Of a stretch of 58,311 bases of DNA, positions 1-58,311 are shown in pieces; the stretch's first letter is position 1; the number at the start of each line of letters is the position of its first letter. Origin of the DNA: a virus; the IMG/VR virus record IMGVR_UViG_3300003937_000059, positions 1 through 58,311 of that record, one strand, 5' to 3'. The translations under genes and the position numbers were made by a program. The notes beneath the pieces were generated by a model. That model was not told the origin of the DNA and did not search any database. It saw only the letters and a list, made by a program, of their open reading frames with translations.

Positions 1-411
1 AGCCTTCATGACATCATCCCATGTGTAATCATAAGTTTCAAAGAACCATCTAAAGTTTTCTCCCAATGCTTTTACGTTATTACGTGCAGGATTACCGCTT
101 GGTAATCTTTTAGCAGGGAATATTTCTCTATATGAATTAATCTTGTCAACAAAGTTCTTACCCATTAGTTGGATATCTGTTTTCTTTTTGGCCTTTATAA
201 AATAATTATCTAGTCTAATACAGAACATTCTTGCTTCTGGAGACATTGTATATGTACCATTCTCTTTTACTATCAAACCTAAATCAACAAGAGCTTTTTT
301 ATCTGACTCTTCTATTGACGCTAAGCCAACTTTTTGTTTCATTGAAAATAGTATAAGTGCTTGATTGGGTGTTAGCTTTTGAGCTAATATCTTTTGGAAT
401 AGTTCCCACAT
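1..411 (-). CDS. Hypothetical protein, C-terminus off the left edge
   Basis: Reading leftward from an ATG at 409-411, the frame stays open for 137 codons to the window edge, so the C-terminal part is missing. A stop lies just upstream of the ATG, which fixes this as the longest start; an internal Met at 340-342 is an alternative. The visible part is soluble, mixed-charge and without signal peptide or membrane segment. It begins MWELFQKILAQKLTPNQALI. It lies just downstream of the uracil-DNA glycosylase on the same strand, suggesting one replication/repair unit. I do not recognise the family. Confidence 0.65.
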   Translation of the reverse strand, partial: MWELFQKILAQKLTPNQALILFSMKQKVGLASIEESDKKALVDLGLIVKENGTYTMSPEARMFCIRLDNYFIKAKKKTDIQLMGKNFVDKINSYREIFPAKRLPSGNPARNNVKALGENFRWFFETYDYTWDDVMKA

Positions 412-448
412 ATGTGCTTGGTTTTAAAGGTTATAAAGATACAAAATT

Positions 449-1168
449 CTACCATTCTATCCTATCTTTTTCAAGGTATTCTAGCTTTTCATTTACTAAA
501 TTAAATACATCCTTACAGTCCCATTCACCACCTCTATATGCAGCTGATGCTGGGTGACTTACATAAATCTTTCTAACGTTATCCAACCACGGAGACCATG
601 CTTCTGCTTTCTTACCAAGTAATACAAATATTAGATCTTGGTTATGTCTATTTAGATTATCAAATAGATATTCAGTAAATGATTTCCATATTGCATAATG
701 AGATCCTATTTTGTTTACTTCACATGTAAATGCTGTATTAATTAATAATACACCCTGGTTAGCCCAACGTCTTAGATCACATTCTTCTGGTGTATACATA
801 ACTCTACCTGTGTCAGTGTAATTACCAATAGTTTGCTTTAGTATATATTGTAAAGACTTTTCTGCTTTACCTTTTTTACTACAGCTAAATGCTATACCAT
901 CCGCAACTCCTAACTGTGGGTATGGATCTTGGCCTACCATTACAACTTTTACTTTATCATATGGACACTCATAGAATGCATTGAATATGTCTTTGAACTT
1001 TGGTGTAAATCTTCTACCTGCATTTACATTATTTACAAGCTCATTTACTATATGATCAAAGCTAAGACCATTTATATATGGAGATAGCATTGTATCCCAA
1101 CCGCTTTCTATTAATTTTTTATTTAAATTTTCTCTAAGATTTATTATGTCTACTTGAACTTTTTCCAT
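449..1168 (-). CDS. ung: Uracil-DNA glycosylase (family 1, UNG-like)
   Basis: A 239-residue protein of the usual length for family-1 UDG, which removes uracil from DNA to start base-excision repair. Motif A is seen as GQDPYP (residues 79-84, catalytic Asp81), followed by the uracil-pocket GIAFS (Phe94). LLINT carries the uracil-binding Asn144. The leucine-loop motif is HPASAA (205-210), with the catalytic-type His205. Two differences from the classical enzyme are visible: motif A usually reads GQDPYH, and the loop HPSPLS. Crass-like phages often carry this gene. It may guard phage DNA or act in nucleotide metabolism; which of these is inference. It is divergent from the gene at 1204, with a very short spacer. 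Confidence 0.92.
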   Translation of the reverse strand: MEKVQVDIINLRENLNKKLIESGWDTMLSPYINGLSFDHIVNELVNNVNAGRRFTPKFKDIFNAFYECPYDKVKVVMVGQDPYPQLGVADGIAFSCSKKGKAEKSLQYILKQTIGNYTDTGRVMYTPEECDLRRWANQGVLLINTAFTCEVNKIGSHYAIWKSFTEYLFDNLNRHNQDLIFVLLGKKAEAWSPWLDNVRKIYVSHPASAAYRGGEWDCKDVFNLVNEKLEYLEKDRIEW

Positions 1169-1203
1169 AAATTATATTATATTTGTATTCTAAATTAATT
1201 AAT
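1169..1203. promoter_or_regulatory. Short divergent promoter region
   Basis: Only 35 nt of A/T-rich DNA separate the glycosylase start (leftward) from the preferred start at 1204 (rightward). It contains TTTGTATTCTAA at 1182-1193, a relative of the TTTGTATATTAT motif seen upstream of late genes. Promoters for both directions must overlap here, unless the leftward gene is read from elsewhere. The assignment is positional. Confidence 0.4.
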
Positions 1204-1650
1204 ATGTCTGAATCTTTACAAACTTATTCTACTTATGATCACTCAAAGGTTATTAAAAATATTGAGTGTTCTACTGTTTACATTACTTCACTCCAAAATA
1301 TTATTACAAATGATATTTTAGAAAGTGACTATGCAGATAATATTGCATACACCTTTAAAAAATTTGAAAAGATAGTTGATGTTGCAACCAGAAAAAATAA
1401 TGGTGAAGATGTATCTGAGGATGATATAAAAAATCTTCCTAAGCTTGATCAATTTGAGTCAAGAATATACACTTTGTTTTCTCTACTACAAGAGCTAAAA
1501 TATAAAGCACAGAAACAAGGTCTTGAACAGAAGACTGAAACTTCTGCAACTAAAGATGAACTTAGAGAGGTTGCTGAGATGATGAAGAGAGGAGAAGATA
1601 TAACTGAGAAGTTCAAGGATCTTCAATCTAAATTAAAAGTTGTAAAGTAA
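1204..1650 (+). CDS. Hypothetical helical protein
   Basis: 148 residues from the ATG at 1204. An in-frame ATG at 1183 would add seven residues, but leaves almost no room for a promoter next to the divergent gene. The protein is charged and mostly helical by composition, with Lys/Glu-rich heptad-like stretches in the C-terminal third (about 100-148). No membrane segment or catalytic motif is visible. The stop overlaps the next start (TAATG), so the pair is translationally coupled. These two are the only rightward genes in the left 10 kb. Function unknown. Confidence 0.7.
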   Translation: MSESLQTYSTYDHSKVIKNIECSTVYITSLQNIITNDILESDYADNIAYTFKKFEKIVDVATRKNNGEDVSEDDIKNLPKLDQFESRIYTLFSLLQELKYKAQKQGLEQKTETSATKDELREVAEMMKRGEDITEKFKDLQSKLKVVK

Positions 1651-1790
1651 TGCCTAAGAAAAGAAAACTTAATAGTAAAAATCCTAAGTACTTACCTAAA
1701 GATGCTATTAAAGAACCTGCTGTATTAGAAAAGAGATTAATTAATCCTAAAGCAAAGCATAAAGCTTATGCTGTTTTCTTATCATCTTAA
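1650..1790 (+). CDS. Small basic protein, 46 aa
   Basis: The ATG at 1650-1652 overlaps the preceding stop by one base and opens a 46-residue frame ending at 1788-1790. The product begins MPKKRKLNSKNPKYLPKDAI and is strongly Lys/Arg-rich, with several Pro, suggesting a nucleic-acid or protein contact rather than an enzyme. The coupling with the upstream gene and the codon usage support it as a real gene. Its last nine bases overlap the end of the converging leftward gene at 1782. Function unknown. Confidence 0.6.
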   Translation: MPKKRKLNSKNPKYLPKDAIKEPAVLEKRLINPKAKHKAYAVFLSS

Positions 1791-2165
1791 CTGCATACCA
1801 CCAAAATCTCCTATTTCCATAGCAGCTTGTATAGCCAAGTTTAGTTCTTCTTTATCACATTTAGCAAAGGACTTACAGTATTCTACATTGTTTCTCATAA
1901 AACATAAACCCGCTCTACGCTTGACTTGTAGTTTAACCTCTTCAAATGTATGACCTATTTCATTTGCTATCTCTCTAATCATAGCATGTATCCTTGCTAG
2001 CTGCGGGTTACTACCTTTACCATCATTGACACCAATAAATATATCCAACCTTACACTCTCAGGCTGATCTTTTAAAAAGTTTTTAAATTTAATTTCATAT
2101 GCTTTTATAGGGAAATGTAATTCCCCATCTTTTACACGTGCTTCTACAAACAATTGATCCTTCAT
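1782..2165 (-). CDS. Possible NinB/Orf-like recombination protein
   Basis: 127 residues, starting at the ATG at 2163-2165, which overlaps the previous stop as ATGA; the longer frame to 2225 would overlap the upstream gene by 64 nt and is rejected. The middle reads NPQLARIHAMIREIANEIGH followed by a vK..vK pattern. This recalls the Q-N-x-x-x-H-A-M-L-x-x-I-A segment of lambda NinB (Orf), a recombination mediator that binds single-stranded DNA. The resemblance is short and made by eye, so the function is tentative. It closes the leftward early block and converges on the gene at 1650. A Cys-rich stretch lies near residue 90. Confidence 0.5.
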   Translation of the reverse strand: MKDQLFVEARVKDGELHFPIKAYEIKFKNFLKDQPESVRLDIFIGVNDGKGSNPQLARIHAMIREIANEIGHTFEEVKLQVKRRAGLCFMRNNVEYCKSFAKCDKEELNLAIQAAMEIGDFGGMQLR

Positions 2166-2347
2166 ACAAGTTGACTTAACATTATTAATATTCCCATTAG
2201 GATTATACAAATCATTACAGTCCAAGCAGCAAATTTCTCTGTTGCTTCTACTCTGTGTCTGGATCTACCTTGTCTATACTTAATATCTTCTTCTGTCATT
2301 TCTGGTTTCTTAAGATATTCTTTACCGTTATTTGCAAAATGTTTCAT
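2162..2347 (-). CDS. Small single-pass membrane protein
   Basis: 61 residues: a charged, basic N-terminal half (about 1-38) and one strongly hydrophobic C-terminal segment (about 40-60, AAWTVMICIILMGILIMLSQ), so a tail-anchored inner-membrane peptide is likely. The stop is shared with the next start by an ATGA overlap at 2162-2165. Two bases separate it from the secreted double-psi barrel protein upstream, and a membrane peptide next to a cell-wall protein could point to a host-envelope role. That is inference from context; the family is not recognised. Confidence 0.65.
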   Translation of the reverse strand: MKHFANNGKEYLKKPEMTEEDIKYRQGRSRHRVEATEKFAAWTVMICIILMGILIMLSQLV

Positions 2348-2349
2348 AA

Positions 2350-2700
2350 TTATTTATCTAAATATATTGTTACGTTATCCCACTTACCACCTTTCATAGA
2401 TTCATTAACTAAGAAATCTATTCTGTGTGTCCATCTTTTATTCATTCTATCTTGTACTATCCAATAGCCATCCATTGGACCTGCATTCTCTACACATACA
2501 CGTGTACCAAATGTATAACCCAAAGCTTCTAAGTCTCTAGATACTGCTATCCATCTATGTCCACCAGGATTATCTTTATCTATAACTTTATTAGATGCTG
2601 TAATAAATGGTGTGCTGTCTGTCTGACCAGGAACTGCATGATATATAGTGGCTGTAACTGAAATTTTTAAACCTATTAGTATTGTTAGTATTGTTTTCAT
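2350..2700 (-). CDS. Secreted 3D/double-psi beta-barrel protein
   Basis: 116 residues with an N-terminal hydrophobic segment (about 1-18) that looks like a signal peptide. The rest fits the 3D domain (double-psi beta-barrel of the MltA/RlpA superfamily): a TDSTPFITAS block near residue 28, a G-x-x-V-x-V strand, then QDRMNKRWTHRIDFLV near 83-98 with the paired Asp residues that give the 3D family its name. These proteins act on peptidoglycan, some as lytic transglycosylases. Here it would act in the periplasm, possibly in wall remodelling or lysis. The catalytic activity cannot be confirmed by eye. Confidence 0.72.
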   Translation of the reverse strand: MKTILTILIGLKISVTATIYHAVPGQTDSTPFITASNKVIDKDNPGGHRWIAVSRDLEALGYTFGTRVCVENAGPMDGYWIVQDRMNKRWTHRIDFLVNESMKGGKWDNVTIYLDK

Positions 2701-2717
2701 ATCTTATTGTAGTGTAC

Positions 2718-2776
2718 TACGGACTGAGTAATAGTATTAACTGTTCTGGCAAAATTGCCTTTATACCCAGTCCGTA
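2718..2776 (-). ncRNA. Branched stem structure in an intergenic gap
   Basis: The 84-nt gap between two leftward genes holds a perfect 9-bp outer stem, TACGGACTG (2718-2726) with CAGTCCGTA (2768-2776). Inside are a perfect 5-bp hairpin GGCAA-AA-TTGCC (2748-2759) and a weaker hairpin near 2728-2742. The leftward strand reads it just ahead of the secreted barrel gene. No T-run follows the stem, so it is not a plain terminator. A structured leader, RNA processing site or small RNA are options. Confidence 0.45.
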
Positions 2777-2784
2777 ATAACCTG

Positions 2785-3045
2785 TTATTCTTCTATTGAT
2801 TCTAGTATCTCTTCTTCTACAAGTTCTAAGTCCAAGTACTCTTCTTCAATTAAATCTTTCACATCTACATGTACAAGGTGTCCTCTTCTATCTTTCAATG
2901 CAACCCATACGTTAGTTATTGTTACTAATGATGGTGATCCGGGATAACCACTACCATCTGCGTAGTAGTCAATAGCCCTTTCTCCTTTGGTATAGTCATA
3001 TTCCATATCAAGTACTTTACCATTATGATCATATGTATACTCCAT
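2785..3045 (-). CDS. Hypothetical acidic protein
   Basis: 86 residues, beginning with a Tyr/Asp-rich segment and ending in a Glu-rich helix (about 66-86). The middle (TITNVWVALKDRRGHLVHVD) looks like beta strands of a small domain. No catalytic motif or membrane segment is seen. Its ATG overlaps the stop of the zinc-ribbon gene by one base, so it is translationally coupled to the gene before it. The acidic tail could mimic DNA or bind a basic partner, but this is only a compositional remark. Family not recognised. Confidence 0.65.
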   Translation of the reverse strand: MEYTYDHNGKVLDMEYDYTKGERAIDYYADGSGYPGSPSLVTITNVWVALKDRRGHLVHVDVKDLIEEEYLDLELVEEEILESIEE

Positions 3046-3359
3046 TACTTAAATCTTAGAGTATTTTTATCTACAATAACAAACTCTTGGCCACAATCTA
3101 GACATTCTACTTCTGTCTCATTATTTATTGTGCTATGTAGCCTTGAATGTGCAAAACAATTAGGACACACATATTTTATACCAACTTCTATATCATTATA
3201 ACTTGGCTTTCTAAATTTATTAGGGTCACGTTTACTACGTTCATCATCACTGATCCACTCTTCCACGCTAACACGTGCCATGTCTTGTATATATGCATCA
3301 TGGCTACCTTGGTACTTCTCTTCCATCTGGGCCATAAATATTTCTTTCATTCTTCCCAT
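3045..3359 (-). CDS. Zinc-ribbon protein
   Basis: 104 residues. The C-terminal half carries two knuckles, CPNC (about 66-69) and CLDC (about 88-91), spaced as in a zinc ribbon, with beta-rich sequence between. The N-terminal half is helical and charged (YIQDMARVSVEEWISDDERS). A single zinc ribbon in a phage early block suggests DNA or RNA binding, or an adaptor for a polymerase or nuclease. It lies two bases after the helicase stop and overlaps the next start. Family not recognised. Confidence 0.72.
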   Translation of the reverse strand: MGRMKEIFMAQMEEKYQGSHDAYIQDMARVSVEEWISDDERSKRDPNKFRKPSYNDIEVGIKYVCPNCFAHSRLHSTINNETEVECLDCGQEFVIVDKNTLRFK

Positions 3360-3361
3360 AT

Positions 3362-4462
3362 CTATTTATTTAAAGGATTATATAATTTAATTTTATTCTC
3401 ATCAAACGACTTTAATGCTGATTCCACCCATCTTTCATCTTGTGTACCTTTGTAACACAGTATATGACAAGTTGCTGTCTCAGTAGGATTAAGTCTTAGT
3501 AATCTACCTATCCTTTGAGCAGTCTTTTTTTCATTGCCATACGCATGCATTATAACACCTTGCTTTAAATTAGGTATTGATACTCCTTCACTCAATTGTA
3601 ATACACATGATAGTTTACTTATCCTGCCATCAGAGAACAATTCTAAATTATCCTCTGACTTTGGATTCTTTGAATGATAACTATGTTTACATATTCTGTC
3701 TGCTTGTGCTTGAGTATTAGCAAAGACAATACATTTACTATCAATGTTTTTAATCATACTCTTTACATAGCTCTCTTTACTTGTATAATCCATCAAAGCT
3801 CTCATTCTCATTATCCTTGCAAACTGAATTTGCTTTTGAGTTTGAGCATCTGCTAATCTAGATGTTACATAGTTATAATCTTTATATTCTGATGTCCACC
3901 AGTGTCCACCATTCTTATTTTTCTTTTTAAGTGCTGGTAACTTGGACAGTTCTAATTGATGTACAATTATCTTGTAATCATTTAATATTTTTGAATCAGT
4001 AGCTTTGTCTACATCAAAACTATATCTAATAGGACAGTACTTCTGTACTAATTTACCCTTATCTGACTGCTTATTTCTTGGTGGTGTACCTGTTAGTCCT
4101 AATATCTTACCTTGAAACTGTGATAAGAATACTTCATGGCCTGGTAATATAGAGTGACACTCATCTAGATAAACTATATCATAATCATTTGGATTATGTT
4201 TCTTGAGTGATAAATAAGTAGTAAATGTAATATGATCTTCTAAGGTATTGTTATTCATATTATCTAATTCATCATACCAAGACTTCATTACTGAGGTTTT
4301 TGGTATTACTACTAAAACATTTATAAATGGATTAAAATTCTTTAATAAATGATTAATTGCAATTCTAGTTTTACCAACACCCATTGATATCCCTAGACCA
4401 CATCTTTTATGTTGCATTGCTATTGCTAATGCATCTGCTTGGACTATATCTCTACTATTCAT
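3362..4462 (-). CDS. SF2 DNA/RNA helicase (DExH type)
   Basis: 366 residues with the full superfamily-2 helicase core: Walker A as GISMGVGKT (24-32), motif Ia around VVIPKT, Walker B as DECH (100-103), motif III as TGTPP (124-128), motif IV near CIVFANT, and motif VI as QRIGRLLR with arginine fingers near the C-terminus. It is short for the family, with little beyond the two RecA folds. It is expected to remodel DNA or RNA using ATP during replication, recombination or transcription. The start overlaps the stop of the small membrane peptide upstream (ATGA). Confidence 0.92.
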   Translation of the reverse strand: MNSRDIVQADALAIAMQHKRCGLGISMGVGKTRIAINHLLKNFNPFINVLVVIPKTSVMKSWYDELDNMNNNTLEDHITFTTYLSLKKHNPNDYDIVYLDECHSILPGHEVFLSQFQGKILGLTGTPPRNKQSDKGKLVQKYCPIRYSFDVDKATDSKILNDYKIIVHQLELSKLPALKKKNKNGGHWWTSEYKDYNYVTSRLADAQTQKQIQFARIMRMRALMDYTSKESYVKSMIKNIDSKCIVFANTQAQADRICKHSYHSKNPKSEDNLELFSDGRISKLSCVLQLSEGVSIPNLKQGVIMHAYGNEKKTAQRIGRLLRLNPTETATCHILCYKGTQDERWVESALKSFDENKIKLYNPLNK

Positions 4463-4554
4463 AATATAACTTTTAATATATTAGACCATATTAGGTATGT
4501 GATTAATAATATTAGTAACCATACCCACGGTTTAATATTGAAATTCTTTTTCAT
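4459..4554 (-). CDS. Tiny single-pass membrane peptide, 31 aa
   Basis: A 31-codon leftward frame from an ATG at 4552-4554 fills the gap between the HNH gene and the helicase and ends in an ATGA overlap with the helicase start. It starts MKKNFNIKPWVWLLILLITY and is a short basic N-terminus followed by one hydrophobic helix. The tight spacing on both sides and the coupling support it as a gene. Small phage peptides of this kind often modify host membrane functions, but no specific role can be given. Confidence 0.55.
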   Translation of the reverse strand: MKKNFNIKPWVWLLILLITYLIWSNILKVIL

Positions 4555-4559
4555 ATTGT

Positions 4560-4832
4560 TTATTTAGATCTTGGTATTGAGTAACCTAATTCAATTGCTT
4601 CTGCAGGATGTTCTTCTATCCACATATGGCAATTTCTACAAACAGGTAGCCACGTGTTTACATCTAAATGATGTAAACCACGGCCCTGTTTATGATGGAC
4701 ATCTGTTGCGTGTAAACTACACTTGTGTATCTTAGCATGACATACTGGATGATCCATTAAATACTTCCTACGCAATTTTGCATATGAAGCATTAGTCTTT
4801 GACATTTTCTTAGAGTATTTCTTAATTGCCAT
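4560..4832 (-). CDS. HNH endonuclease
   Basis: 90 residues of a compact HNH nuclease. A basic N-terminus is followed by a CHAKIHKC zinc knuckle (about 31-38), the catalytic DVHHKQGRG segment (about 44-52), an asparagine in LDVNTWLPV, and the second knuckle CRNCH, with a closing His in the same helix. HNH proteins cut or nick DNA using one metal ion. In this early block it could be a free-standing homing enzyme, a recombination nuclease or a packaging-linked nicker. It overlaps the upstream gene by 11 nt, arguing for a fixed operon member over a recent insertion. Confidence 0.88.
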   Translation of the reverse strand: MAIKKYSKKMSKTNASYAKLRRKYLMDHPVCHAKIHKCSLHATDVHHKQGRGLHHLDVNTWLPVCRNCHMWIEEHPAEAIELGYSIPRSK

Positions 4833-5349
4833 TTGATTTTATAGTAAAGTAATTCCTTGGTAATAGACCTAGTGACATAAACTTTAGTATAACATCTTCA
4901 TAGTTAATACCTAACTCTTTGAAAGTCATAGTGTTAGTGTAATCATCTAACACTTCTTCTGGTGGAAATGAAGCTATGTATTGAGCCAATGAAGAATGCT
5001 TAAAAGTTGTACTAAGATAATGATTTATTTTCTTATTACAAAGCATTTGCTTCCATGCATTGAGCTCTTTCTGTGCTCTTTTCCATACCCTTGTTATTCT
5101 ACGTTTCTTGTCCCAATGAAGTTTTCTAACTTCTTCAGGTTTATAAACCTTTAATCCATGTAGTACACGTTTAAATAAAAAATGTTGATAAGGATTAAGT
5201 TTAGAATATTGAAATGAATTGATGATTGATGGTGGGTGTAATTGATATTCATCATATAGACCCAAATATTGGTAGCGTTCTACACGCTTACTAAGCTTGG
5301 ATTCAGCCTCACTTAGTTTTAGTTGTTGTAGTTGTTCCTGTGATAGCAT
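4822..5349 (-). CDS. Hypothetical protein
   Basis: 175 residues, soluble. The N-terminus is a Gln/Leu-rich helix (about 1-25), the middle (about 80-110) is Lys/Arg- and Trp-rich (KLHWDKKRRITRVWKRAQKE), suggestive of nucleic-acid contact, and the C-terminus is mixed. It overlaps the HNH gene by 11 nt, so the two are probably used together, and a structured gap at 5393-5448 lies just upstream. No family is recognised. Confidence 0.7.
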   Translation of the reverse strand: MLSQEQLQQLKLSEAESKLSKRVERYQYLGLYDEYQLHPPSIINSFQYSKLNPYQHFLFKRVLHGLKVYKPEEVRKLHWDKKRRITRVWKRAQKELNAWKQMLCNKKINHYLSTTFKHSSLAQYIASFPPEEVLDDYTNTMTFKELGINYEDVILKFMSLGLLPRNYFTIKSNGN

Positions 5350-5392
5350 ACTTGTTTAGGTTTTAGTTATAGATTATGTTAAGTAATATAAA

Positions 5393-5448
5393 ATTAGCTC
5401 AGCCTGGTAGGTAATGAATTACCGTACACCCCAGGATTCTGAGCTAAT
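5393..5448 (-). ncRNA. Nested three-part stem structure
   Basis: A perfect 10-bp outer stem, ATTAGCTCAG (5393-5402) with CTGAGCTAAT (5439-5448), encloses a perfect 5-bp stem CCTGG (5403-5407) with CCAGG (5431-5435), which encloses a perfect hairpin GGTAAT-GA-ATTACC (5410-5423). It fills the gap between two leftward genes. On the leftward strand the outer stem is followed by a short T stretch, so weak termination is possible, but the nesting is more elaborate than a terminator needs. It resembles a tRNA arm only superficially. Confidence 0.55.
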
Positions 5449-5466
5449 CTTATGATTTATAGTTTA

Positions 5467-6033
5467 TTAAAGAGTAAAATCTTCAACAACTTCTTCTACA
5501 TTATCTGTAACTTCAACCACATCTTCTACTTCATCTACTTTCTCTTCAGATTCTAAACCAAATGCTTCAGCAGGCTTAACTTCTTTGTTAATCTTTGCTG
5601 TTGTAGCAGTTCCATTTGCTAATCTGATTTCTTCTCCGTTATCATGTGCTATCAATACATCTTCAACAGTTGCATCTGAACTATAAGATGTTTTCCTATA
5701 AATAGGTTCTCCATCTACTGAACAAACAACACCCGTTTGACCTGCCATTTTTAAATGTTGGTTAGGGTTTTCATTGTTAAATGGATTTAATTTCTCTGTG
5801 ATAACAATTCTACCTGATAATTTCTCACCGGCAGTCCATTCTAAAGCTTCTAATGCTTCTATTTTACCACCAATAATAGCACTTAATGGTACATAGTCAA
5901 CAAAGCTGTTAGAGTTAATCATAACTCTCTTTTGAGTTACTCTGATAAAGCCAAATTCTGGTTTGTTTTTAGATTGACGGACAACATTACCCATCTCATC
6001 CGCTTCAACGGTTACTTGATTTTTCTTTTGCAT
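5467..6033 (-). CDS. Probable single-stranded-DNA-binding-like protein
   Basis: 188 residues. The first 150 look beta-rich and hydrophilic, including a GRIVITEKLNPF strand and MAGQTGVVCSVDGEPIYRKT. The last 40 are almost wholly acidic with Val and end DFTL. An OB-like body with an acidic tail ending near an aromatic is the layout of bacterial SSB and of T7 gp2.5, which use the tail to recruit replication partners. Position among helicase, HNH and HTH genes fits replication. No OB-fold motif can be proved by eye, so the SSB call is an inference. Confidence 0.5.
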   Translation of the reverse strand: MQKKNQVTVEADEMGNVVRQSKNKPEFGFIRVTQKRVMINSNSFVDYVPLSAIIGGKIEALEALEWTAGEKLSGRIVITEKLNPFNNENPNQHLKMAGQTGVVCSVDGEPIYRKTSYSSDATVEDVLIAHDNGEEIRLANGTATTAKINKEVKPAEAFGLESEEKVDEVEDVVEVTDNVEEVVEDFTL

Positions 6034-6074
6034 TTTTAATAAAATTTAAGTGTGAATAAAATAATTGTTGATGA

Positions 6075-6344
6075 TTAGATATCATCTGAATGGAAATACG
6101 GATCATCTAATTTCTCAAAAGAAGTTACTTCATCCAATGCCGGTTCATTCTCAAGAATCATTTCATTCTCTACAAATGTTGGTACTGAATTGCGTTTATA
6201 ACTACTATTGTAAAATGGATCACCCACTTCCTTTGTATACGCTGAACTTAGACCATTAAGGTCATTATACTCATCATCTGAGAGAGATAAGTACTGTTCA
6301 ACTGAACATTCTATTATACGTCCATTAGGAAGTTGTATTATCAT
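6075..6344 (-). CDS. Hypothetical acidic protein
   Basis: 89 residues, starting MIIQLPNGRIIECSVEQYLS and continuing with Asp/Glu-rich, Tyr-containing sequence to the C-terminus. The first 40 residues could form a small beta-alpha unit; the rest is probably disordered. No catalytic motif, cysteine cluster or membrane segment is seen. It lies 41 nt upstream of the SSB-like gene on the same strand and probably belongs to the same transcript. Family not recognised. Confidence 0.68.
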   Translation of the reverse strand: MIIQLPNGRIIECSVEQYLSLSDDEYNDLNGLSSAYTKEVGDPFYNSSYKRNSVPTFVENEMILENEPALDEVTSFEKLDDPYFHSDDI

Positions 6345-6453
6345 TATCTTAAATTATTATTGTAAAGATAATAATATAACTCTTCCTGTATCAGTATAAT
6401 TAAATGAATTTAGGCTTTATGCCAAATTATATTGCATATATATAGCTAACGTT

Positions 6454-6705
6454 TTAGACTATATGTATCTTTCTACCAACTCTTTTTATGTATTGGTAGT
6501 GTTTTAGCTCTTTAATCCATCTATGTATGCTAGATTGACTTGAGCCAAGGTCATCTGCTAATCTACTTATAGATGGAAAGCAGGTTCTCTCTTTATTAGA
6601 GTAACATGCTAGCAAACTATATAGTGCTTTAGACTGAACAGATAAATTTATATCTGTAATGACCTTATGTGATACTATGCCAAATCTATTTAAAGTCTTG
6701 TGCAT
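6454..6705 (-). CDS. Winged-helix/HTH DNA-binding protein
   Basis: 83 residues matching the HTH_36-type replication/transcription domain. After a short strand (GIVSHKVITD) comes LSVQSKALYSLLACY, then the helix-turn-helix FPSISRLADDLGSSQSSIHRWIKEL (broken here: FPSISRLADDLG, then SSQSSIHRWIKEL), and a basic wing KRVGRKIHIV. Such domains bind DNA in plasmid/phage replication initiators and regulators. It overlaps the upstream gene by 20 nt. With no catalytic domain attached, it is best viewed as a regulator or replication accessory. Confidence 0.8.
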   Translation of the reverse strand: MHKTLNRFGIVSHKVITDINLSVQSKALYSLLACYSNKERTCFPSISRLADDLGSSQSSIHRWIKELKHYQYIKRVGRKIHIV

Positions 6706-6883
6706 GATCTTTTAATAATATAAGCATTGCCATACCTTCATCCTTTTCTTTCTGTAGAACAGGGTCATTTAGGGCATACTTATTATTCATATATTGTGCA
6801 AAGCTATCAGCATAATGTTTTCTTATGCTATTGTAGTTCTTTTGCTCATTTTGAATTAACTGTATAGATAATTTAGGTGCCAT
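6686..6883 (-). CDS. Small hypothetical protein
   Basis: 65 residues, helical and charged, with a Tyr/Asn/Gln-rich first half and a Leu/Met-rich helix near 47-60. No motif is recognised. It overlaps the HTH gene by 20 nt at its end and starts one base after the stop of the gene upstream, so it sits within a tightly packed leftward operon. It may work with the HTH protein; that rests only on position. Confidence 0.6.
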   Translation of the reverse strand: MAPKLSIQLIQNEQKNYNSIRKHYADSFAQYMNNKYALNDPVLQKEKDEGMAMLILLKDHAQDFK

Positions 6884-6884
6884 A

Positions 6885-7373
6885 TTACTTTTCTTTTTTA
6901 AAATACTTAATTGATTTCTTATCTACCTTATGTAAATGCATAGGATTAAAGGTATCTTCTACATATTTTATCTGGTGCTTATCATCATGATATAGTAGAT
7001 TAACTTTTATTCTACTATAAAACGGATTAAACACTGAACTGGTGGACCATGATTCATCATCTACTACTTGACCATATACTTTGCCATCACTTGGTAACAA
7101 ACCCATTTCTTTTAGATAATCAGGTTCATACTCTTGGTTAACATGGAATGATTTAGGTTTTACTATTACATAATCACCTACTTTGACAGGCTTATACTCT
7201 TCTTCTATCATCATAAGATGCACTATACACTCTATGTGGTGTGAGCTTAACTCTCTAAGTAGTATATCTTTTATGTGATCTGCGTTATGAGCATAGTTTA
7301 CATTATCATTATCTATTAATTCCTTGAATATATTATGTATTATTATTTTATGTACTTCATATGTATCTGCCAT
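6885..7373 (-). CDS. Hypothetical protein
   Basis: 162 residues, with a helical N-terminal half containing several His residues, and a beta-rich C-terminal half that includes KVGDYVIVKPKSFHV, reminiscent of a small SH3-like barrel strand pair. No catalytic motif is evident. It is the first gene after a 224-nt gap filled with structured DNA and repeats (7374-7597), so it probably heads a leftward transcript with a structured leader. Function unknown. Confidence 0.68.
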   Translation of the reverse strand: MADTYEVHKIIIHNIFKELIDNDNVNYAHNADHIKDILLRELSSHHIECIVHLMMIEEEYKPVKVGDYVIVKPKSFHVNQEYEPDYLKEMGLLPSDGKVYGQVVDDESWSTSSVFNPFYSRIKVNLLYHDDKHQIKYVEDTFNPMHLHKVDKKSIKYFKKEK

Positions 7374-7393
7374 ATTCTTTTATTTTTTATATA

Positions 7394-7505
7394 AGTGGTT
7401 AATAGTTGGGGAGCAGAAAACTCCTTAATTAAAAAATCAGCTACAGACTCCCTAAAACAAGTATGAGAAAAGGGAGAATGTAGTTCTGATTCTTTGGTGA
7501 CCACT
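7394..7505 (-). ncRNA. Structured leader upstream of the 7373 gene
   Basis: A 6-bp closing stem AGTGGT (7394-7399) with ACCACT (7500-7505) encloses a small GGAG/CTCC hairpin (7410-7413 with 7421-7424) and a long interrupted hairpin of 17 pairs: AATCAG, CTACA, CTCCCT (7435-7453) with AGGGAG, TGTAG, CTGATT (7471-7491). Transcribed leftward this would be a branched 5' leader ending about 20 nt before the start codon. It carries the repeat TAGTTGGGGAGCAG. It may be a regulatory leader or a stable small RNA. Confidence 0.55.
7403..7416. repeat. TAGTTGGGGAGCA repeat, copy 1
   Basis: TAGTTGGGGAGCAG occurs here and at 10106-10119, and TAGTTGGGGAGCA again at 10345-10357. A relaxed copy (TTGGGGGGCA) is near 10398. 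All lie in non-coding gaps of the early/divergent region and none in genes. Read leftward it is TGCTCCCCAACTA. It could be a protein-binding site or a conserved part of a structured leader. Confidence 0.6.
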
Positions 7506-7534
7506 CAATCAACCATTAGCTTTTACGACAGGGC

Positions 7535-7562
7535 CATTATGTTAGTTATTATATAAACATAA
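7535..7562 (-). promoter_or_regulatory. Candidate leftward early promoter
   Basis: CATTATGTTAGTTAT here matches CATTATGTTAGCTAT at 9446-9460 in all but one base, and CATTATGTTTG recurs at 10292. Read leftward, each has A/T-rich TATAAT-like sequence just upstream and a structured leader downstream, at 7373, 9296 and 10030. ATTATGTT also pairs with AACATAAT at 7555-7562. The promoter role is inferred from shared sequence and position. Confidence 0.4.
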
Positions 7563-7597
7563 TAATACTGGTATTGTTAGTGTGTCACCGGTGATAG

Positions 7598-8431
7598 TTA
7601 TTTTATAAATCTTCTTAGTTGTCCAGGTGTGAATGTGTACTCTGGTGTGATGATATAATTTAAATCATCAAGTGAGAACCATACATCTCTGGTAAGAGGA
7701 TTCATAACAATCTGTTGTTCTTGTGCTGGCATAAAGCTCTGTGCTAGCATAAATATCTTATGGCCATTCTCATTTACAGCCATATCAACAACAGTCATAG
7801 CGTGTCCTGGATATCCGCCTTGGATAAATATATCTCCTGGCTCCATTTCAAACATGGATATTGCATAGGTATCATCACCTTCTAGTGATGCTGTACCTGC
7901 ATAGTTCCATATTAGGTCTAACCATTGTCTGAAAGTCTTACAACTATCTTCTCTTGGTTGCCCTATTTTTCTGATGAGGTCTCTACCCCCATTCATTTCT
8001 ACATAATTATAACCTTGTAAATAATCCAAATAGCTTGACTCTATACCATTAGTGAAGGTATAGGTCAATCTATCCAGAAACCCATTGCTATAATTATATG
8101 ATGCTCTAAGATATATAGCTGCATCTGCACAATGATGTAGGTCTCTGTCACCTATTTCATAGTCAAATACTGCTACATATATATCTCTGCTATCTTTCAG
8201 CGTACCATCATAGTACATAACCTGATTATTCCTTTTCAAAGGATGGGCTATTAACCATTCTGAGTAAGCGTCTTTTGCAAATCTTTCATATCCATCATAA
8301 GGTTTGAACGTATTTTCTATTGTTCTGTTACCTTTATAGGATTGACTTGATGCTACAAGAGCACAAAGCATTAATGCTAATGTGATCAATTGTAGTCTTA
8401 GTACGTTTTTACTATATTTTATATCTCTCAT
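7598..8431 (-). CDS. Secreted DUF4846-family protein
   Basis: 277 residues. An N-terminal basic stretch and hydrophobic segment (about 12-28, ending ALVASSQ) look like a signal peptide, so it should act in the periplasm or outside. The rest fits DUF4846, known mainly from Bacteroidota: CADAAIYLRASYNYS, FTNGIESSYLDYLQGY, SYAGT-type WNYAGTASLE, GDIFIQGGYPGHAMTVVDMA and the closing MLAQSFMPAQE. The GHA His and conserved Cys/Asp residues suggest a hydrolase-like fold, but the reaction is not known to me. Its stop region is followed by a 224-nt structured gap. Probably acquired from, or shared with, the host phylum. Confidence 0.78.
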   Translation of the reverse strand: MRDIKYSKNVLRLQLITLALMLCALVASSQSYKGNRTIENTFKPYDGYERFAKDAYSEWLIAHPLKRNNQVMYYDGTLKDSRDIYVAVFDYEIGDRDLHHCADAAIYLRASYNYSNGFLDRLTYTFTNGIESSYLDYLQGYNYVEMNGGRDLIRKIGQPREDSCKTFRQWLDLIWNYAGTASLEGDDTYAISMFEMEPGDIFIQGGYPGHAMTVVDMAVNENGHKIFMLAQSFMPAQEQQIVMNPLTRDVWFSLDDLNYIITPEYTFTPGQLRRFIK

Positions 8432-8790
8432 AATTCTAAACTATATTGTGATTTTTTTTTAAACTTTGCATGAACTTCTAATACCATAAACGGTACTATT
8501 ATTATTGTTTCCAAACCTCTTGGTGTACATTTACATCCGATTGATAAACCTATAATAGGTTCAAATGCAAAATCATGGAAACTAAATGTAGGTAACATGC
8601 TTACTTTACGCATCTTTGTGTAATAAAACAGTCCATTCAGCATAGTAAGAAATATCACGGTTATTAATAATATTACTATAGTTCCTGATACAGGGTTATA
8701 TATCATATAGTAAGATGTAACTATTGGTACGAGGATTGGCAATATAACTACAAATATAGCTTTAATTATTGCTCTAAATAAATTTTTCAT
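8428..8790 (-). CDS. Small integral membrane protein
   Basis: 120 residues with two long hydrophobic segments (about 8-32 and 36-58) and a third moderately hydrophobic stretch near 70-112, so two or three membrane spans. The end is basic (KFKKKSQYSLEL). Its stop overlaps the DUF4846 start as ATGA, so the two are made together; a membrane partner for the secreted DUF4846 protein is a reasonable guess. Family not recognised. Confidence 0.65.
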   Translation of the reverse strand: MKNLFRAIIKAIFVVILPILVPIVTSYYMIYNPVSGTIVILLITVIFLTMLNGLFYYTKMRKVSMLPTFSFHDFAFEPIIGLSIGCKCTPRGLETIIIVPFMVLEVHAKFKKKSQYSLEL

Positions 8791-8814
8791 AATTGTTTTT
8801 GTTTAATGGGTTAA

Positions 8815-8838
8815 TAAAAAGAGGGAAGTTTCCTTCCC
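8815..8838 (-). terminator. Intrinsic terminator, leftward
   Basis: On the leftward strand GGGAAG-GAAA-CTTCCC (8838-8823) forms a perfect 6-bp stem with a GNRA tetraloop, followed by TC and a run of T (8820-8816). It lies just after the small lipoprotein gene, and separates it from the membrane/DUF4846 pair. Confidence 0.75.
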
Positions 8839-8850
8839 CCGATTGAGTGA

Positions 8851-9006
8851 TTAACATCTTGTCATTTTCTGTTTCTTTGCATTCCAACATTTGTTGTACA
8901 TTTTCTTTTTGTACTTCTGTGTTTTGCAAGTTCTTGAAGAACCACAAGATTGAATAGCTGGTCCTGCAACGAACAGGAACAACAATAGGTAGATAACTCT
9001 CTTCAT
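8851..9006 (-). CDS. Small lipoprotein, 51 aa
   Basis: From an ATG at 9004-9006 a 51-codon leftward frame ends at 8851. The product begins MKRVIYLLLFLFVAGPAIQS followed by Cys-Gly, a lipoprotein signal peptide with the lipid-modified Cys at about residue 21. The mature part is about 30 residues, very basic, with three more Cys (TCKTQKYKKKMYNKCW). It should be anchored to the host envelope on the periplasmic or outer face. It lies two bases after the previous gene and just before a strong terminator. Exclusion or lysis roles are possible but unproved. Confidence 0.7.
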   Translation of the reverse strand: MKRVIYLLLFLFVAGPAIQSCGSSRTCKTQKYKKKMYNKCWNAKKQKMTRC

Positions 9007-9008
9007 AA

Positions 9009-9296
9009 TTAATTGTTATTATAGATTATTTGATTTATATCAAAGTGTGTACTATGCTGTACTTCTACAACATTATGGTACGATGCTAAGTATCTTAACG
9101 AGTCATTAGCAATAAGTTCTGCTTCAAGGTTACTCATTGAAGGAGATCCTAATTCATTACGATGTATAACTAAAGATTCTGCGTTATCACCACTAAAGAA
9201 ATTGACATTAACATCTTGTTCTCTAGTGAATAGGACTAAGCCTATTTGGTTACGATGCTGAACAAAGAGTTCAGGCTTAAGGATTTTAATTTTCAT
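9009..9296 (-). CDS. Hypothetical protein
   Basis: 95 residues, soluble, alternating beta and helix by composition (MKIKILKPELFVQHRNQIGL at the start; many Asn and Val). No catalytic motif, cysteine or membrane segment is visible. It heads a short transcript unit: an apparent promoter and branched leader lie upstream at 9371-9473, and the small lipoprotein plus a terminator follow. Family not recognised. Confidence 0.65.
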   Translation of the reverse strand: MKIKILKPELFVQHRNQIGLVLFTREQDVNVNFFSGDNAESLVIHRNELGSPSMSNLEAELIANDSLRYLASYHNVVEVQHSTHFDINQIIYNNN

Positions 9297-9370
9297 ATAC
9301 TTGTTATTAAGGGTTATTGCAATATTGCGGGTACTATGCCTATTATCCTATAGAGGAATAGACATATATA

Positions 9371-9444
9371 ACTAGAGTGCTTATCCATATTGGCTGACAC
9401 TATTTCAGAATAGTCAGTGGTATTGCTTGACTCATTACTCTAGT
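9371..9444 (-). ncRNA. Branched leader structure upstream of the 9296 gene
   Basis: A perfect 8-bp outer stem ACTAGAGT (9371-9378) with ACTCTAGT (9437-9444) encloses a perfect 6-bp hairpin ACTATT-TCAG-AATAGT (9399-9414), extended by CTG/CAG across a two-base bulge. Leftward transcription from the adjacent promoter-like stretch would place it right at the 5' end of the RNA. The layout (outer stem plus inner hairpin) repeats that of other gaps in this block. Confidence 0.5.
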
Positions 9445-9445
9445 C

Positions 9446-9473
9446 ATTATGTTAGCTATATATATATTATAAG
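9446..9473 (-). promoter_or_regulatory. Candidate leftward early promoter
   Basis: CATTATGTTAGCTAT followed by alternating TA and TATTATAAG. The first 15 bases match 7535-7549 but for one base. Read leftward it presents TATAAT-like DNA, then CTAACATAATG at a likely start point, then the branched leader. GTTAGCTATATA also occurs at 21313. Activity is inferred. Confidence 0.4.
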
Positions 9474-9568
9474 CAGTAACTAATTTTATTTAGTGGTAAA
9501 AGGTGGTTATTTGTGGTAAATGGATGTCACACACAGTGTGCAACGTGCATAATAAATAAAAATAAAGG

Positions 9569-9590
9569 AGGTAACTATGCATAATTACCT
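9569..9590 (-). terminator. Hairpin, possible leftward terminator
   Basis: AGGTAA (9569-9574) pairs with TTACCT (9585-9590) around a 10-nt loop. On the leftward strand the stem is followed by CCTTTATTTTTATTT, a U-rich tail. It is the second of two hairpins behind the 9641 gene. Confidence 0.5.
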
Positions 9591-9609
9591 TTTTATTGTA
9601 AAACAAAGG

Positions 9610-9633
9610 AGCAAGGAGGTAACCCCCCTTGCT
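9610..9633 (-). terminator. Hairpin directly behind the 9641 gene
   Basis: AGCAAGG (9610-9616) pairs perfectly with CCTTGCT (9627-9633). It begins seven bases after the stop of the leftward gene. The following leftward sequence CCTTTGTTTT is only moderately T-rich, so termination is probable rather than certain. The tandem arrangement with 9569-9590 strengthens the case. Confidence 0.5.
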
Positions 9634-9640
9634 TTTGCTG

Positions 9641-10030
9641 TTAAACTGCAAGCTTACCCCAAAATAAGGTAGTGCTTGGCTCTTCTTTCATCTCTCCTGT
9701 TTCATTACCGTCTGCATCTTTTACAGGAATACTGTTGATTACAGGCTTATTTAGGTCAATGTCTACCCACTCTACAGGGTCATTCATCTTGTAGCCTTTC
9801 TCAAGCTCATCCCAAATAGGGTGATTGATTCTACAGTACTCTTGTGTTTCTCCGTCTTGCATAGACTTAAGGACAAACTTTACATCAGGTGTTGATGTTT
9901 GAGACACTTTTCTTGGGCCTATGCCCGGAATGTTAATCTCTTTCACAGTTGTTACAATTGGTTTAGTAGTCAATTGTAGAGTTGCTTTCCCTGTTTTAGG
10001 GTTACGGTTTACTTTATTAAAATATAGCAT
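9641..10030 (-). CDS. Hypothetical early protein
   Basis: 129 residues, the first leftward gene beyond the divergent control region and so likely among the earliest expressed. The sequence is beta-rich and soluble: an N-terminal MLYFNKVNRNPKTGKATLQL, a central YCRINHPIWDELEKGYKMND and a C-terminal SILVKDADGNETG-like turn (seen as SIPVKDADGNETGEMKEEP). It resembles small single-domain beta proteins, possibly OB-like, but no nucleic-acid motif is definite. It is flanked by its own hairpin terminators, so it is probably made alone and in quantity. Family not recognised. Confidence 0.65.
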   Translation of the reverse strand: MLYFNKVNRNPKTGKATLQLTTKPIVTTVKEINIPGIGPRKVSQTSTPDVKFVLKSMQDGETQEYCRINHPIWDELEKGYKMNDPVEWVDIDLNKPVINSIPVKDADGNETGEMKEEPSTTLFWGKLAV

Positions 10031-10105
10031 AATTAAGGATTTTAAGTTATATACACGGCTTATATGTATATTAAATTGTTTAAGAGTAATAGCCTACTCA
10101 ATTAT

Positions 10106-10119
10106 TAGTTGGGGAGCAG
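10106..10119. repeat. TAGTTGGGGAGCA repeat, copy 2
   Basis: TAGTTGGGGAGCAG, identical over 14 bases to 7403-7416. It lies about 76 nt upstream of the leftward 10030 start, compared with about 30 nt for copy 1 before the 7373 start. Confidence 0.6.
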
Positions 10120-10189
10120 AGCGGTTATATACATAGAGCAGATTGCTTATATATACATACACACTTAGTCTTCCGTTGGTAGAGCAGTA

Positions 10190-10320
10190 GTAGAAATGAT
10201 TGTAGTTACAATACATAGATAGTACATACTCCTGTGCTTTGTTGTAGTGTAGTCTTTTCTTCTGTGTAGCAGACTTTTTTTATATAGCTACACATTATGT
10301 TTGACACCCTGCATTTCTAC
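10190..10320 (-). ncRNA. Branched structure upstream of the 10030 gene
   Basis: GTAGAAATG (10190-10198) pairs perfectly with CATTTCTAC (10312-10320). Inside lie a 6-bp hairpin ATTGTA-GT-TACAAT (10199-10212) and an 8-bp hairpin TGTGTAGC (10263-10270) with GCTACACA (10287-10294). CATTATGTT (10292-10300) matches the promoter-like words at 7535 and 9446. It fits the pattern of structured leaders in this block. Confidence 0.45.
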
Positions 10321-10344
10321 GGGGGGTGACCACACTTCAAATTT

Positions 10345-10357
10345 TAGTTGGGGAGCA
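10345..10357. repeat. TAGTTGGGGAGCA repeat, copy 3
   Basis: TAGTTGGGGAGCA, identical over 13 bases to the copies at 7403 and 10106. A relaxed version TTGGGGGGCA follows about 50 nt downstream. Confidence 0.6.
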
Positions 10358-10518
10358 ATCTAATAGAACCTCTTGCACATGCCAAACACACAATTTTTTG
10401 GGGGGCAAAAAAAAATTTTACTGGAAGGCGGGGCATATTAGTGAGTCAAACACTTTTATAAAAACTAAAAATTCATTATATTGTTTGTATAGAAGAGTTT
10501 CTAACTAAATAAAAAATT

Positions 10519-10845
10519 ATGTCAAACTGGGAAGATAATAATGAGGAACATGAAAATGGTTTGACGGAAATTGAACAAATGCAGATGGATATGGTATTAT
10601 TAGAAATAGCATATAACAATGCTTATTTAATATTATCTAATCAAATATCATTTGAGGATCTAATGGTTAGTCAATTCAAAAAGGGTGGTGATGCTATAAT
10701 GGCATTTGATCCTGATGACGGACCAAAACTAGAAGAATTAGAAAATATGATTAATCATTTTATAGGTACAGAAGAATATGAGAAGTGTGCCTTACTTAAG
10801 GATGTTATGAATAAAGCGTATCCGGAAACTAAAAATGAAGCGTAA
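10519..10845 (+). CDS. Hypothetical protein, first late gene
   Basis: 108 residues, acidic and helical. The C-terminal part (LEELENMINHFIGTEEYEKC, about 74-93) resembles the UVR-type helical hairpin that mediates protein contacts, with the pattern L..L...I......YE.CA.L.D. No enzyme motif is seen. It opens the rightward operon and its stop overlaps the next start (TAATG). A small adaptor or assembly factor is plausible. Family not recognised with certainty. Confidence 0.68.
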   Translation: MSNWEDNNEEHENGLTEIEQMQMDMVLLEIAYNNAYLILSNQISFEDLMVSQFKKGGDAIMAFDPDDGPKLEELENMINHFIGTEEYEKCALLKDVMNKAYPETKNEA

Positions 10846-11051
10846 TGGCATTAAAAAAATCAAGTAAGAAAAAGAAAAGTACGGTAAATAGTTCAGGAAA
10901 CTATACTAAACCGGGAATGCGTAAAAGATTATTTAATTCTATCAAAGCTGGAAGCAAAGGTGGTAGACCAGGACAATGGTCAGCACGTAAAGCTCAGATG
11001 TTAGCAAAGCGTTACAAGGCTGCTGGTGGAGGATATAAAAGCAAAAAATAA
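10845..11051 (+). CDS. Very basic small protein (virion DNA-binding candidate)
   Basis: 68 residues, about a third Lys/Arg. The C-terminal half reads GRPGQWSARKAQMLAKRYKA followed by a Gly run, a W-S-A-R-K-A-Q pattern that I recall in short proteins of many phages and large DNA viruses. It lacks membrane segments and has no room for an enzyme. Such proteins are likely to neutralise DNA or be packaged. It is coupled at both ends by TAATG overlaps and is one of three basic proteins here. Confidence 0.75.
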   Translation: MALKKSSKKKKSTVNSSGNYTKPGMRKRLFNSIKAGSKGGRPGQWSARKAQMLAKRYKAAGGGYKSKK

Positions 11052-11236
11052 TGATTAAAAGGATTATATTAATATTATTTGTATTTTTGTTTATGAGCTG
11101 TGGTACATCAAAGCCATCATGGGAAAGAAAAGAATGCTGTAAAGAAGCAAAGGTGACTCAAACTGATCATGCTATTATGGGTATACTTTTTTCTTCATTA
11201 ATATTATTTTCATTACATACTTTTACAACTAGGTAA
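11051..11236 (+). CDS. Lipoprotein with C-terminal TM (u-spanin-like peptide)
   Basis: 61 residues. MIKRIILILFVFLFMSC is a lipoprotein signal with the lipid-acceptor Cys at residue 17. A short charged linker follows (about 20-40, with a CC pair), then a second hydrophobic stretch AIMGILFSSLILFSLH (about 42-57). A lipid-anchored N-terminus plus a C-terminal membrane span is the architecture of phage unimolecular spanins, which fuse inner and outer membranes at lysis. The linker looks too short to cross the periplasm unaided, so this is only a candidate. The late position and coupling to neighbours fit. Confidence 0.6.
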   Translation: MIKRIILILFVFLFMSCGTSKPSWERKECCKEAKVTQTDHAIMGILFSSLILFSLHTFTTR

Positions 11237-11478
11237 TGGCAAAAACAAAACAACAAAAAAGTCTAACTAGATGGACTAAACAAAAGTGGAGAACTCCTTC
11301 GGGTAAAAAAAGTTCTGAAACTGGAGAAGTATATGCTCCATCAAAGACTATTAAGAAACTTAAATCTACTAAGAAAGGTAGATCTAAGCTTGCAGCTGCT
11401 AATAAAAAGAAGAGAGCTGCAACAAAAAAAGGTAAACAACATGCTAGACATGGATTACATAAAGGTAAAAAAAGATAA
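11236..11478 (+). CDS. Very basic protein, DUF5872-like
   Basis: 80 residues, extremely Lys/Arg-rich. The N-terminal half holds TRWTKQKWRTPSGKKSSETG then EVYAPSKTIKKL, a W-x-x-x-x-W-R-T-x-S-G-K-x-S pattern with a Y-x-P motif that I associate with DUF5872-type proteins of viruses. The C-terminal half is a basic tail ending in ARHGLHKGKKR. It probably binds packaged DNA or RNA. The start overlaps the previous stop (TAATG). Confidence 0.72.
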   Translation: MAKTKQQKSLTRWTKQKWRTPSGKKSSETGEVYAPSKTIKKLKSTKKGRSKLAAANKKKRAATKKGKQHARHGLHKGKKR

Positions 11479-11495
11479 CCATATAAAATAAAAAG

Positions 11496-11828
11496 ATGAG
11501 TACAATATTACAAGACATGATGGGCATGTTAAGAAGAAAAGAAGTAGTTACCCCAAAAGCAGAAGACTACGTTACAATTGCTAGATTTGCAAATGTTCAA
11601 GAAAGGTTAAAACCTCAACCTAAAGTAATAACAGAATTAGTTACACTAGCTTTGTTAAAATCATTTACTGATCAAAAGTTAAAAGATATATCAGGACTTG
11701 GTGTACCAGCCTATGAAGATGATGGAGCAGCAGGAGCTGCAGGACTTCAAAAGGGAAGTTTATGGCAAACAGATGGAACAGGAGATGCACCATTAAATGC
11801 AGCAGGGATCTTAATGATTAAACAATAG
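11496..11828 (+). CDS. Hypothetical structural protein
   Basis: 110 residues. The first half is helical; the C-terminal segment GLQKGSLWQTDGTGDAPLNA then GILMIKQ is a short beta motif (G-L-x-x-G-x-L-W/Y-x-t-x-G-x-L-x-i) common at the end of phage head-decoration and fibre proteins. A similar ending occurs in the 65-residue protein at 24474. It sits between two basic proteins of the late operon. A minor virion protein is likely; no specific role is clear. Confidence 0.65.
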   Translation: MSTILQDMMGMLRRKEVVTPKAEDYVTIARFANVQERLKPQPKVITELVTLALLKSFTDQKLKDISGLGVPAYEDDGAAGAAGLQKGSLWQTDGTGDAPLNAAGILMIKQ

Positions 11829-11830
11829 GC

Positions 11831-12121
11831 ATGGCAAAAAAGAAAGATAGTAGATTGGCTAAAGCAGGAGTCTCTGGGTATAATAAACCTAAGAGAACTC
11901 CTAATCATCCTAAGAAATCACACGTAGTGGTTGCTAAAGTAGGAGATAAAGTAAAAACTATACGTTTTGGTCAACAAGGAGTAAAAACTGCAGGCAAACC
12001 TAAAGCAGGTGAGTCAGCTAAACAAAAGGCAAGACGTAAGAGTTTCAAAGCTAGACACGGTAAAAATATTGCTAAAGGTAAAATGAGTGCTGCATATTGG
12101 GCAGATAAAGTAAAATGGTAA
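11831..12121 (+). CDS. Basic phage protein, probable virion component
   Basis: 96 residues, strongly basic. The middle SHVVVAKVGDKVKTIRFGQQ then GV, and the end ARRKSFKARHGKNIAKGKMS then AAYWADKVKW, form a pattern I recall in small proteins of many marine phages. Beta strands in the first half and a basic helical end suggest DNA contact inside the particle. It is the third Lys/Arg-rich product of this operon and is followed by a 72-nt A/T-rich gap with a promoter-like TTTGTTATTATT. Confidence 0.72.
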   Translation: MAKKKDSRLAKAGVSGYNKPKRTPNHPKKSHVVVAKVGDKVKTIRFGQQGVKTAGKPKAGESAKQKARRKSFKARHGKNIAKGKMSAAYWADKVKW

Positions 12122-12164
12122 AAAAAATGTATTAAACTTTTTTTATTTAAACTTATTCTATATA

Positions 12165-12176
12165 TTTGTTATTATT
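12165..12176 (+). promoter_or_regulatory. Late promoter-like motif
   Basis: TTTGTTATTATT, a relaxed relative of TTTGTATATTAT, 29 nt upstream of the 12194 start in a 72-nt A/T-rich gap. Confidence 0.3.
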
Positions 12177-12193
12177 AATTTAAATTTATTAAG

Positions 12194-12496
12194 ATGGCAA
12201 ATAAAACCAAACAAGACCTTTCTGATAAACAACCAGAGTTATCAAAAGAAGAATTATCAAAGCGTAGAGAAGAAATTACAGAATTCTACAAAGATAATAT
12301 CCCACATTTAGAAATACAAGCTGATTATGAGATGCTACTTGCATCTATTGAAAAGTCAAGAGCAGAGAGAATGCAAGCTCAAATGTTTATGGCACAGCAA
12401 TATGCTAATCAAAACTCAGTAGATAAAGATTCACCAGAAGCTAAAGCTTTTCAAGAAGCTATGGAACAAGCTCAAGAAAAAGTTAGCCAGTCATGA
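12194..12496 (+). CDS. Hypothetical helical protein
   Basis: 100 residues, Gln/Glu/Lys-rich and almost wholly helical; residues about 16-90 are consistent with a coiled coil. No cysteine or catalytic pattern. Its stop overlaps the start of the peptidoglycan amidase gene as ATGA, so the two are coupled. A small assembly chaperone or lysis partner is possible, without direct support. Confidence 0.65.
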   Translation: MANKTKQDLSDKQPELSKEELSKRREEITEFYKDNIPHLEIQADYEMLLASIEKSRAERMQAQMFMAQQYANQNSVDKDSPEAKAFQEAMEQAQEKVSQS

Positions 12497-12837
12497 AACA
12501 GTTAAAGATACGGGATCAAGGTCCTGATGTAGTAACATTACAAACTAAATTAGGAATTACAGCAGATGGAATATTTGGACCTAATACAGAAAAACATGTT
12601 AAAAGATTCCAATTGGCTCACAATTTACCAGTAGATGGTATTGTTACTAATGATGCATGGGTAATATTACTTAATTTACAAGTAAGTGAGCCAGATGAAA
12701 TTGATGAGGACAGTGATATATATGCACAGCATTATCTCACCAATTATGATCAAATAATACATAGACATTTTTTACCAAAAGGAGAATACGTTAGAAGAAC
12801 TAATTGTATTAATGAGTATGTTTTTTTACATCAGTGA
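12493..12837 (+). pseudogene. Peptidoglycan-binding domain plus start of amidase (broken)
   Basis: 114 codons. Residues 1-62 are a PG_binding_1 domain (LQTKLGITADGIFGPNTEKH then VKRFQLAHNLPVDGIV), which docks enzymes on peptidoglycan. After a linker the frame enters an N-acetylmuramoyl-L-alanine amidase (YVRRTNCINEYVFLHQ), where the first zinc-binding His would be in the FLH(H)T motif, and stops. The rest of the amidase continues in another frame from about 12829. Homologues have roughly 40 further residues (HTAGW... region) at this point, which are absent. So this is a disrupted endolysin, or a sequence error. Confidence 0.75.
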
Positions 12838-13306
12838 TGAGTATGATGGAATAATGGTTCAAGCATTTCCAGAAGGTAATCAAGGATTTCATTTAGGTAA
12901 AACTGGATCAGGTCATATGAACCGTAATTCAGTAGGATTAGAGATATGTAATATGGGTTATTTAACTAATGGTAATTTAACCTATGTTAAAAGCAGATGT
13001 ATACATTCACAAATTATAGAATTAAAAGAACCTTTTAGGGGGAGCTTACATTGGCACAATTATTCTGAAAATCAAATTAAAGAAACAGAAAAATGGTTAA
13101 GGTATATAGGTGAAAGAGATGGTATAGATATTAGATTAGGTTTAAAACAATTTATACAAAAGCATGGCCCTACAAAAGGGTTTGATTTTAATTCTGATGC
13201 ATATTACGGAAAAGTAAAAGGATTATTAACACATACTAATGTCAGAAAGGATAAAACTGATTGTTATCCACATCCTGATCTTGTAGATATGATAATGAGT
13301 TTGTAA
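12812..13306 (+). pseudogene. N-acetylmuramoyl-L-alanine amidase, C-terminal part (broken)
   Basis: 164 codons from a nominal ATG at 12812. Recognisable amidase sequence starts at DEYDGIMVQAFPEGNQGFHL then GKTGSGHMNRNSVGLEICN. The later zinc ligands are present: His in LLTHTNV and Cys in DKTDCYPHP, the amidase_2 spacing. What is lost is the segment between the first ligand and YDG. The true N-terminus lies in the preceding frame, so the nominal start is an artefact. Without the missing core it should be inactive, unless another lysin works or the lesion is an assembly error. Confidence 0.75.
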
Positions 13307-13307
13307 T

Positions 13308-13679
13308 ATGGCGTTAGTAAATAAAGTAGATTTAAAGTTAAAAGTAGATATAGAGTTATCAATTAAGTATCAAATAGTTACTTATTGTTTTTTTAATAAT
13401 ATACCTATTAGTGCTTCTGATCTAAACTTTTTGAAAGAACTTTCTAAAAAAGATAATATAGAACTAACTAAATTTTGTATAGAGCTTGTAAATTTAAATA
13501 TTTTTAAAAGTCCACAGTCAGCAAGAAATGCTATTACTAAAGCAGAAAAGAAAAACTTGTTGTTTAAGACTGGAAATAATAAAAAAACTATTTCCATAAA
13601 TAAAGATATAAATATTCAGAATAAAGGTTTAGTGTTATTAGATTATAAAGTTTTAGGAAGTGAATCCAAAGAGTCATAA
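13308..13679 (+). CDS. Hypothetical protein, possible winged-helix fold
   Basis: 123 residues, soluble. The pattern of helices (VDIELSIKYQIVTYCFFNNI, DLNFLKELSKKDNIELTKFC) and a basic C-terminal part with short strands suggests a small winged-helix-like fold, as in regulators. SPQSARNAITKAEKKNLLFK resembles a recognition helix plus wing. It overlaps the IHF-like gene by 20 nt. A DNA-binding partner of IHF is a reasonable inference; the family is not recognised with certainty. Confidence 0.65.
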   Translation: MALVNKVDLKLKVDIELSIKYQIVTYCFFNNIPISASDLNFLKELSKKDNIELTKFCIELVNLNIFKSPQSARNAITKAEKKNLLFKTGNNKKTISINKDINIQNKGLVLLDYKVLGSESKES

Positions 13680-14028
13680 AGAGTTTAAAAAAGGTATAGC
13701 AGAAAAAGTAGGAGTTCATCCATCAGTAGTAGATGATTTTATTACTTTTTATTATGCTAAATTGAGAAAGTCTTTATCTAATTTAAATTATCCTAGGATT
13801 CAAGTTGATGGTTTAGGAACATTTCATATTAGAAAAAAGAGATTAGAACACTCTATTAAGAAAAATAAAAGTATATTAGGTAATCTTAAGAAAAGAACTT
13901 ATAAAGGTTTTGCACAGAGTGAAAATATTTTGTTTAATATAAACATAATGGAAAAGGCGTTAGAACAATTAGAAAAAGATATAATAAAGAAAAAAAATTT
14001 TAAAGATGCCAATAAAGAGTTGGAGTAA
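13660..14028 (+). CDS. IHF/HU-like DNA-bending protein
   Basis: 122 residues from a GTG at 13660. Residues 1-60 match the IHF/HU alpha-helical dimer body (KEFKKGIAEKVGVHPSVVDD then FITFYYAKLRKSL) followed by strand sequence IQVDGLGTFHIRKKR, which corresponds to the V-x-L-x-G-F-G-x-F-x-v-r motif before the DNA-binding arm. The C-terminal part is longer than in HU and basic. IHF-like subunits are a usual crAss-like feature, and would bend DNA for packaging, replication or recombination. It overlaps both neighbours by about 20 nt. Confidence 0.85.
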   Translation: MNPKSHKEFKKGIAEKVGVHPSVVDDFITFYYAKLRKSLSNLNYPRIQVDGLGTFHIRKKRLEHSIKKNKSILGNLKKRTYKGFAQSENILFNINIMEKALEQLEKDIIKKKNFKDANKELE

Positions 14029-14344
14029 ATATTTAGATGTTTTTAAAAATGCAGACAAGATTGCAGAAGGTATTAAGAATAATATCTTTAAGAAAGAACA
14101 TGTAGAAGCTATAGCTCAAGAAAGATTTAAAATATGTATTGCTTGCTCATTATTTGATGCAAGAGGGGACAATTGTATGGCCCCAGGGACTCAACCTTGT
14201 TGTTCAGATTGTGGTTGTAGTTTAGCATTTAAAGTTAGATCATTATCATCTGATTGTCCAAAGGCATATTGGGATGCAGTAGCTACAGAAGAACAAGAAG
14301 AACAAGTAATGAGTCAAGTAAATAAAAATTTAAAAGATGAATAA
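14006..14344 (+). CDS. Cys-rich zinc-binding protein
   Basis: 112 residues. A helical N-terminus is followed by a dense cysteine cluster: FKICIACSLF, NCMAPGTQPCCSDCGCS and SSDCPKAYW (about 43-86), enough for two zinc sites in a treble-clef or ribbon-like unit. The end is an acidic helix. It sits between the IHF-like gene (23-nt overlap) and the nuclease block. Small Cys-rich proteins at this position are usual in Bacteroidota phages; a role in head or DNA-end handling is inferred only from place. Confidence 0.75.
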   Translation: MPIKSWSKYLDVFKNADKIAEGIKNNIFKKEHVEAIAQERFKICIACSLFDARGDNCMAPGTQPCCSDCGCSLAFKVRSLSSDCPKAYWDAVATEEQEEQVMSQVNKNLKDE

Positions 14345-14447
14345 TTTAATAAACAGTGATACAGATGTTTCAGCTAATTTAGTTGTAATATGGTGTACAA
14401 CAGATACTTATAATTTAACAACTGAATGTCATGGCAATAAGATTTAA
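14337..14447 (+). CDS. Short hypothetical peptide, 36 aa
   Basis: An ATG at 14337-14339 overlaps the end of the Cys-rich gene, and the frame runs 36 codons to 14447, overlapping the start of the nuclease gene by 17 nt. The product begins MNNLINSDTDVSANLVVIWC and has beta-strand-like alternation. It bridges an otherwise empty 86-nt gap, and coding on both sides is this tight, so a real gene is likely. The peptide may be a small beta domain; function unknown. Confidence 0.45.
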   Translation: MNNLINSDTDVSANLVVIWCTTDTYNLTTECHGNKI

Positions 14448-15249
14448 AGAAGAAGGTCATGTATATGAAAGCATAGATCAAGATAAAATTAATTGGTTAA
14501 GTGTTACCTCATTTATTGCTAAATTTAAACCTAAGTTTGATAGAGATGGTCAGGCAGTTAAATCATCTAAGAATAAAAGATCTAAATGGTATGGGATGAC
14601 ACCCAAAGAAATTATTTCTGCATGGGATGGGGAAACTGAAAGAGCAATTAAATTAGGTAATTGGTATCATAACCAAAGAGAAACTGATATGTTAGATCTT
14701 AAGACTATTGGTAGACATGGTGTTGAGGTTCCAATTATTAAACCATTAGTGGATGATGATGGAATAAAATTAGCACCAGTACAAAAACTAGAAGAAGGTG
14801 TATATCCTGAACATTTAGTTTATTTAAAATCATTGGGTTTATGTGGACAAGCAGATTTAGTTGAAGTAGTAAATGGTTACATAAATATAACTGATTATAA
14901 GACAAATAAAGAAATTAAAACTAAAGGTTTTACTAATTGGGAAGGAATAACTAATAAAATGTATAGGCCTGTAAATCATTTAGATGATTGTAATTTAAAT
15001 CATTATAACTTACAACTCAGTATTTATGCGTATATTATTAAAAAGCACAACCCTAAACTTAAGATTGGTAAGCTAACAATACAGCATGTCAAATTTAAGC
15101 AGATTGGTGAAGATACTAATGGTTATCCAATTAATGAACATGTTGATGGTGAACCAGTATTAGAAAATATAAAAATGTATGAACTACCATATTTAAAAGA
15201 TGAAGTAAGATCTATTGTAATGTGGTTAAAAGATAATTCTAAAAATTAA
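14431..15249 (+). CDS. PD-(D/E)XK nuclease (RecB/Cas4-type)
   Basis: 272 residues. Key residues of the PD-(D/E)XK fold are in order: an N-terminal Ser/Thr helix, Glu127-His128 (PEHLVYLK), GQAD with Asp142, DYK with Asp155 and Lys157 in NITDYKTNKEI, and a C-terminal helix NLQLSIYAYII with the Gln and Tyr of the RecB Q-x-x-x-Y motif. This is a one- or two-metal DNA exo/endonuclease. Crass-like phages carry such a nuclease near the packaging genes; it may recycle host DNA, resolve junctions or trim packaged DNA. Confidence 0.87.
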   Translation: MAIRFKEEGHVYESIDQDKINWLSVTSFIAKFKPKFDRDGQAVKSSKNKRSKWYGMTPKEIISAWDGETERAIKLGNWYHNQRETDMLDLKTIGRHGVEVPIIKPLVDDDGIKLAPVQKLEEGVYPEHLVYLKSLGLCGQADLVEVVNGYINITDYKTNKEIKTKGFTNWEGITNKMYRPVNHLDDCNLNHYNLQLSIYAYIIKKHNPKLKIGKLTIQHVKFKQIGEDTNGYPINEHVDGEPVLENIKMYELPYLKDEVRSIVMWLKDNSKN

Positions 15250-15254
15250 AAACT

Positions 15255-15584
15255 ATGGCTAAAATTCCAATATTTACTCCAGACTTTAGAACATTTACAC
15301 AAGTATATCCATATATGCAAATGGAAAATGAGTTACCTGCAAGAGATGCTAATAATAAACTACTACCAATGTCATATAATAGAACAGCTGATATATATAT
15401 TGATGTTACTAAAATACTAAGTGTAGGGAAATTTTTTGATAATCAACTAAATGAATTTTCAAATGAATGTAGAGTTCTTATTATAAGTGGTGTTGCATTA
15501 CCAATATATGTAACAGAGTCATATGCTTCTATAAAAACAATATTAGATGGAATTGACTGTAATGATTTATGTTCTGACTCATGA
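15255..15584 (+). CDS. Hypothetical protein
   Basis: 109 residues, soluble, mixed alpha/beta (IPIFTPDFRTFTQVYPYMQM, then VTKILSVGKFFDNQLNEFSN). Two Cys lie close to the C-terminus (GIDCNDLCSDS). No catalytic pattern or membrane segment. Its stop overlaps the next start (ATGA), so the two are coupled. It lies between the nuclease and the co-chaperonin ahead of TerL, and could be a packaging accessory, for example in the position of a small terminase; nothing in the sequence shows that. Confidence 0.68.
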   Translation: MAKIPIFTPDFRTFTQVYPYMQMENELPARDANNKLLPMSYNRTADIYIDVTKILSVGKFFDNQLNEFSNECRVLIISGVALPIYVTESYASIKTILDGIDCNDLCSDS

Positions 15585-16099
15585 TAGTAAAATTATTTGA
15601 TATACAAAACAGTAAGGTAGTTATAACAGAGCATTGTTACACTTTACCATTTCTTAAAAAAATAATGGATGAATATCCAGATACACATATGCAAGTTTAT
15701 CAATATTTGTTTTATATGACTTGTCCAAATCCTGATTTAAATCCTTTTTTTAATTTACCTGAACATGAAAAAGAAGATATTATAATAGAGGAGATACAGT
15801 TAGAAGAATCACCAGAAGATAGTAAAATTAGGTATGCATTAGATATGTGTAAAACAATGTATGAAACACCAACTTACAGAGCATATGTAGGTATTAAAGC
15901 TATGTTAGATAGATTGGCTAAATATATGGAGGTAACTCCTATAGAGCATGGTAGAGACGGTAATATGAACTCTATGATTAACGCTGCTGCTAAGTTTGAG
16001 CAGATAAGACAGTCATACAAAGGTGCATATACAGATATGAGACAGGAACAAGAAAGCTCTGTACGTGGTGGTGCAGGATTAGCTTATGACCAATTATAA
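15581..16099 (+). CDS. Hypothetical helical protein upstream of terminase
   Basis: 172 residues, with an N-terminal beta/alpha part and a longer helical C-terminal region (KIRYALDMCKTMYETPTYRA then YVGIKAMLDRLAKYMEV and onwards). The end is Gly- and Gln-rich (QEQESSVRGGAGLAYDQL). The helical bundle with a basic/Gln segment and the place ahead of TerL would fit a small terminase or packaging adaptor, but no helix-turn-helix is evident. Family not recognised. Confidence 0.65.
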   Translation: MIVKLFDIQNSKVVITEHCYTLPFLKKIMDEYPDTHMQVYQYLFYMTCPNPDLNPFFNLPEHEKEDIIIEEIQLEESPEDSKIRYALDMCKTMYETPTYRAYVGIKAMLDRLAKYMEVTPIEHGRDGNMNSMINAAAKFEQIRQSYKGAYTDMRQEQESSVRGGAGLAYDQL

Positions 16100-16116
16100 A
16101 CCAATAATAAAATAAT

Positions 16117-16392
16117 ATGAAACAAGTTGTAATACCAGTAGGTAAAAGAATCTTAATTAAACGCAAAGCATCAATAACTAAAACAGCTTCAGGAATTATT
16201 ATTCCAGAGGTAGCTCAAAAAAAAGAATTTAAAGGAACTGTTGTTGGAATAGGTGCTGAGGTAGAAGAAATAAAAATAGGAGATGAAGTACAATATGCTG
16301 ATCATGCTATGCCAACTAAAATGGAGCATGAGGGTGTAGAACATTTATTGCTAAATCAGGGTGATGTTTTTGCAATAATTAGATATGAGTAG
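16117..16392 (+). CDS. groES: GroES-like co-chaperonin
   Basis: 91 residues, the length of GroES. The order of features is that of Cpn10: VIPVGKRILIKRK at the N-terminus, TASGIIIPEVAQKKEF as the mobile-loop region, KGTVVGIGAEVEEIKIGDEV with the G-x-V-x-x-v-G and G-D-x-V motifs, and a C-terminal LLLNQGDVFAIIRYE. It would cap the host GroEL chamber and help fold phage structural proteins, as T4 gp31 does for its capsid protein. It overlaps the TerL start by 8 nt, tying the two in translation. The loop has an unusual GIIIP sequence, as many phage and host Cpn10 do. Confidence 0.9.
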   Translation: MKQVVIPVGKRILIKRKASITKTASGIIIPEVAQKKEFKGTVVGIGAEVEEIKIGDEVQYADHAMPTKMEHEGVEHLLLNQGDVFAIIRYE

Positions 16393-18559
16393 AATCATAC
16401 CTACATATGAAGCAGGACAATGGTCTACTACAGAATTTTCTACTGAAGAGGCTTTTCAAGAATTTATATTTAATTTGTTTAAAGAACCAGGAGAATATAA
16501 GTTTAATGAAACAGCTTTACTTTTTAATGAACAAGCTAGAATATTTAATGAACAAGGTTTTTATTGTAATAAACCTTTTAGATCAAAAGATTTTACTTCA
16601 TATTGGGAAGATCAAAAAAATAAATGTAGGACTGGTGTAATATTTAAACATGATGAACATGTATGGTATTTAACTAGAGATTATTACATGTGGTTAAACT
16701 TCTTACCAATATTTGATAAAGAAGAAAAACATTACGGATTTGCTAAAGTGCGGGATGCACAATATCATATGGCTTTATATGAGTTATTAGCAGAGCTAAA
16801 TAATCAACACTCAGCTATACTTAAAAAAAGACAGATAGCATCTTCATACTTCCATATGGGTAAAATTATAAACCAGTATTGGTTTGAAGAAGGATCTATT
16901 TGTAAAATAGGAGCTTCACTAAAAGATTATATTAATGACAAGGGATCTTGGAAGTTTTTAGAAGAATACAAAACATTTTTAAATGAGCATACTGCTTGGT
17001 ATAGACCAAGTAATCCAGAAAAAGTATTATTATGGCAACAGCAGATTGAAGTCAAGGTTAATAATAGAAAAACATCTAGAGGACTTAAATCTAAAATACA
17101 AGGTGCATCTTTTGAAAAGAATGCAACAACAGGTGTTGGTGGACCTTGTACTTACTTTTTTCATGAGGAAGCTGGTATTGCTAAAAACATGATGCAGACA
17201 TATGAATATTTACGTCCTGCAATGTCATCTGGTATGGTAACTACAGGAATGTTTATTGCAGCAGGATCAGTGGGTGATTTAGAACAATGTAATCCATTAA
17301 AGGAAATGATTCTTCAACCAGGAGCAAATGATATATATGCAGTAGAAACTAATTTACTGGACGCTGATGGTACTATTGGTATGGCAGGACTATTTATTCC
17401 TGAACAGTGGTCTATGCCCCCTTATATTGATAAATATGGCAATAGTCTTATTGAAGAAGCTATTGAAGCAATTCACCTAGAAAGAGCAAGATGGAAGAAT
17501 GAATTAAGTGGAGAACAATTTCAATTAAGAATATCTCAGAAACCTTTAAATATTGCTGAAGCTTTTGCATATAGAAAAGAATCAATTTTTCCTCAAGGTA
17601 TAATAACTAAACAATTAAAAAGCATAGAAGAAAAAAAATATCCTTATGAGTTGATTGATTTAGATAGAGATCAGTCAGGCATTATAGCTAAAAGAACAAA
17701 TAAATTACCCATCAGTTCTTTTCCAGTAGATAAAAAACAACAAGATAAAACTGGATCTATAGTTGTATGGGAAAGACCTGTACCTAATCCTCAATTTGGT
17801 GCATACTATGGTTCTATTGACCCTGTGTCAGAAGGTAAAACAACAACATCTGATTCTTTATGTAGTATCTATATTTATAAGAATGCAACAGAAGTTACAA
17901 GAACTAATGAAGCTGGTGATGTAGAACAATTCATAGAAAGAGATAAAATAGTAGCAGCTTGGTGTGGTAGATTTGATGATATAAATAAAACTCATGAAAG
18001 ATTAGAACTATTAATAGAGTGGTATAATGCATGGACTATTGTTGAAAATAACATATCATTATTTATTCAGCATATGATTGCTAGAAAAAAGCAAAAGTAT
18101 TTAGTGCCTAAACAACAAATATTATTTCTAAAAGATTTAGGTTCAAACAGAACAGTGTATCAAGAATATGGTTGGAAAAATACGGGAACATTATTTAAAA
18201 GTCATTTAATATCATATGCAATAGAATTTTTAAGAGAAGTAATTGATGAAGAGACTGATGTGACTGGTGCTGTAACAACACAGGTTTTAGGTGTAGAAAG
18301 GATTCCTGATCAAATGTTATTAAAAGAAATGTTAGCTTATCATCCTGGATTAAACGTAGATAGATTGGTGACTTTTGGTGCATTAATTGCATTTGTCAAA
18401 ATACAACAATCAAATAGAGGATATTCCAAAAGACGTGAATCAGAGGATAATTCCTTGGTAAACTCAGAAAAAATAAGTAAATTAAAGTATAGTCCGTTCA
18501 AAAATCTTGGCCGTAGAAAAGGGTCAATTAGAAGATCTGGCTTTAAAAATTATAAATAG
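16385..18559 (+). CDS. terL: Large terminase subunit (TerL)
   Basis: 724 residues: the DNA-packaging motor ATPase plus nuclease. The ATPase site has the crAss-type AILKKRQIASSYFHMG (144-159), a deviant Walker A around Lys148-Arg149-Gln150, and a Walker B-like TYFFHEEAG (256-264). The nuclease half shows GSIDPVSEG with an RNase-H-like Asp479, and further acidic residues in FLKDLGSNR. It is long, with an N-terminal arm of about 130 residues and a basic C-terminus. It overlaps the GroES gene and abuts the portal gene with no gap. Confidence 0.93.
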   Translation: MSRIIPTYEAGQWSTTEFSTEEAFQEFIFNLFKEPGEYKFNETALLFNEQARIFNEQGFYCNKPFRSKDFTSYWEDQKNKCRTGVIFKHDEHVWYLTRDYYMWLNFLPIFDKEEKHYGFAKVRDAQYHMALYELLAELNNQHSAILKKRQIASSYFHMGKIINQYWFEEGSICKIGASLKDYINDKGSWKFLEEYKTFLNEHTAWYRPSNPEKVLLWQQQIEVKVNNRKTSRGLKSKIQGASFEKNATTGVGGPCTYFFHEEAGIAKNMMQTYEYLRPAMSSGMVTTGMFIAAGSVGDLEQCNPLKEMILQPGANDIYAVETNLLDADGTIGMAGLFIPEQWSMPPYIDKYGNSLIEEAIEAIHLERARWKNELSGEQFQLRISQKPLNIAEAFAYRKESIFPQGIITKQLKSIEEKKYPYELIDLDRDQSGIIAKRTNKLPISSFPVDKKQQDKTGSIVVWERPVPNPQFGAYYGSIDPVSEGKTTTSDSLCSIYIYKNATEVTRTNEAGDVEQFIERDKIVAAWCGRFDDINKTHERLELLIEWYNAWTIVENNISLFIQHMIARKKQKYLVPKQQILFLKDLGSNRTVYQEYGWKNTGTLFKSHLISYAIEFLREVIDEETDVTGAVTTQVLGVERIPDQMLLKEMLAYHPGLNVDRLVTFGALIAFVKIQQSNRGYSKRRESEDNSLVNSEKISKLKYSPFKNLGRRKGSIRRSGFKNYK

Positions 18560-21310
18560 ATGAGAGTATTAAATGCAATGCAACTTAAGAATGGTGCAAA
18601 AGCAGAAAGTGGAGATACATTTTCCAGCTTAACACAGCCTATTCAATTTTTACCATATTCCAAAAAAACAGATGACTGGGCAGCGTGGAACTTAGATTGG
18701 TTAGAGTTGCAAGGTATTGAATTTTTACGTGTTAATTCTAGAAGACTATTAAAGAATTATAAACTTGCTAAAGGTATTATAGATAAGTCTGATTATATTG
18801 TAGAGCCAGATAATGACTACAAAGATTTAATGGATGTATTAACTAAAGAAAATGATTCTGCATTAGAGTTAAAGTTTTATCCTATTGTACCTAATGTTAT
18901 TAACGTACTTACAGGAGAGTTTGCAAAAAGATATTCTAAAGTACAATTTAGAGCTGTTGATGATGCATCTTATAATGAGATGTTAGAACAAAAAAGAATG
19001 CAAATTGAAGAATCACTTTTAGCAGAAGCAGAATCTCAGTTAGTTTTAAAGATGATTGAAATGGGTATGGATCCATCATCAGAAGAAGCACAACAACAAT
19101 TATCTCCTCAAAATATAAAATCATTACCAGAAATAGAAGACTTCTTTAGTAAGTCATATAGGAGTATGGTAGAGGAGTGGGCATCACACCAACTTGCAGT
19201 AGATGAAGAAAGATTCAGAATGCAAGAACTAGAAGAAAGAGGATTTAGAGATATGCTTATAGCAGATAGAGAATTCTGGCATTTCCGTATGTTAGAAGAT
19301 GACTATGATGTAGAGCTATGGAATCCTGTATTAACCTTCTATCAAAAGTCACCAGATCAAAGATACATAGCAGATTCAAACTATGTAGGTAAGGTAGATT
19401 TAATGACGGTTTCAGATGCAGTAGATAGATATGGATATTTAATGGATGAAAAACAACTTAAGTCATTACAAAAAATATATCCTGCAAGATCAGCACAATA
19501 TCAGGTAAATGGATACCAAAATGATGGAGCATATTATGATCCTACTAGATCTCATGAATGGAATACAAACATGCCTGGTTTAGCTTATAGACAATTTACT
19601 AGTAACTATTGGAATGATCCTGCTAGAGGTGGTGATATACTAAGTCAAATCCTTGATGAAAATGAAGATGTTTCTATGTGGGGAGAAGGTAACCTACTAA
19701 GAGTAGCTACTATATATTGGAAGACACAAAGAAGAGTTGGACATCTTACTAAGATTGAAGATGATGGTGAAGTAACGCAAGAAATAGTTGATGAAACCTT
19801 TAAGATTACTAAAAAGGCAATGTATGATACTTCTATTTTTAAACAAAAAACAAAAGAAAATTTATTAGCAGGAGAACATATTGATTGGATATGGATTAAT
19901 GAAGTATGGGGTGGTGTTAAGATAGGTCCAAATTTACCTGCTATGTGGAGATCTACTATGGGTGATAATATTAATCCAATTTATATAGGCATTAATAGAA
20001 CTAAACCTGGTAGATTACCATTTCAATTTAAAGGAAATAATACACTTTATGGATGTAAACTTCCTGTAGAAGGTAGAGTATTTTCTGATAGAAATACTAG
20101 ATCAACTTCTTTGGTTGATTTGATGAAAGCTTATCAAGTTGGATACAATATGGTTAATAACCAAATTGCAGACATTCTAATAGATGAATTAGGAACAGTA
20201 ATAATGTTTGATCAAAATGCTTTACCACGTCACTCAATGGGAGAAGACTGGGGTAAAAATAATTATGCTAAAGCATGGGTAGCAATGAAAGATTTTCAAA
20301 TGTTACCTTTAGATACTTCAATTACTAATACTGAGAATGCTACTAACTTTAATCATTATCAAACTCTTAATATGGAGCAGACTAATAGATTAATGTCTAG
20401 AATTCAACTTGCTAATTATTTTAAACAACAATGTTTTGATGCTATAGGAATTAATCCACAACGTTTAGGTGGTGCTGTATCAGCTCAAACAGCTACAGGT
20501 GTAGTTCAAGCTATGCAACAGTCTTATGCACAAACAGAAATGTACTTTGTTCAGCATTCAGATCATTTAATGCCAAGAGTACATCAGATGAGAACTGACT
20601 TAGCTCAATTTTATTACAGTAATAATCCAAGTATAAGACTGCAATACATATCCACAGAAGCTGAGAAGGTTAATTTTACTATTAATGGTACTGATCTATT
20701 ACTTAGAGATTTTAATGTATTTGCAACTACTAAAACTAATCATAGAGCTATATTAGAAAATCTTAAACAAATGGCTCTTACAAATAATACTACTGGTGCA
20801 AGTATTTATGAACTAGGTAATATTGTTAAAGCTGACTCTATTGCAGAAGTATCAGATATCCTTAAAGATTCTGAAACAAGAATTCAAGCACAAAGACAGC
20901 AAGAAATGCAACAACAACGTCAGATGCAAGAGCAACAACTACAAGCTAAGGCACAAGAAGAGCAACAAAAACTTCAAGTAGAAATGGCAGAAAAAGAGAA
21001 GGACAGAAAGAATGATGTATTATTAGCAGAAATAAGATCTGCTGGATATGGATCTATGGTTGATTTAAATCAAAATCAGCAGTCTGATTATCAAGATGTT
21101 ATGAAGGGTATTAGAGAGTCTACTCAGTATAGAGAACAAATGGACATGAAGCGTGAGCAAAATACTACCAAAGCTACTATGGAGACTAATAGACTACAAG
21201 TAGAAAGAGAAAAAATTAATGCTCAAAAAGAAATAGCTGACACTAAACTTCAAATTGCCAAAGAGAACAAGAATAAGTATGATTCTCAAAAACCTAAAGA
21301 TAAAAAATAG
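18560..21310 (+). CDS. Portal protein
   Basis: 916 residues, the length of crAss-like portals. Recognisable parts are FYPIVPNVINVLTGEFAKRY (about 108-127), central WIWINEVWGGVKIG and LPFQFKGNNTLYGCKLPVEG, and INPQRLGGAVSAQTATGVVQ (about 632-651). The last 180 residues are a Gln/Glu/Lys-rich coiled coil that probably forms the barrel inside the capsid. Twelve copies should form the DNA gate at one vertex and dock TerL during packaging. It starts directly after the TerL stop. Confidence 0.93.
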   Translation: MRVLNAMQLKNGAKAESGDTFSSLTQPIQFLPYSKKTDDWAAWNLDWLELQGIEFLRVNSRRLLKNYKLAKGIIDKSDYIVEPDNDYKDLMDVLTKENDSALELKFYPIVPNVINVLTGEFAKRYSKVQFRAVDDASYNEMLEQKRMQIEESLLAEAESQLVLKMIEMGMDPSSEEAQQQLSPQNIKSLPEIEDFFSKSYRSMVEEWASHQLAVDEERFRMQELEERGFRDMLIADREFWHFRMLEDDYDVELWNPVLTFYQKSPDQRYIADSNYVGKVDLMTVSDAVDRYGYLMDEKQLKSLQKIYPARSAQYQVNGYQNDGAYYDPTRSHEWNTNMPGLAYRQFTSNYWNDPARGGDILSQILDENEDVSMWGEGNLLRVATIYWKTQRRVGHLTKIEDDGEVTQEIVDETFKITKKAMYDTSIFKQKTKENLLAGEHIDWIWINEVWGGVKIGPNLPAMWRSTMGDNINPIYIGINRTKPGRLPFQFKGNNTLYGCKLPVEGRVFSDRNTRSTSLVDLMKAYQVGYNMVNNQIADILIDELGTVIMFDQNALPRHSMGEDWGKNNYAKAWVAMKDFQMLPLDTSITNTENATNFNHYQTLNMEQTNRLMSRIQLANYFKQQCFDAIGINPQRLGGAVSAQTATGVVQAMQQSYAQTEMYFVQHSDHLMPRVHQMRTDLAQFYYSNNPSIRLQYISTEAEKVNFTINGTDLLLRDFNVFATTKTNHRAILENLKQMALTNNTTGASIYELGNIVKADSIAEVSDILKDSETRIQAQRQQEMQQQRQMQEQQLQAKAQEEQQKLQVEMAEKEKDRKNDVLLAEIRSAGYGSMVDLNQNQQSDYQDVMKGIRESTQYREQMDMKREQNTTKATMETNRLQVEREKINAQKEIADTKLQIAKENKNKYDSQKPKDKK

Positions 21311-21377
21311 GCGTTAGCTATATACTGCTAAAAAAGTTTAAAATTTTACAAATATTATAAGTTTATATTGATAAACA

Positions 21378-21390
21378 TTTGTTATATTAT
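21378..21390 (+). promoter_or_regulatory. Late promoter-like motif
   Basis: TTTGTTATATTAT, the TTTGTATATTAT motif with one extra T, 39 nt upstream of the scaffold-like gene in a 118-nt gap. GTTAGCTATATA (21313-21324), also seen near 9451, lies in the same gap. Confidence 0.4.
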
Positions 21391-21428
21391 TAATGTAAGA
21401 AGTTTAATATTAAAAACCAACAAATATT

Positions 21429-22730
21429 ATGAGTGAAACACAAACCCCAACGGTTAAAAGTAACGTTGAAAAAGTAGACGTTAACTTAGATGAAATATTC
21501 AATGCTGCTCCAAGTGGTGCTGATATGATTCAAGATGATAATGCTAAGCCTAAAAATATTTTTTCAGGCATAAATAAAAAGGCAGATATGTCTTTTGCTG
21601 ACCCAGATGTAGATGATAAAGATGATCTAAATGCTAAGGTAGAAGAAAAGACAGAGGTAACAGATACTCCTGAAGATAAAACAGAAGTAGAAGTAGAAGA
21701 AACCAAAAAAGAAGAAGTAAACATTGATGAAGTTATTGATTCATTAGATGAAGTAACTGAAGAAGATGAAAAGAAAGAAACAAGAGGTAGAAAGAAAATA
21801 TCTGGTATAAGTGATGTATTTGAAAAACTTATTAAAGATGATAAGATTGTACCTTTTGATGATGATAAAAGTTTAGAAGAATATAGTGCAAAAGATTGGG
21901 AAGAGTTAATACAAGCTAACCTAGATGAAAAAGCTAGACAAGTTAGAAGTGAAACTCCAAAACAATTTTTTCAGAGTTTACCACAAGAATTACAAATAGC
22001 TGCAAAGTATGTAGCTGATGGTGGTAAAGACTTGAAAGGTTTGTTTACTACATTAGGTCAAGTTGAGCAAACAAAAGATCTAAATATTAAAGTAGAGACT
22101 GATCAAGAAAAAATTATAAGTGAATATCTTCAAGCTACTGGATATGGTAATGCAGAAGAGATTCAAGAAGAAATAGAAATATGGAAAGATTTAGGTAAGC
22201 TAGAACAACAAGCTTCAAAGTTTAAACCTAAATTAGATAAGATGAAAGAAAAAGTTGTTGCTCAAAAACTTAGAGAACAAGAGTTAAAAAAGAAACAACA
22301 AGAACAAGCATCTAAAACATATATGAAAAGTGTATATGATACTCTTAAAGAAGGTAAGTTAGGAGATATCAAAGTAGATAAAAAGACCCAAGCAATGTTA
22401 TACAATGGATTAGTGTCACCATCATATCCATCAGTTAGTGGTAAAAACACAAACTTGCTAGGACATTTATTAGAAAAATATCAATTTGTTGAACCTAATT
22501 ATTCATTGATATCAGAAGCTTTATGGCTCTTACAAGATCCAGAAGGTTACAAAGCAAAGATAATGGATAAGGGTGCTCAAAAAAATGTAGAAAAAACGGT
22601 AAGAAAATTAAAGACTGAACAAGCTAATACAGGAGGTAATTCTCTAGGAGTACAAAAAGCTAATGATTCAAGTAAAAAATCTACCAAAAGAAAACTACCA
22701 AGAGCAAACAACATATTTAAACGCATTTAA
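21429..22730 (+). CDS. Probable capsid scaffolding protein
   Basis: 433 residues. The N-terminal 130 are highly acidic and disordered (runs such as DDKDDLNAKVEEKTEVTDTP), residues about 220-310 form a Lys/Glu/Gln-rich coiled coil, and the C-terminus is basic (KKSTKRKLPRANNIFKRI). This acidic-coil-basic layout and the place between portal and capsid gene are typical of scaffolds, whose basic ends bind the inner capsid face. The sequence alone does not prove it. Confidence 0.78.
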   Translation: MSETQTPTVKSNVEKVDVNLDEIFNAAPSGADMIQDDNAKPKNIFSGINKKADMSFADPDVDDKDDLNAKVEEKTEVTDTPEDKTEVEVEETKKEEVNIDEVIDSLDEVTEEDEKKETRGRKKISGISDVFEKLIKDDKIVPFDDDKSLEEYSAKDWEELIQANLDEKARQVRSETPKQFFQSLPQELQIAAKYVADGGKDLKGLFTTLGQVEQTKDLNIKVETDQEKIISEYLQATGYGNAEEIQEEIEIWKDLGKLEQQASKFKPKLDKMKEKVVAQKLREQELKKKQQEQASKTYMKSVYDTLKEGKLGDIKVDKKTQAMLYNGLVSPSYPSVSGKNTNLLGHLLEKYQFVEPNYSLISEALWLLQDPEGYKAKIMDKGAQKNVEKTVRKLKTEQANTGGNSLGVQKANDSSKKSTKRKLPRANNIFKRI

Positions 22731-22784
22731 TTACGAAAATTAAATATAATCAATTATTAACTAAATTTAAAAACAAGAACAATT

Positions 22785-24404
22785 ATGGCAACTCCAGTAT
22801 TAAATAATGGGATTTTCCTAAGAGATACAAGCTACAAAGCTAGTTCACATGTTGATTCTTATCACCTTACCCAAATGCTTGGTAATCCTGAGCCAATGGA
22901 TATGGGACCTATTGATTTATGGGCAATGACACAAAAAGTGGAAATGCCTTTATATCAGATGGCTTCATTTGGTGGAAAGAATACAATCATGGTGGATAAT
23001 GCACGTGGTGAGTACAAATGGCAAACTCCTATTGCACAAGATTTACCTTACATTGTAGTAGACTTAGATTCTGCTAATGCAAGTAAGGGTGTGGATGGAA
23101 CTACGTTTCAGATAAAAATCAACAAGAGGACTTTTGGACATGGTGACATTATTACTTATGATAAGTATAATGGTCTTGAATTATACATTACAGCAGCTGA
23201 TATTATTCCTGCAGGTGATGGATTCATTTACACTGTTCAATTAGTTAACAATAATAACACAGCTTTCTTAGATAACAAATATTTAGCAAAAGGAACTAAG
23301 TACTTTAGAAAAGGTTCTGCTAGAGGTGAGTATGGAGAAAGATTCTCTGATATTGAGACAGGTTCTGGTTTCCGTGAATTCTACAATTATGTAGGAGGAG
23401 CTGAAGCTCACGTACACTATTCAATTTCTTCAAGAGCAGACTTAATGATCAAAGGTGGATTAAACGCTGATGGTACAGTACCTGTAACTGAAATATGGAG
23501 AAATTTTGATAATGATCCAAACAATCCATCAGTACCAAGTATTGAAGGGTTAGTAGCAACTATGGGTAAAGCAGGTGCTAGAGAAGCATTTGAGAATGGA
23601 ACTCTAACAAGAACTTTCATTACAAATATGGAAGCAGCTCACTTATCTAAAATTGCAACGGATATTGAAACTTACCTAATGTGGGGTAAAGGTGGTAGAA
23701 TTAAACAAGATGGACCGGATGATATTAGATTATCTGTTGGTTTATGGTCACAGTTAGATAACTCATTTAAGAGAGTTTATAACAAGTCATCATTTACACT
23801 TGACATGTTTAAATCTGAACTTTACAACTTCTATCAAGGTAAAGTAGAATTTAAAGGGCCAGACCCACAAAGATCACTTGTTGTACAAACAGGTATTGGT
23901 GGTATGCAACTTATCAACAAAGCAATTGCTGATGAAGTGTATGGTTCAGGTCTAGTACAAAACGCTTCTGAGATTGGAGCAGTATCTGGTTCAGGAATGG
24001 ACTTAGATTATGGTTTTGCTTACACAAGCTTTACTATTCCTTTCTTAGCTAATGTAAAATTTGTATTAAATCCAGCATTTGATAATCTAAATACTAATGA
24101 TATTGAGAATCCATTAATTGATGGAAGACCATTAAGTTCATTTAGTTTTATCATCTTTGACGTAACTGATGAAGGAAATGATAACATTCACTTGTTAAAA
24201 CTTTCTTGGGATAATCAACTTAAGTGGTTCTACCAAAATGGTACTATGGACTACATGGGAAGAACTCAAGGATTTGCTTCTACAGGACAGTTCAATGGGT
24301 ATAGAGTATATATGACTCAAACCATGCCAGCTATATGGGTTAAGGATCCAACTAAAGTTCTTAAAATTGTAATGAGAAACCCTGTAACAGGAGGATCATT
24401 CTAG
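22785..24404 (+). CDS. Major capsid protein
   Basis: 539 residues, directly after the scaffold-like gene and before a strong terminator, as expected for the most abundant product. The sequence is well ordered, with long beta stretches, a charged helix and many aromatic residues (DLWAMTQKVEMPLYQMASFG near 42; MDYMGRTQGFASTGQFNGYR near the end), and agrees with crAss-like capsid proteins of HK97 fold. A short A/T-rich leader and ATG at 22785 give the start. Its codon choice is slightly richer in C-ending codons than neighbours, in line with high expression. Confidence 0.9.
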   Translation: MATPVLNNGIFLRDTSYKASSHVDSYHLTQMLGNPEPMDMGPIDLWAMTQKVEMPLYQMASFGGKNTIMVDNARGEYKWQTPIAQDLPYIVVDLDSANASKGVDGTTFQIKINKRTFGHGDIITYDKYNGLELYITAADIIPAGDGFIYTVQLVNNNNTAFLDNKYLAKGTKYFRKGSARGEYGERFSDIETGSGFREFYNYVGGAEAHVHYSISSRADLMIKGGLNADGTVPVTEIWRNFDNDPNNPSVPSIEGLVATMGKAGAREAFENGTLTRTFITNMEAAHLSKIATDIETYLMWGKGGRIKQDGPDDIRLSVGLWSQLDNSFKRVYNKSSFTLDMFKSELYNFYQGKVEFKGPDPQRSLVVQTGIGGMQLINKAIADEVYGSGLVQNASEIGAVSGSGMDLDYGFAYTSFTIPFLANVKFVLNPAFDNLNTNDIENPLIDGRPLSSFSFIIFDVTDEGNDNIHLLKLSWDNQLKWFYQNGTMDYMGRTQGFASTGQFNGYRVYMTQTMPAIWVKDPTKVLKIVMRNPVTGGSF

Positions 24405-24415
24405 AACTATAATTA

Positions 24416-24449
24416 AAGGGGAGGTGGGTAATACCTCCTCCCTTTTTAT
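24416..24449 (+). terminator. Intrinsic terminator behind the capsid gene
   Basis: A G-rich arm (AGGGGAGGT) pairs with ACCTCCTCCCT around a GGGTAAT loop, with one extra base in the 3' arm, and is followed by TTTTTATTTTT. It lies 12 nt after the capsid stop. Confidence 0.85.
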
Positions 24450-24473
24450 TTTTAACCTTTAAAATATATAATC

Positions 24474-24671
24474 ATGGGAGTAGATGTTAAGTTAGCAAAT
24501 AAGACAACAGAATTTACTAATTTGAGTGTTTCTAAAATAATTGCATCAAAAGCAGTTGGTAAAGATATTTTATTAAGAGACCATGCAAATAATGCTGCAG
24601 CAGTTGCTGCCGGATTAGCTGTGGGGGACTTATATCACTCATCAGGAGATTTAAAAATAGTTGTAAGCTAG
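24474..24671 (+). CDS. Small head/decoration protein candidate
   Basis: 65 residues, Ala-rich. It ends AAGLAVGDLYHSSGDLKIVV, the G-L-x-x-G-D-L-Y-x-s-x-G-x-L beta motif found at the ends of many phage decoration or fibre proteins and also in the protein at 11496. It lies alone between two hairpins directly behind the capsid gene, so its level can be set separately. A capsid-surface decoration or capping protein is plausible. Confidence 0.7.
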   Translation: MGVDVKLANKTTEFTNLSVSKIIASKAVGKDILLRDHANNAAAVAAGLAVGDLYHSSGDLKIVVS

Positions 24672-24686
24672 AAGTCAAATAACTAT

Positions 24687-24710
24687 AGCAAGGGTAATAC
24701 CTTGCTTTAG
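24687..24710 (+). terminator. Hairpin behind the small head protein
   Basis: AGCAAGG (24687-24693) pairs perfectly with CCTTGCT (24700-24706) around GTAATA, followed by TT. The T-run is short, so termination may be partial. The arm AGCAAGG...CCTTGCT is the same as in the hairpin at 9610-9633. Confidence 0.6.
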
Positions 24711-24732
24711 AAATATTAGTAATAATAAAAAT

Positions 24733-24752
24733 GTACATAATTATGTACTTTT
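24733..24752 (+). other. 16-nt perfect palindrome plus T-run
   Basis: GTACATAATTATGTAC is a perfect inverted repeat followed by TTTT. It could end transcripts or bind a dimeric protein ahead of the gene at 24794. Confidence 0.4.
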
Positions 24753-24793
24753 GACGTGAATAACAATTATTAATTTTTAAAAAAAACCAAAAA

Positions 24794-25813
24794 ATGGAAG
24801 ATTACACTATTGTTGAAAAATATCAACAAACAAAAAAGAATAGCACAGTAGCTATACGCCCTTATTTTAATCCTACTAAAGAAAACATGGGATTAGAACA
24901 ATATGGTTTAGCTTTACATGATGGAGTGTTTCATCAAGAAAGCTTGGCTTGTTTAGAAATGAATGGGGTTAAAAGATATGTAACAGGGTTGAATGAATTT
25001 GCACCTGAAGTTAAAATGTTAAAACCAGCTCAAAGGAAAGCAAAGGTAGCTGAGATAAGAAAAGTTGTTTCTGAGCTAGAAGCAGAATTAGCTGCTAATG
25101 TAGTTGATCCAGAAGATAAAGAATTTTGGAATAAGTTGACAGTTATGAAACCTGATAACTCTAAGTTTTGGGATAAAATTCAACTTAGATGTGGAAATGA
25201 TCCAGTGTTTTTAGATCCGGAAACTGATCCATATGACAAAATAAAATTATATGCAATATTAGCAGGAGGATTTTCTATAGTAGCTAAATCTCTGAAAGAG
25301 GCAAAAGCAGCTACTCCAAGTCCTAAGTTTTATTTAGATACTGTTGAAGAAACTATGAGTACTAGAACAGAGCTATCTAAACTTAGAAATAGATCATTAG
25401 TAAACTTGCAAAATTTATTTGATAGTAATACTACTAAATTAAGATATGTTGCAAAAATAGTGGATGTTGATAGTGTACAATATGTGAAGAGTATACCAAA
25501 TGATATATTATATGAAAATATGGATATGTACATTAATGGTGAAGGAGCAGAAAGTAATAAAAAACGTGCTGCTAGTCAGTTCTTAGAAGTATCTCAAATG
25601 GATATGGAAGAACTAAAATTACGTGCATTAATTAAAGATGCATTGTATTACAGATTTTTAACAACTAAAGCTAGCGGTTGGATAGAACCATTAGATAGTG
25701 GTGTTAGATTAGGTAAAAGACCAGCAGAGTGTTTAGAATTTTTAAAGAGTCCAGATAATGAAGAACTACTTTTATCATTATTAGCAAAAGTAGAACCTTA
25801 TTGGAATGCATAA
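24794..25813 (+). CDS. Structural protein conserved in crAss-like phages
   Basis: 339 residues, soluble and helix-rich, with VAIRPYFNPTKENMGLEQYG at the start and PLDSGVRLGKRPAECLEFLK near the end. No cysteine cluster or catalytic pattern. The position behind the capsid gene and ahead of another conserved structural gene is that of a portal-tail or head-completion protein. I recall related proteins in marine Bacteroidota phages but cannot give a precise role. Confidence 0.7.
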   Translation: MEDYTIVEKYQQTKKNSTVAIRPYFNPTKENMGLEQYGLALHDGVFHQESLACLEMNGVKRYVTGLNEFAPEVKMLKPAQRKAKVAEIRKVVSELEAELAANVVDPEDKEFWNKLTVMKPDNSKFWDKIQLRCGNDPVFLDPETDPYDKIKLYAILAGGFSIVAKSLKEAKAATPSPKFYLDTVEETMSTRTELSKLRNRSLVNLQNLFDSNTTKLRYVAKIVDVDSVQYVKSIPNDILYENMDMYINGEGAESNKKRAASQFLEVSQMDMEELKLRALIKDALYYRFLTTKASGWIEPLDSGVRLGKRPAECLEFLKSPDNEELLLSLLAKVEPYWNA

Positions 25814-25826
25814 TAAATAATAAATA

Positions 25827-26534
25827 ATGGAGAATAGCACCCTTTTAATTAAACTCAAAGAAAGACTAAATAAATTAGATAGTCAAGACTATGATAATAT
25901 TCAATGTTGGCAATTTACTGAAGCATTTAATAAAGCACAGATAGAGTGGTGTAGAAGAAATCTACACGGTGGCAACATGTATAAAGAGGGTGATGAGTTA
26001 TCTAAAAAAAGAATAGATGATTTACAACCATTATTAAGAGAGTTATCTTTAACTGGAACAGTAACAGATACATATTTTGAATCTAATAATTTTCCAACAG
26101 ATACATACTTAGAATTTAAAAGAGTTTCAACAGATGCAACAGATGAATGTTGTACAACCCCAAGATCAATGACAGTTTATTTAGCAGAAGAAGCTAATGT
26201 TCCGTTATTATTAAGAGATCCATTAAAGAATCCTGATTTTGAATGGGGTGAAACTTTTTGTACTATGTTAGGTAATACAATTAGAATATATAGAAATTCT
26301 AATTTTAATATTGTAAATCCTGTATTGACTTACTATGAAAAACCAGTATTAATACAAGTAGAAGGATGTGTGAATCCATATACAGGAGATGTAAGTACAG
26401 TAAATGTAAACTGTGAATTTAAAGATGACTTGGTAGAAGTTATGTTAGATGATGCTGCAGCAATAATTGCTGGTGATATAGAAAACATATATCAACAACA
26501 AAGAGGGCAGTCAGCAGCAGAAAGAAATAATTAA
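25827..26534 (+). CDS. Structural protein, tail/ring-type
   Basis: 235 residues. The first 65 are helical with Trp/Gln-rich sequence (IQCWQFTEAFNKAQIEWCRR), the middle is beta-rich, and the end is FKDDLVEVMLDDAAAIIAGD then an IENIYQQQ helix. This order (helical N-terminus, barrel, C-terminal helix) resembles head-to-tail connector or ring proteins of crAss-like phages. It starts 13 nt after the previous gene and is followed by a 119-nt gap with a promoter-like motif. Confidence 0.72.
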   Translation: MENSTLLIKLKERLNKLDSQDYDNIQCWQFTEAFNKAQIEWCRRNLHGGNMYKEGDELSKKRIDDLQPLLRELSLTGTVTDTYFESNNFPTDTYLEFKRVSTDATDECCTTPRSMTVYLAEEANVPLLLRDPLKNPDFEWGETFCTMLGNTIRIYRNSNFNIVNPVLTYYEKPVLIQVEGCVNPYTGDVSTVNVNCEFKDDLVEVMLDDAAAIIAGDIENIYQQQRGQSAAERNN

Positions 26535-26548
26535 TATATCAATTAATT

Positions 26549-26560
26549 TTTGTATATTAT
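26549..26560 (+). promoter_or_regulatory. Late promoter-like motif TTTGTATATTAT
   Basis: An exact TTTGTATATTAT, about 95 nt upstream of the 26654 start. The leader between them holds a hairpin GTAAC-ACTGAT-GTTAC. Identical copies are at 28326 and 38390. Confidence 0.5.
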
Positions 26561-26653
26561 TATAGTAACACTGATGTTACGAGCAGAGTAAACTGTTTAA
26601 ATCATTTATTTATAACCAGTGGGGGTAATGGTCTCCACACAAAATTTGAAATT

Positions 26654-28249
26654 ATGGCTTATTTTAATCATGCGTTTAATAAAACGTTTGTAGCAACGTC
26701 AGTAGACGCTGCTGGTGGCACAGCTACCTCTGCTTTAACGGCAGGACAGATTGGGTTGGTAAGTGATAGTAACTGGGAAACAGTAGCTCTTCCAGCAGGA
26801 GTTATTGGAACTGGGAATCTAGCGTACATTGTACAAGGTTCATACTACACTAAAGACACAATTGGTAACAACCCAGGACATGGGGGTTACAAAGAATCAG
26901 TAAAATCAAAAGGTATTAACCCAAGATTTATTACTGGATTATGGAAACAAGACACAACTACTGCATCTAATGCTACAGCAAGCTTATCATTAGCTTCTGA
27001 TTGTGCTCCTTGTGGAAAAACACAATTTATGAGAATTGATGTTAAAGGTTCACCTGCATTAAGATTTTTAAATCATAATGCATATGCAATTGCTGACTCA
27101 TCAAATGTATGTTGTGTAGATGGACAAGAATTTATTGACCCTGCTTTAATCTTAGCTAGAATGGCTGAGCAAGCTATAGGGAATGGTTTAGCTAAAGATG
27201 ATGTAAATTATCAAGCTGGTAACCCATTAATTACTCCATTTGTTGCTGAAGGTGATGTTGATGGTCTTGTAAAAGGGGCTGGTTTAACATTAACTGCAGG
27301 TACAGGATATGCTGTAGCGGCAACTCAATTACCATCAACTGCTGTTGATGCTAATGGTTCTGCTATTACAGCTTCAAGCCGTCCAGGTTTTGAGAATGCT
27401 GTATTTGTAATTACTGCTATTACAGGTGGTGGTGGTACTGGACCTATTGCTGCAAACGGATATACTGTTGCACAAGCTGGTGCTGGATACCAAGTTGGTG
27501 ATGTTATCACTATTAATAGAGGTGCTGGATCTAACGGTAAATTAACTGTTGCTGCAGGTGGTGCTGGTTTATCTGTTGGTGGTGTTGTTGTAACTTCAAC
27601 AACTGCTGCTGGTGTAGCAACTACTAGTGTATATACAGTAGCTCAAGCTGCTGGTGTTGCTGCTGCAGGTAATTATACTGCATCATTAACTCCTAATGCT
27701 GCTGCAGGACCTAAAGTTTCTGCTAAATTAACAGTAAAAGGAGCTTATGTAGATACAGTATTTGGTAACTGTTCATTTGATACTAGAGATCATTATAATG
27801 CTGAGCCAGTAGAAATTATCTTATCTGAATTAGATGAGACTGGTAATCCATGTAATGATTGTGGTGTTGCTTCAAGAACAGCTGGATCAATGGAACAAAC
27901 TCAAGGTGAAAGAGTAGTTAGAGATTTAATCATGTCTGAAAGATACCGTCAAAGTCCTTATAACCAAGGAAATGCTGACAGTGCTAGAATCAGAGAGATT
28001 GAAATGTCTGATGAAATTCTTGCTGCTGTAGATAGATCAAAAACATATGTTGCTTATTATGTAAGACACTCAGTGCCTAGATATAATAATCCATCAGGTG
28101 TATTTGATAATGATCAATATGTATATAAAATTTATATTGATCCTTCTATTGCTGGTTTAGAAGTTGCAATGGGTAATTTAATGACTGGTTTAGTAAACTG
28201 GGCTGCAACTGCTAGTAATGCATTAGTAGTAGATACTTACACATTGTAA
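26654..28249 (+). CDS. Major structural protein with inserted Gly/Ala-rich domain
   Basis: 531 residues. N-terminal (1-195) and C-terminal (about 375-531) parts are ordinary, with Cys pairs (CAPCGK, VCCVDG, CNDCG) and a closing YYVRHSVPRYNNPSGVFDND. Between them (about 196-372) is a Gly/Ala/Thr-rich beta segment such as GYTVAQAGAGYQVGDVITIN, which looks like an inserted surface domain. Its own promoter-like motif and a strong terminator suggest high expression, so a decoration, tail or head-fibre protein is likely. The exact role is unknown. Confidence 0.75.
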   Translation: MAYFNHAFNKTFVATSVDAAGGTATSALTAGQIGLVSDSNWETVALPAGVIGTGNLAYIVQGSYYTKDTIGNNPGHGGYKESVKSKGINPRFITGLWKQDTTTASNATASLSLASDCAPCGKTQFMRIDVKGSPALRFLNHNAYAIADSSNVCCVDGQEFIDPALILARMAEQAIGNGLAKDDVNYQAGNPLITPFVAEGDVDGLVKGAGLTLTAGTGYAVAATQLPSTAVDANGSAITASSRPGFENAVFVITAITGGGGTGPIAANGYTVAQAGAGYQVGDVITINRGAGSNGKLTVAAGGAGLSVGGVVVTSTTAAGVATTSVYTVAQAAGVAAAGNYTASLTPNAAAGPKVSAKLTVKGAYVDTVFGNCSFDTRDHYNAEPVEIILSELDETGNPCNDCGVASRTAGSMEQTQGERVVRDLIMSERYRQSPYNQGNADSARIREIEMSDEILAAVDRSKTYVAYYVRHSVPRYNNPSGVFDNDQYVYKIYIDPSIAGLEVAMGNLMTGLVNWAATASNALVVDTYTL

Positions 28250-28274
28250 AAAGTTAAATCTTTTTAATTTAATT

Positions 28275-28304
28275 AGAGCAGGGGTTCAAACTCCTGCTCT
28301 TTTT
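28275..28304 (+). terminator. Intrinsic terminator
   Basis: AGAGCAGG (28275-28282) pairs perfectly with CCTGCTCT (28293-28300), followed by TTTTT. It ends the transcript of the structural gene at 26654. Confidence 0.9.
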
Positions 28305-28325
28305 ATTTTATATATTCTTGTTTTT

Positions 28326-28337
28326 TTTGTATATTAT
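28326..28337 (+). promoter_or_regulatory. Late promoter-like motif TTTGTATATTAT
   Basis: An exact copy, about 28 nt upstream of the 28365 start and directly after a terminator, as expected for a promoter of the next unit. Confidence 0.55.
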
Positions 28338-28364
28338 CTATATAGTGTAATAAAGTAATAGAAA

Positions 28365-28813
28365 ATGGCAAACAAACATATATTAAGCTTGGAGATTCCT
28401 ACTGTATCTAATTGTGACTTATTATGTATAAAAGATACTAGTCAATACTCCAAAGAATTAGCAGTAGATTGTGAAGAATTATTAATTACTTTACCGGGCT
28501 ACACAGTTCCAGTGCTGATTAAAGTTGACAAAGATTTTGATATGTGTTTGACAGCATGCACATTAGCTTTACAAAAAACTGAATGTGGAACAGTTCAACA
28601 AAACATTCCTGATGGTATATATATTATAAAATATAGTGTATCACCAAACTCTAAAGTATATGTAGAATATAATCACTTAAGAGTAATTCAAATGTAGAAT
28701 ATTGTCAATCTTCTGCACAAGGAATGCAACTATATAATTACGCTAAACAAAGATTAAATAAAATTTTATGTCCATCAGGTAACTGTGGATCAAGTAGTAA
28801 ATATTTAATGTAA
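28365..28813 (+). CDS. Small structural protein interrupted by a frameshift
   Basis: The in-frame product is 110 residues (28365-28697), ending VYVEYNHLRVIQM. In the -1 frame, 40 more codons follow without a stop from 28691 to 28813, encoding NVEYCQSSAQGMQLYNYAKQ then RLNKILCPSGNCGS. The joined protein would continue the EYNHLR sequence naturally with a helix and Cys-containing tail, as I recall for crAss-like relatives. No canonical slippery heptamer is present. A one-base indel, sequence error or unusual programmed shift could explain it. Probably a virion component. Confidence 0.65.
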
Positions 28814-28828
28814 TATAAAACCAGACAA

Positions 28829-29014
28829 ATGGCAAATTGTACACAATGTAATAAACAATTTACGTGTGGCTGTCAAAAAGCTTATCATAATGGAGTTTTA
28901 GTATGTAGAGATTGTAAGACTAATCTTGAAAGAACTTCTAAAAATGTAGATACATCAAGAGATCTTGCATTGGAATTAGCTAGACAGCAAATACGTGATT
29001 TAAGAGATAAATAA
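28829..29014 (+). CDS. Small zinc-ribbon protein
   Basis: 61 residues. CTQC, CGC and CRDC (residues about 4-7, 13-15, 27-30) form a zinc ribbon or knuckle, with an acidic/basic helix after it (DTSRDLALELARQQIRDLRD). It starts 15 nt after the extended frame of the previous gene and is one base ahead of the next. It is probably a small tail or head-assembly factor. I recall similar short ribbons among crAss-like structural genes. Confidence 0.72.
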   Translation: MANCTQCNKQFTCGCQKAYHNGVLVCRDCKTNLERTSKNVDTSRDLALELARQQIRDLRDK

Positions 29015-29015
29015 T

Positions 29016-29561
29016 ATGGCAACATCAACAATAGTTAAGTCAAGTAATTCTGCACAAGAAAAAGAGTTATCTCTTTTAAAAAGAATTCAGACTGAACAAA
29101 ATTTTGCAAATCAAGCTTATGCTAATTTTAAAAATGTAAAGTTTGGTATAGAAAGTTGTTGTTATAAAGATTTTAGAACCGCATCTAATAATAAGTGGTT
29201 ATGTGATTGGCAAAATAGTGCATCAACAGCAGTTGTTGTAGCAACAGGTATAGAAGGAACTTTTGTTGAACCATTAGCTAAAACTAATGAAGAAGCAAGT
29301 TACAGTTGTCCTGCAACTCCATCTAATGTATGTACTATAATTGATTTAGCTGAGATAATTGCAGATACAGGTACTTATACTTTCTGTCAAGATTCTCCTT
29401 TAGCTCAATGGACTATTACTCATAATCTTGGAGATTTTCCTTCAGTTACGGTAGTAGATAGTGGTAACAGTGTAGTAGTTGGAAGTGTAGCATATACCAA
29501 CTCTAATATAATAGTATTAACGTTCAATTCAGCATTTTCTGGTTGTGCGTATTTAAATTAA
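29016..29561 (+). CDS. Tail fibre-type protein
   Basis: 181 residues. After a helical N-terminus and a Cys-rich middle (CCYKDF, YSCPATPSNVCTII), the end reads WTITHNLGDFPSVTVVDSGN and then VVVGSVAYTNSNIIVLTF, the beta-stranded H-N-L-G-x-x-P-x-V motif that closes many phage fibre proteins. It precedes two much longer fibres. A short fibre or fibre adaptor is likely. Confidence 0.75.
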   Translation: MATSTIVKSSNSAQEKELSLLKRIQTEQNFANQAYANFKNVKFGIESCCYKDFRTASNNKWLCDWQNSASTAVVVATGIEGTFVEPLAKTNEEASYSCPATPSNVCTIIDLAEIIADTGTYTFCQDSPLAQWTITHNLGDFPSVTVVDSGNSVVVGSVAYTNSNIIVLTFNSAFSGCAYLN

Positions 29562-29598
29562 TTAAAACAAATAATAAATAACAAATAAATAAGTAATC

Positions 29599-31968
29599 AT
29601 GGCAAGTATAAAATATTTACAAAATATAGATTTACATGGAAGTCAGTTGCAAAATGCAGTTGTACAACCCGTGGGATCTTCTCCAACCGTATATGGTAAT
29701 GGGCAAATTTACTATGACACTGGTGTGCATAAACTATTTTTGCGTGCCAATGGTGCATGGGTAGCTATTCAATCAGGGACAGAGGCAAACACAACATATG
29801 ATTTATCAGGTGTTGGATCATCAAATGGATCAGCTGGTATTAGATTAGCAGGATCAGATGGAACTAATGATGATGTATTAATTGTTGGTGCTGGTACAGT
29901 AGGAGTAACAAGAAGTGGTAATACACTTACAGTTACAGGAACTGACTCAGCAGCTGGTACTGTAACTTCCGTATCAGGTGGTACTGGTATTACAATTAGT
30001 GGATCAGCAACAGTTACTCCAACAGTTAACATTGACTATGCAGGAACTGACAATGCAATCTTATCTGCTACAGCTGCAACACCTGTTGGTGCAGATACAT
30101 TATGGTTTTCTGATGCTGGTGATAATACAATTAAAAAATCATTATTATCTAACTTCCCTGGATTTGGTGCAGATGGTACAGTACTTTCAGTAGCTACAGG
30201 TGCAGGTTTAACTGGTGGTACAATAACTACTAGTGGAACTTTAGCAGTAGATTATGCAGGAAGTGATAACGTGGTATTAGCTGCAAGTGATGGAACATCT
30301 ATAACTTTAGCTGATGCAGATGACTTCTTATTCTCTGATGCAACTGATACTAATGCTAAATATGCAAACTTATCTCAATTAAAAACATATATTAATGCAG
30401 CTGCTGGTTCTGTAACTTCAGTAGGTGTAAGTGGTGGTTCAACAGGAATGTCTTTCAGTAACTCTCCAATTACTTCTAGTGGTACAATGACAATGTCAGG
30501 TACATTAGATGTAGATAATGGTGGTACAGGACTTTCAAGTTATACAACGGGAGATATACTATATGCTTCTGGTGCATCAACATTAGCTAAATTAGGTATA
30601 GGTTCAGCAGGACAAGTATTAAAAGTATCTTCAGGTGGAATTGTAGAATGGGCTGCAGATACAAATACAGGACTTACAAGTGTTGGTATTACAGAAACAG
30701 GTAGTGCACTTACAATTACTAATAGTCCACTTACATCCAATGGTAACATAAACATTGCTGGTGCAGGTTCTGCTTCACAAGTAATTTTAGGTAACTTAAC
30801 ACTTGCTACTTTACCAGTAGATGGTGTGACAAGTATAGGTATAACTCCAGGCACAGGATTAGATGTAAGTAATTCACCTATTACAAGTAGTGGTAATATT
30901 GGTATTACACTTGACTTAAGTGAATTGACTACAGTTACAACTATTGATCCTGCTGCTGATTTCTTAGTAGGTGTAGATGGAACGGCTAATGAAAAGATAT
31001 TATATCAAAATGTACACCTTAATCAATGGGGTGCTGCTGAGGCAGATGTTGCATTTGGTTCTAATAAACTAACGGGTGTTGCAAATGGTACAGCATCTTC
31101 TGATGGTGTAAACTTAGGACAGGTACAATCATTAGTAGCTGGAGTAGGTGTATTCCAAGGAGGATATAACGCAAGTACAAACTCACCAGCAATAGCAGGT
31201 GCAAGTAACACTGCTCTTACTACAGGTGACTTCTTTGTTGTTACAACAGATGGTACTATAGCTTTTAATGGTAGTAGTGTAGCAGTTGAGGTAGGAGATA
31301 TGATTTACGCTAATTCAAATATTAGTGCAAGTTCTAATCCAGCTGCAACAGCTTATAGTATTGTTATTCAAGATCAAAACATTGCAGGTACAGGTGCAAC
31401 AGATGGAGCAACAGAAAAAGGTGTTGCTGGATTTAGTAGTGCTTCTTTCTCAGCAACAGCAAATGGATTTGTTACAATTAAATCAGGTGGTATATCAAAT
31501 GCTATGTTAGCAAATACTCCTAATTACATTATTGGTACTGACTCAGATATTAATACTTCAGGTGTTATTGTAATAGATCAGTTAAATATGACTGATGGTG
31601 TTATTCAATCACACTCTACAAGAACATTACCTGATTCAACAACAGGGGCACGTGGTGTAACTGAAATTGCAACACAAGCTGAAGTTGATGCAGGTACTGA
31701 TTCATTTAGATATGTAACTCCAGCTACTTTAAAGTCTCATGTAGATGCTCAAAGTTATGCAGTAGATTGGCCATCAAGTGATTCAGCATCTCAGGCTATA
31801 ACACATAGTTTAGGTACTTTAGATGTGGTTGTTCAAGTATATGAGAAGAGTTCTGGGAATACTGTATTTTGTGGAGTTGAAAGAAATTCTACAACTCAAG
31901 TAACAATTACTACTTCAGGAACTACTACAGCTAACACGTTAAGAGTTCTTGTCCAAAAAATAAGATAA
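29599..31968 (+). CDS. Tail fibre/adhesin, 789 aa
   Basis: Low-complexity Gly/Ser/Thr-rich beta sequence with repeated phrases such as TSSGTLAVDYAGSDN and ITNSPLTSNGNINI, typical of trimeric beta-helical fibres. The N-terminus (MASIKYLQNIDLHGSQLQNA) is the likely attachment part, as in other fibres with an L-x-N-x-x-L-x-x-A-V start. The end (ASQAITHSLGTLDVVVQVYE) is a small beta domain like that of the 181-residue protein upstream. It is probably displayed on the particle and binds host surface glycans. Confidence 0.8.
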   Translation: MASIKYLQNIDLHGSQLQNAVVQPVGSSPTVYGNGQIYYDTGVHKLFLRANGAWVAIQSGTEANTTYDLSGVGSSNGSAGIRLAGSDGTNDDVLIVGAGTVGVTRSGNTLTVTGTDSAAGTVTSVSGGTGITISGSATVTPTVNIDYAGTDNAILSATAATPVGADTLWFSDAGDNTIKKSLLSNFPGFGADGTVLSVATGAGLTGGTITTSGTLAVDYAGSDNVVLAASDGTSITLADADDFLFSDATDTNAKYANLSQLKTYINAAAGSVTSVGVSGGSTGMSFSNSPITSSGTMTMSGTLDVDNGGTGLSSYTTGDILYASGASTLAKLGIGSAGQVLKVSSGGIVEWAADTNTGLTSVGITETGSALTITNSPLTSNGNINIAGAGSASQVILGNLTLATLPVDGVTSIGITPGTGLDVSNSPITSSGNIGITLDLSELTTVTTIDPAADFLVGVDGTANEKILYQNVHLNQWGAAEADVAFGSNKLTGVANGTASSDGVNLGQVQSLVAGVGVFQGGYNASTNSPAIAGASNTALTTGDFFVVTTDGTIAFNGSSVAVEVGDMIYANSNISASSNPAATAYSIVIQDQNIAGTGATDGATEKGVAGFSSASFSATANGFVTIKSGGISNAMLANTPNYIIGTDSDINTSGVIVIDQLNMTDGVIQSHSTRTLPDSTTGARGVTEIATQAEVDAGTDSFRYVTPATLKSHVDAQSYAVDWPSSDSASQAITHSLGTLDVVVQVYEKSSGNTVFCGVERNSTTQVTITTSGTTTANTLRVLVQKIR

Positions 31969-31979
31969 CAATATAATTT

Positions 31980-32020
31980 ATGAAAGGGTGGCTTAATTAC
32001 CACTCTTTCATATTATGTTT
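31980..32020 (+). terminator. Hairpin behind the 789-aa fibre
   Basis: ATGAAAGGGTGG (31980-31991) pairs with CCACTCTTTCAT (32000-32011) with one G-T pair, followed after a few bases by GTTTTTATTTT. It starts 12 nt after the stop. Confidence 0.75.
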
Positions 32021-32052
32021 TTATTTTGTATTTTTGATTAAAAATAAATTAG

Positions 32053-35000
32053 ATGGCAATAAACTTCTTAAATAATCAGTCAGTAACAGGTACTTTAAGT
32101 GTGTCTTCTATATCTAATGATAATTCTTCTTATACAGGTATACTGGTTTGGGACGGAGGTAATCTTAAATATAGAACTAAATCACAAATAAGATCAGATA
32201 TAGGTGCGGGAACAGGAAGTGGATCTGTTACTAGCATTGCAATTTCTAATGGGGGTGGTATAGGTGTTAGTGGATCTCCTATAACAAGTAATGGTACAAT
32301 TACTTTAACTAATACAGATAAAGGATCAAGTCAAAATATATTTAAGAATTTTGCAGTTAGTGGACAAAGTACTGTAGTAGCTGATTCTAATAATGATACA
32401 TTAACATTGGTTGCAGCTGGTGGTATGACTATTACTACAAGTGGTGATACTATAACTTTAAACTCAGCTAATGATAATGATAATCACTATTTAACTAGTT
32501 TAAGTTTTAATACAAGCAATGGTATACTTACTGCAGCAAGAAATGGTCTGTCTTCTCTTACAGTAGATCTTGATGGTAGATATGTAGAAGTAGCAGGTGA
32601 TACAATGACTGGTGACCTAGTGATGGATGATAATAGTGGATCATCACCTAGTATATATTTTTATAATCAAGCAAATAATTATGCTAGATTACTAATGGAT
32701 ACTAGTGATCAATTTTTAATAAAAATAGGTAGTACAAATGAGATGACTATGTCATCAACAGCAACTACTTTTGATTCATCTGTAACAGCTCAATCATTGG
32801 TATTAAGTAGTGCATCTGATGCTATGATTACTCTTAATCAAACAGGTACTAATCCAGAATGGAGCTATATAAACTTTCAATCAGACAATGTAAGAAATTA
32901 TTATGTTGGACAAGATTCAAGTAAAAACTTTAATATATATAATGATAATTTAGATATTGTATCAATATCTGTAAAATATGCTAATAATACTATTAACTTT
33001 GGTGGTAATATTGTTTTAGAAGGAACAGGTAGAATACAAGGTATAGATACTGTATCATCCGGTACAGATGCAGCAAATAAAACTTATGTAGATAATGCTG
33101 TATCAGGATCAGGTTCTATGTCTTCATGGACTCTAACGGCAGATAGTGGAGGAAGTGAAAACATTTCAAACGGAGAAAGTGTAGACATAGCTGGAGGAAC
33201 TAATATTACAACAGCACGAAGTGGAGCTACTGTTACTATAACTAATGGTATTACCAACTTAAACCAATTAACAAATGGTCCTGGATTTACAACTTTTGCA
33301 GAGCCAGGAATATTTTCTGGAGGTGGTACACCAACTTTAGCAAGTGGAGTAACTGCAGCTGAAATAAGAAGTCTTATTGGTGCAGGTACTAGTTCAAGCT
33401 CAGGTGTAACCAGTGTTGCTACATCAGGATCAGTAAATGGTTTAACATTAACAGGCGGAACTATTACAGGAGTTGGTACTATAACTTTAGGTGGAACACT
33501 TACAATAAATAATGGAGATTGGTCAGGCACTGATTTAGCTGTTGCTAACGGAGGAACAGGAGCAAGCAATGCATCAGATGCAAGAAGCAACCTGGGGGTT
33601 GTAAATGATACAGGTACGCCTGCTATATTAAGTAATGGTAGTACACCTTCATTAAACTCAGGAATTTCAGCAGCAGAGGTAAGATCATTGATAGGTGCTG
33701 GTACAAGTTCTAGTTCTGGTGTTACATCAGTAAGTAGTGGTAACTCTAATACAATTACTGTAGGAGGAACAGCAACAGCACCAACAGTATCAGCTAATAC
33801 AGGTGCTGTAAGTGGTAGTTCATCAAACTTAGCAACTGGAGCACAAATACAAACAGCTATTAATACAGCTATAACAGGAGTTTTATCATTCCAAGGAACC
33901 TGGAATGCATCTTCAAACTCACCAACATTAACAAGTGGATCAGGTACACCAGGATATTATTATATTGTGGAAACTGCAGGATCTACTAACCTAGATGGCA
34001 TAACAGATTGGGCCGTAGGAGATTGGGCAGTATTTTCTGATTTAGCAACAGATGCTTGGCAGAAGATAGATAATTCCCAAGTTGGTAATGTAACAGGTTC
34101 AGGAGCTAATACCAGAATACCAATATGGAATAGTTCTTCAAACTTAACTTCAGATAGTGGTTTAACATTTAATACATCAACAAATCTTTTAACAGTAGGT
34201 GGTCAAGTAAATTGGTCAGGTGGTCATTCTGGAGAATCTAATTCTGCTTATGATAACATGATTACTGCATTCAGTGATTCAGGTTCTTCTACAATAACAT
34301 TAACGCTTACACAACAAGATGGTGGTACTTTAACTACATCATTTAGTAATCCACAAGGAACTACAACTCCAAGTAATACACAAACATTTACAAACAAATC
34401 AGGTAATATATCACAGTGGACTAATGACTCATCTTATATAACTTCAAGTTCTGTAGCTATTATAAATGGTAGTGGTACACCAAGTTTAGGCTCAGGTATT
34501 ACAGCTGCTGAAATAAGATCTTTGATAGGAGCAGGTACTGGAAGTGGTACAATGACAGGTTTTGGAGTATCAAATGCTGTTGGTGGTTCTTCATTTACTA
34601 TTAGTAATGGAGAAACAGTAAGTATAGTTGGAGGTACAAATATTCAATCAGTATTAAATTCAAGTGATGAAAGTATTACATTAAATTATAATGGTCCTTT
34701 ACCAGCTATAACAACAGATGGATCTACGCCTTCTTTAGCTAGTGGTATAACAGCTGCTGAGGTTAGAACTTTAATAGGTGCAGGAACTGGTGGTGGCTCA
34801 ATGAGTTCTTGGACAATAAAAGAAGGTAATGGTACGGAGTCAACTTCTGTGACTAATGGAGAAACATTTACTATTGCTCAGGGTACCGGTATTGAATCTG
34901 AGTTGACATCAACAAGTAGTGGTGGAACAATTACAATAACTAATACAGCACCTGACACGGGTACACCAGCAATATTATCAAATGGATCTACACCGTCTCT

Positions 35001-36555
35001 TAACTCAGGTATTAGTGCAGCAGAAGTACGTTCATTAATTGGGGCTGGAACAAGCTCAACATCAGGTACAGTAACTGAAGTATCTGGTGAAGGAACAGTA
35101 AATGGACTAACATTAACTGGAACTGGAACAGGAGCTGTTACTTTAACTCTTGGTGGATCTTTATCAATAAATAACTCAGATTGGGATGGTACTGACTTAT
35201 CTGTTGCAAATGGTGGTACTGGAGCTTCAAATGCTGCTGATGCAAGAACAAATTTAGGAGTTGTAAATGACACTGGAACACCAGCTATTTTATCTAATGG
35301 TTCTTCTCCAAGTTTAAATAGTGGAATAAGTGCTGCTGAGATTAGAAGTTTGATTGGAGCTGGTACAAGTTCAACAAATAACTATTTAAGTTCAGTATCA
35401 TTTGCTACTGGAACTGGTGTTCTTACATTAAATAGAAGTGGTCTTAGTGCATTAACTGTAGATTTAGACGGTAGATATTTAGAGCTTACTGGTGGTACAA
35501 TGGATGGTGATGTTATATTTCCAGATAATATAAAAGCACTATTTGGTACCGGTAGTGATATGGAAATGTATTATGATGGTAGTAAAGGTATTATAGATAA
35601 TAGATTAGGAGCAATGCAAATACGTTCTGCTGGTGAGCTTTCTTTAATGAAAAGTTCTTCAGAAACTATGGCAACATTTGCACCTGATGGTGCAGTAACT
35701 TTAAATTATGATAATGCTCTTAAGTTTGAAACTAAAAGTGATGGTGCAAAAGTAACAGGAAATTTAACAGTAACAGGTAGTATTTCTGGAACTATGAGTG
35801 GTTACTTGGCACTTGCTGGTGGTACAATGACTGGTACTACAAACCACGGTGATAATGTACAATCAATTTGGGGAGCTTCTTCAGATTTACGTATTTATCA
35901 TAGTAATACACAAAATAATGGTATAATACAAGATAGTAGTGCTAATGGATTAGAAATATATGCTACAACTGATGTTATAACTGGCAACTTACAAGTTTCA
36001 GGTAGTGAGATAGACTTTGAATCATCTACTAATTTATTATTAGGAAATGGTACACAAATAGAGGTAGATGGAGATCCTGGTTCAAGTGGACAATATTTAA
36101 AATCAATGGGGAATGGTAATGGTGTACAATGGGCCAGTCTTCCATCTAGTACTACTACTCAAACTATATTGTTTTGTAATTTTTCAGATGACACTAGTAC
36201 AACTTCTGGCTTAAGGATACCTTTTAATAGTTTAAATGAAACAACATCAAATCAATACTATAATCATTTTGATTGTCCATCAAGTGGAACTATAAAAAGA
36301 ATTAGATTAAATAATACTAGTGGATCAGCAAGTACTAGTTTTTCAATTATATTTGATATATGGAGAAGTGCTAGTGGTACACCAACACAATCATCAGGCT
36401 CAATAAGTGTTGCATCAGGTGGTGTAGTGGAATATGATCCTAACCTTTCTTTTTCAAAAGGTGATGAAATACAAATTGCTTATAGAAAAAGTGCTACTAG
36501 TAAATATCTTAGAGGAGTAAGTGCATCAATAATTATAGAATTTACAAAAATATAA
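32053..36555 (+). CDS. Giant repeat-containing tail fibre, 1500 aa
   Basis: A very long Gly/Ser/Thr-rich fibre. Six copies of a block ending SGIxAAExRSLIGAGT start at residues 426, 531, 809, 892, 980 and 1085, separated by variable beta segments. Later parts include the fibre motif ALFGTGSDMEMYYDGSKGI (about 1163) and LTVTGSISGTMSG. The last 130 residues (after TTTQTILFCNFSDDTSTTSG) form a distinct C-terminal head domain, presumably the receptor-binding tip. Trimeric beta-fibre is expected. The stop overlaps the next start (TAATG). Repeats could recombine to vary length. Confidence 0.85.
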   Translation: MAINFLNNQSVTGTLSVSSISNDNSSYTGILVWDGGNLKYRTKSQIRSDIGAGTGSGSVTSIAISNGGGIGVSGSPITSNGTITLTNTDKGSSQNIFKNFAVSGQSTVVADSNNDTLTLVAAGGMTITTSGDTITLNSANDNDNHYLTSLSFNTSNGILTAARNGLSSLTVDLDGRYVEVAGDTMTGDLVMDDNSGSSPSIYFYNQANNYARLLMDTSDQFLIKIGSTNEMTMSSTATTFDSSVTAQSLVLSSASDAMITLNQTGTNPEWSYINFQSDNVRNYYVGQDSSKNFNIYNDNLDIVSISVKYANNTINFGGNIVLEGTGRIQGIDTVSSGTDAANKTYVDNAVSGSGSMSSWTLTADSGGSENISNGESVDIAGGTNITTARSGATVTITNGITNLNQLTNGPGFTTFAEPGIFSGGGTPTLASGVTAAEIRSLIGAGTSSSSGVTSVATSGSVNGLTLTGGTITGVGTITLGGTLTINNGDWSGTDLAVANGGTGASNASDARSNLGVVNDTGTPAILSNGSTPSLNSGISAAEVRSLIGAGTSSSSGVTSVSSGNSNTITVGGTATAPTVSANTGAVSGSSSNLATGAQIQTAINTAITGVLSFQGTWNASSNSPTLTSGSGTPGYYYIVETAGSTNLDGITDWAVGDWAVFSDLATDAWQKIDNSQVGNVTGSGANTRIPIWNSSSNLTSDSGLTFNTSTNLLTVGGQVNWSGGHSGESNSAYDNMITAFSDSGSSTITLTLTQQDGGTLTTSFSNPQGTTTPSNTQTFTNKSGNISQWTNDSSYITSSSVAIINGSGTPSLGSGITAAEIRSLIGAGTGSGTMTGFGVSNAVGGSSFTISNGETVSIVGGTNIQSVLNSSDESITLNYNGPLPAITTDGSTPSLASGITAAEVRTLIGAGTGGGSMSSWTIKEGNGTESTSVTNGETFTIAQGTGIESELTSTSSGGTITITNTAPDTGTPAILSNGSTPSLNSGISAAEVRSLIGAGTSSTSGTVTEVSGEGTVNGLTLTGTGTGAVTLTLGGSLSINNSDWDGTDLSVANGGTGASNAADARTNLGVVNDTGTPAILSNGSSPSLNSGISAAEIRSLIGAGTSSTNNYLSSVSFATGTGVLTLNRSGLSALTVDLDGRYLELTGGTMDGDVIFPDNIKALFGTGSDMEMYYDGSKGIIDNRLGAMQIRSAGELSLMKSSSETMATFAPDGAVTLNYDNALKFETKSDGAKVTGNLTVTGSISGTMSGYLALAGGTMTGTTNHGDNVQSIWGASSDLRIYHSNTQNNGIIQDSSANGLEIYATTDVITGNLQVSGSEIDFESSTNLLLGNGTQIEVDGDPGSSGQYLKSMGNGNGVQWASLPSSTTTQTILFCNFSDDTSTTSGLRIPFNSLNETTSNQYYNHFDCPSSGTIKRIRLNNTSGSASTSFSIIFDIWRSASGTPTQSSGSISVASGGVVEYDPNLSFSKGDEIQIAYRKSATSKYLRGVSASIIIEFTKI
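33328..35370 (+). repeat. Six-copy protein-coding repeat in the giant fibre
   Basis: Units start at 33328, 33643, 34477, 34726, 34990 and 35305. Each encodes about 22 residues of the form TP-S-L-x-SGIxAAExRSLIGAGT followed by Gly/Ser-rich linker. The protein sequence is much better conserved than the DNA, so the copies are old or under protein-level selection rather than recent duplication. Confidence 0.8.
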
Positions 36556-37061
36556 TGGCAAATATAAATGATAACATAAGAGGAAAGAAACTATTCAAAT
36601 CAGGCACCTCTAAACAAAGGGCAGTTAAAGGTAGTGATGGTGAAATAACTGTATCTAGTGAAGTAGCTAGTGATTTAGCTGCTTTAACAGATATGAGTGA
36701 TCTATTTAATGATGATGGTTTATATCAGTATAATAGATTTTTAATAAAACAAATAGAAGACCTAAGAGAAGACGTAGAGGAATTACATGCATTTATAAAA
36801 TCTGCATTTGGAAAAGATTCTTCAGCTGCTAGTTCAAAAGGAGCTAAAGGTGATACTGGTGCACAAGGACCTAAAGGTGACACAGGAGCTACAGGAGCAA
36901 CTGGACCACAAGGAGCAACTGGAGCTACGGGAGCACAAGGTGCAGCTGGTAGCAATGCTTCTGTAAGTGGTTATGAAGGTGGTCAAACTGTAGTTGTAAA
37001 CTCTAAAGGTGGTACGGTTACACTTAATTTTGAAGACGGATTATTAAAATCAATAAAATAA
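36555..37061 (+). CDS. Collagen-like virion protein
   Basis: 168 residues. After a helical N-terminal region (RFLIKQIEDLREDVEELHAF, about 61-80), residues 96-134 are 13 uninterrupted Gly-X-Y triplets (GAKGDTGAQGPKGDTGAT then more), followed by a beta-rich C-terminal knob with VVVNSKGGTVTLNFEDG. Collagen-like stretches with a coiled-coil trimeriser are known in phage fibres. It is coupled to the giant fibre gene and probably assembles with it. Confidence 0.85.
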   Translation: MANINDNIRGKKLFKSGTSKQRAVKGSDGEITVSSEVASDLAALTDMSDLFNDDGLYQYNRFLIKQIEDLREDVEELHAFIKSAFGKDSSAASSKGAKGDTGAQGPKGDTGATGATGPQGATGATGAQGAAGSNASVSGYEGGQTVVVNSKGGTVTLNFEDGLLKSIK

Positions 37062-37064
37062 TAT

Positions 37065-37565
37065 ATGGATTTTAAAAGTTTTTGGAATGAGTATGAAGAT
37101 AACTTAGAAGGTGAAGTAAAAAATGTAAATGGTTCTTTTATTTTTATTCCATTTATGTATGGATTAGATGATACTATATATAAAAAATATATAAAAGAAC
37201 TCTTAAAATTAGACTGGTTACATCATAAGTTATATGTAGTTGGTGGTATACTAGAAGGTTGGCCAACAACAGATATAGATATATGTGTTACTGGTAAAGC
37301 TGATCATAGAACTAGAGAGTTGATGTTACAGGCTAGAGCTATGGGACCTTTTGATATGTACTGGGTTAAAACTTATGATAAAATATTTAAAGGTAAAGAC
37401 AATGGTATAGAAGTTTGGGAGTTTGCTAAAGCACATGATAGGTGGACTAAATATGGTAAACAGTGGAATGGTAAATGGAAGAAAAACGGGTTGTTTCATA
37501 TGTCTGGTTTGTTTGAACCAAAAGAAGGTAGAGAATATACAAAAGATGCACAACAAATAAATTAA
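37065..37565 (+). CDS. Nucleotidyltransferase-like protein
   Basis: 166 residues. LYVVGGILEGWPTTDIDICV (about 56-75) fits the minimal nucleotidyltransferase motif: Gly60-Gly61, then Thr, Asp70-Ile-Asp72, with the beta-strand before. Such folds transfer nucleotides to RNA or proteins, or, if inactive, only bind them. The C-terminal part (HDRWTKYGKQWNGKWKKNGL) is basic. Its place among fibre genes is unexpected. It could be a moron, a virion enzyme, or an inactive structural derivative. Confidence 0.68.
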   Translation: MDFKSFWNEYEDNLEGEVKNVNGSFIFIPFMYGLDDTIYKKYIKELLKLDWLHHKLYVVGGILEGWPTTDIDICVTGKADHRTRELMLQARAMGPFDMYWVKTYDKIFKGKDNGIEVWEFAKAHDRWTKYGKQWNGKWKKNGLFHMSGLFEPKEGREYTKDAQQIN

Positions 37566-37567
37566 CA

Positions 37568-38011
37568 ATGAAAAAGAAAAAAAAAGTAATTAAAAAAACT
37601 ACTAGCAAAAAAGCAGTAGAAAAAAAACCAGCTGTTAAAAAAGCAGTTGTTAAAAAACCATTGGATGTACAACCTAAAGTAAAGTATACTTGGGAGATAG
37701 TATCTATAGATGCTTATGATCATCCAGATAATGGTAAAGGTCTTATAAATCAAATAGTATATGAACTTATAGGTACCATAGTTAAAGACTCTATTAAGAG
37801 AACTGCATCTACAACAGGTGCAATAGCTGTACACTATGATATTAAAAATAAATTTTCTACTACAGATTATAAACAATTTACAAAAGCACAGATATTAAGC
37901 TATGTACAAAAAAATGTAAAACAACAACATTTAGAAGCTATGATAAGTATAGTAGATGGGGAATTATTTTCAACAAAAAAAACTGTAACAGAATTTTCTT
38001 GGAATAAATAA
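37568..38011 (+). CDS. Protein with Lys-rich N-terminus
   Basis: 147 residues. Residues 1-35 are almost all Lys with Ala/Val/Pro/Thr (MKKKKKVIKKTTSKKAVEKK), a histone-like tail. The rest is a compact alpha/beta domain (YTWEIVSIDAYDHPDNGKGL then INQIVYELIG). The basic tail suggests contact with nucleic acid or an acidic surface, for example in the particle. It begins two bases after the nucleotidyltransferase-like gene, so the two may cooperate. Family not recognised. Confidence 0.68.
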   Translation: MKKKKKVIKKTTSKKAVEKKPAVKKAVVKKPLDVQPKVKYTWEIVSIDAYDHPDNGKGLINQIVYELIGTIVKDSIKRTASTTGAIAVHYDIKNKFSTTDYKQFTKAQILSYVQKNVKQQHLEAMISIVDGELFSTKKTVTEFSWNK

Positions 38012-38046
38012 TTTTTATATATTTGTTTTAAATAAATATTTATACA

Positions 38047-38322
38047 ATGGCAAAATCAAAAAAACCTGCAAAAGCAAAAGTAGCTAAAAAATTATCAGAA
38101 GAAGAATTAGAAAACATAAGAGAGCTTCAGGCTAAGCTTCAAAATGTTGTAATGAATTTAGGCTCTGCTGAATTAGCTAAACAAACAATAGTAAAAGAAC
38201 ATTCTAATTTAAATAATGAATGGAAGACTTTTACAGCTGATCTTGAAAAAAAATATGGTCAGGTAAATGTAAGTCTTGAAGATGGTACATTAACACCTCT
38301 TGAAAGTTCAGAAGACAAATAA
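38047..38322 (+). CDS. Coiled-coil protein, possible fibre chaperone
   Basis: 91 residues: a basic Ala/Lys N-terminus, then a long predicted coiled coil (LSEEELENIRELQAKLQNVV up to about residue 75) and a short acidic end. Short coiled-coil proteins among fibre genes can serve as fibre-assembly chaperones, as T4 gp57A does; this is an analogy from position and size. It is followed by a long A/T hairpin and a late promoter-like motif. Confidence 0.62.
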   Translation: MAKSKKPAKAKVAKKLSEEELENIRELQAKLQNVVMNLGSAELAKQTIVKEHSNLNNEWKTFTADLEKKYGQVNVSLEDGTLTPLESSEDK

Positions 38323-38347
38323 TTTACTAAAATCATAAATCTTAACA

Positions 38348-38392
38348 AAAAATTTTTAAGAGCAGACTTCTTGTTTGCTTTTAAAAATTTTT
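38348..38392 (+). terminator. Long A/T hairpin between units
   Basis: A 17-base arm (38348-38364: A5, T5, AAGAGCA) pairs with its complement (38376-38392) with a single G-T wobble; the loop is 11 nt. The 3' arm ends in TTTTT and runs directly into the promoter-like motif at 38390, so termination and re-initiation overlap. Confidence 0.65.
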
Positions 38393-38401
38393 GTATATTA
38401 T
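38390..38401 (+). promoter_or_regulatory. Late promoter-like motif TTTGTATATTAT
   Basis: An exact copy of the motif, 47 nt ahead of the 38448 start, with the preceding terminator arm. Confidence 0.55.
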
Positions 38402-38447
38402 AATTGTAGAGTTTACAACACGGTACGTTATAGTAAAATAATTATTT

Positions 38448-40676
38448 ATGATCCCAACAAATTCAAGTGGTAGCACAAACGGATGTGACAACATTTCTTC
38501 TAATTGTGTAATATGGCAAGGACCTGATATTTCCTGTATTAATTTATGCAGTGGAGATACAATTAGTGAAGTTACAGCAAAGCTTGCTACAAAGGTATGT
38601 GATCTTATTACTAATGGTGTAAGTGCAAATCCAAGTTTAGCAGGATTAGATCTTACATGTTTAAATATACGTGGTACAACACCAACAACTTTAGTTCCTG
38701 TATTACAGGCTATGGTTACTGAAATTTGTGCTAATAATAGCGGGAGTAATTTACCATCTAGTACATATGTAACTGACAATCTTCCTATAATGACATTACC
38801 TGCATGCATGCAATATAATGATGCATCAGGAAACCCAGTAACACAATTACGTTTAGATTTATTTGCAACACTTATAGCAGATCAAGTATGTACAAATTTA
38901 TCAAGTATACAACTTATAAATAGTACTTTAACTAGCTACAGTAGTAGATTAGATGTTTTAGAAGCATGTGTATTACCATGTTCAGGTGCTGTATCAGAAG
39001 TACAGATTGTACCAACTTGTGTAAGTAATGTAGGTACCTTAACAAATGTATCTGTAGTAGTATTAGCACTTGAGAGTGCTTTTTGTGCTTTAAGAAATGC
39101 AGTGGGTTTACCAGCAGCAATTAACGCTGCTGTTGCACAAAGTGTTATTACTGGAAGTTATGCTTCATTAAGTTCTAGTGCAACTTATGGTGCTATAACA
39201 GGATGGAATAATTCTGCAAGCACTTTAGCACAGAGTGTACAAAATGCATGGGTAGTTATAGATGATATGTATGCTGCTATAAGTTCAATACAAACTAATT
39301 GTTGTCCAAGTGGTTGTAGTGCAGTAACATTTGGATATTCTACAACAAATAGAATCAATAGTTCATCCAATTTAATTGATGGAATAATATTTGATTTTCA
39401 ATCTTCTTCTATACCTAGTAACTTTAATGATACATCAGGGTATAGTATAATAACATTAACAGATGCATTAGGTGCATCATTACAAACAACCGTTAGTGTA
39501 TCTCAACTACAAAATTCATCAAGTGGATATATTTTTCCAACTCAAACATTAAATACTTCTCAAAACATATCTGTACAAGTAGATTTTAGTGTAACAGATG
39601 GAGTAGATACTTGTGAGGCAAACCAAAGTAGTGTGGTAGCAGGTTTAATACCTTGTCCACCATCAATAACAATTAGCGGTATAACACAAACAAACGTGAC
39701 AGTAAGCTTTGCTAATACATTAGGAACCACTGCAACATACGTAATAGATATTTTAAATGCAAGTGGAGTAGTTGTGGCAACACAAACAATTAATAATCCA
39801 GCTGCTTCTGTAAGTCATCAATTTACTTCCGGTTTAACAGCTAACACAACATATGATGCTAGGATAACAGTATCATTTAAAGGAGTATCAGGTCAAATAT
39901 GTCCTAATACACAAGCATTTACTATGCAAGCTGTTGCACAAGCATGTAGTGCAGGTATGGATGTAGCAATAGTACTTGATTATACTTCAACTATGGGTAC
40001 TGAAATAGGAACTCTACAATCTGGTATAGCTGCAGTTATAGGTACTATAGATAATAACTCTGGATCTAATCCATATAGAATGGCATTAGTAACAGCAGAT
40101 GAAGCACAAGGTACTACAGCAACCCCTACATATAATACATCAAGTGATTATGTTGCATTACCTGCAGCACAAAGAATTATAAATACTGGAGGAGGACACA
40201 GACAATTCATAACAGCATGGTCAATGTTTGGAAATGATAATGGTACTGCATTTACTAATCAGTTAAATAAACTTAATACTGGAGCACCTACATCAGGTGT
40301 ACCATTAGGACAAGGAGACGGATCTCCAGATCCAACTGATATGGCAATCCAACAAATAATGACAGGTAACTTTGTAGGTGCATTTAGAAGTAATGTGGCT
40401 AAATTTATAGTTGTAATAACAGATGATCTACCAAGTGGATCAGATGATGCATTTGATGCAACTGATTATGCACAAATTGGTACTTTAACAACAATTGCTT
40501 TACTTCAAGGAATTAAAATAATTGTAGTTGGAGCAGGAACAAGTAAAACATATACTCCACCAGGTGCTTCAACAGTATATCCTTGGAGAGAGTTAGCAGT
40601 AAATACTGGAGGTAGTTGGAATGTATCTGAAGGTCCTGCAGTTATACAAAATGAATTAATAGCAGGTTGCTCATAA
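38448..40676 (+). CDS. Structural adhesin with FnIII and C-terminal vWA domain
   Basis: 742 residues. The N-terminal third is Cys-containing (NCVIWQGPDISCINLCSGDT) and recalls a conserved crAss-like tail or fibre protein. Around 400-490 a fibronectin type III-like domain is seen (SITISGITQTNVTVSFANTL). From about 497 a von Willebrand A domain follows: DVAIVLDYTSTMG (505-517), with a near-MIDAS motif DYTST where DxSxS is usual, and alternating strands to the C-terminus. vWA domains bind proteins or sugars, often with a metal ion. A host-surface adhesin is likely. Confidence 0.78.
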   Translation: MIPTNSSGSTNGCDNISSNCVIWQGPDISCINLCSGDTISEVTAKLATKVCDLITNGVSANPSLAGLDLTCLNIRGTTPTTLVPVLQAMVTEICANNSGSNLPSSTYVTDNLPIMTLPACMQYNDASGNPVTQLRLDLFATLIADQVCTNLSSIQLINSTLTSYSSRLDVLEACVLPCSGAVSEVQIVPTCVSNVGTLTNVSVVVLALESAFCALRNAVGLPAAINAAVAQSVITGSYASLSSSATYGAITGWNNSASTLAQSVQNAWVVIDDMYAAISSIQTNCCPSGCSAVTFGYSTTNRINSSSNLIDGIIFDFQSSSIPSNFNDTSGYSIITLTDALGASLQTTVSVSQLQNSSSGYIFPTQTLNTSQNISVQVDFSVTDGVDTCEANQSSVVAGLIPCPPSITISGITQTNVTVSFANTLGTTATYVIDILNASGVVVATQTINNPAASVSHQFTSGLTANTTYDARITVSFKGVSGQICPNTQAFTMQAVAQACSAGMDVAIVLDYTSTMGTEIGTLQSGIAAVIGTIDNNSGSNPYRMALVTADEAQGTTATPTYNTSSDYVALPAAQRIINTGGGHRQFITAWSMFGNDNGTAFTNQLNKLNTGAPTSGVPLGQGDGSPDPTDMAIQQIMTGNFVGAFRSNVAKFIVVITDDLPSGSDDAFDATDYAQIGTLTTIALLQGIKIIVVGAGTSKTYTPPGASTVYPWRELAVNTGGSWNVSEGPAVIQNELIAGCS

Positions 40677-40694
40677 AATATAAAAAATTAAAAA

Positions 40695-41255
40695 ATGGCA
40701 TGTAATTGTACAAAATGTAGTGAAAAATGTAGCTGTGCTGATACAGCTTTGACTAATCCATGTACGTATACAGATTGTAGTACAGGAAGTGAAAGGTGTG
40801 ATGATGTTCAGTGTGCTGCGTGTGTAAGTTATTGTGGTACATCATTTCAAATTGGCCCAGCTGGTGGACAGATAGTAATTACTTCTGGTACTAGATTAGA
40901 TCAGATAATTCAAAAACTTTGTCTATTACAAATAAATGGTAATGGGGCTTGTTCATCTAATGATTTAGCACATAATCCTTATAATCAATATGCAGGGGTG
41001 GTAACTAGTTCTTCCATAAATGTACTGTGGGATGGTATATGGAGTTCTAGTAATGGTATTAATATATATATTGATACACAAATTAATCCTTCAGGATGGA
41101 CGTTAGTAAACGCTGCTCCAATAGCAACAACTATTTCAAACTATACAATAACTAATTTAACTGCTAGTACAGCTTACAAAATTAAGATACAAGATTCACA
41201 AATAGGTGGAGCATGTGTACCTATTGAATTGTTAGTTTCTACTATAGCAGCATAA
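40695..41255 (+). CDS. Cys-rich protein with fibronectin-like end
   Basis: 186 residues. The first 50 hold 13 cysteines in short spacing (MACNCTKCSEKCSCADTALT then CTYTDCSTGSERC), a disulphide- or metal-rich knob. The C-terminal half is beta-rich and resembles an FnIII domain (INVLWDGIWSSSNGINIYID then TISNYTITNLTASTAYKIKI). It closes the fibre/adhesin block ahead of a strong terminator. Probably a small surface protein of the tail. Whether the Cys are oxidised or bind metal is unknown. Confidence 0.7.
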   Translation: MACNCTKCSEKCSCADTALTNPCTYTDCSTGSERCDDVQCAACVSYCGTSFQIGPAGGQIVITSGTRLDQIIQKLCLLQINGNGACSSNDLAHNPYNQYAGVVTSSSINVLWDGIWSSSNGINIYIDTQINPSGWTLVNAAPIATTISNYTITNLTASTAYKIKIQDSQIGGACVPIELLVSTIAA

Positions 41256-41301
41256 AAAACAACAGAGTGGTGGTTTGTTGGTTTTCTACTACAAACGTTG
41301 G

Positions 41302-41336
41302 AGAGACTGGTTAAAATAGCCAGTCTCTTTTTTTTT
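41302..41336 (+). terminator. Strong intrinsic terminator
   Basis: AGAGACTGG (41302-41310) pairs perfectly with CCAGTCTCT (41320-41328) and is followed by eight more Ts. It ends the fibre/adhesin block. Confidence 0.93.
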
Positions 41337-41365
41337 CTTATCTTTATAAAAAAAACACAAAACAG

Positions 41366-42589
41366 ATGAACTATATAAAACAAAAAGTAATTGACTCATT
41401 AAAATGGAAAAAGCATCCTAAAATAAGTGCTGAAAGAATAGGAATTACAGAAGAAGAATATAGAAAAATTAAAAAAGAAATATTAGCAGATAGAAGCAAA
41501 CAAAGAAAAAAAACAAACTTTTTTTCTAAAGCTGCTGATAAAGCACAATTAGTTGAGTCTATTGATTTAGATAAAGGTGAAGGTAAAATATCTGGTACAT
41601 TTGATTATGAACCTAAGAGTGCAGAAGAGATTATAAGTTTACTTAAGATAGATACTAATAAATGGAGATTATCACAGTATTGGAATAAACAAATGGGTGA
41701 TCATTGGAGAGTGTCAGCATTAGTTACTCAATTGAAAGATCAAGAAGAAAATTTATTTAAAAATCTTCTTGAGGTATGGAAACCAAAAAAACATAAGCTT
41801 CCAAAATTTAGTTTAAAATCAGTAGATAAGTCTGACCCAGTATGTGGTGTTATTTCTTTACAAGATATACATTTTGGTAAAGAAGGTAATGATACTATAG
41901 ATAAAGATTTTGAAGATACTATTATATACCTTATGAGTAAGGCAGCTCCTGTACATTATATTGAAAAAATGTATTTTGTTGTAGGAGGAGATTTAATCAA
42001 CATGGATACGTTTGAGGGCACTACTACTAGCGGAACAGGATTAGATAACTGTATGAAAGCTACAGACGCTTATATGCAGGCATTTGATGCAATGCATTGG
42101 GCTATTAATTATATAAAAGCTTTCTGTAAAGAATTAGTTGTTGTTTATGTACCAGGTAACCATGATAGATTGTCTTCATTTCATTTAGTTCACGCACTGT
42201 CAAAGTCAATAGAGAGTGAAGAAATAGAATGGGATATAAATTATGAAGAAAGAAAAGTTCATGTTTGGCATAGTAATTTTAATGCATTTGAGCATGGAGA
42301 TAAACGTAGTAAAAATAATCCTTTAATATTTGCTACTGAATACCCTAAAGAATGGGGAGCTACTATAAATAGAACTTTATTCAAAGGTCATATACACACT
42401 GACAGAAAGGTTGAATATATGACATCTAATGAAACAGCAGGTTTTATAGAAAAAACATTACCTAGTTTAGGAAAGACAGATTACTATCATTATAGTAACA
42501 AATATGTAGGTAATAGAAGATCTGGTAAATTAGAAATACAACACCCTATAATGGGTAACATCTGCGAATTAACTTATCAAGCTTTATAA
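41366..42589 (+). CDS. Calcineurin-like metallophosphoesterase
   Basis: 407 residues. The N-terminal 130 are basic and helical, perhaps DNA-binding (HPKISAERIGITEEEYRKIK resembles a short HTH-like segment). The catalytic domain has the dimetal motifs in order: D-x-H as DIHFG (Asp167, His169), GGD near 207-209, GNHD near 266, and GHIH near 340. Such enzymes act on phosphodiesters in nucleic acids or nucleotides. A phosphoesterase is a recurring crAss-like gene at this place. It may process DNA ends, or degrade host signals. Confidence 0.88.
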   Translation: MNYIKQKVIDSLKWKKHPKISAERIGITEEEYRKIKKEILADRSKQRKKTNFFSKAADKAQLVESIDLDKGEGKISGTFDYEPKSAEEIISLLKIDTNKWRLSQYWNKQMGDHWRVSALVTQLKDQEENLFKNLLEVWKPKKHKLPKFSLKSVDKSDPVCGVISLQDIHFGKEGNDTIDKDFEDTIIYLMSKAAPVHYIEKMYFVVGGDLINMDTFEGTTTSGTGLDNCMKATDAYMQAFDAMHWAINYIKAFCKELVVVYVPGNHDRLSSFHLVHALSKSIESEEIEWDINYEERKVHVWHSNFNAFEHGDKRSKNNPLIFATEYPKEWGATINRTLFKGHIHTDRKVEYMTSNETAGFIEKTLPSLGKTDYYHYSNKYVGNRRSGKLEIQHPIMGNICELTYQAL

Positions 42590-42591
42590 AG

Positions 42592-42626
42592 ACCTCACTT
42601 AAATTTCATAAAGTGGGGTTTTTTTT
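42592..42626 (+). terminator. Intrinsic terminator
   Basis: ACCTCACTT (42592-42600) pairs with AAGTGGGGT (42611-42619) with one G-T pair, followed by seven Ts. It starts four bases after the phosphoesterase stop and its T-run merges into the next promoter-like motif. Confidence 0.88.
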
Positions 42627-42635
42627 GTAAATTAT
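42624..42635 (+). promoter_or_regulatory. Late promoter-like motif
   Basis: TTTGTAAATTAT, 11 of 12 bases of the motif, 13 nt ahead of the 42648 start and directly on the terminator T-run. Confidence 0.45.
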
Positions 42636-42647
42636 AAATATAACTAT

Positions 42648-43214
42648 ATGATTAATAATTTTAAAAAACCCAATTTAAAAGCTCCAAGGTATAGAGAAAA
42701 AAGATTAGGGTTATTAAATGGAGAAACAATAAAAGAATTTAAAGAGAAAAAACCTTTATATTCTGATATAGATAATAAGAAATTAAAAAGTATAATTAAG
42801 TTATACAATATAGAGTTATGGAAGGCTGTTGTTAAAAATAGAGATGGTGTAGAATTACCTGATTCATTAGGATATTTATTTATAGGTACATGTCCTTCAT
42901 CAAAATCAGTTAATACAAATTATGCTCTTTCTAATCAATACGGTAAAGTCTTACAAAATAAAAATTGGGAAACTGATGGTAACTTAGGTAAAATATTTTA
43001 TACCAATTGGTCAACCAAATATAGATTTAAAAATAGGGATCTATGGAGATTTGTAGCATGCAGAGATTTTAAAAGAACTGTAGCTAAAGAATATCCTGCA
43101 AATTGGACCAAGTATGTAGTTATGAAAAATAAATACAGAGTGGCTCATTTATATGATCACAATGCTGATAAGAATAAAGAAGAGTTAAAGCATTATAATG
43201 AATTTGAAAAGTAA
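42648..43214 (+). CDS. Conserved crAss-like hypothetical protein
   Basis: 188 residues, basic. It begins MINNFKKPNLKAPRYREKRL and contains LYNIELWKAVVKNRDGVELP and LGYLFIGTCPSSKSVNTNYA. I recall this start (K-P-x-L-x-A-P-R) and the N-R-D-G-V-E-L-P motif in a protein common to crAss-like and related Bacteroidota phages, with no known function. It stands ahead of the ring and muzzle genes, so a tail-assembly or virion role is likely. Confidence 0.75.
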   Translation: MINNFKKPNLKAPRYREKRLGLLNGETIKEFKEKKPLYSDIDNKKLKSIIKLYNIELWKAVVKNRDGVELPDSLGYLFIGTCPSSKSVNTNYALSNQYGKVLQNKNWETDGNLGKIFYTNWSTKYRFKNRDLWRFVACRDFKRTVAKEYPANWTKYVVMKNKYRVAHLYDHNADKNKEELKHYNEFEK

Positions 43215-43219
43215 ATAAT

Positions 43220-43891
43220 ATGTCAAAAATATCAGAAGCAATATCTAGAATCAGAGGTCAAGTAAAAGCAGAAGTACAAGATGCATTTGTAACTGATAGA
43301 TATATATACAGCCTAATAGAGAAGTACGCTCAAGTATTAATGAGAAGACAAGATTATGCCAATAAACTAATGAAATTTAATTCAGTTTGGAAAACATTAC
43401 CATATATTGAATTAATTGATGTAGATAAAGTAGAGGCACACTGTGCAGGTATAACAAGTGGATGTACAATCAAAAGATCTAAAAAGAAACTACCTTCTAT
43501 GTTTGAAGGATACTGGGGACCTCTAATACGTACTGTAAGCTCTATAGATGGATCAAAAGAACTTCAAGCTACTCAGCCGGGTACTTTTACTTCTATGACT
43601 AAAACTACAACTTTTAAATATAATAAAACATTATATTTTTGGTGGTTAGATGGTTATATATATGCACCAAATATTGAATGGGATGCTTTAAAATTAGAAG
43701 GAGTATTTGATTCAGATATAACTAATTGGGACTGTGATGATACAAATAACTGTATACCTAGGTATGATCAAGAAATATATATACCTGAAGCATTATTTGC
43801 AGAAATAGAAGCTCAAGTAATACAGACTATGATGAATACTATGCAAGTTCCGCCAGAGGATTCTGATAATAAAATAAATATTAATAGATAA
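43220..43891 (+). CDS. Tail ring/connector protein
   Basis: 223 residues. The N-terminal helices (MSKISEAISRIRGQVKAEVQ and KYAQVLMRRQDYANKLMKFN) and then a beta-rich part (PYIELIDVDKVEAHCAGITS) are those of the ring proteins that sit below the crAss portal. It is coupled to the next ring gene (TAATG). It probably forms a twelve-fold or six-fold ring between portal and muzzle. Assignment to a particular numbered ring is not attempted. Confidence 0.78.
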   Translation: MSKISEAISRIRGQVKAEVQDAFVTDRYIYSLIEKYAQVLMRRQDYANKLMKFNSVWKTLPYIELIDVDKVEAHCAGITSGCTIKRSKKKLPSMFEGYWGPLIRTVSSIDGSKELQATQPGTFTSMTKTTTFKYNKTLYFWWLDGYIYAPNIEWDALKLEGVFDSDITNWDCDDTNNCIPRYDQEIYIPEALFAEIEAQVIQTMMNTMQVPPEDSDNKININR

Positions 43892-44859
43892 TGGGAGTAT
43901 CACAAAAATATAGAACATTCAGTCAATTAATGGAAGATGTTTCCATTGATTTTTCAACCTATGCATTGGAAGGAATGATTGAGCCACAGCAATTAATTAA
44001 AGTTGCTCAAAGAGTTAATTATGATTTAGGTTTAAGAATTCACAGAACTAAGCAGGTCATAATTGATATAGAACATGGTAGAGGGCAATTACCTATGGAT
44101 TTCAAATATATAAATTATGCATTTAGATGTGGCAGCTATACAGTTAATGCAACAATGCCATCTGGTACACATATTGAAACATTTAATGAAGTACCTTATG
44201 TTCCTTCTCCTGGAGAAATGTCACCATGCAGTAAAGATGACACCTGTAAAGATGTATGTGTTATTAAAACTTGTGATGATAAAAACAGTTACCAGTTAGT
44301 TCAAAGAGTAGGACCACATCAATACAGACAATTTGATAGTTGGACTCAATTAAGAATTCAAGATGTAAATGATGCTGTTTGTTTTTGTCCTACATTAGGT
44401 GCACAAGCATTAGATATAGCTGAAGTTAGAGATGGATTTTTAGTTACAACATTTAGAACAGGAAAAGTTTATATAAGTTATCAGGGTGCTATGGAAGATG
44501 CATATGGAGATTTATTAGTATTAGATCATCCTTATTGTAATGAATATTATGAATATGCAGTTAAAGAAAGAATACTTGAAAATATGGTATGGAACGGTGA
44601 GAACGTTTCTCAGCAATTAAATTTAGTATCACAGAAACTAAGAGGAGCAAGAAACAATGCATTAACATTTGTTAATACACCAAACTTTGCAGAAATGAGA
44701 AAAATGTGGGAAGTAAATAGAAGAGCACAATATCATAACTATTATAATATGTTCTTGAGCTATGCTCCTAATAATCCAGTTGCTCCTTTGCCAGAAAAAT
44801 TTACTGTAAATCCTAATGACTCTACAACAAGTCAATCATCAACCAGTGCAACCTGTTAA
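43891..44859 (+). CDS. Second tail ring/tubular protein
   Basis: 322 residues. MGVSQKYRTFSQLMEDVSID starts a helical domain, then RGQLPMDFKYINYAFRCGSY opens a beta domain of the type found in P22 gp4- or T7 gp11-like tail tubular proteins. A Cys-rich loop (MSPCSKDDTCKDVCVIKTCD, about 110-129) is a local insertion. The end is Pro/Ser/Thr-rich. It follows its partner ring gene with an overlap and precedes the muzzle gene. Confidence 0.78.
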   Translation: MGVSQKYRTFSQLMEDVSIDFSTYALEGMIEPQQLIKVAQRVNYDLGLRIHRTKQVIIDIEHGRGQLPMDFKYINYAFRCGSYTVNATMPSGTHIETFNEVPYVPSPGEMSPCSKDDTCKDVCVIKTCDDKNSYQLVQRVGPHQYRQFDSWTQLRIQDVNDAVCFCPTLGAQALDIAEVRDGFLVTTFRTGKVYISYQGAMEDAYGDLLVLDHPYCNEYYEYAVKERILENMVWNGENVSQQLNLVSQKLRGARNNALTFVNTPNFAEMRKMWEVNRRAQYHNYYNMFLSYAPNNPVAPLPEKFTVNPNDSTTSQSSTSATC

Positions 44860-44876
44860 ATAAAGGGTAATATATT

Positions 44877-47800
44877 ATGGCAAAAAAAAAGACATCTTCT
44901 AAATCTAAAGGTAGACCAGCTAGTGCACGACCTAAAAGCAGTTCATCTATAGTTTCTAACTCTTTTGTAAAGGGTATGAACAAGGACATTGCACCTTCCA
45001 TGGAGAACAACATGAGTTGGTGGCATGCACGTAATGCAGTTAATAACTCTAATGATGGTGATGTAGGTCTATTAGGAAATGAACCGGCTAATTTACAATG
45101 TGGTGTTATACCATATACAATAATTGGTGCTATACATAGATACGGAGATGAATGGATTATATATTCTACTGATAATAACAACTCAGAGATAGGTACATTT
45201 GATGACAGTGAATGTAAATATACTACATTAGTAAATGATCCTTGTTTAAATTTTAATACTAAATTTCTTATTACAGGTGCATCAAAAGAAAATTTTGATT
45301 GTACATGGGAAGTTTATTGGGATGATGGTAATAATCCATCACGTGCAATGAACATAGATGATATACCATATAAACAAGAAATAACTTCTGCTCCTGGTGA
45401 TCCATGTGTAATATATGAAAACATATTACCATTACAATTAGATTGTGAACAAATAAGATTGGCTCCTTTATTAGATACACCTTGCGTAAAACTAAATAAA
45501 AATACTGACGGAGGATTATTATCAAATGGTTCTTATCAAGCATTTGTTGCTTATACAGAAAATGAACAAAGAGTAACTGACTATATTGGAGTATCTAATA
45601 TTCAAACACTTTGGTCACATGCAGGTTCACAAGGATCATTAGATATATCAATAAGTAATTTAGATGAAGACTATGAGTACTTTGAATTAGTATTATTAGT
45701 GAGAAACCAAGGTCAAACATTTGCTAAAAAAATTGGGTTATATAGTACACAACAAGTTAATATTAACATAGATTATATTGACCCAGCATTAACTGCTGTA
45801 GCTTTAGATCAAATACCTTTACGTAGTCCTGCTTATGAAAAATCAGAGTCTATGTTTGTTGTTAATGATTACTTAATTAGACAAGGACCAACAGAACAAT
45901 TTGATTTTAATTATCAACCTATTGCTAATCAAATACAAGTTAATTGGGTAATTAATCAACAAGATTCAACTTATTATTCTTTAGGTGGGAATAATATGGG
46001 TTTTATGAGGGATGAGCAATATGCATTTTTTATACGTTGGATATATAATACTGGTGAAAGATCTTCTTCATATCATATACCGGGTAGAGCACCTGAAAAT
46101 TATACATTAGATAATGGAAATACAGTTTTAGAAAATGAAATTATTTTTGGAGAAAATGTTATAGATCCTAATGGAGATCCAGTATATAAAGTATATAACA
46201 CTGGGTCTATTACCCAACAAGGATTACAAGAAATATCAGCAAATGGTGATGTTATTACCGCAAGAGGTAAAATGGGATATTGGGAATCAACAGAAAGATA
46301 TCCTAGTAATAGACCTGATATTTGGGGAGATTTATGTGGCTTACCAATTAGACATCATAAGATGCCAACAGAAGAAATAGGTAATGCAGGTCCATTACAT
46401 ATCACTAAAGACAATGGTGATACTATGCAGATATTAGGAGTTGAGTTTGAAAATATAGGAAGACCAACAAATAATGACGGTACATTTATTGAAAATGTAG
46501 TTGGTTATGAAATTTTAAGAGGTTCAAGGCTTGGTGCAAGATCTATACTTGCAAAAGGTTTATTTAGAAATATGCGTAAGTACACTGTACCAAACGCACA
46601 AGATCTTATAGGAGATGGGGTTCAAGGTTTATATCCTAACTATCCATATAATGATTTAAGACCAGATATATATTTTCATGATGGTATTCAAGGAGGCCCA
46701 TTAAATAGAACTAGTGGTTGTGATAGTTTTACTCAGTCATTAGGTGTAAATGGATATAGAGCATTAGGTGATAGACCAGACGTAGATGGTGAACCTGCTG
46801 GATATTCAAGAAAAGTTTTTACATTTTCTTCTCCTGAACTTATGTTTACAAAACCATTTTTAAATGCATTTGAAGCTAGAATGTATGGTCAGTTAACAGG
46901 TAATGCATTTGGATATTTTAAACCATCAGAAGACCATCCACAATTTAAATTATTAAGAAATGGTGGTGCAGTAATTGCTTCTCTTATTGGTTTAGGTTAT
47001 GCATTTCATCAAGTGAGAGGTACTGATACTAGTAGTTTTGAAGGAGCAAGGGCTGCTATGGATTCTGTAAGTGGAAATTGGGGTTTTGGAGGACCTGCGG
47101 GTGCTGGTTATGGTGTACAGCCTGGGGGATGGCTTTTGGTTAATGGACCTGTAGCTGGTGCAGCTGGTGCAGCTTCTACAGTATTGCAAATAGTTGAACA
47201 ATTTTTAATAGATGATTTAATAGCAGTTGGAGATTTTTATAGTGGGGGAGCAGTTAGTCAAATTGCAACAGCCGTTAGTGAAGGTATACAGTCTGCTGAA
47301 GGTGGTATCCCCGGAGTAATTGGTGGAATGAAAAGTAATTCAACTAGAAAAGATACTAGTGTTTCTAATCTTCCTTTTGTAGTTAGAGTTTTTGCAGGTA
47401 TGGCTGTTGCTAAAGCAAATGTTGCAATAGGTGGAAATGAAATTATAGATTTAATATATGCAATGGTTAATGATTCAGATTTTGCATGGAAACATAATTC
47501 ATCTGGATTTTTTGATACATACAGAAATCAAACAAATGGTTTATGGAGAATTAAATGTACTGACTCAAATTATTTAGGTTCTTCTTTTCAAACATTTAAC
47601 AAAGGAGAATATAAAATTAATAATTTATTTAGACCAAGCACTGTGGCAGTAGCTATAGATAAACCAATATCAGATCCAGATTTTAAAGATAAATCTAGAT
47701 ATGTAGTAGGTGGTGAAGTAGAAATGAATCTAAATGCACAAGGGGAATATGTAAGCAGTCAACCAATACCATTTTCTGATAACTATTTATTAGACCCTGG

Positions 47801-50800
47801 ATCATCAAAGAAAAGACAGATATCAGCTTATTATGGGGCATTAAAGTTTAATATGGATAATCAGTACGGACAGCTGGCTGGTATTAAACAAATACAAATG
47901 AGAGGTTGTGTTGAATTATTAGATCCAACAAAACCTAATCAATTTAAATATAAAAGCCAACCAATTTTTTCTGGTGATACATTTATAGGTAGATATACTG
48001 AAAAAACAATAATGCCTATATTTAGTAATTACTTACAAGGACAACCTGATGGTTATACATTTGACTATTCTTTATATGTTAATATTCCTTATCCAAGATA
48101 CTGGTTGAATTCTCAAAGATTTGACTTAACTCCTTTGGCAGGAGAAATTGCAACATTAGGGTTGCAAAGTGAAAATGCATTAGATGCTAAATTTCCAGAT
48201 GATCTATATTATTTAGATAGAGGAAATGATTCATGTAATACTGGATTAAGTGCAATATTTGGAAACGCAAATGATCCGAATCCTGCATTAGCTATGAGGT
48301 TTGCTTATATATATACTCACAATAATGGTATATTAGATTTTTATGTAGAGTCAGAAATTAATTTAGATTATAGAGATTGGGAAGAATCACCAGCAAGAAG
48401 AATATACAGTGTATATGATTACAATGATCTTGATGAGCTATTTCATGCAAGAATAGAAAAAGCAGACAACTTCTATAAATATGATGAATCTTTAAGTCCA
48501 TCAAAGTTTGTTACTCAAATAGGTAGCTTTGGTCAAGTACAGCCATTAGATTATGATCCTTTGGTTGCTGAAACATGTTTTACAAGTTACCCTAAAAGAC
48601 TTGTATATTCTTTAAGAGCTCAAGAAGAATCTAAAAAAGATTTCTGGAGAGTATTCTTAAACTTTAATTATAAAGATTTCAAAGGTGAAGTAAGTGTAAT
48701 AAAACCTTTTAGTAAAAATGGTGCACTAGTATTTTTCCCATACTTATCTCCTCAATTGTTTCAAGGTGTTGATGTTTTAAAAACTCAATTAGATACAAAG
48801 GTAACTATTGGTGATGGTGGTCTTTTTTCTCAACCAATGCAAAATGTTGCTAATTCTGATTTATCTAATGAATATGGTTCATCTGAAAGTTTAAGAGGTG
48901 TAATGAATACACCAATGGGATTATTTTTTATATCACAAGCACAAGGAAAAATATTCCAATATGCAGGTAAAGGTTTAGATCCTATATCTAACAAAGGTAT
49001 GAAGTGGTGGTTTAATAAATACTTACCTTCTTCATTAATAAGACAATTTCCAGAGTTAGAACATTCTGTATTATCTGACAATCCTATAGCAGGTGTAGGT
49101 TGCCAAACAGTGTATGATACTAATAATGATATAGTATACTTCTGTAAAAGAGATTATAAAGTAAAAAAAGAATATATAAGCAATGTAACTTATACTGAAG
49201 AAGGAGGATTTAAATTTAATGTAACAGCTGCATTAGGTAGTCTAGGTACTGGTTCAACAATAATAGATATTAGTATTGGAGATCCAGTTTACTTTGATGA
49301 TTGTTCTTGGACAGTAAGTTATGATCCAAAAGCTAAAGCTTGGATATCATTTCATGATTGGCACCCAGAATTAACTTTACCTAGTATAAATCATTTCTTT
49401 ACTACTAAGACTTTAACAACTGATGTACCTCAATGTCCTCCAGGATTTAATTACAATCCAACATCTTTCAAATGTGAAAGAGCAGATACAATTACTGAGC
49501 CTGCAACAATTACTGTAGACAATGGAGGAACAATGACCCTAACAGGTGGAACACAAGCATGTTTATTAGATATAGTTATTGCTACAGACATGTCTACAAG
49601 TACTATGGGATTAGGGCAAAACCCTAATAACCCAGGAACTAGAGCATTTGCACAACAACAATGGATACAGGCGTTTTTACAAAATCCTTTAGTTATAAAT
49701 GCTCAACAAGCTGGAACAATGCAAATAGGATTTACTGCATGGGCAAACCTATCACAAAGTTGGGATGTGAATAATACTGGTTCACCAGCAGCTTCTACAC
49801 AAAGTATGGTTAATAATATTACAACACCTCAAGCCCGTGCAAATGTTCTTAATTGGTATGCTCAAACATTAGCAGCTAGAGCTTGGCCACCAGGAACTAC
49901 TGTTGGGACAGGTACTAATATAACTAGAGGTTTAACAGGTGGACAAGCACTACTTAATAATAAAGCAGCTTCTGCATTAGGAGATAGATCAGGACAAGGA
50001 AACTTTACACAAATTATATTATTAATTACAGATACTACATCACCAACGGGACCAAATACCCAGTTTCAATCTAGTACAATAGTTCCAGGAGGTCCTGCTC
50101 CTGCAAATCAATTTGTATATGCACTTTATTGTGGTGTAAATAGTCCAGTACCAGTTCAACCATTGGTATTAAATAATATTACTAGTACAGGAGGGCCACC
50201 AACTATATCACCTGGTACGGCTGGTATTTCAACTGATAGATATCAATTTGGTATACAATCTACAATTGATGCATCATATCCAATAACAAACTGGGATATG
50301 ATTGCTACTGAATTTCTTGGCCAAATATGTACTTCTACCCCTTCTTGTAGTTGTCCTGCAGGATACACAATAGTTTATCCAGATGCTAACGGAGACTATA
50401 CACAAGCAACGGGTACATGTGATCCTGTTAATCCACCTATATGCAGACGAGTTCTTTGTGATTGTCCAACTTCTCAACCTGGTTATACTACTACTGTTAC
50501 AGGTGATTGTCCTGATTCAGCACCATTAATTTATCAAGTAGATACTCCAACGTTTACAAGTAATAGAGTTTGTAACTATCAAATATTTGAGCAAGAAAAT
50601 GCTAACTTTGAAGTAGGTTCTATATGGAGACATAATGCAAGGTGTGATTCATATGTGAATTTCTATAAGGTAGATTATCCTTGGGAAATAGATCTAATAG
50701 AAAATACAGGTCAAATTGTTAATACAGTTAGAAGTATTGAATATCAACTTGAAACATACGTCTATAAAAATAATACACTTGGTAACGCTTGTGGAGAAGA

Positions 50801-51233
50801 TAAGTGGGAAGATTTAGAATTTAATTTTGATCATGCTATAGTTTATAATAATGATCAAGTATCTGGATTATTAAATCTAAATATGCAACCTTACAATGAT
50901 CCGTGGGGTGAATTAAATTATCCAATAATAAATAATAGTAGCATAGACATACTATCATCTAAAGTAGAACATAAATTTAGATTTAATCAATTTTTTGATA
51001 TAACAAATGATAGAGGTGAATTTACTAATGTTGAACAACCTATATTTAATACACAGTGTAATGGTTATATTAGACCTTTAAATGCACTTAATCTTAATTA
51101 TGATAAGTCTCCTACACAACGCAAAAAATTTAGACATTATTCTAACCAATTAATATTAAGAAAAAATAGATCAGGAGATAGAAAAATGTTACTAAGATTA
51201 AACAATACTAAACTATTATTATCTAAACGCTAA
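44877..51233 (+). CDS. Muzzle/stabilization protein with vWA and Cys-rich insert
   Basis: 2118 residues. The N-terminal part (ARPKSSSSIVSNSFVKGMNK then DIAPSMENNMSWWHARNAVN) and later strands match the long tail stabilization (muzzle) protein that forms the nozzle in crAss-like phages. Near residue 1562 the sequence changes to a von Willebrand A domain (CLLDIVIATDMSTSTMG) with a canonical MIDAS DMSTS at 1571-1575. Then comes a Cys-rich segment (TPSCSCPAGYTIVYPDANGD and TGTCDPVNPPICRRVLCDCP, about 1815-1890). After it, the muzzle sequence resumes (FEVGSIWRHNARCDSYVNFY) to the end. The insert could be an adhesive arm on the tail tip. Confidence 0.85.
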   Translation: MAKKKTSSKSKGRPASARPKSSSSIVSNSFVKGMNKDIAPSMENNMSWWHARNAVNNSNDGDVGLLGNEPANLQCGVIPYTIIGAIHRYGDEWIIYSTDNNNSEIGTFDDSECKYTTLVNDPCLNFNTKFLITGASKENFDCTWEVYWDDGNNPSRAMNIDDIPYKQEITSAPGDPCVIYENILPLQLDCEQIRLAPLLDTPCVKLNKNTDGGLLSNGSYQAFVAYTENEQRVTDYIGVSNIQTLWSHAGSQGSLDISISNLDEDYEYFELVLLVRNQGQTFAKKIGLYSTQQVNINIDYIDPALTAVALDQIPLRSPAYEKSESMFVVNDYLIRQGPTEQFDFNYQPIANQIQVNWVINQQDSTYYSLGGNNMGFMRDEQYAFFIRWIYNTGERSSSYHIPGRAPENYTLDNGNTVLENEIIFGENVIDPNGDPVYKVYNTGSITQQGLQEISANGDVITARGKMGYWESTERYPSNRPDIWGDLCGLPIRHHKMPTEEIGNAGPLHITKDNGDTMQILGVEFENIGRPTNNDGTFIENVVGYEILRGSRLGARSILAKGLFRNMRKYTVPNAQDLIGDGVQGLYPNYPYNDLRPDIYFHDGIQGGPLNRTSGCDSFTQSLGVNGYRALGDRPDVDGEPAGYSRKVFTFSSPELMFTKPFLNAFEARMYGQLTGNAFGYFKPSEDHPQFKLLRNGGAVIASLIGLGYAFHQVRGTDTSSFEGARAAMDSVSGNWGFGGPAGAGYGVQPGGWLLVNGPVAGAAGAASTVLQIVEQFLIDDLIAVGDFYSGGAVSQIATAVSEGIQSAEGGIPGVIGGMKSNSTRKDTSVSNLPFVVRVFAGMAVAKANVAIGGNEIIDLIYAMVNDSDFAWKHNSSGFFDTYRNQTNGLWRIKCTDSNYLGSSFQTFNKGEYKINNLFRPSTVAVAIDKPISDPDFKDKSRYVVGGEVEMNLNAQGEYVSSQPIPFSDNYLLDPGSSKKRQISAYYGALKFNMDNQYGQLAGIKQIQMRGCVELLDPTKPNQFKYKSQPIFSGDTFIGRYTEKTIMPIFSNYLQGQPDGYTFDYSLYVNIPYPRYWLNSQRFDLTPLAGEIATLGLQSENALDAKFPDDLYYLDRGNDSCNTGLSAIFGNANDPNPALAMRFAYIYTHNNGILDFYVESEINLDYRDWEESPARRIYSVYDYNDLDELFHARIEKADNFYKYDESLSPSKFVTQIGSFGQVQPLDYDPLVAETCFTSYPKRLVYSLRAQEESKKDFWRVFLNFNYKDFKGEVSVIKPFSKNGALVFFPYLSPQLFQGVDVLKTQLDTKVTIGDGGLFSQPMQNVANSDLSNEYGSSESLRGVMNTPMGLFFISQAQGKIFQYAGKGLDPISNKGMKWWFNKYLPSSLIRQFPELEHSVLSDNPIAGVGCQTVYDTNNDIVYFCKRDYKVKKEYISNVTYTEEGGFKFNVTAALGSLGTGSTIIDISIGDPVYFDDCSWTVSYDPKAKAWISFHDWHPELTLPSINHFFTTKTLTTDVPQCPPGFNYNPTSFKCERADTITEPATITVDNGGTMTLTGGTQACLLDIVIATDMSTSTMGLGQNPNNPGTRAFAQQQWIQAFLQNPLVINAQQAGTMQIGFTAWANLSQSWDVNNTGSPAASTQSMVNNITTPQARANVLNWYAQTLAARAWPPGTTVGTGTNITRGLTGGQALLNNKAASALGDRSGQGNFTQIILLITDTTSPTGPNTQFQSSTIVPGGPAPANQFVYALYCGVNSPVPVQPLVLNNITSTGGPPTISPGTAGISTDRYQFGIQSTIDASYPITNWDMIATEFLGQICTSTPSCSCPAGYTIVYPDANGDYTQATGTCDPVNPPICRRVLCDCPTSQPGYTTTVTGDCPDSAPLIYQVDTPTFTSNRVCNYQIFEQENANFEVGSIWRHNARCDSYVNFYKVDYPWEIDLIENTGQIVNTVRSIEYQLETYVYKNNTLGNACGEDKWEDLEFNFDHAIVYNNDQVSGLLNLNMQPYNDPWGELNYPIINNSSIDILSSKVEHKFRFNQFFDITNDRGEFTNVEQPIFNTQCNGYIRPLNALNLNYDKSPTQRKKFRHYSNQLILRKNRSGDRKMLLRLNNTKLLLSKR

Positions 51234-54010
51234 TGAAAGAATATTTTGAAGAGAAAGAAAGACGAGGATTACCTGGTGGACCTAATGAAATGTTTACCTA
51301 TGTAACTGGTGTGTTTAGTTCTAATGCACCTATGAGTGATATATTTCAAGCCCCTTCTGATATAGAAGGAGATGGTATGTTTGCAGGAAGATCTTTTAAA
51401 CAGGGTGAGCTAATAGGTTTAGCACATAAAGGTGGACAACCTGTTACTCAGTTAGGTAAGATGCATAATCATAATGAAGAATCACCAACTATGATGAGTA
51501 AAAAGGTAGGTGATCAAAGATTTGTATATGCATTGAAAGATTTAAAAGAAGGAGAAGAACTTACTACTAACTATAGAATGCAACCTGAGTTAGAACAACC
51601 AGAACAATTTCAACAAGGAGGTACAATAACACAAGCACCTAGCATGCTTGATAATTTTAAAAGTGACATAAGATCATTTGTTAGATATCCTTTTGCAACT
51701 ATTAAAGAAAAATTTAATACTGGAAATGTACCATATAATTTTGATAAGGGTATAGATGCTGGACAAGTTGAAAAAGATTCTTTTACAAGTGCAATAGATT
51801 TTTTTAATCCAATTAATGCTGCGTATAAATCAGCTGATAGTTTAGATAGTGGTGATTATAGTAACGCAGCACTAAATGCATTAAGTATAATACCTTTTGC
51901 TAAACCCCTCAAAGCAATTAAAGGTGTAACTCCTCTCCAGGCTAAGTTGGCAGCTAAAACAATAAACAAAGGTTCCAAAGCAAGTCAGTTACAAGACGGT
52001 GGTGACCCAGAAAGATCTAAAGGAATTAATGATATAGATTATTCAAAATATAATGTAAGAGTTATACAATATCCTTATGGAAGTAAAAAGTTTAGTCCTG
52101 GACATATTGAAGCTGTACTAATTAATACTGATACAGGTGATCAAGTAAATGTAATACCTGGTACTAAGTTAGTTGGCCGTGTAAATAGATGGTCAACTGG
52201 TTCAGGAAATAAACGTGTTAGTGAAAGAGATTATAAAGGAAAAGATGACGTAAGAGTTTTAGATTTAGATTTATCTGATGATGAAATAAAAGGTTTTATA
52301 AATCAAGCACAATTATTTGAAGGTACTGAAAGAAGTTCTATTCATGATGATGTAAGATTGATGCCAGCCAAACTTCCTATATCATTGGAGGATGAAAGTA
52401 TATATAATTATGACTTTTTAGATTCTAATTGTGCTACTGGGGTATGTTTAGCTTTAGGTATGGATCCTAATTCACCAGAAAATAGTAGAGGGGGTATTAC
52501 TGATCCTAATTTTGTTATGGATAATATTTTAGAAAATTATAGTGATAAAATAGTTCCAGGAAGTGTAAAAGGAAAAAGGACAAGTAGATTTGAGGGGTTA
52601 ACAAAATTAGTAAAAGAAGAAGCAAAAGTAGATCTTAATGCTACTACTATTAATCTTCTTACAAATTATTTAGATGGTTTAGATAGAGATGAAATAAATG
52701 ATGTAGTAGAAACAGTATTACATAATCCTACAGCAATAGAAGCAATAAAAGATAAGGGTATTGGTGACATAACAGATCAAACATTAAAAGATCTTGATAC
52801 AGTTATATCTGGCTTCCTTCCTTTTGGTGATGAGCCCAGTGAACGCAGACAGAATAGAGCAGCAAAAAGATTACGTCAGGTAGGTTCTGATGCAAAAGAG
52901 ATATATAATATCCTTCCAGATGGAACAATACCAGCTGCATTAAAAACAGTAATTTATGAAAGAGATAAGTGGGCACCTGAGCTTTTAGATATGGCTAAAG
53001 ATAAAGCAAATAGATTTGCAATTGAAAAATTAGGTATAGATGTTCCTAATATAGACATCTCTATGGAAGGTATTAAAAATATACCAAATTACTGGAAAGA
53101 CAAATTAGGTTTTCAAGAAGGTGGTGATGTAAATGCAATTCAGAGGTCAAATCCTAAAACCAGTTTTCTTTCTGATCTAGAAAAATTAATTAATGCATCT
53201 TTAGATAATGTAAATGATAGAGCTCAAGCTTTTGCTGAGAATCCTGGTGAAGAAAATAGTATTGATAATATGAGACATGCTGCAGGAGGTAGATATGCAG
53301 CAGAAGCAATACAACAAAAAGTTAAAGATATACCTTATGTTGGTGGACTATTAGATTCTGTTGGTGTAGACAAAGCAGCTGGTTTTATAGGTTCAAATCT
53401 ATTAGGTGTAGGACATGAGTTAAGAACTATATTTGGCGGAGATGAAAGACCATTCTTAGCAAAGCTTCTAGAAATGGGAGAAGACACATTTAATAATTAT
53501 GTTGGATCAATTGTTGGATCATTAAATATAGATGATTCTAAAAAAGATGAGGTTATAAAATACCTTTCATATAACAATCTTTTGCCAGACGGGTATGTAA
53601 GAACTAAACAAGGAGAAACAGAAGGTCTTTCAGAAAACGTATACTTTAAAGATAAAGATGGAAATGTAAAAGGACCTGAATATAAAAAAGGTGGATCAGT
53701 TAGCTGGCAATGGAAAGGTAAAACTTATTCAGGCACACTTATTCCTAGCATGGAAAATGAAAAGAACAGATATGCTAGAACTGAGAACGGTAAAATTAAA
53801 ACATTACCTAAAGGTCAAGATGGTGGAAGTATGAGTAATCCACATGCTATTTATAAACATTATATAAATGGTAATTTCAAAACAAAACAAGAAGAAATAA
53901 TTGGTCAAAAAGTATATGATAAACTTAATAGAGTTTATTATAGAGATGCTAAAGCTATGAATATGAGTCCTGCTAATTACATTATGACTTATGTTGCAGG
54001 CAATTCTTAA
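51233..54010 (+). CDS. Modular cargo-like protein: SET and permuted papain domains
   Basis: 925 residues. Residues 30-117 read as a SET domain: GDGMFAGRSFKQGELIG (47-62 region), MHNHNEESPT (77-86) and ALKDLKEGEELTTNYR (100-115). Residues about 265-440 fit a permuted papain-like (LRAT/NlpC type) fold with GHIEAVLI (His291) before SNCATGVC (Cys400). Other segments are helical, one Gly-rich and amphipathic (about 695-765). The sites FQQGG (126-130), LQDGG (253-257), FQEGG (627-631), YKKGG (817-821) and GQDGG (861-865) stand between these parts. It overlaps the muzzle stop (TAATG) and probably is an injected virion protein. Methyltransferase and protease activity are unproved. Confidence 0.75.
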   Translation: MKEYFEEKERRGLPGGPNEMFTYVTGVFSSNAPMSDIFQAPSDIEGDGMFAGRSFKQGELIGLAHKGGQPVTQLGKMHNHNEESPTMMSKKVGDQRFVYALKDLKEGEELTTNYRMQPELEQPEQFQQGGTITQAPSMLDNFKSDIRSFVRYPFATIKEKFNTGNVPYNFDKGIDAGQVEKDSFTSAIDFFNPINAAYKSADSLDSGDYSNAALNALSIIPFAKPLKAIKGVTPLQAKLAAKTINKGSKASQLQDGGDPERSKGINDIDYSKYNVRVIQYPYGSKKFSPGHIEAVLINTDTGDQVNVIPGTKLVGRVNRWSTGSGNKRVSERDYKGKDDVRVLDLDLSDDEIKGFINQAQLFEGTERSSIHDDVRLMPAKLPISLEDESIYNYDFLDSNCATGVCLALGMDPNSPENSRGGITDPNFVMDNILENYSDKIVPGSVKGKRTSRFEGLTKLVKEEAKVDLNATTINLLTNYLDGLDRDEINDVVETVLHNPTAIEAIKDKGIGDITDQTLKDLDTVISGFLPFGDEPSERRQNRAAKRLRQVGSDAKEIYNILPDGTIPAALKTVIYERDKWAPELLDMAKDKANRFAIEKLGIDVPNIDISMEGIKNIPNYWKDKLGFQEGGDVNAIQRSNPKTSFLSDLEKLINASLDNVNDRAQAFAENPGEENSIDNMRHAAGGRYAAEAIQQKVKDIPYVGGLLDSVGVDKAAGFIGSNLLGVGHELRTIFGGDERPFLAKLLEMGEDTFNNYVGSIVGSLNIDDSKKDEVIKYLSYNNLLPDGYVRTKQGETEGLSENVYFKDKDGNVKGPEYKKGGSVSWQWKGKTYSGTLIPSMENEKNRYARTENGKIKTLPKGQDGGSMSNPHAIYKHYINGNFKTKQEEIIGQKVYDKLNRVYYRDAKAMNMSPANYIMTYVAGNS

Positions 54011-54040
54011 ACCTAAAAGATTAGTGATTCTCCCTAATTA

Positions 54041-54052
54041 TTTGTATATTAA
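54041..54052 (+). promoter_or_regulatory. Late promoter-like motif
   Basis: TTTGTATATTAA, 11 of 12 bases, 19 nt ahead of the 54071 start, in a 60-nt gap. Confidence 0.5.
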
Positions 54053-54070
54053 TATTATAATATAATCATC

Positions 54071-57000
54071 ATGCAATTAAACAAAAAAAGTTTAAAACAA
54101 CAAGGAGGACAAATGATTCCAACGCAACCTGGTATGCAAAATAATCAGCAACCGGATCCTATGATTCAGAAAGTTACTATGATGATTAGTGAGTCAGTTA
54201 AACAAGGAAAAGATATAGTTGATGTAGTAACAGAACTTTCTACACAAGAAATAGATCAACAAGTTATAGCTCAAGCACTTATGATGGGTGGTATGGAAGA
54301 AGTCCAAATACAACAGGTCTTTCAAGAAGTTGTTAAAAGAATGCAACCTGAACTTGCTACTCCTGCACAAGTAAATCAAAATCCTCAAGAGCTAGCAAGA
54401 AATGAATCAGTAGAAAGTGAAATGGATCCTGTTGATCTTAATGTAGATGTAATAGATGAGTATGCTAAATCAGGCATAGAAATTAAAAAAGAAAATAGAG
54501 GTAAGTTTACTAAATGGGCTAAGGCACGTGGTATGGGTGTACAAGAAGCTGCTAGAAAGGTTTTAGCTAATAAAGAGAAGTATTCTACCGAAGTAGTAAA
54601 AATGGCTAATTTTGCACGTAATGCTGCTAAGTTTAAAAAACAAGAAGGTGGTGAGGAAATAGATATGACTACTCAACTTAATTTGACCCTAGAAGATTTA
54701 AGAGGTTCAGATTTTTATACTGGTTTGGAAGATCCAGAACGTGTTCAAGCTATAATAGATAATGTTTTAGTACCAATTAATACTGGAGCATATAGCCGTG
54801 ATATGAACGGTGTTGGTAAATTTGATGCATATAGAAGAGCAGGTTTAAAAAAATTAAAAGAGCAAGCACCCCAAATGCAATATGGTGGTATGGGAACAAT
54901 TGCAGACCCAAACCCAACGTATAAGATTGATAAGAATTATAATTATGATGTTATAAATGCTAAGCCATTTTACATTAACCCAGTTGCATTTGAAGATGGA
55001 GATGTCAACTATGCTAATATTTTTAATACTCTACGTACTGGATATGAAGATATGTTTAGTGGCAAAGATCTAAATAAAGATGGTGTTAAAGATGGAACAT
55101 TCAGAGATTGGCAGGCAAAAAAAGATATAAATAGATCTAATAAATTTAAAGATGCAGAGTATTCAATAAAGAATATGGATGAATTTTTATCTGAAGATAA
55201 TATGGCTGCAATGCAAAAGTATGTAGACTTACTAAAGTCATCAGAAAATGCAAATGAAATTGCTTCTAATATTGATGTAGGTAATTTTAATGAGACAGTT
55301 ACAGGTGGAGGGCTTGGCACTGAAAGAATGATTAGTAACTTACAAAAAGATTTCAAAGACTGGGCAGCTACTCAAAAAGAAAATTTAGGTAATGTAGGTA
55401 ATGCAACATTAGAAGCATTACAAAAAATGTTTCCACAAAAACAAGATGGAGGTGCTATGTTTCCACAACAAGATAGTTCTGATATCTTTGATTTTAATGT
55501 ACCTTTTTTAGATTACAGCACATCTGTGCAAATGGTAGAAGATGAAGAATTCAGACAAAGAAATCCATTAGTAGGTCCAACACCAGCACAACAACAGAAC
55601 CAAGCAACGTTAGATTCTTTAAATGAACAGAATCAACAAGGAATGCAAGAAAAGGCTCAAGCTGAAGCTCAAGCTGCTTTTGATGAAATTACACCACCAG
55701 AAATAAATATAAATACTGGAGGAATAGAAGGAGCTTATAATAGATTTAGGGATAGTAACTTTATGAGAGGTTTTGAAGATGTAAGTGACGTAGCTGTTCA
55801 GTTAGCTCCAGAATTAACTAAGTTTGCTAAAAGAGATGATATTTTTGATGCACAGGTAGATAATAGAATGGGTGCAATAGCAGATGAAAGATTTAATACA
55901 TACACACAACCATTTAATTATAAAGGTACTACTGATATAAACACAGGAAGAACTGGTGCTGACTCAGACTATGTAACTGGTTTATATATGAATTCAGTAT
56001 CTGAATATGGTGGTGAGAAAGGAGAAGCAGCTTATCTAGCTAATAGAGATAAAGTTATAAAAAGAGAAATGGCTAAAGCCCAAGATGGCGGGAGTCTTAC
56101 TAGTGAAAGTGTAAAAGATAGTGCATCAGCTCGTGCTTATTATAATTACATTAAAAACTTATATAATACAGAAGAAACAAGAGTTAATGAAGTAAGAGAT
56201 AATATACTAGGTACATCAGAATTTTTGGATCAAGCAGATGATAGGATGTTTTTAAGTCCAAGTGAGGGAGGAATGTCTGATGAAGATTACCAATTATACA
56301 GAGACTTTCAACTAGCAACTAGCCGAAAAGAAATGATGAGTGCATATGAGAAGTTACCTCAAATGATAAAGGATGCATTACCAAAAACTAGAGCAGGTAG
56401 TGATACACCTTATAGTACACTTGGTACTACTGGTAGTAACGATGATGAATTATATTGTACTCCATATGGTTGTTTTGCATACCAACAAGCAGGAGCATAT
56501 GATATGCCAACTTTGGGTGGTAATTATAGTTTAACTGAAAAAGCTTATGGCTCTAAGTTTCCTGGTGCAGGTTCAATACCATTTGAGTTAATTAGTGATG
56601 ATGAGGCAGAATTAGGTGATATGGTATCTATGTATAGCTACGCACCAACTACATATAGAGGAAAGCATAGTAATAGAGAATCTTGGAGACCTCATCATAC
56701 AGGTATTTATTCTGGTCCTGGAGAAGAAACAACTTCTGGTACTTATGATGAAGATGGTATGCCTGTGATGCAACCAACATTTAACGCATATCAAGCAGAT
56801 AGTGGAACTAGATTAGATTTTAATGAAGGTAATTTTCCAATGGTAGATGGGCCATATGATCAAAATGATCCAAATGCAATAAGAGGAGAAGATCCACAAT
56901 TTTTAAGATATGTTGGACAACTACCTAAGATACAAACTCAGTTAGATGAAGCTAGGAATTTACTTAAGCAATACAACATTCCTGCAGCTTCTGTTATTGA

Positions 57001-57178
57001 GTCACAACCAATACAATCAGTATCTTCAGATGTTGAAGGATATCCGTTAAACTTTGTTTCAGGTTTAGATTTAGGACAAACTGGAACCAGAAGACAAGAG
57101 GGTGGTGAGACTGTTAATGTTGACTCATCAATATTAGCAAAATTAATTGCAGCGGGAGCTGATATAGAAATGTTATAA
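54071..57178 (+). CDS. Large Gln-rich cargo-like protein with NlpC/P60-type domain
   Basis: 1035 residues. The start MQLNKKSLKQQGGQMIPTQP is Gln-rich. A Lys-rich helical part (130-190) and a mixed region follow. Residues about 785-885 look like an NlpC/P60 peptidase: YCTPYGCFAYQ (Cys796, Cys801), a GDMV motif (849-852) and PHHTGIYSG with His875/His876, in the usual Cys...His order. Q-x-G-G-type sites are at 9-13, 190-194, 269-273 (MQYGG), 457-461, 670-674 and 1008-1012. It may be ejected into the host, cutting peptidoglycan or processing neighbours. The peptidase call rests on motifs and spacing. Confidence 0.75.
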   Translation: MQLNKKSLKQQGGQMIPTQPGMQNNQQPDPMIQKVTMMISESVKQGKDIVDVVTELSTQEIDQQVIAQALMMGGMEEVQIQQVFQEVVKRMQPELATPAQVNQNPQELARNESVESEMDPVDLNVDVIDEYAKSGIEIKKENRGKFTKWAKARGMGVQEAARKVLANKEKYSTEVVKMANFARNAAKFKKQEGGEEIDMTTQLNLTLEDLRGSDFYTGLEDPERVQAIIDNVLVPINTGAYSRDMNGVGKFDAYRRAGLKKLKEQAPQMQYGGMGTIADPNPTYKIDKNYNYDVINAKPFYINPVAFEDGDVNYANIFNTLRTGYEDMFSGKDLNKDGVKDGTFRDWQAKKDINRSNKFKDAEYSIKNMDEFLSEDNMAAMQKYVDLLKSSENANEIASNIDVGNFNETVTGGGLGTERMISNLQKDFKDWAATQKENLGNVGNATLEALQKMFPQKQDGGAMFPQQDSSDIFDFNVPFLDYSTSVQMVEDEEFRQRNPLVGPTPAQQQNQATLDSLNEQNQQGMQEKAQAEAQAAFDEITPPEININTGGIEGAYNRFRDSNFMRGFEDVSDVAVQLAPELTKFAKRDDIFDAQVDNRMGAIADERFNTYTQPFNYKGTTDINTGRTGADSDYVTGLYMNSVSEYGGEKGEAAYLANRDKVIKREMAKAQDGGSLTSESVKDSASARAYYNYIKNLYNTEETRVNEVRDNILGTSEFLDQADDRMFLSPSEGGMSDEDYQLYRDFQLATSRKEMMSAYEKLPQMIKDALPKTRAGSDTPYSTLGTTGSNDDELYCTPYGCFAYQQAGAYDMPTLGGNYSLTEKAYGSKFPGAGSIPFELISDDEAELGDMVSMYSYAPTTYRGKHSNRESWRPHHTGIYSGPGEETTSGTYDEDGMPVMQPTFNAYQADSGTRLDFNEGNFPMVDGPYDQNDPNAIRGEDPQFLRYVGQLPKIQTQLDEARNLLKQYNIPAASVIESQPIQSVSSDVEGYPLNFVSGLDLGQTGTRRQEGGETVNVDSSILAKLIAAGADIEML

Positions 57179-57180
57179 TT

Positions 57181-58311
57181 ATGGCAAAAATAAAACTAAA
57201 AGGTAAATTACCTAAAGGATTTAAATTAGTAAACGGTAAAGTTGTAGAAGACAAATTTATGCGTACTGGTGGTGATATGTATACTACTGGTGATCAAGCT
57301 GATTATGGTTTGGTTTCAGTTCCACAGGAATACTATGGAGAAACTAGTTTTAATAATACACGTGATGAGAACGTTAGATATAGTTTATCTAGTGTACCTA
57401 GAGAAAATGCAAACGTAGAAGCAGAACGTGGAGAAACAGTCCTAACAGATTTGTCAGGTGATGGTATGTTTGGTTTATATGATATAGGGGGTAAAAGACA
57501 CTCTAAAGGGGGAACACCTATGTTTTTACCTGAGCAATCATTTATTTTTTCTGATACAGCAAAGATGAAATTTGATAGAGATGAGATGGCAGAGTTTGGT
57601 ATTGAAAGTAAAAAGAAAAAAACACCAGCTGCAATTTCAAAGAAGTTTGATATTAATGATTTTTATGCTGAATTAGATTCTCAATATGCTGATGACATAT
57701 CATCAAGAAGTGCAGAGCTTATGTTAAAGAAAAATATGATGGATTTATCTAAATTAGGATTCATGCAAGAAAATAAAAAGAATTTTGAAGAAGGTGTACC
57801 TTTAATAGCACATCCTTTTTTATTGAGTGTGGGAGTAGACCCTTTAGAGTTTACAGCAAAAATAGAAAATATATCTCAACAACAAGCACAACAAAATACA
57901 ATTGACGCTATGCCTCCAGGAGAACAAGAAAAACTTATGATGCTTCAAGCAATGTTACAACAAGCTGAAGCAATGCCAGTACAACCTCAACAGCCAAACC
58001 CTGCTGACCAAATGCAACTAGCACAGGCAGACATGGATATGATGCAAACAGCAGCATATGGAGGACCAAAAGGAGAAGATGTATATTTAGCAAGAAGAGA
58101 TGCTGCCATCAAAGAATCTATGAAGAAAGCTCAACAGGGCGGTGTTCCTGGACAACAAATACCGGGTATGCCTACAAAATCACAATTAGATGCTATTACA
58201 GGAGCTAATAAAATACCTTTTGTACCAAACACTCCACAATATAATTATCTATCTTCATTGCCTAGTCAATCAGTAGATTTTCAATTACCAAATTTTGATC
58301 AAAAATCTACA
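57181..58311 (+). CDS. Conserved crAss-like cargo/structural protein, 3' end off the window
   Basis: The frame opens at ATG 57181, two bases after the previous stop, and runs 377 codons to the window edge. It begins MAKIKLKGKLPKGFKLVNGK and includes ENANVEAERGETVLTDLSGD (about 76-95) followed by GGKRHSKGGTPMFLPEQSFI (about 103-122), a signature I recall from a large conserved crAss-like virion protein. A Gln-rich region (about 232-285) resembles the previous protein. RTGG (28-31), AYGGP (292-296) and AQQGG (317-321) continue the G-G pattern. In relatives this block leads on to giant RNA-polymerase-type proteins, which would lie outside the window. Confidence 0.72.
   Translation, partial: MAKIKLKGKLPKGFKLVNGKVVEDKFMRTGGDMYTTGDQADYGLVSVPQEYYGETSFNNTRDENVRYSLSSVPRENANVEAERGETVLTDLSGDGMFGLYDIGGKRHSKGGTPMFLPEQSFIFSDTAKMKFDRDEMAEFGIESKKKKTPAAISKKFDINDFYAELDSQYADDISSRSAELMLKKNMMDLSKLGFMQENKKNFEEGVPLIAHPFLLSVGVDPLEFTAKIENISQQQAQQNTIDAMPPGEQEKLMMLQAMLQQAEAMPVQPQQPNPADQMQLAQADMDMMQTAAYGGPKGEDVYLARRDAAIKESMKKAQQGGVPGQQIPGMPTKSQLDAITGANKIPFVPNTPQYNYLSSLPSQSVDFQLPNFDQKST

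What the first reader, a model, noticed from the sequence alone, without database searches (positions are those of the whole stretch)
37065..38011. Nucleotidyltransferase-like protein paired with a Lys-tailed protein inside the fibre block
The GG...TDIDI motif protein and a protein with a 35-residue Lys tail are two bases apart, among adhesin genes. Such a two-gene pair in a structural region looks like a moron, possibly an antitoxin/toxin-like or RNA-modifying module. The pairing is seen; the function is inference.
Basis: partly seen in the sequence, partly recalled or inferred. Interest (0 to 1): 0.5.

Follow-up and report, generated by a model that had tools for sequence, protein, structure and literature searches.

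The report
Enzyme gene tied to fibre tip
A small virus gene that looks like a nucleotide-adding enzyme is almost always found with one particular kind of tail-fibre tip, usually right behind it, which suggests that the enzyme serves that tip rather than pairing with the lysine-rich protein beside it.

Summary
Both genes are real: NT (37065-37565, 166 aa) and a DUF7936 protein (37568-38011, 147 aa), two bases apart. They are not a unit. NT is a nucleotidyltransferase by profile, by a confident model and by three carboxylates (D70, D72, D/E97) kept in 48 of 48 distinct relatives. It is an accessory gene: 2 of 78 loci chosen by a neighbouring gene carry it, while at least 30 of those 78 keep the DUF7936 gene. 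DUF7936 is a fibre-linked family, near tail-fibre genes in 5 of 5 named phages examined.

The new finding is NT's real partner: the C-terminal ~105 residues of the long fibre (fct). In 53 of 60 loci NT lies -1 to 12 bases behind the fibre or its collagen-like partner. Of 50 collinear records, the same 2 hold NT and fct; 48 hold neither. In two phages NT sits next to the ribonucleotide reductase gene, while the fct fibre lies about 29-37 kb away without it. NT and fct diverge together (r 0.82 against 0.50 for NT and terminase).

I infer an enzyme dedicated to that tip, most likely modifying it; no activity was measured. Against: weaker fct variants lack NT, one in a 112-kb contig. Counter-defence and receptor masking remain open.

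The parts
32053..36555 (+). long tail-fibre gene, 1500 aa, whose C-terminal domain (fct) is the partner of NT
   Evidence: ORF; homologous fibre ends lie just upstream of NT in 53 of 60 loci, directly or through the collagen-like gene
36238..36552 (+). fct: C-terminal ~105 residues of the fibre
   Evidence: alignment A4; co-occurs with NT in cis and in trans
36555..37061 (+). collagen-like fibre partner, 168 aa
   Evidence: Pfam Collagen E 2.3e-6; PHROG tail protein E 9e-14
37065..37565 (+). NT: nucleotidyltransferase-like protein, 166 aa; D70, D72 and D97 are the likely metal-binding carboxylates
   Evidence: profile match to URT1 in the PDB at E 8e-4; model pLDDT 85.8; conservation in 48 distinct sequences
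37568..38011 (+). DUF7936 protein, 147 aa, with a Lys-rich N-terminus; a fibre-linked regional gene, not a partner specific to NT
   Evidence: PF25590, 36.9 bits; kept at the site without NT in many relatives; named-phage relatives near tail-fibre genes
38047..38322 (+). 91-aa gene p91, conserved next gene of the block
38345..38394 (+). strong intrinsic terminator closing the fibre - collagen - NT - DUF7936 - p91 run
   Evidence: 20-pair stem with T tail; fold z-score -6.9

Best explanation
NT is a catalytically competent nucleotidyltransferase of the DNA polymerase beta superfamily that serves one type of tail-fibre tip. Shown by computation: the fold class, the conserved active-site carboxylates, its accessory status, its position right behind fibres that end in the fct domain, co-divergence with fct, and two phages in which NT and the fct fibre lie far apart. 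Inferred: NT acts on or for the fct tip, most likely by transferring a nucleoside monophosphate from NTP to the tip (or to a factor needed to assemble it) while late proteins are made, so a phage that takes up this tip needs the enzyme too. The neighbouring DUF7936 protein is a general fibre-block protein and not its partner.
For: Fold and active site: profile A2 finds URT1 (7xs4, 6l3f) at E 8e-4 and 8.7e-4 and a minimal nucleotidyltransferase (1ylq) at E 0.27, three of the four PDB rows up to E 10; 16 of 20 members match Pfam NTP_transf_2, all weakly, best E 0.0056; the second model has pLDDT 85.8 and pTM 0.84; the structural second look is headed by AadA (Z 5.5), MNT antitoxin 8xeo (Z 5.4) and HI0073 (Z 5.0), though a de novo design (7bqc) also appears at Z 4.4; D70 and D72 in 48 of 48, residue 97 D in 47 and E in 1. 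Coupling: 53 of 60 loci have NT -1 to 12 bases behind fibre or collagen partner; among 218 loci, 53 of 62 with NT show fct, the nine others being seven outside the fibre block and two (L007, L019) whose contigs begin in the collagen gene, and 3 of 156 without NT show fct; searching with fct of the type without a collagen gene, 24 of 24 loci with a strong match and readable flank have NT next (one more ends at its contig end); 50 collinear records chosen by another gene: NT in 2, fct in the same 2 (Fisher P 8e-4). Trans cases: G001, NT 40705-41196 + and fct 11479-11793 -; G004, NT 5641-6126 + and fct 42892-43227 -, and the G001 fibre block runs fct fibre - collagen - 6 bases - DUF7936 without NT. 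Co-divergence: NT-fct distances r 0.75 over 44 pairs; on the same loci NT-fct 0.79, 0.83 and 0.82 against NT-p91 0.50 (31 loci), NT-groES 0.48 (26) and NT-terminase 0.50 (25); partial r 0.79 given terminase.
Against: No activity or modified tip was measured. Neither Pfam curated cut-off (15.2 against 21 bits) nor any NCBIfam model is met, and no Foldseek match reaches E 0.001. fct occurs without NT: L143 (E 4.5e-26), L168 and L169 (E 7e-13) have none in records of 21, 53 and 24 kb; L245-L250 (E 5e-12 to 1e-19) have none in records of 12 to 112 kb, three of which do hold nrdA; 12 further loci with strong fct and no adjacent NT lie on fragments of 4-30 kb where a distant NT could not be seen. 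Cases found in the two fct searches are largely the contigs already found with NT, and the fct profiles were built from NT-linked fibres, so the tallies are not independent. No fct residue is conserved only where NT is present, so no acceptor site is indicated. In cis, linkage alone makes two genes diverge together; only the trans cases (two) break it.
Confidence: 0.4

Rival explanations
1. Counter-defence. NT disarms a host defence that senses this fibre tip, or is found in the hosts this tip reaches, for example by adenylylating a HEPN ribonuclease as MntA does to HepT.
For: NT-fold antitoxins AMPylate HEPN toxins (PMC7641770, passages), and a HEPN defence triggered by phage tail proteins exists (Tha, PMC11087260, passages). 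MNT antitoxins are among the nearest folds. A gene co-expressed with the trigger, or moved to another site, would show the same linkage.
Against: No PADLOC match; the motif is GGx8DxD rather than GSx10DxD. A near-obligatory link (24 of 24 for the A6 type) is tighter than I would expect of a counter-defence gene.
Confidence: 0.25
2. Receptor masking. NT adds a nucleotide to a cytoplasmic sugar or glycan precursor, altering the receptor that this tip binds, so that progeny do not adsorb to dying cells or the infected cell resists superinfection, as T5 Llp does for its receptor by other means.
For: A receptor-binding gene beside a cognate receptor-blocking gene is known: T5 oad-llp and BF23 hrs-llp (PMC4728585, passages). 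AadA-like enzymes, the top structural rows, adenylylate sugars (fold; activity recalled).
Against: NT starts 3 bases behind the late fibre run, with no better promoter signal than shuffled sequence, so it is probably made late, when the surface is already built. No signal peptide is seen (by eye).
Confidence: 0.15
3. Linked by descent only. NT is a neutral or generally useful gene that happens to ride on a recombining tip segment.
For: Adjacent genes co-diverge through linkage; nearly all co-occurrences are in cis.
Against: The equally near gene on the other side, p91, is less correlated with NT (0.50 against 0.79, 31 loci); two phages keep both parts apart, and their NT and fct types correspond (Spearman 0.55 and 0.38 over 43 others).
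Confidence: 0.13
4. Two-gene toxin-antitoxin or RNA-modifying module of NT with the Lys-rich protein.
For: The genes are two bases apart and NT has the superfamily fold.
Against: Each occurs without the other in many relatives; the second protein is DUF7936, found near tail-fibre genes in 5 of 5 named phages looked at.
Confidence: 0.03

Closest known systems
HEPN/MNT (HepT/MntA) antitoxin nucleotidyltransferases
   Same: small Pol-beta-type nucleotidyltransferase with GG/GS and DxD; 8xeo and 8xeh among the nearest structures
   Different: GGx8DxD in place of GSx10DxD; a C-terminal extension; no HEPN partner; partner is a fibre tip
AadA / AAD(9) aminoglycoside adenylyltransferases, URT1, CCA-adding enzymes, DNA polymerase beta
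   Same: same superfamily fold by model and weak profile matches
   Different: lacks their further domains; 11-28% identity in the structural rows
T5 oad-llp receptor-binding / receptor-blocking module
   Same: a specific host-recognition protein with a small cognate gene next to it, exchanged as a module (PMC4728585, passages)
   Different: Llp is a lipoprotein that binds the receptor; NT looks like a cytoplasmic enzyme
Tail-fibre assembly chaperones (T4 gp38, lambda Tfa; recalled)
   Same: gene directly behind the fibre gene and specific to its C-terminal part
   Different: NT has a conserved active site; no similarity to those chaperones was seen in Pfam or PHROGs
DUF7936 (PF25590, phrog_7802)
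   Same: the second protein passes the Pfam cut-off
   Different: carries a Lys-rich N-terminal extension; the shorter relatives L006, L008 and L013 lack it

Membership tests
Pol-beta-type nucleotidyltransferase superfamily | GG or GS followed by DxD, plus a third carboxylate on the next strand | tested here: met
   G60 G61 and D70, D72 in 48 of 48; residue 97 D 47, E 1; strands 71-76 and 96-100 in the model carry them. That residue 97 is the third carboxylate is inferred from the model's strand order
Pol-beta-type nucleotidyltransferase superfamily | superfamily fold | tested here: inconclusive
   the top 15 structural rows are nucleotidyltransferases, but Z is at most 5.5 and no Foldseek match reaches E 0.001
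Pol-beta-type nucleotidyltransferase superfamily | nucleotide transfer activity | not testable with these tools
   needs an assay
Pfam NTP_transf_2 (PF01909) | score above the curated cut-off | tested here: not met
   15.2 bits against 21; 16 of 20 members match, best E 0.0056
MntA antitoxin of HEPN/MNT | GSx10DxD motif | tested here: not met
   GGx8DxD in 48 of 48; a loose G[SG]x10DxD pattern occurs in 7 of 48, register not checked; motif from PMC7641770
MntA antitoxin of HEPN/MNT | adjacent HEPN gene with RX4HXY | tested here: not met
   the only window ORF of 60 aa or more with the pattern is 43891-44859, about 6 kb away
DUF7936 (PF25590), second protein | score above the curated cut-off | tested here: met
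   36.9 bits against 27
T5 Llp-like receptor blocker | lipoprotein signal peptide | tested here: not met
   NT begins MDFKSFWNEYEDN, no signal seen by eye; no predictor was run
Tail-fibre assembly chaperone | needed for folding of the tip | not testable with these tools
   needs co-expression

The most novel reading that the evidence does not exclude
A phage tail-fibre tip that becomes functional only after covalent nucleotidylylation by its own dedicated enzyme, the two being exchanged between unrelated phage backgrounds as a tip-plus-enzyme cassette and able to work when encoded apart.
Probability: 0.22. Interest if true: 0.85.

Novelty: new variant of a known kind. Interest (0 to 1): 0.55.

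Why it matters
If NT acts on the tip, phage adhesins would have a post-translational maturation step not described in the papers I could search, and fibre swaps between phages could fail without the matching enzyme. If it is a counter-defence gene instead, the linkage points to a host defence that senses a specific fibre tip. Either way it names a testable partner for an unannotated enzyme family and moves the question away from the two-gene pair.

Tried and rejected
Toxin-antitoxin pair with the Lys-rich protein: rejected on gene distribution, PADLOC and motifs. Host-derived gene: 1 of 299 genomes of the family of G049 has it, G049 itself, where it lies on a phage-like contig (L040); the three genome-collection hits are binned contigs labelled Winogradskyella, Woesearchaeota and Maricaulis and do not fix a host. 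Named phages: NT, the window's DUF7936 protein and two fct queries have no tblastn match in 50,697 records. The first structure model (10 rows) was poor (pLDDT 57) and was replaced. A tip residue conserved only with NT was sought and not found. fct has no PDB relative (best E 1); its Pfam search was not completed. No structure was predicted for DUF7936 (both jobs used on NT). Papers: no hit for DUF7936 or for tail fiber with nucleotidylylation; listings only; passages read in PMC11087260, PMC7641770, PMC4728585 and PMC11990801. T4 gp38, lambda Tfa and the activity of AadA are recalled.

Full report
What is there. The window is one viral record of 58,311 bases, a distant relative of crAss-like phages: its portal protein matches Leptolyngbya phage Lbo-JY46 at 33% and Cellulophaga phages phi17:2 and phi4:1 at 27% identity. 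The run at the finding is: fibre 32053-36555, collagen-like protein 36555-37061, NT 37065-37565, DUF7936 protein 37568-38011, p91 38047-38322, then a strong terminator at about 38345-38394.

NT is a nucleotidyltransferase by several weak lines that agree. Pfam NTP_transf_2 matches 16 of 20 members below the cut-off. A profile of 20 members finds Arabidopsis URT1 in the PDB at E 8e-4. A model from 37 sequences has mean pLDDT 85.8, and its structural rows are headed by AadA, MNT antitoxins, HI0073 and other nucleotidyltransferases, at modest Z of 5.5 or less. Foldseek gives no match at E 0.001. D70 and D72 are invariant in 48 distinct sequences and residue 97 is D in 47 and E in one. I infer that these three carboxylates bind metal.

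NT and the Lys-rich protein are not a pair. Loci found through the VWA-domain neighbour (38448-40676), a choice blind to NT, have NT in 2 of 78 (one is the contig of L002, near-identical to the window; the other that of L011), and a BLAST hit to the window's DUF7936 protein in 30 of 78. L079 shows the empty site: fibre stop, 4 bases, DUF7936 start. Of 80 loci found through a terminase, 0 have NT, though some are short. DUF7936 has relatives in 29 phage records. In the five regions opened it lies near tail-fibre genes: 6 to 57 bases behind a fibre or tail structural gene in three (CRP-7, S-B28, S-CRES2), about 540 bases behind in S-CBP3, and in the fibre block of phage immuto.

NT's partner is the fibre tip. 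In 60 loci with NT (the window and near-duplicates included) NT lies -1 to 12 bases behind a fibre gene (39) or its collagen-like partner (14), in 53 of 60. Six of the seven others lie next to nrdA (L003, L004, L018, L021, L043, L044), and L012 is unclear. The downstream background differs: VWA/exonuclease in 5, GroES-terminase in 37, GroEL in 6, nrd in 6, other in 6 of 60. What stays the same at the fibre site is the last ~105 residues of the fibre, fct.

Tests of the coupling. (1) Of 218 loci, 62 hold NT; 53 of these show fct, and the nine others are seven outside the fibre block and two (L007, L019) whose contigs start in the collagen gene; 3 of the 156 without NT show fct. (2) Searching with fct alone: of 31 loci found with the A6 type, 25 match strongly, 24 have NT next and one (L258) ends at its contig end; the six weak ones have none. 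Of 28 found with the A5 type, 7 have NT next; of the 21 others, L226 and L241 have NT elsewhere in the record, 12 lie on 4-30 kb fragments without NT, six (L245-L250) are weaker and lack it in 12-112 kb records, and L251 was not searched further. Most of these contigs are the ones already found with NT. (3) Fifty collinear records out of the 78, searched whole: NT in 2, fct in the same 2. (4) In G001 and G004 NT and fct are about 29 and 37 kb apart on opposite strands, and the fibre block of G001 runs straight from collagen gene to DUF7936. (5) NT-fct distances correlate at 0.75 (44 pairs); on matched sets at 0.79-0.83, against 0.48-0.50 for NT with p91, GroES or terminase; partial r 0.79 given terminase.

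Reading. The simplest account is an enzyme that the fct tip needs, supplied with it by a recombining cassette and able to act when encoded elsewhere. Co-transcription with the fibre, with a terminator behind p91 and no promoter signal above chance, suggests late expression, which fits tip maturation or a counter to a tail-sensing defence better than receptor masking. Transfer of a nucleoside monophosphate to the tip is my choice, but no acceptor residue stands out, and the counter-defence reading is a serious rival: HEPN effectors are AMPylated by MNT antitoxins (PMC7641770), and a HEPN defence is triggered by tail proteins (PMC11087260).

Limits. All data are sequence data, nearly all from metagenomes; hosts are unknown. 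The fct profile was made from NT-linked fibres. Only two trans cases are known. Weak fct relatives lack NT, one in a 112-kb contig that holds nrdA, so the link, if real, concerns the closer tip types.

Noticed in passing
L003, L004, L018, L021, L043, L044: NT lies directly upstream of the ribonucleotide reductase large-subunit gene, with small unrelated ORFs between the small-subunit gene and NT.
   Followed up: partly
window 38345-38394: Strong intrinsic terminator with a 20-pair stem (fold z-score -6.9) behind p91.
   Followed up: yes
window 38448-40676: 742-aa protein with a weak VWA match; 351 related stretches in viral contigs but no match in 50,697 phage records.
   Followed up: no
window 43891-44859: 322-aa ORF with an RX4HXY pattern (RRAQYHNY) near its C-terminus; no PHROG match.
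   Followed up: no
L038 2593-4155 and L057 3385-3984: Phage-encoded GroEL (E 2e-133) and GroES-like (E 3e-21) genes behind the fibre block of relatives.
   Followed up: no
model of NT against the viral structure library: One unnamed viral protein, A0A516ML51 (192 aa), matches the NT model with Foldseek probability 0.99 at E 5e-3.
   Followed up: no
L114 3940-5535: Two further genes resembling the short DUF7936-type proteins, besides the Lys-rich one, near one fibre gene, suggesting duplication of this family.
   Followed up: no
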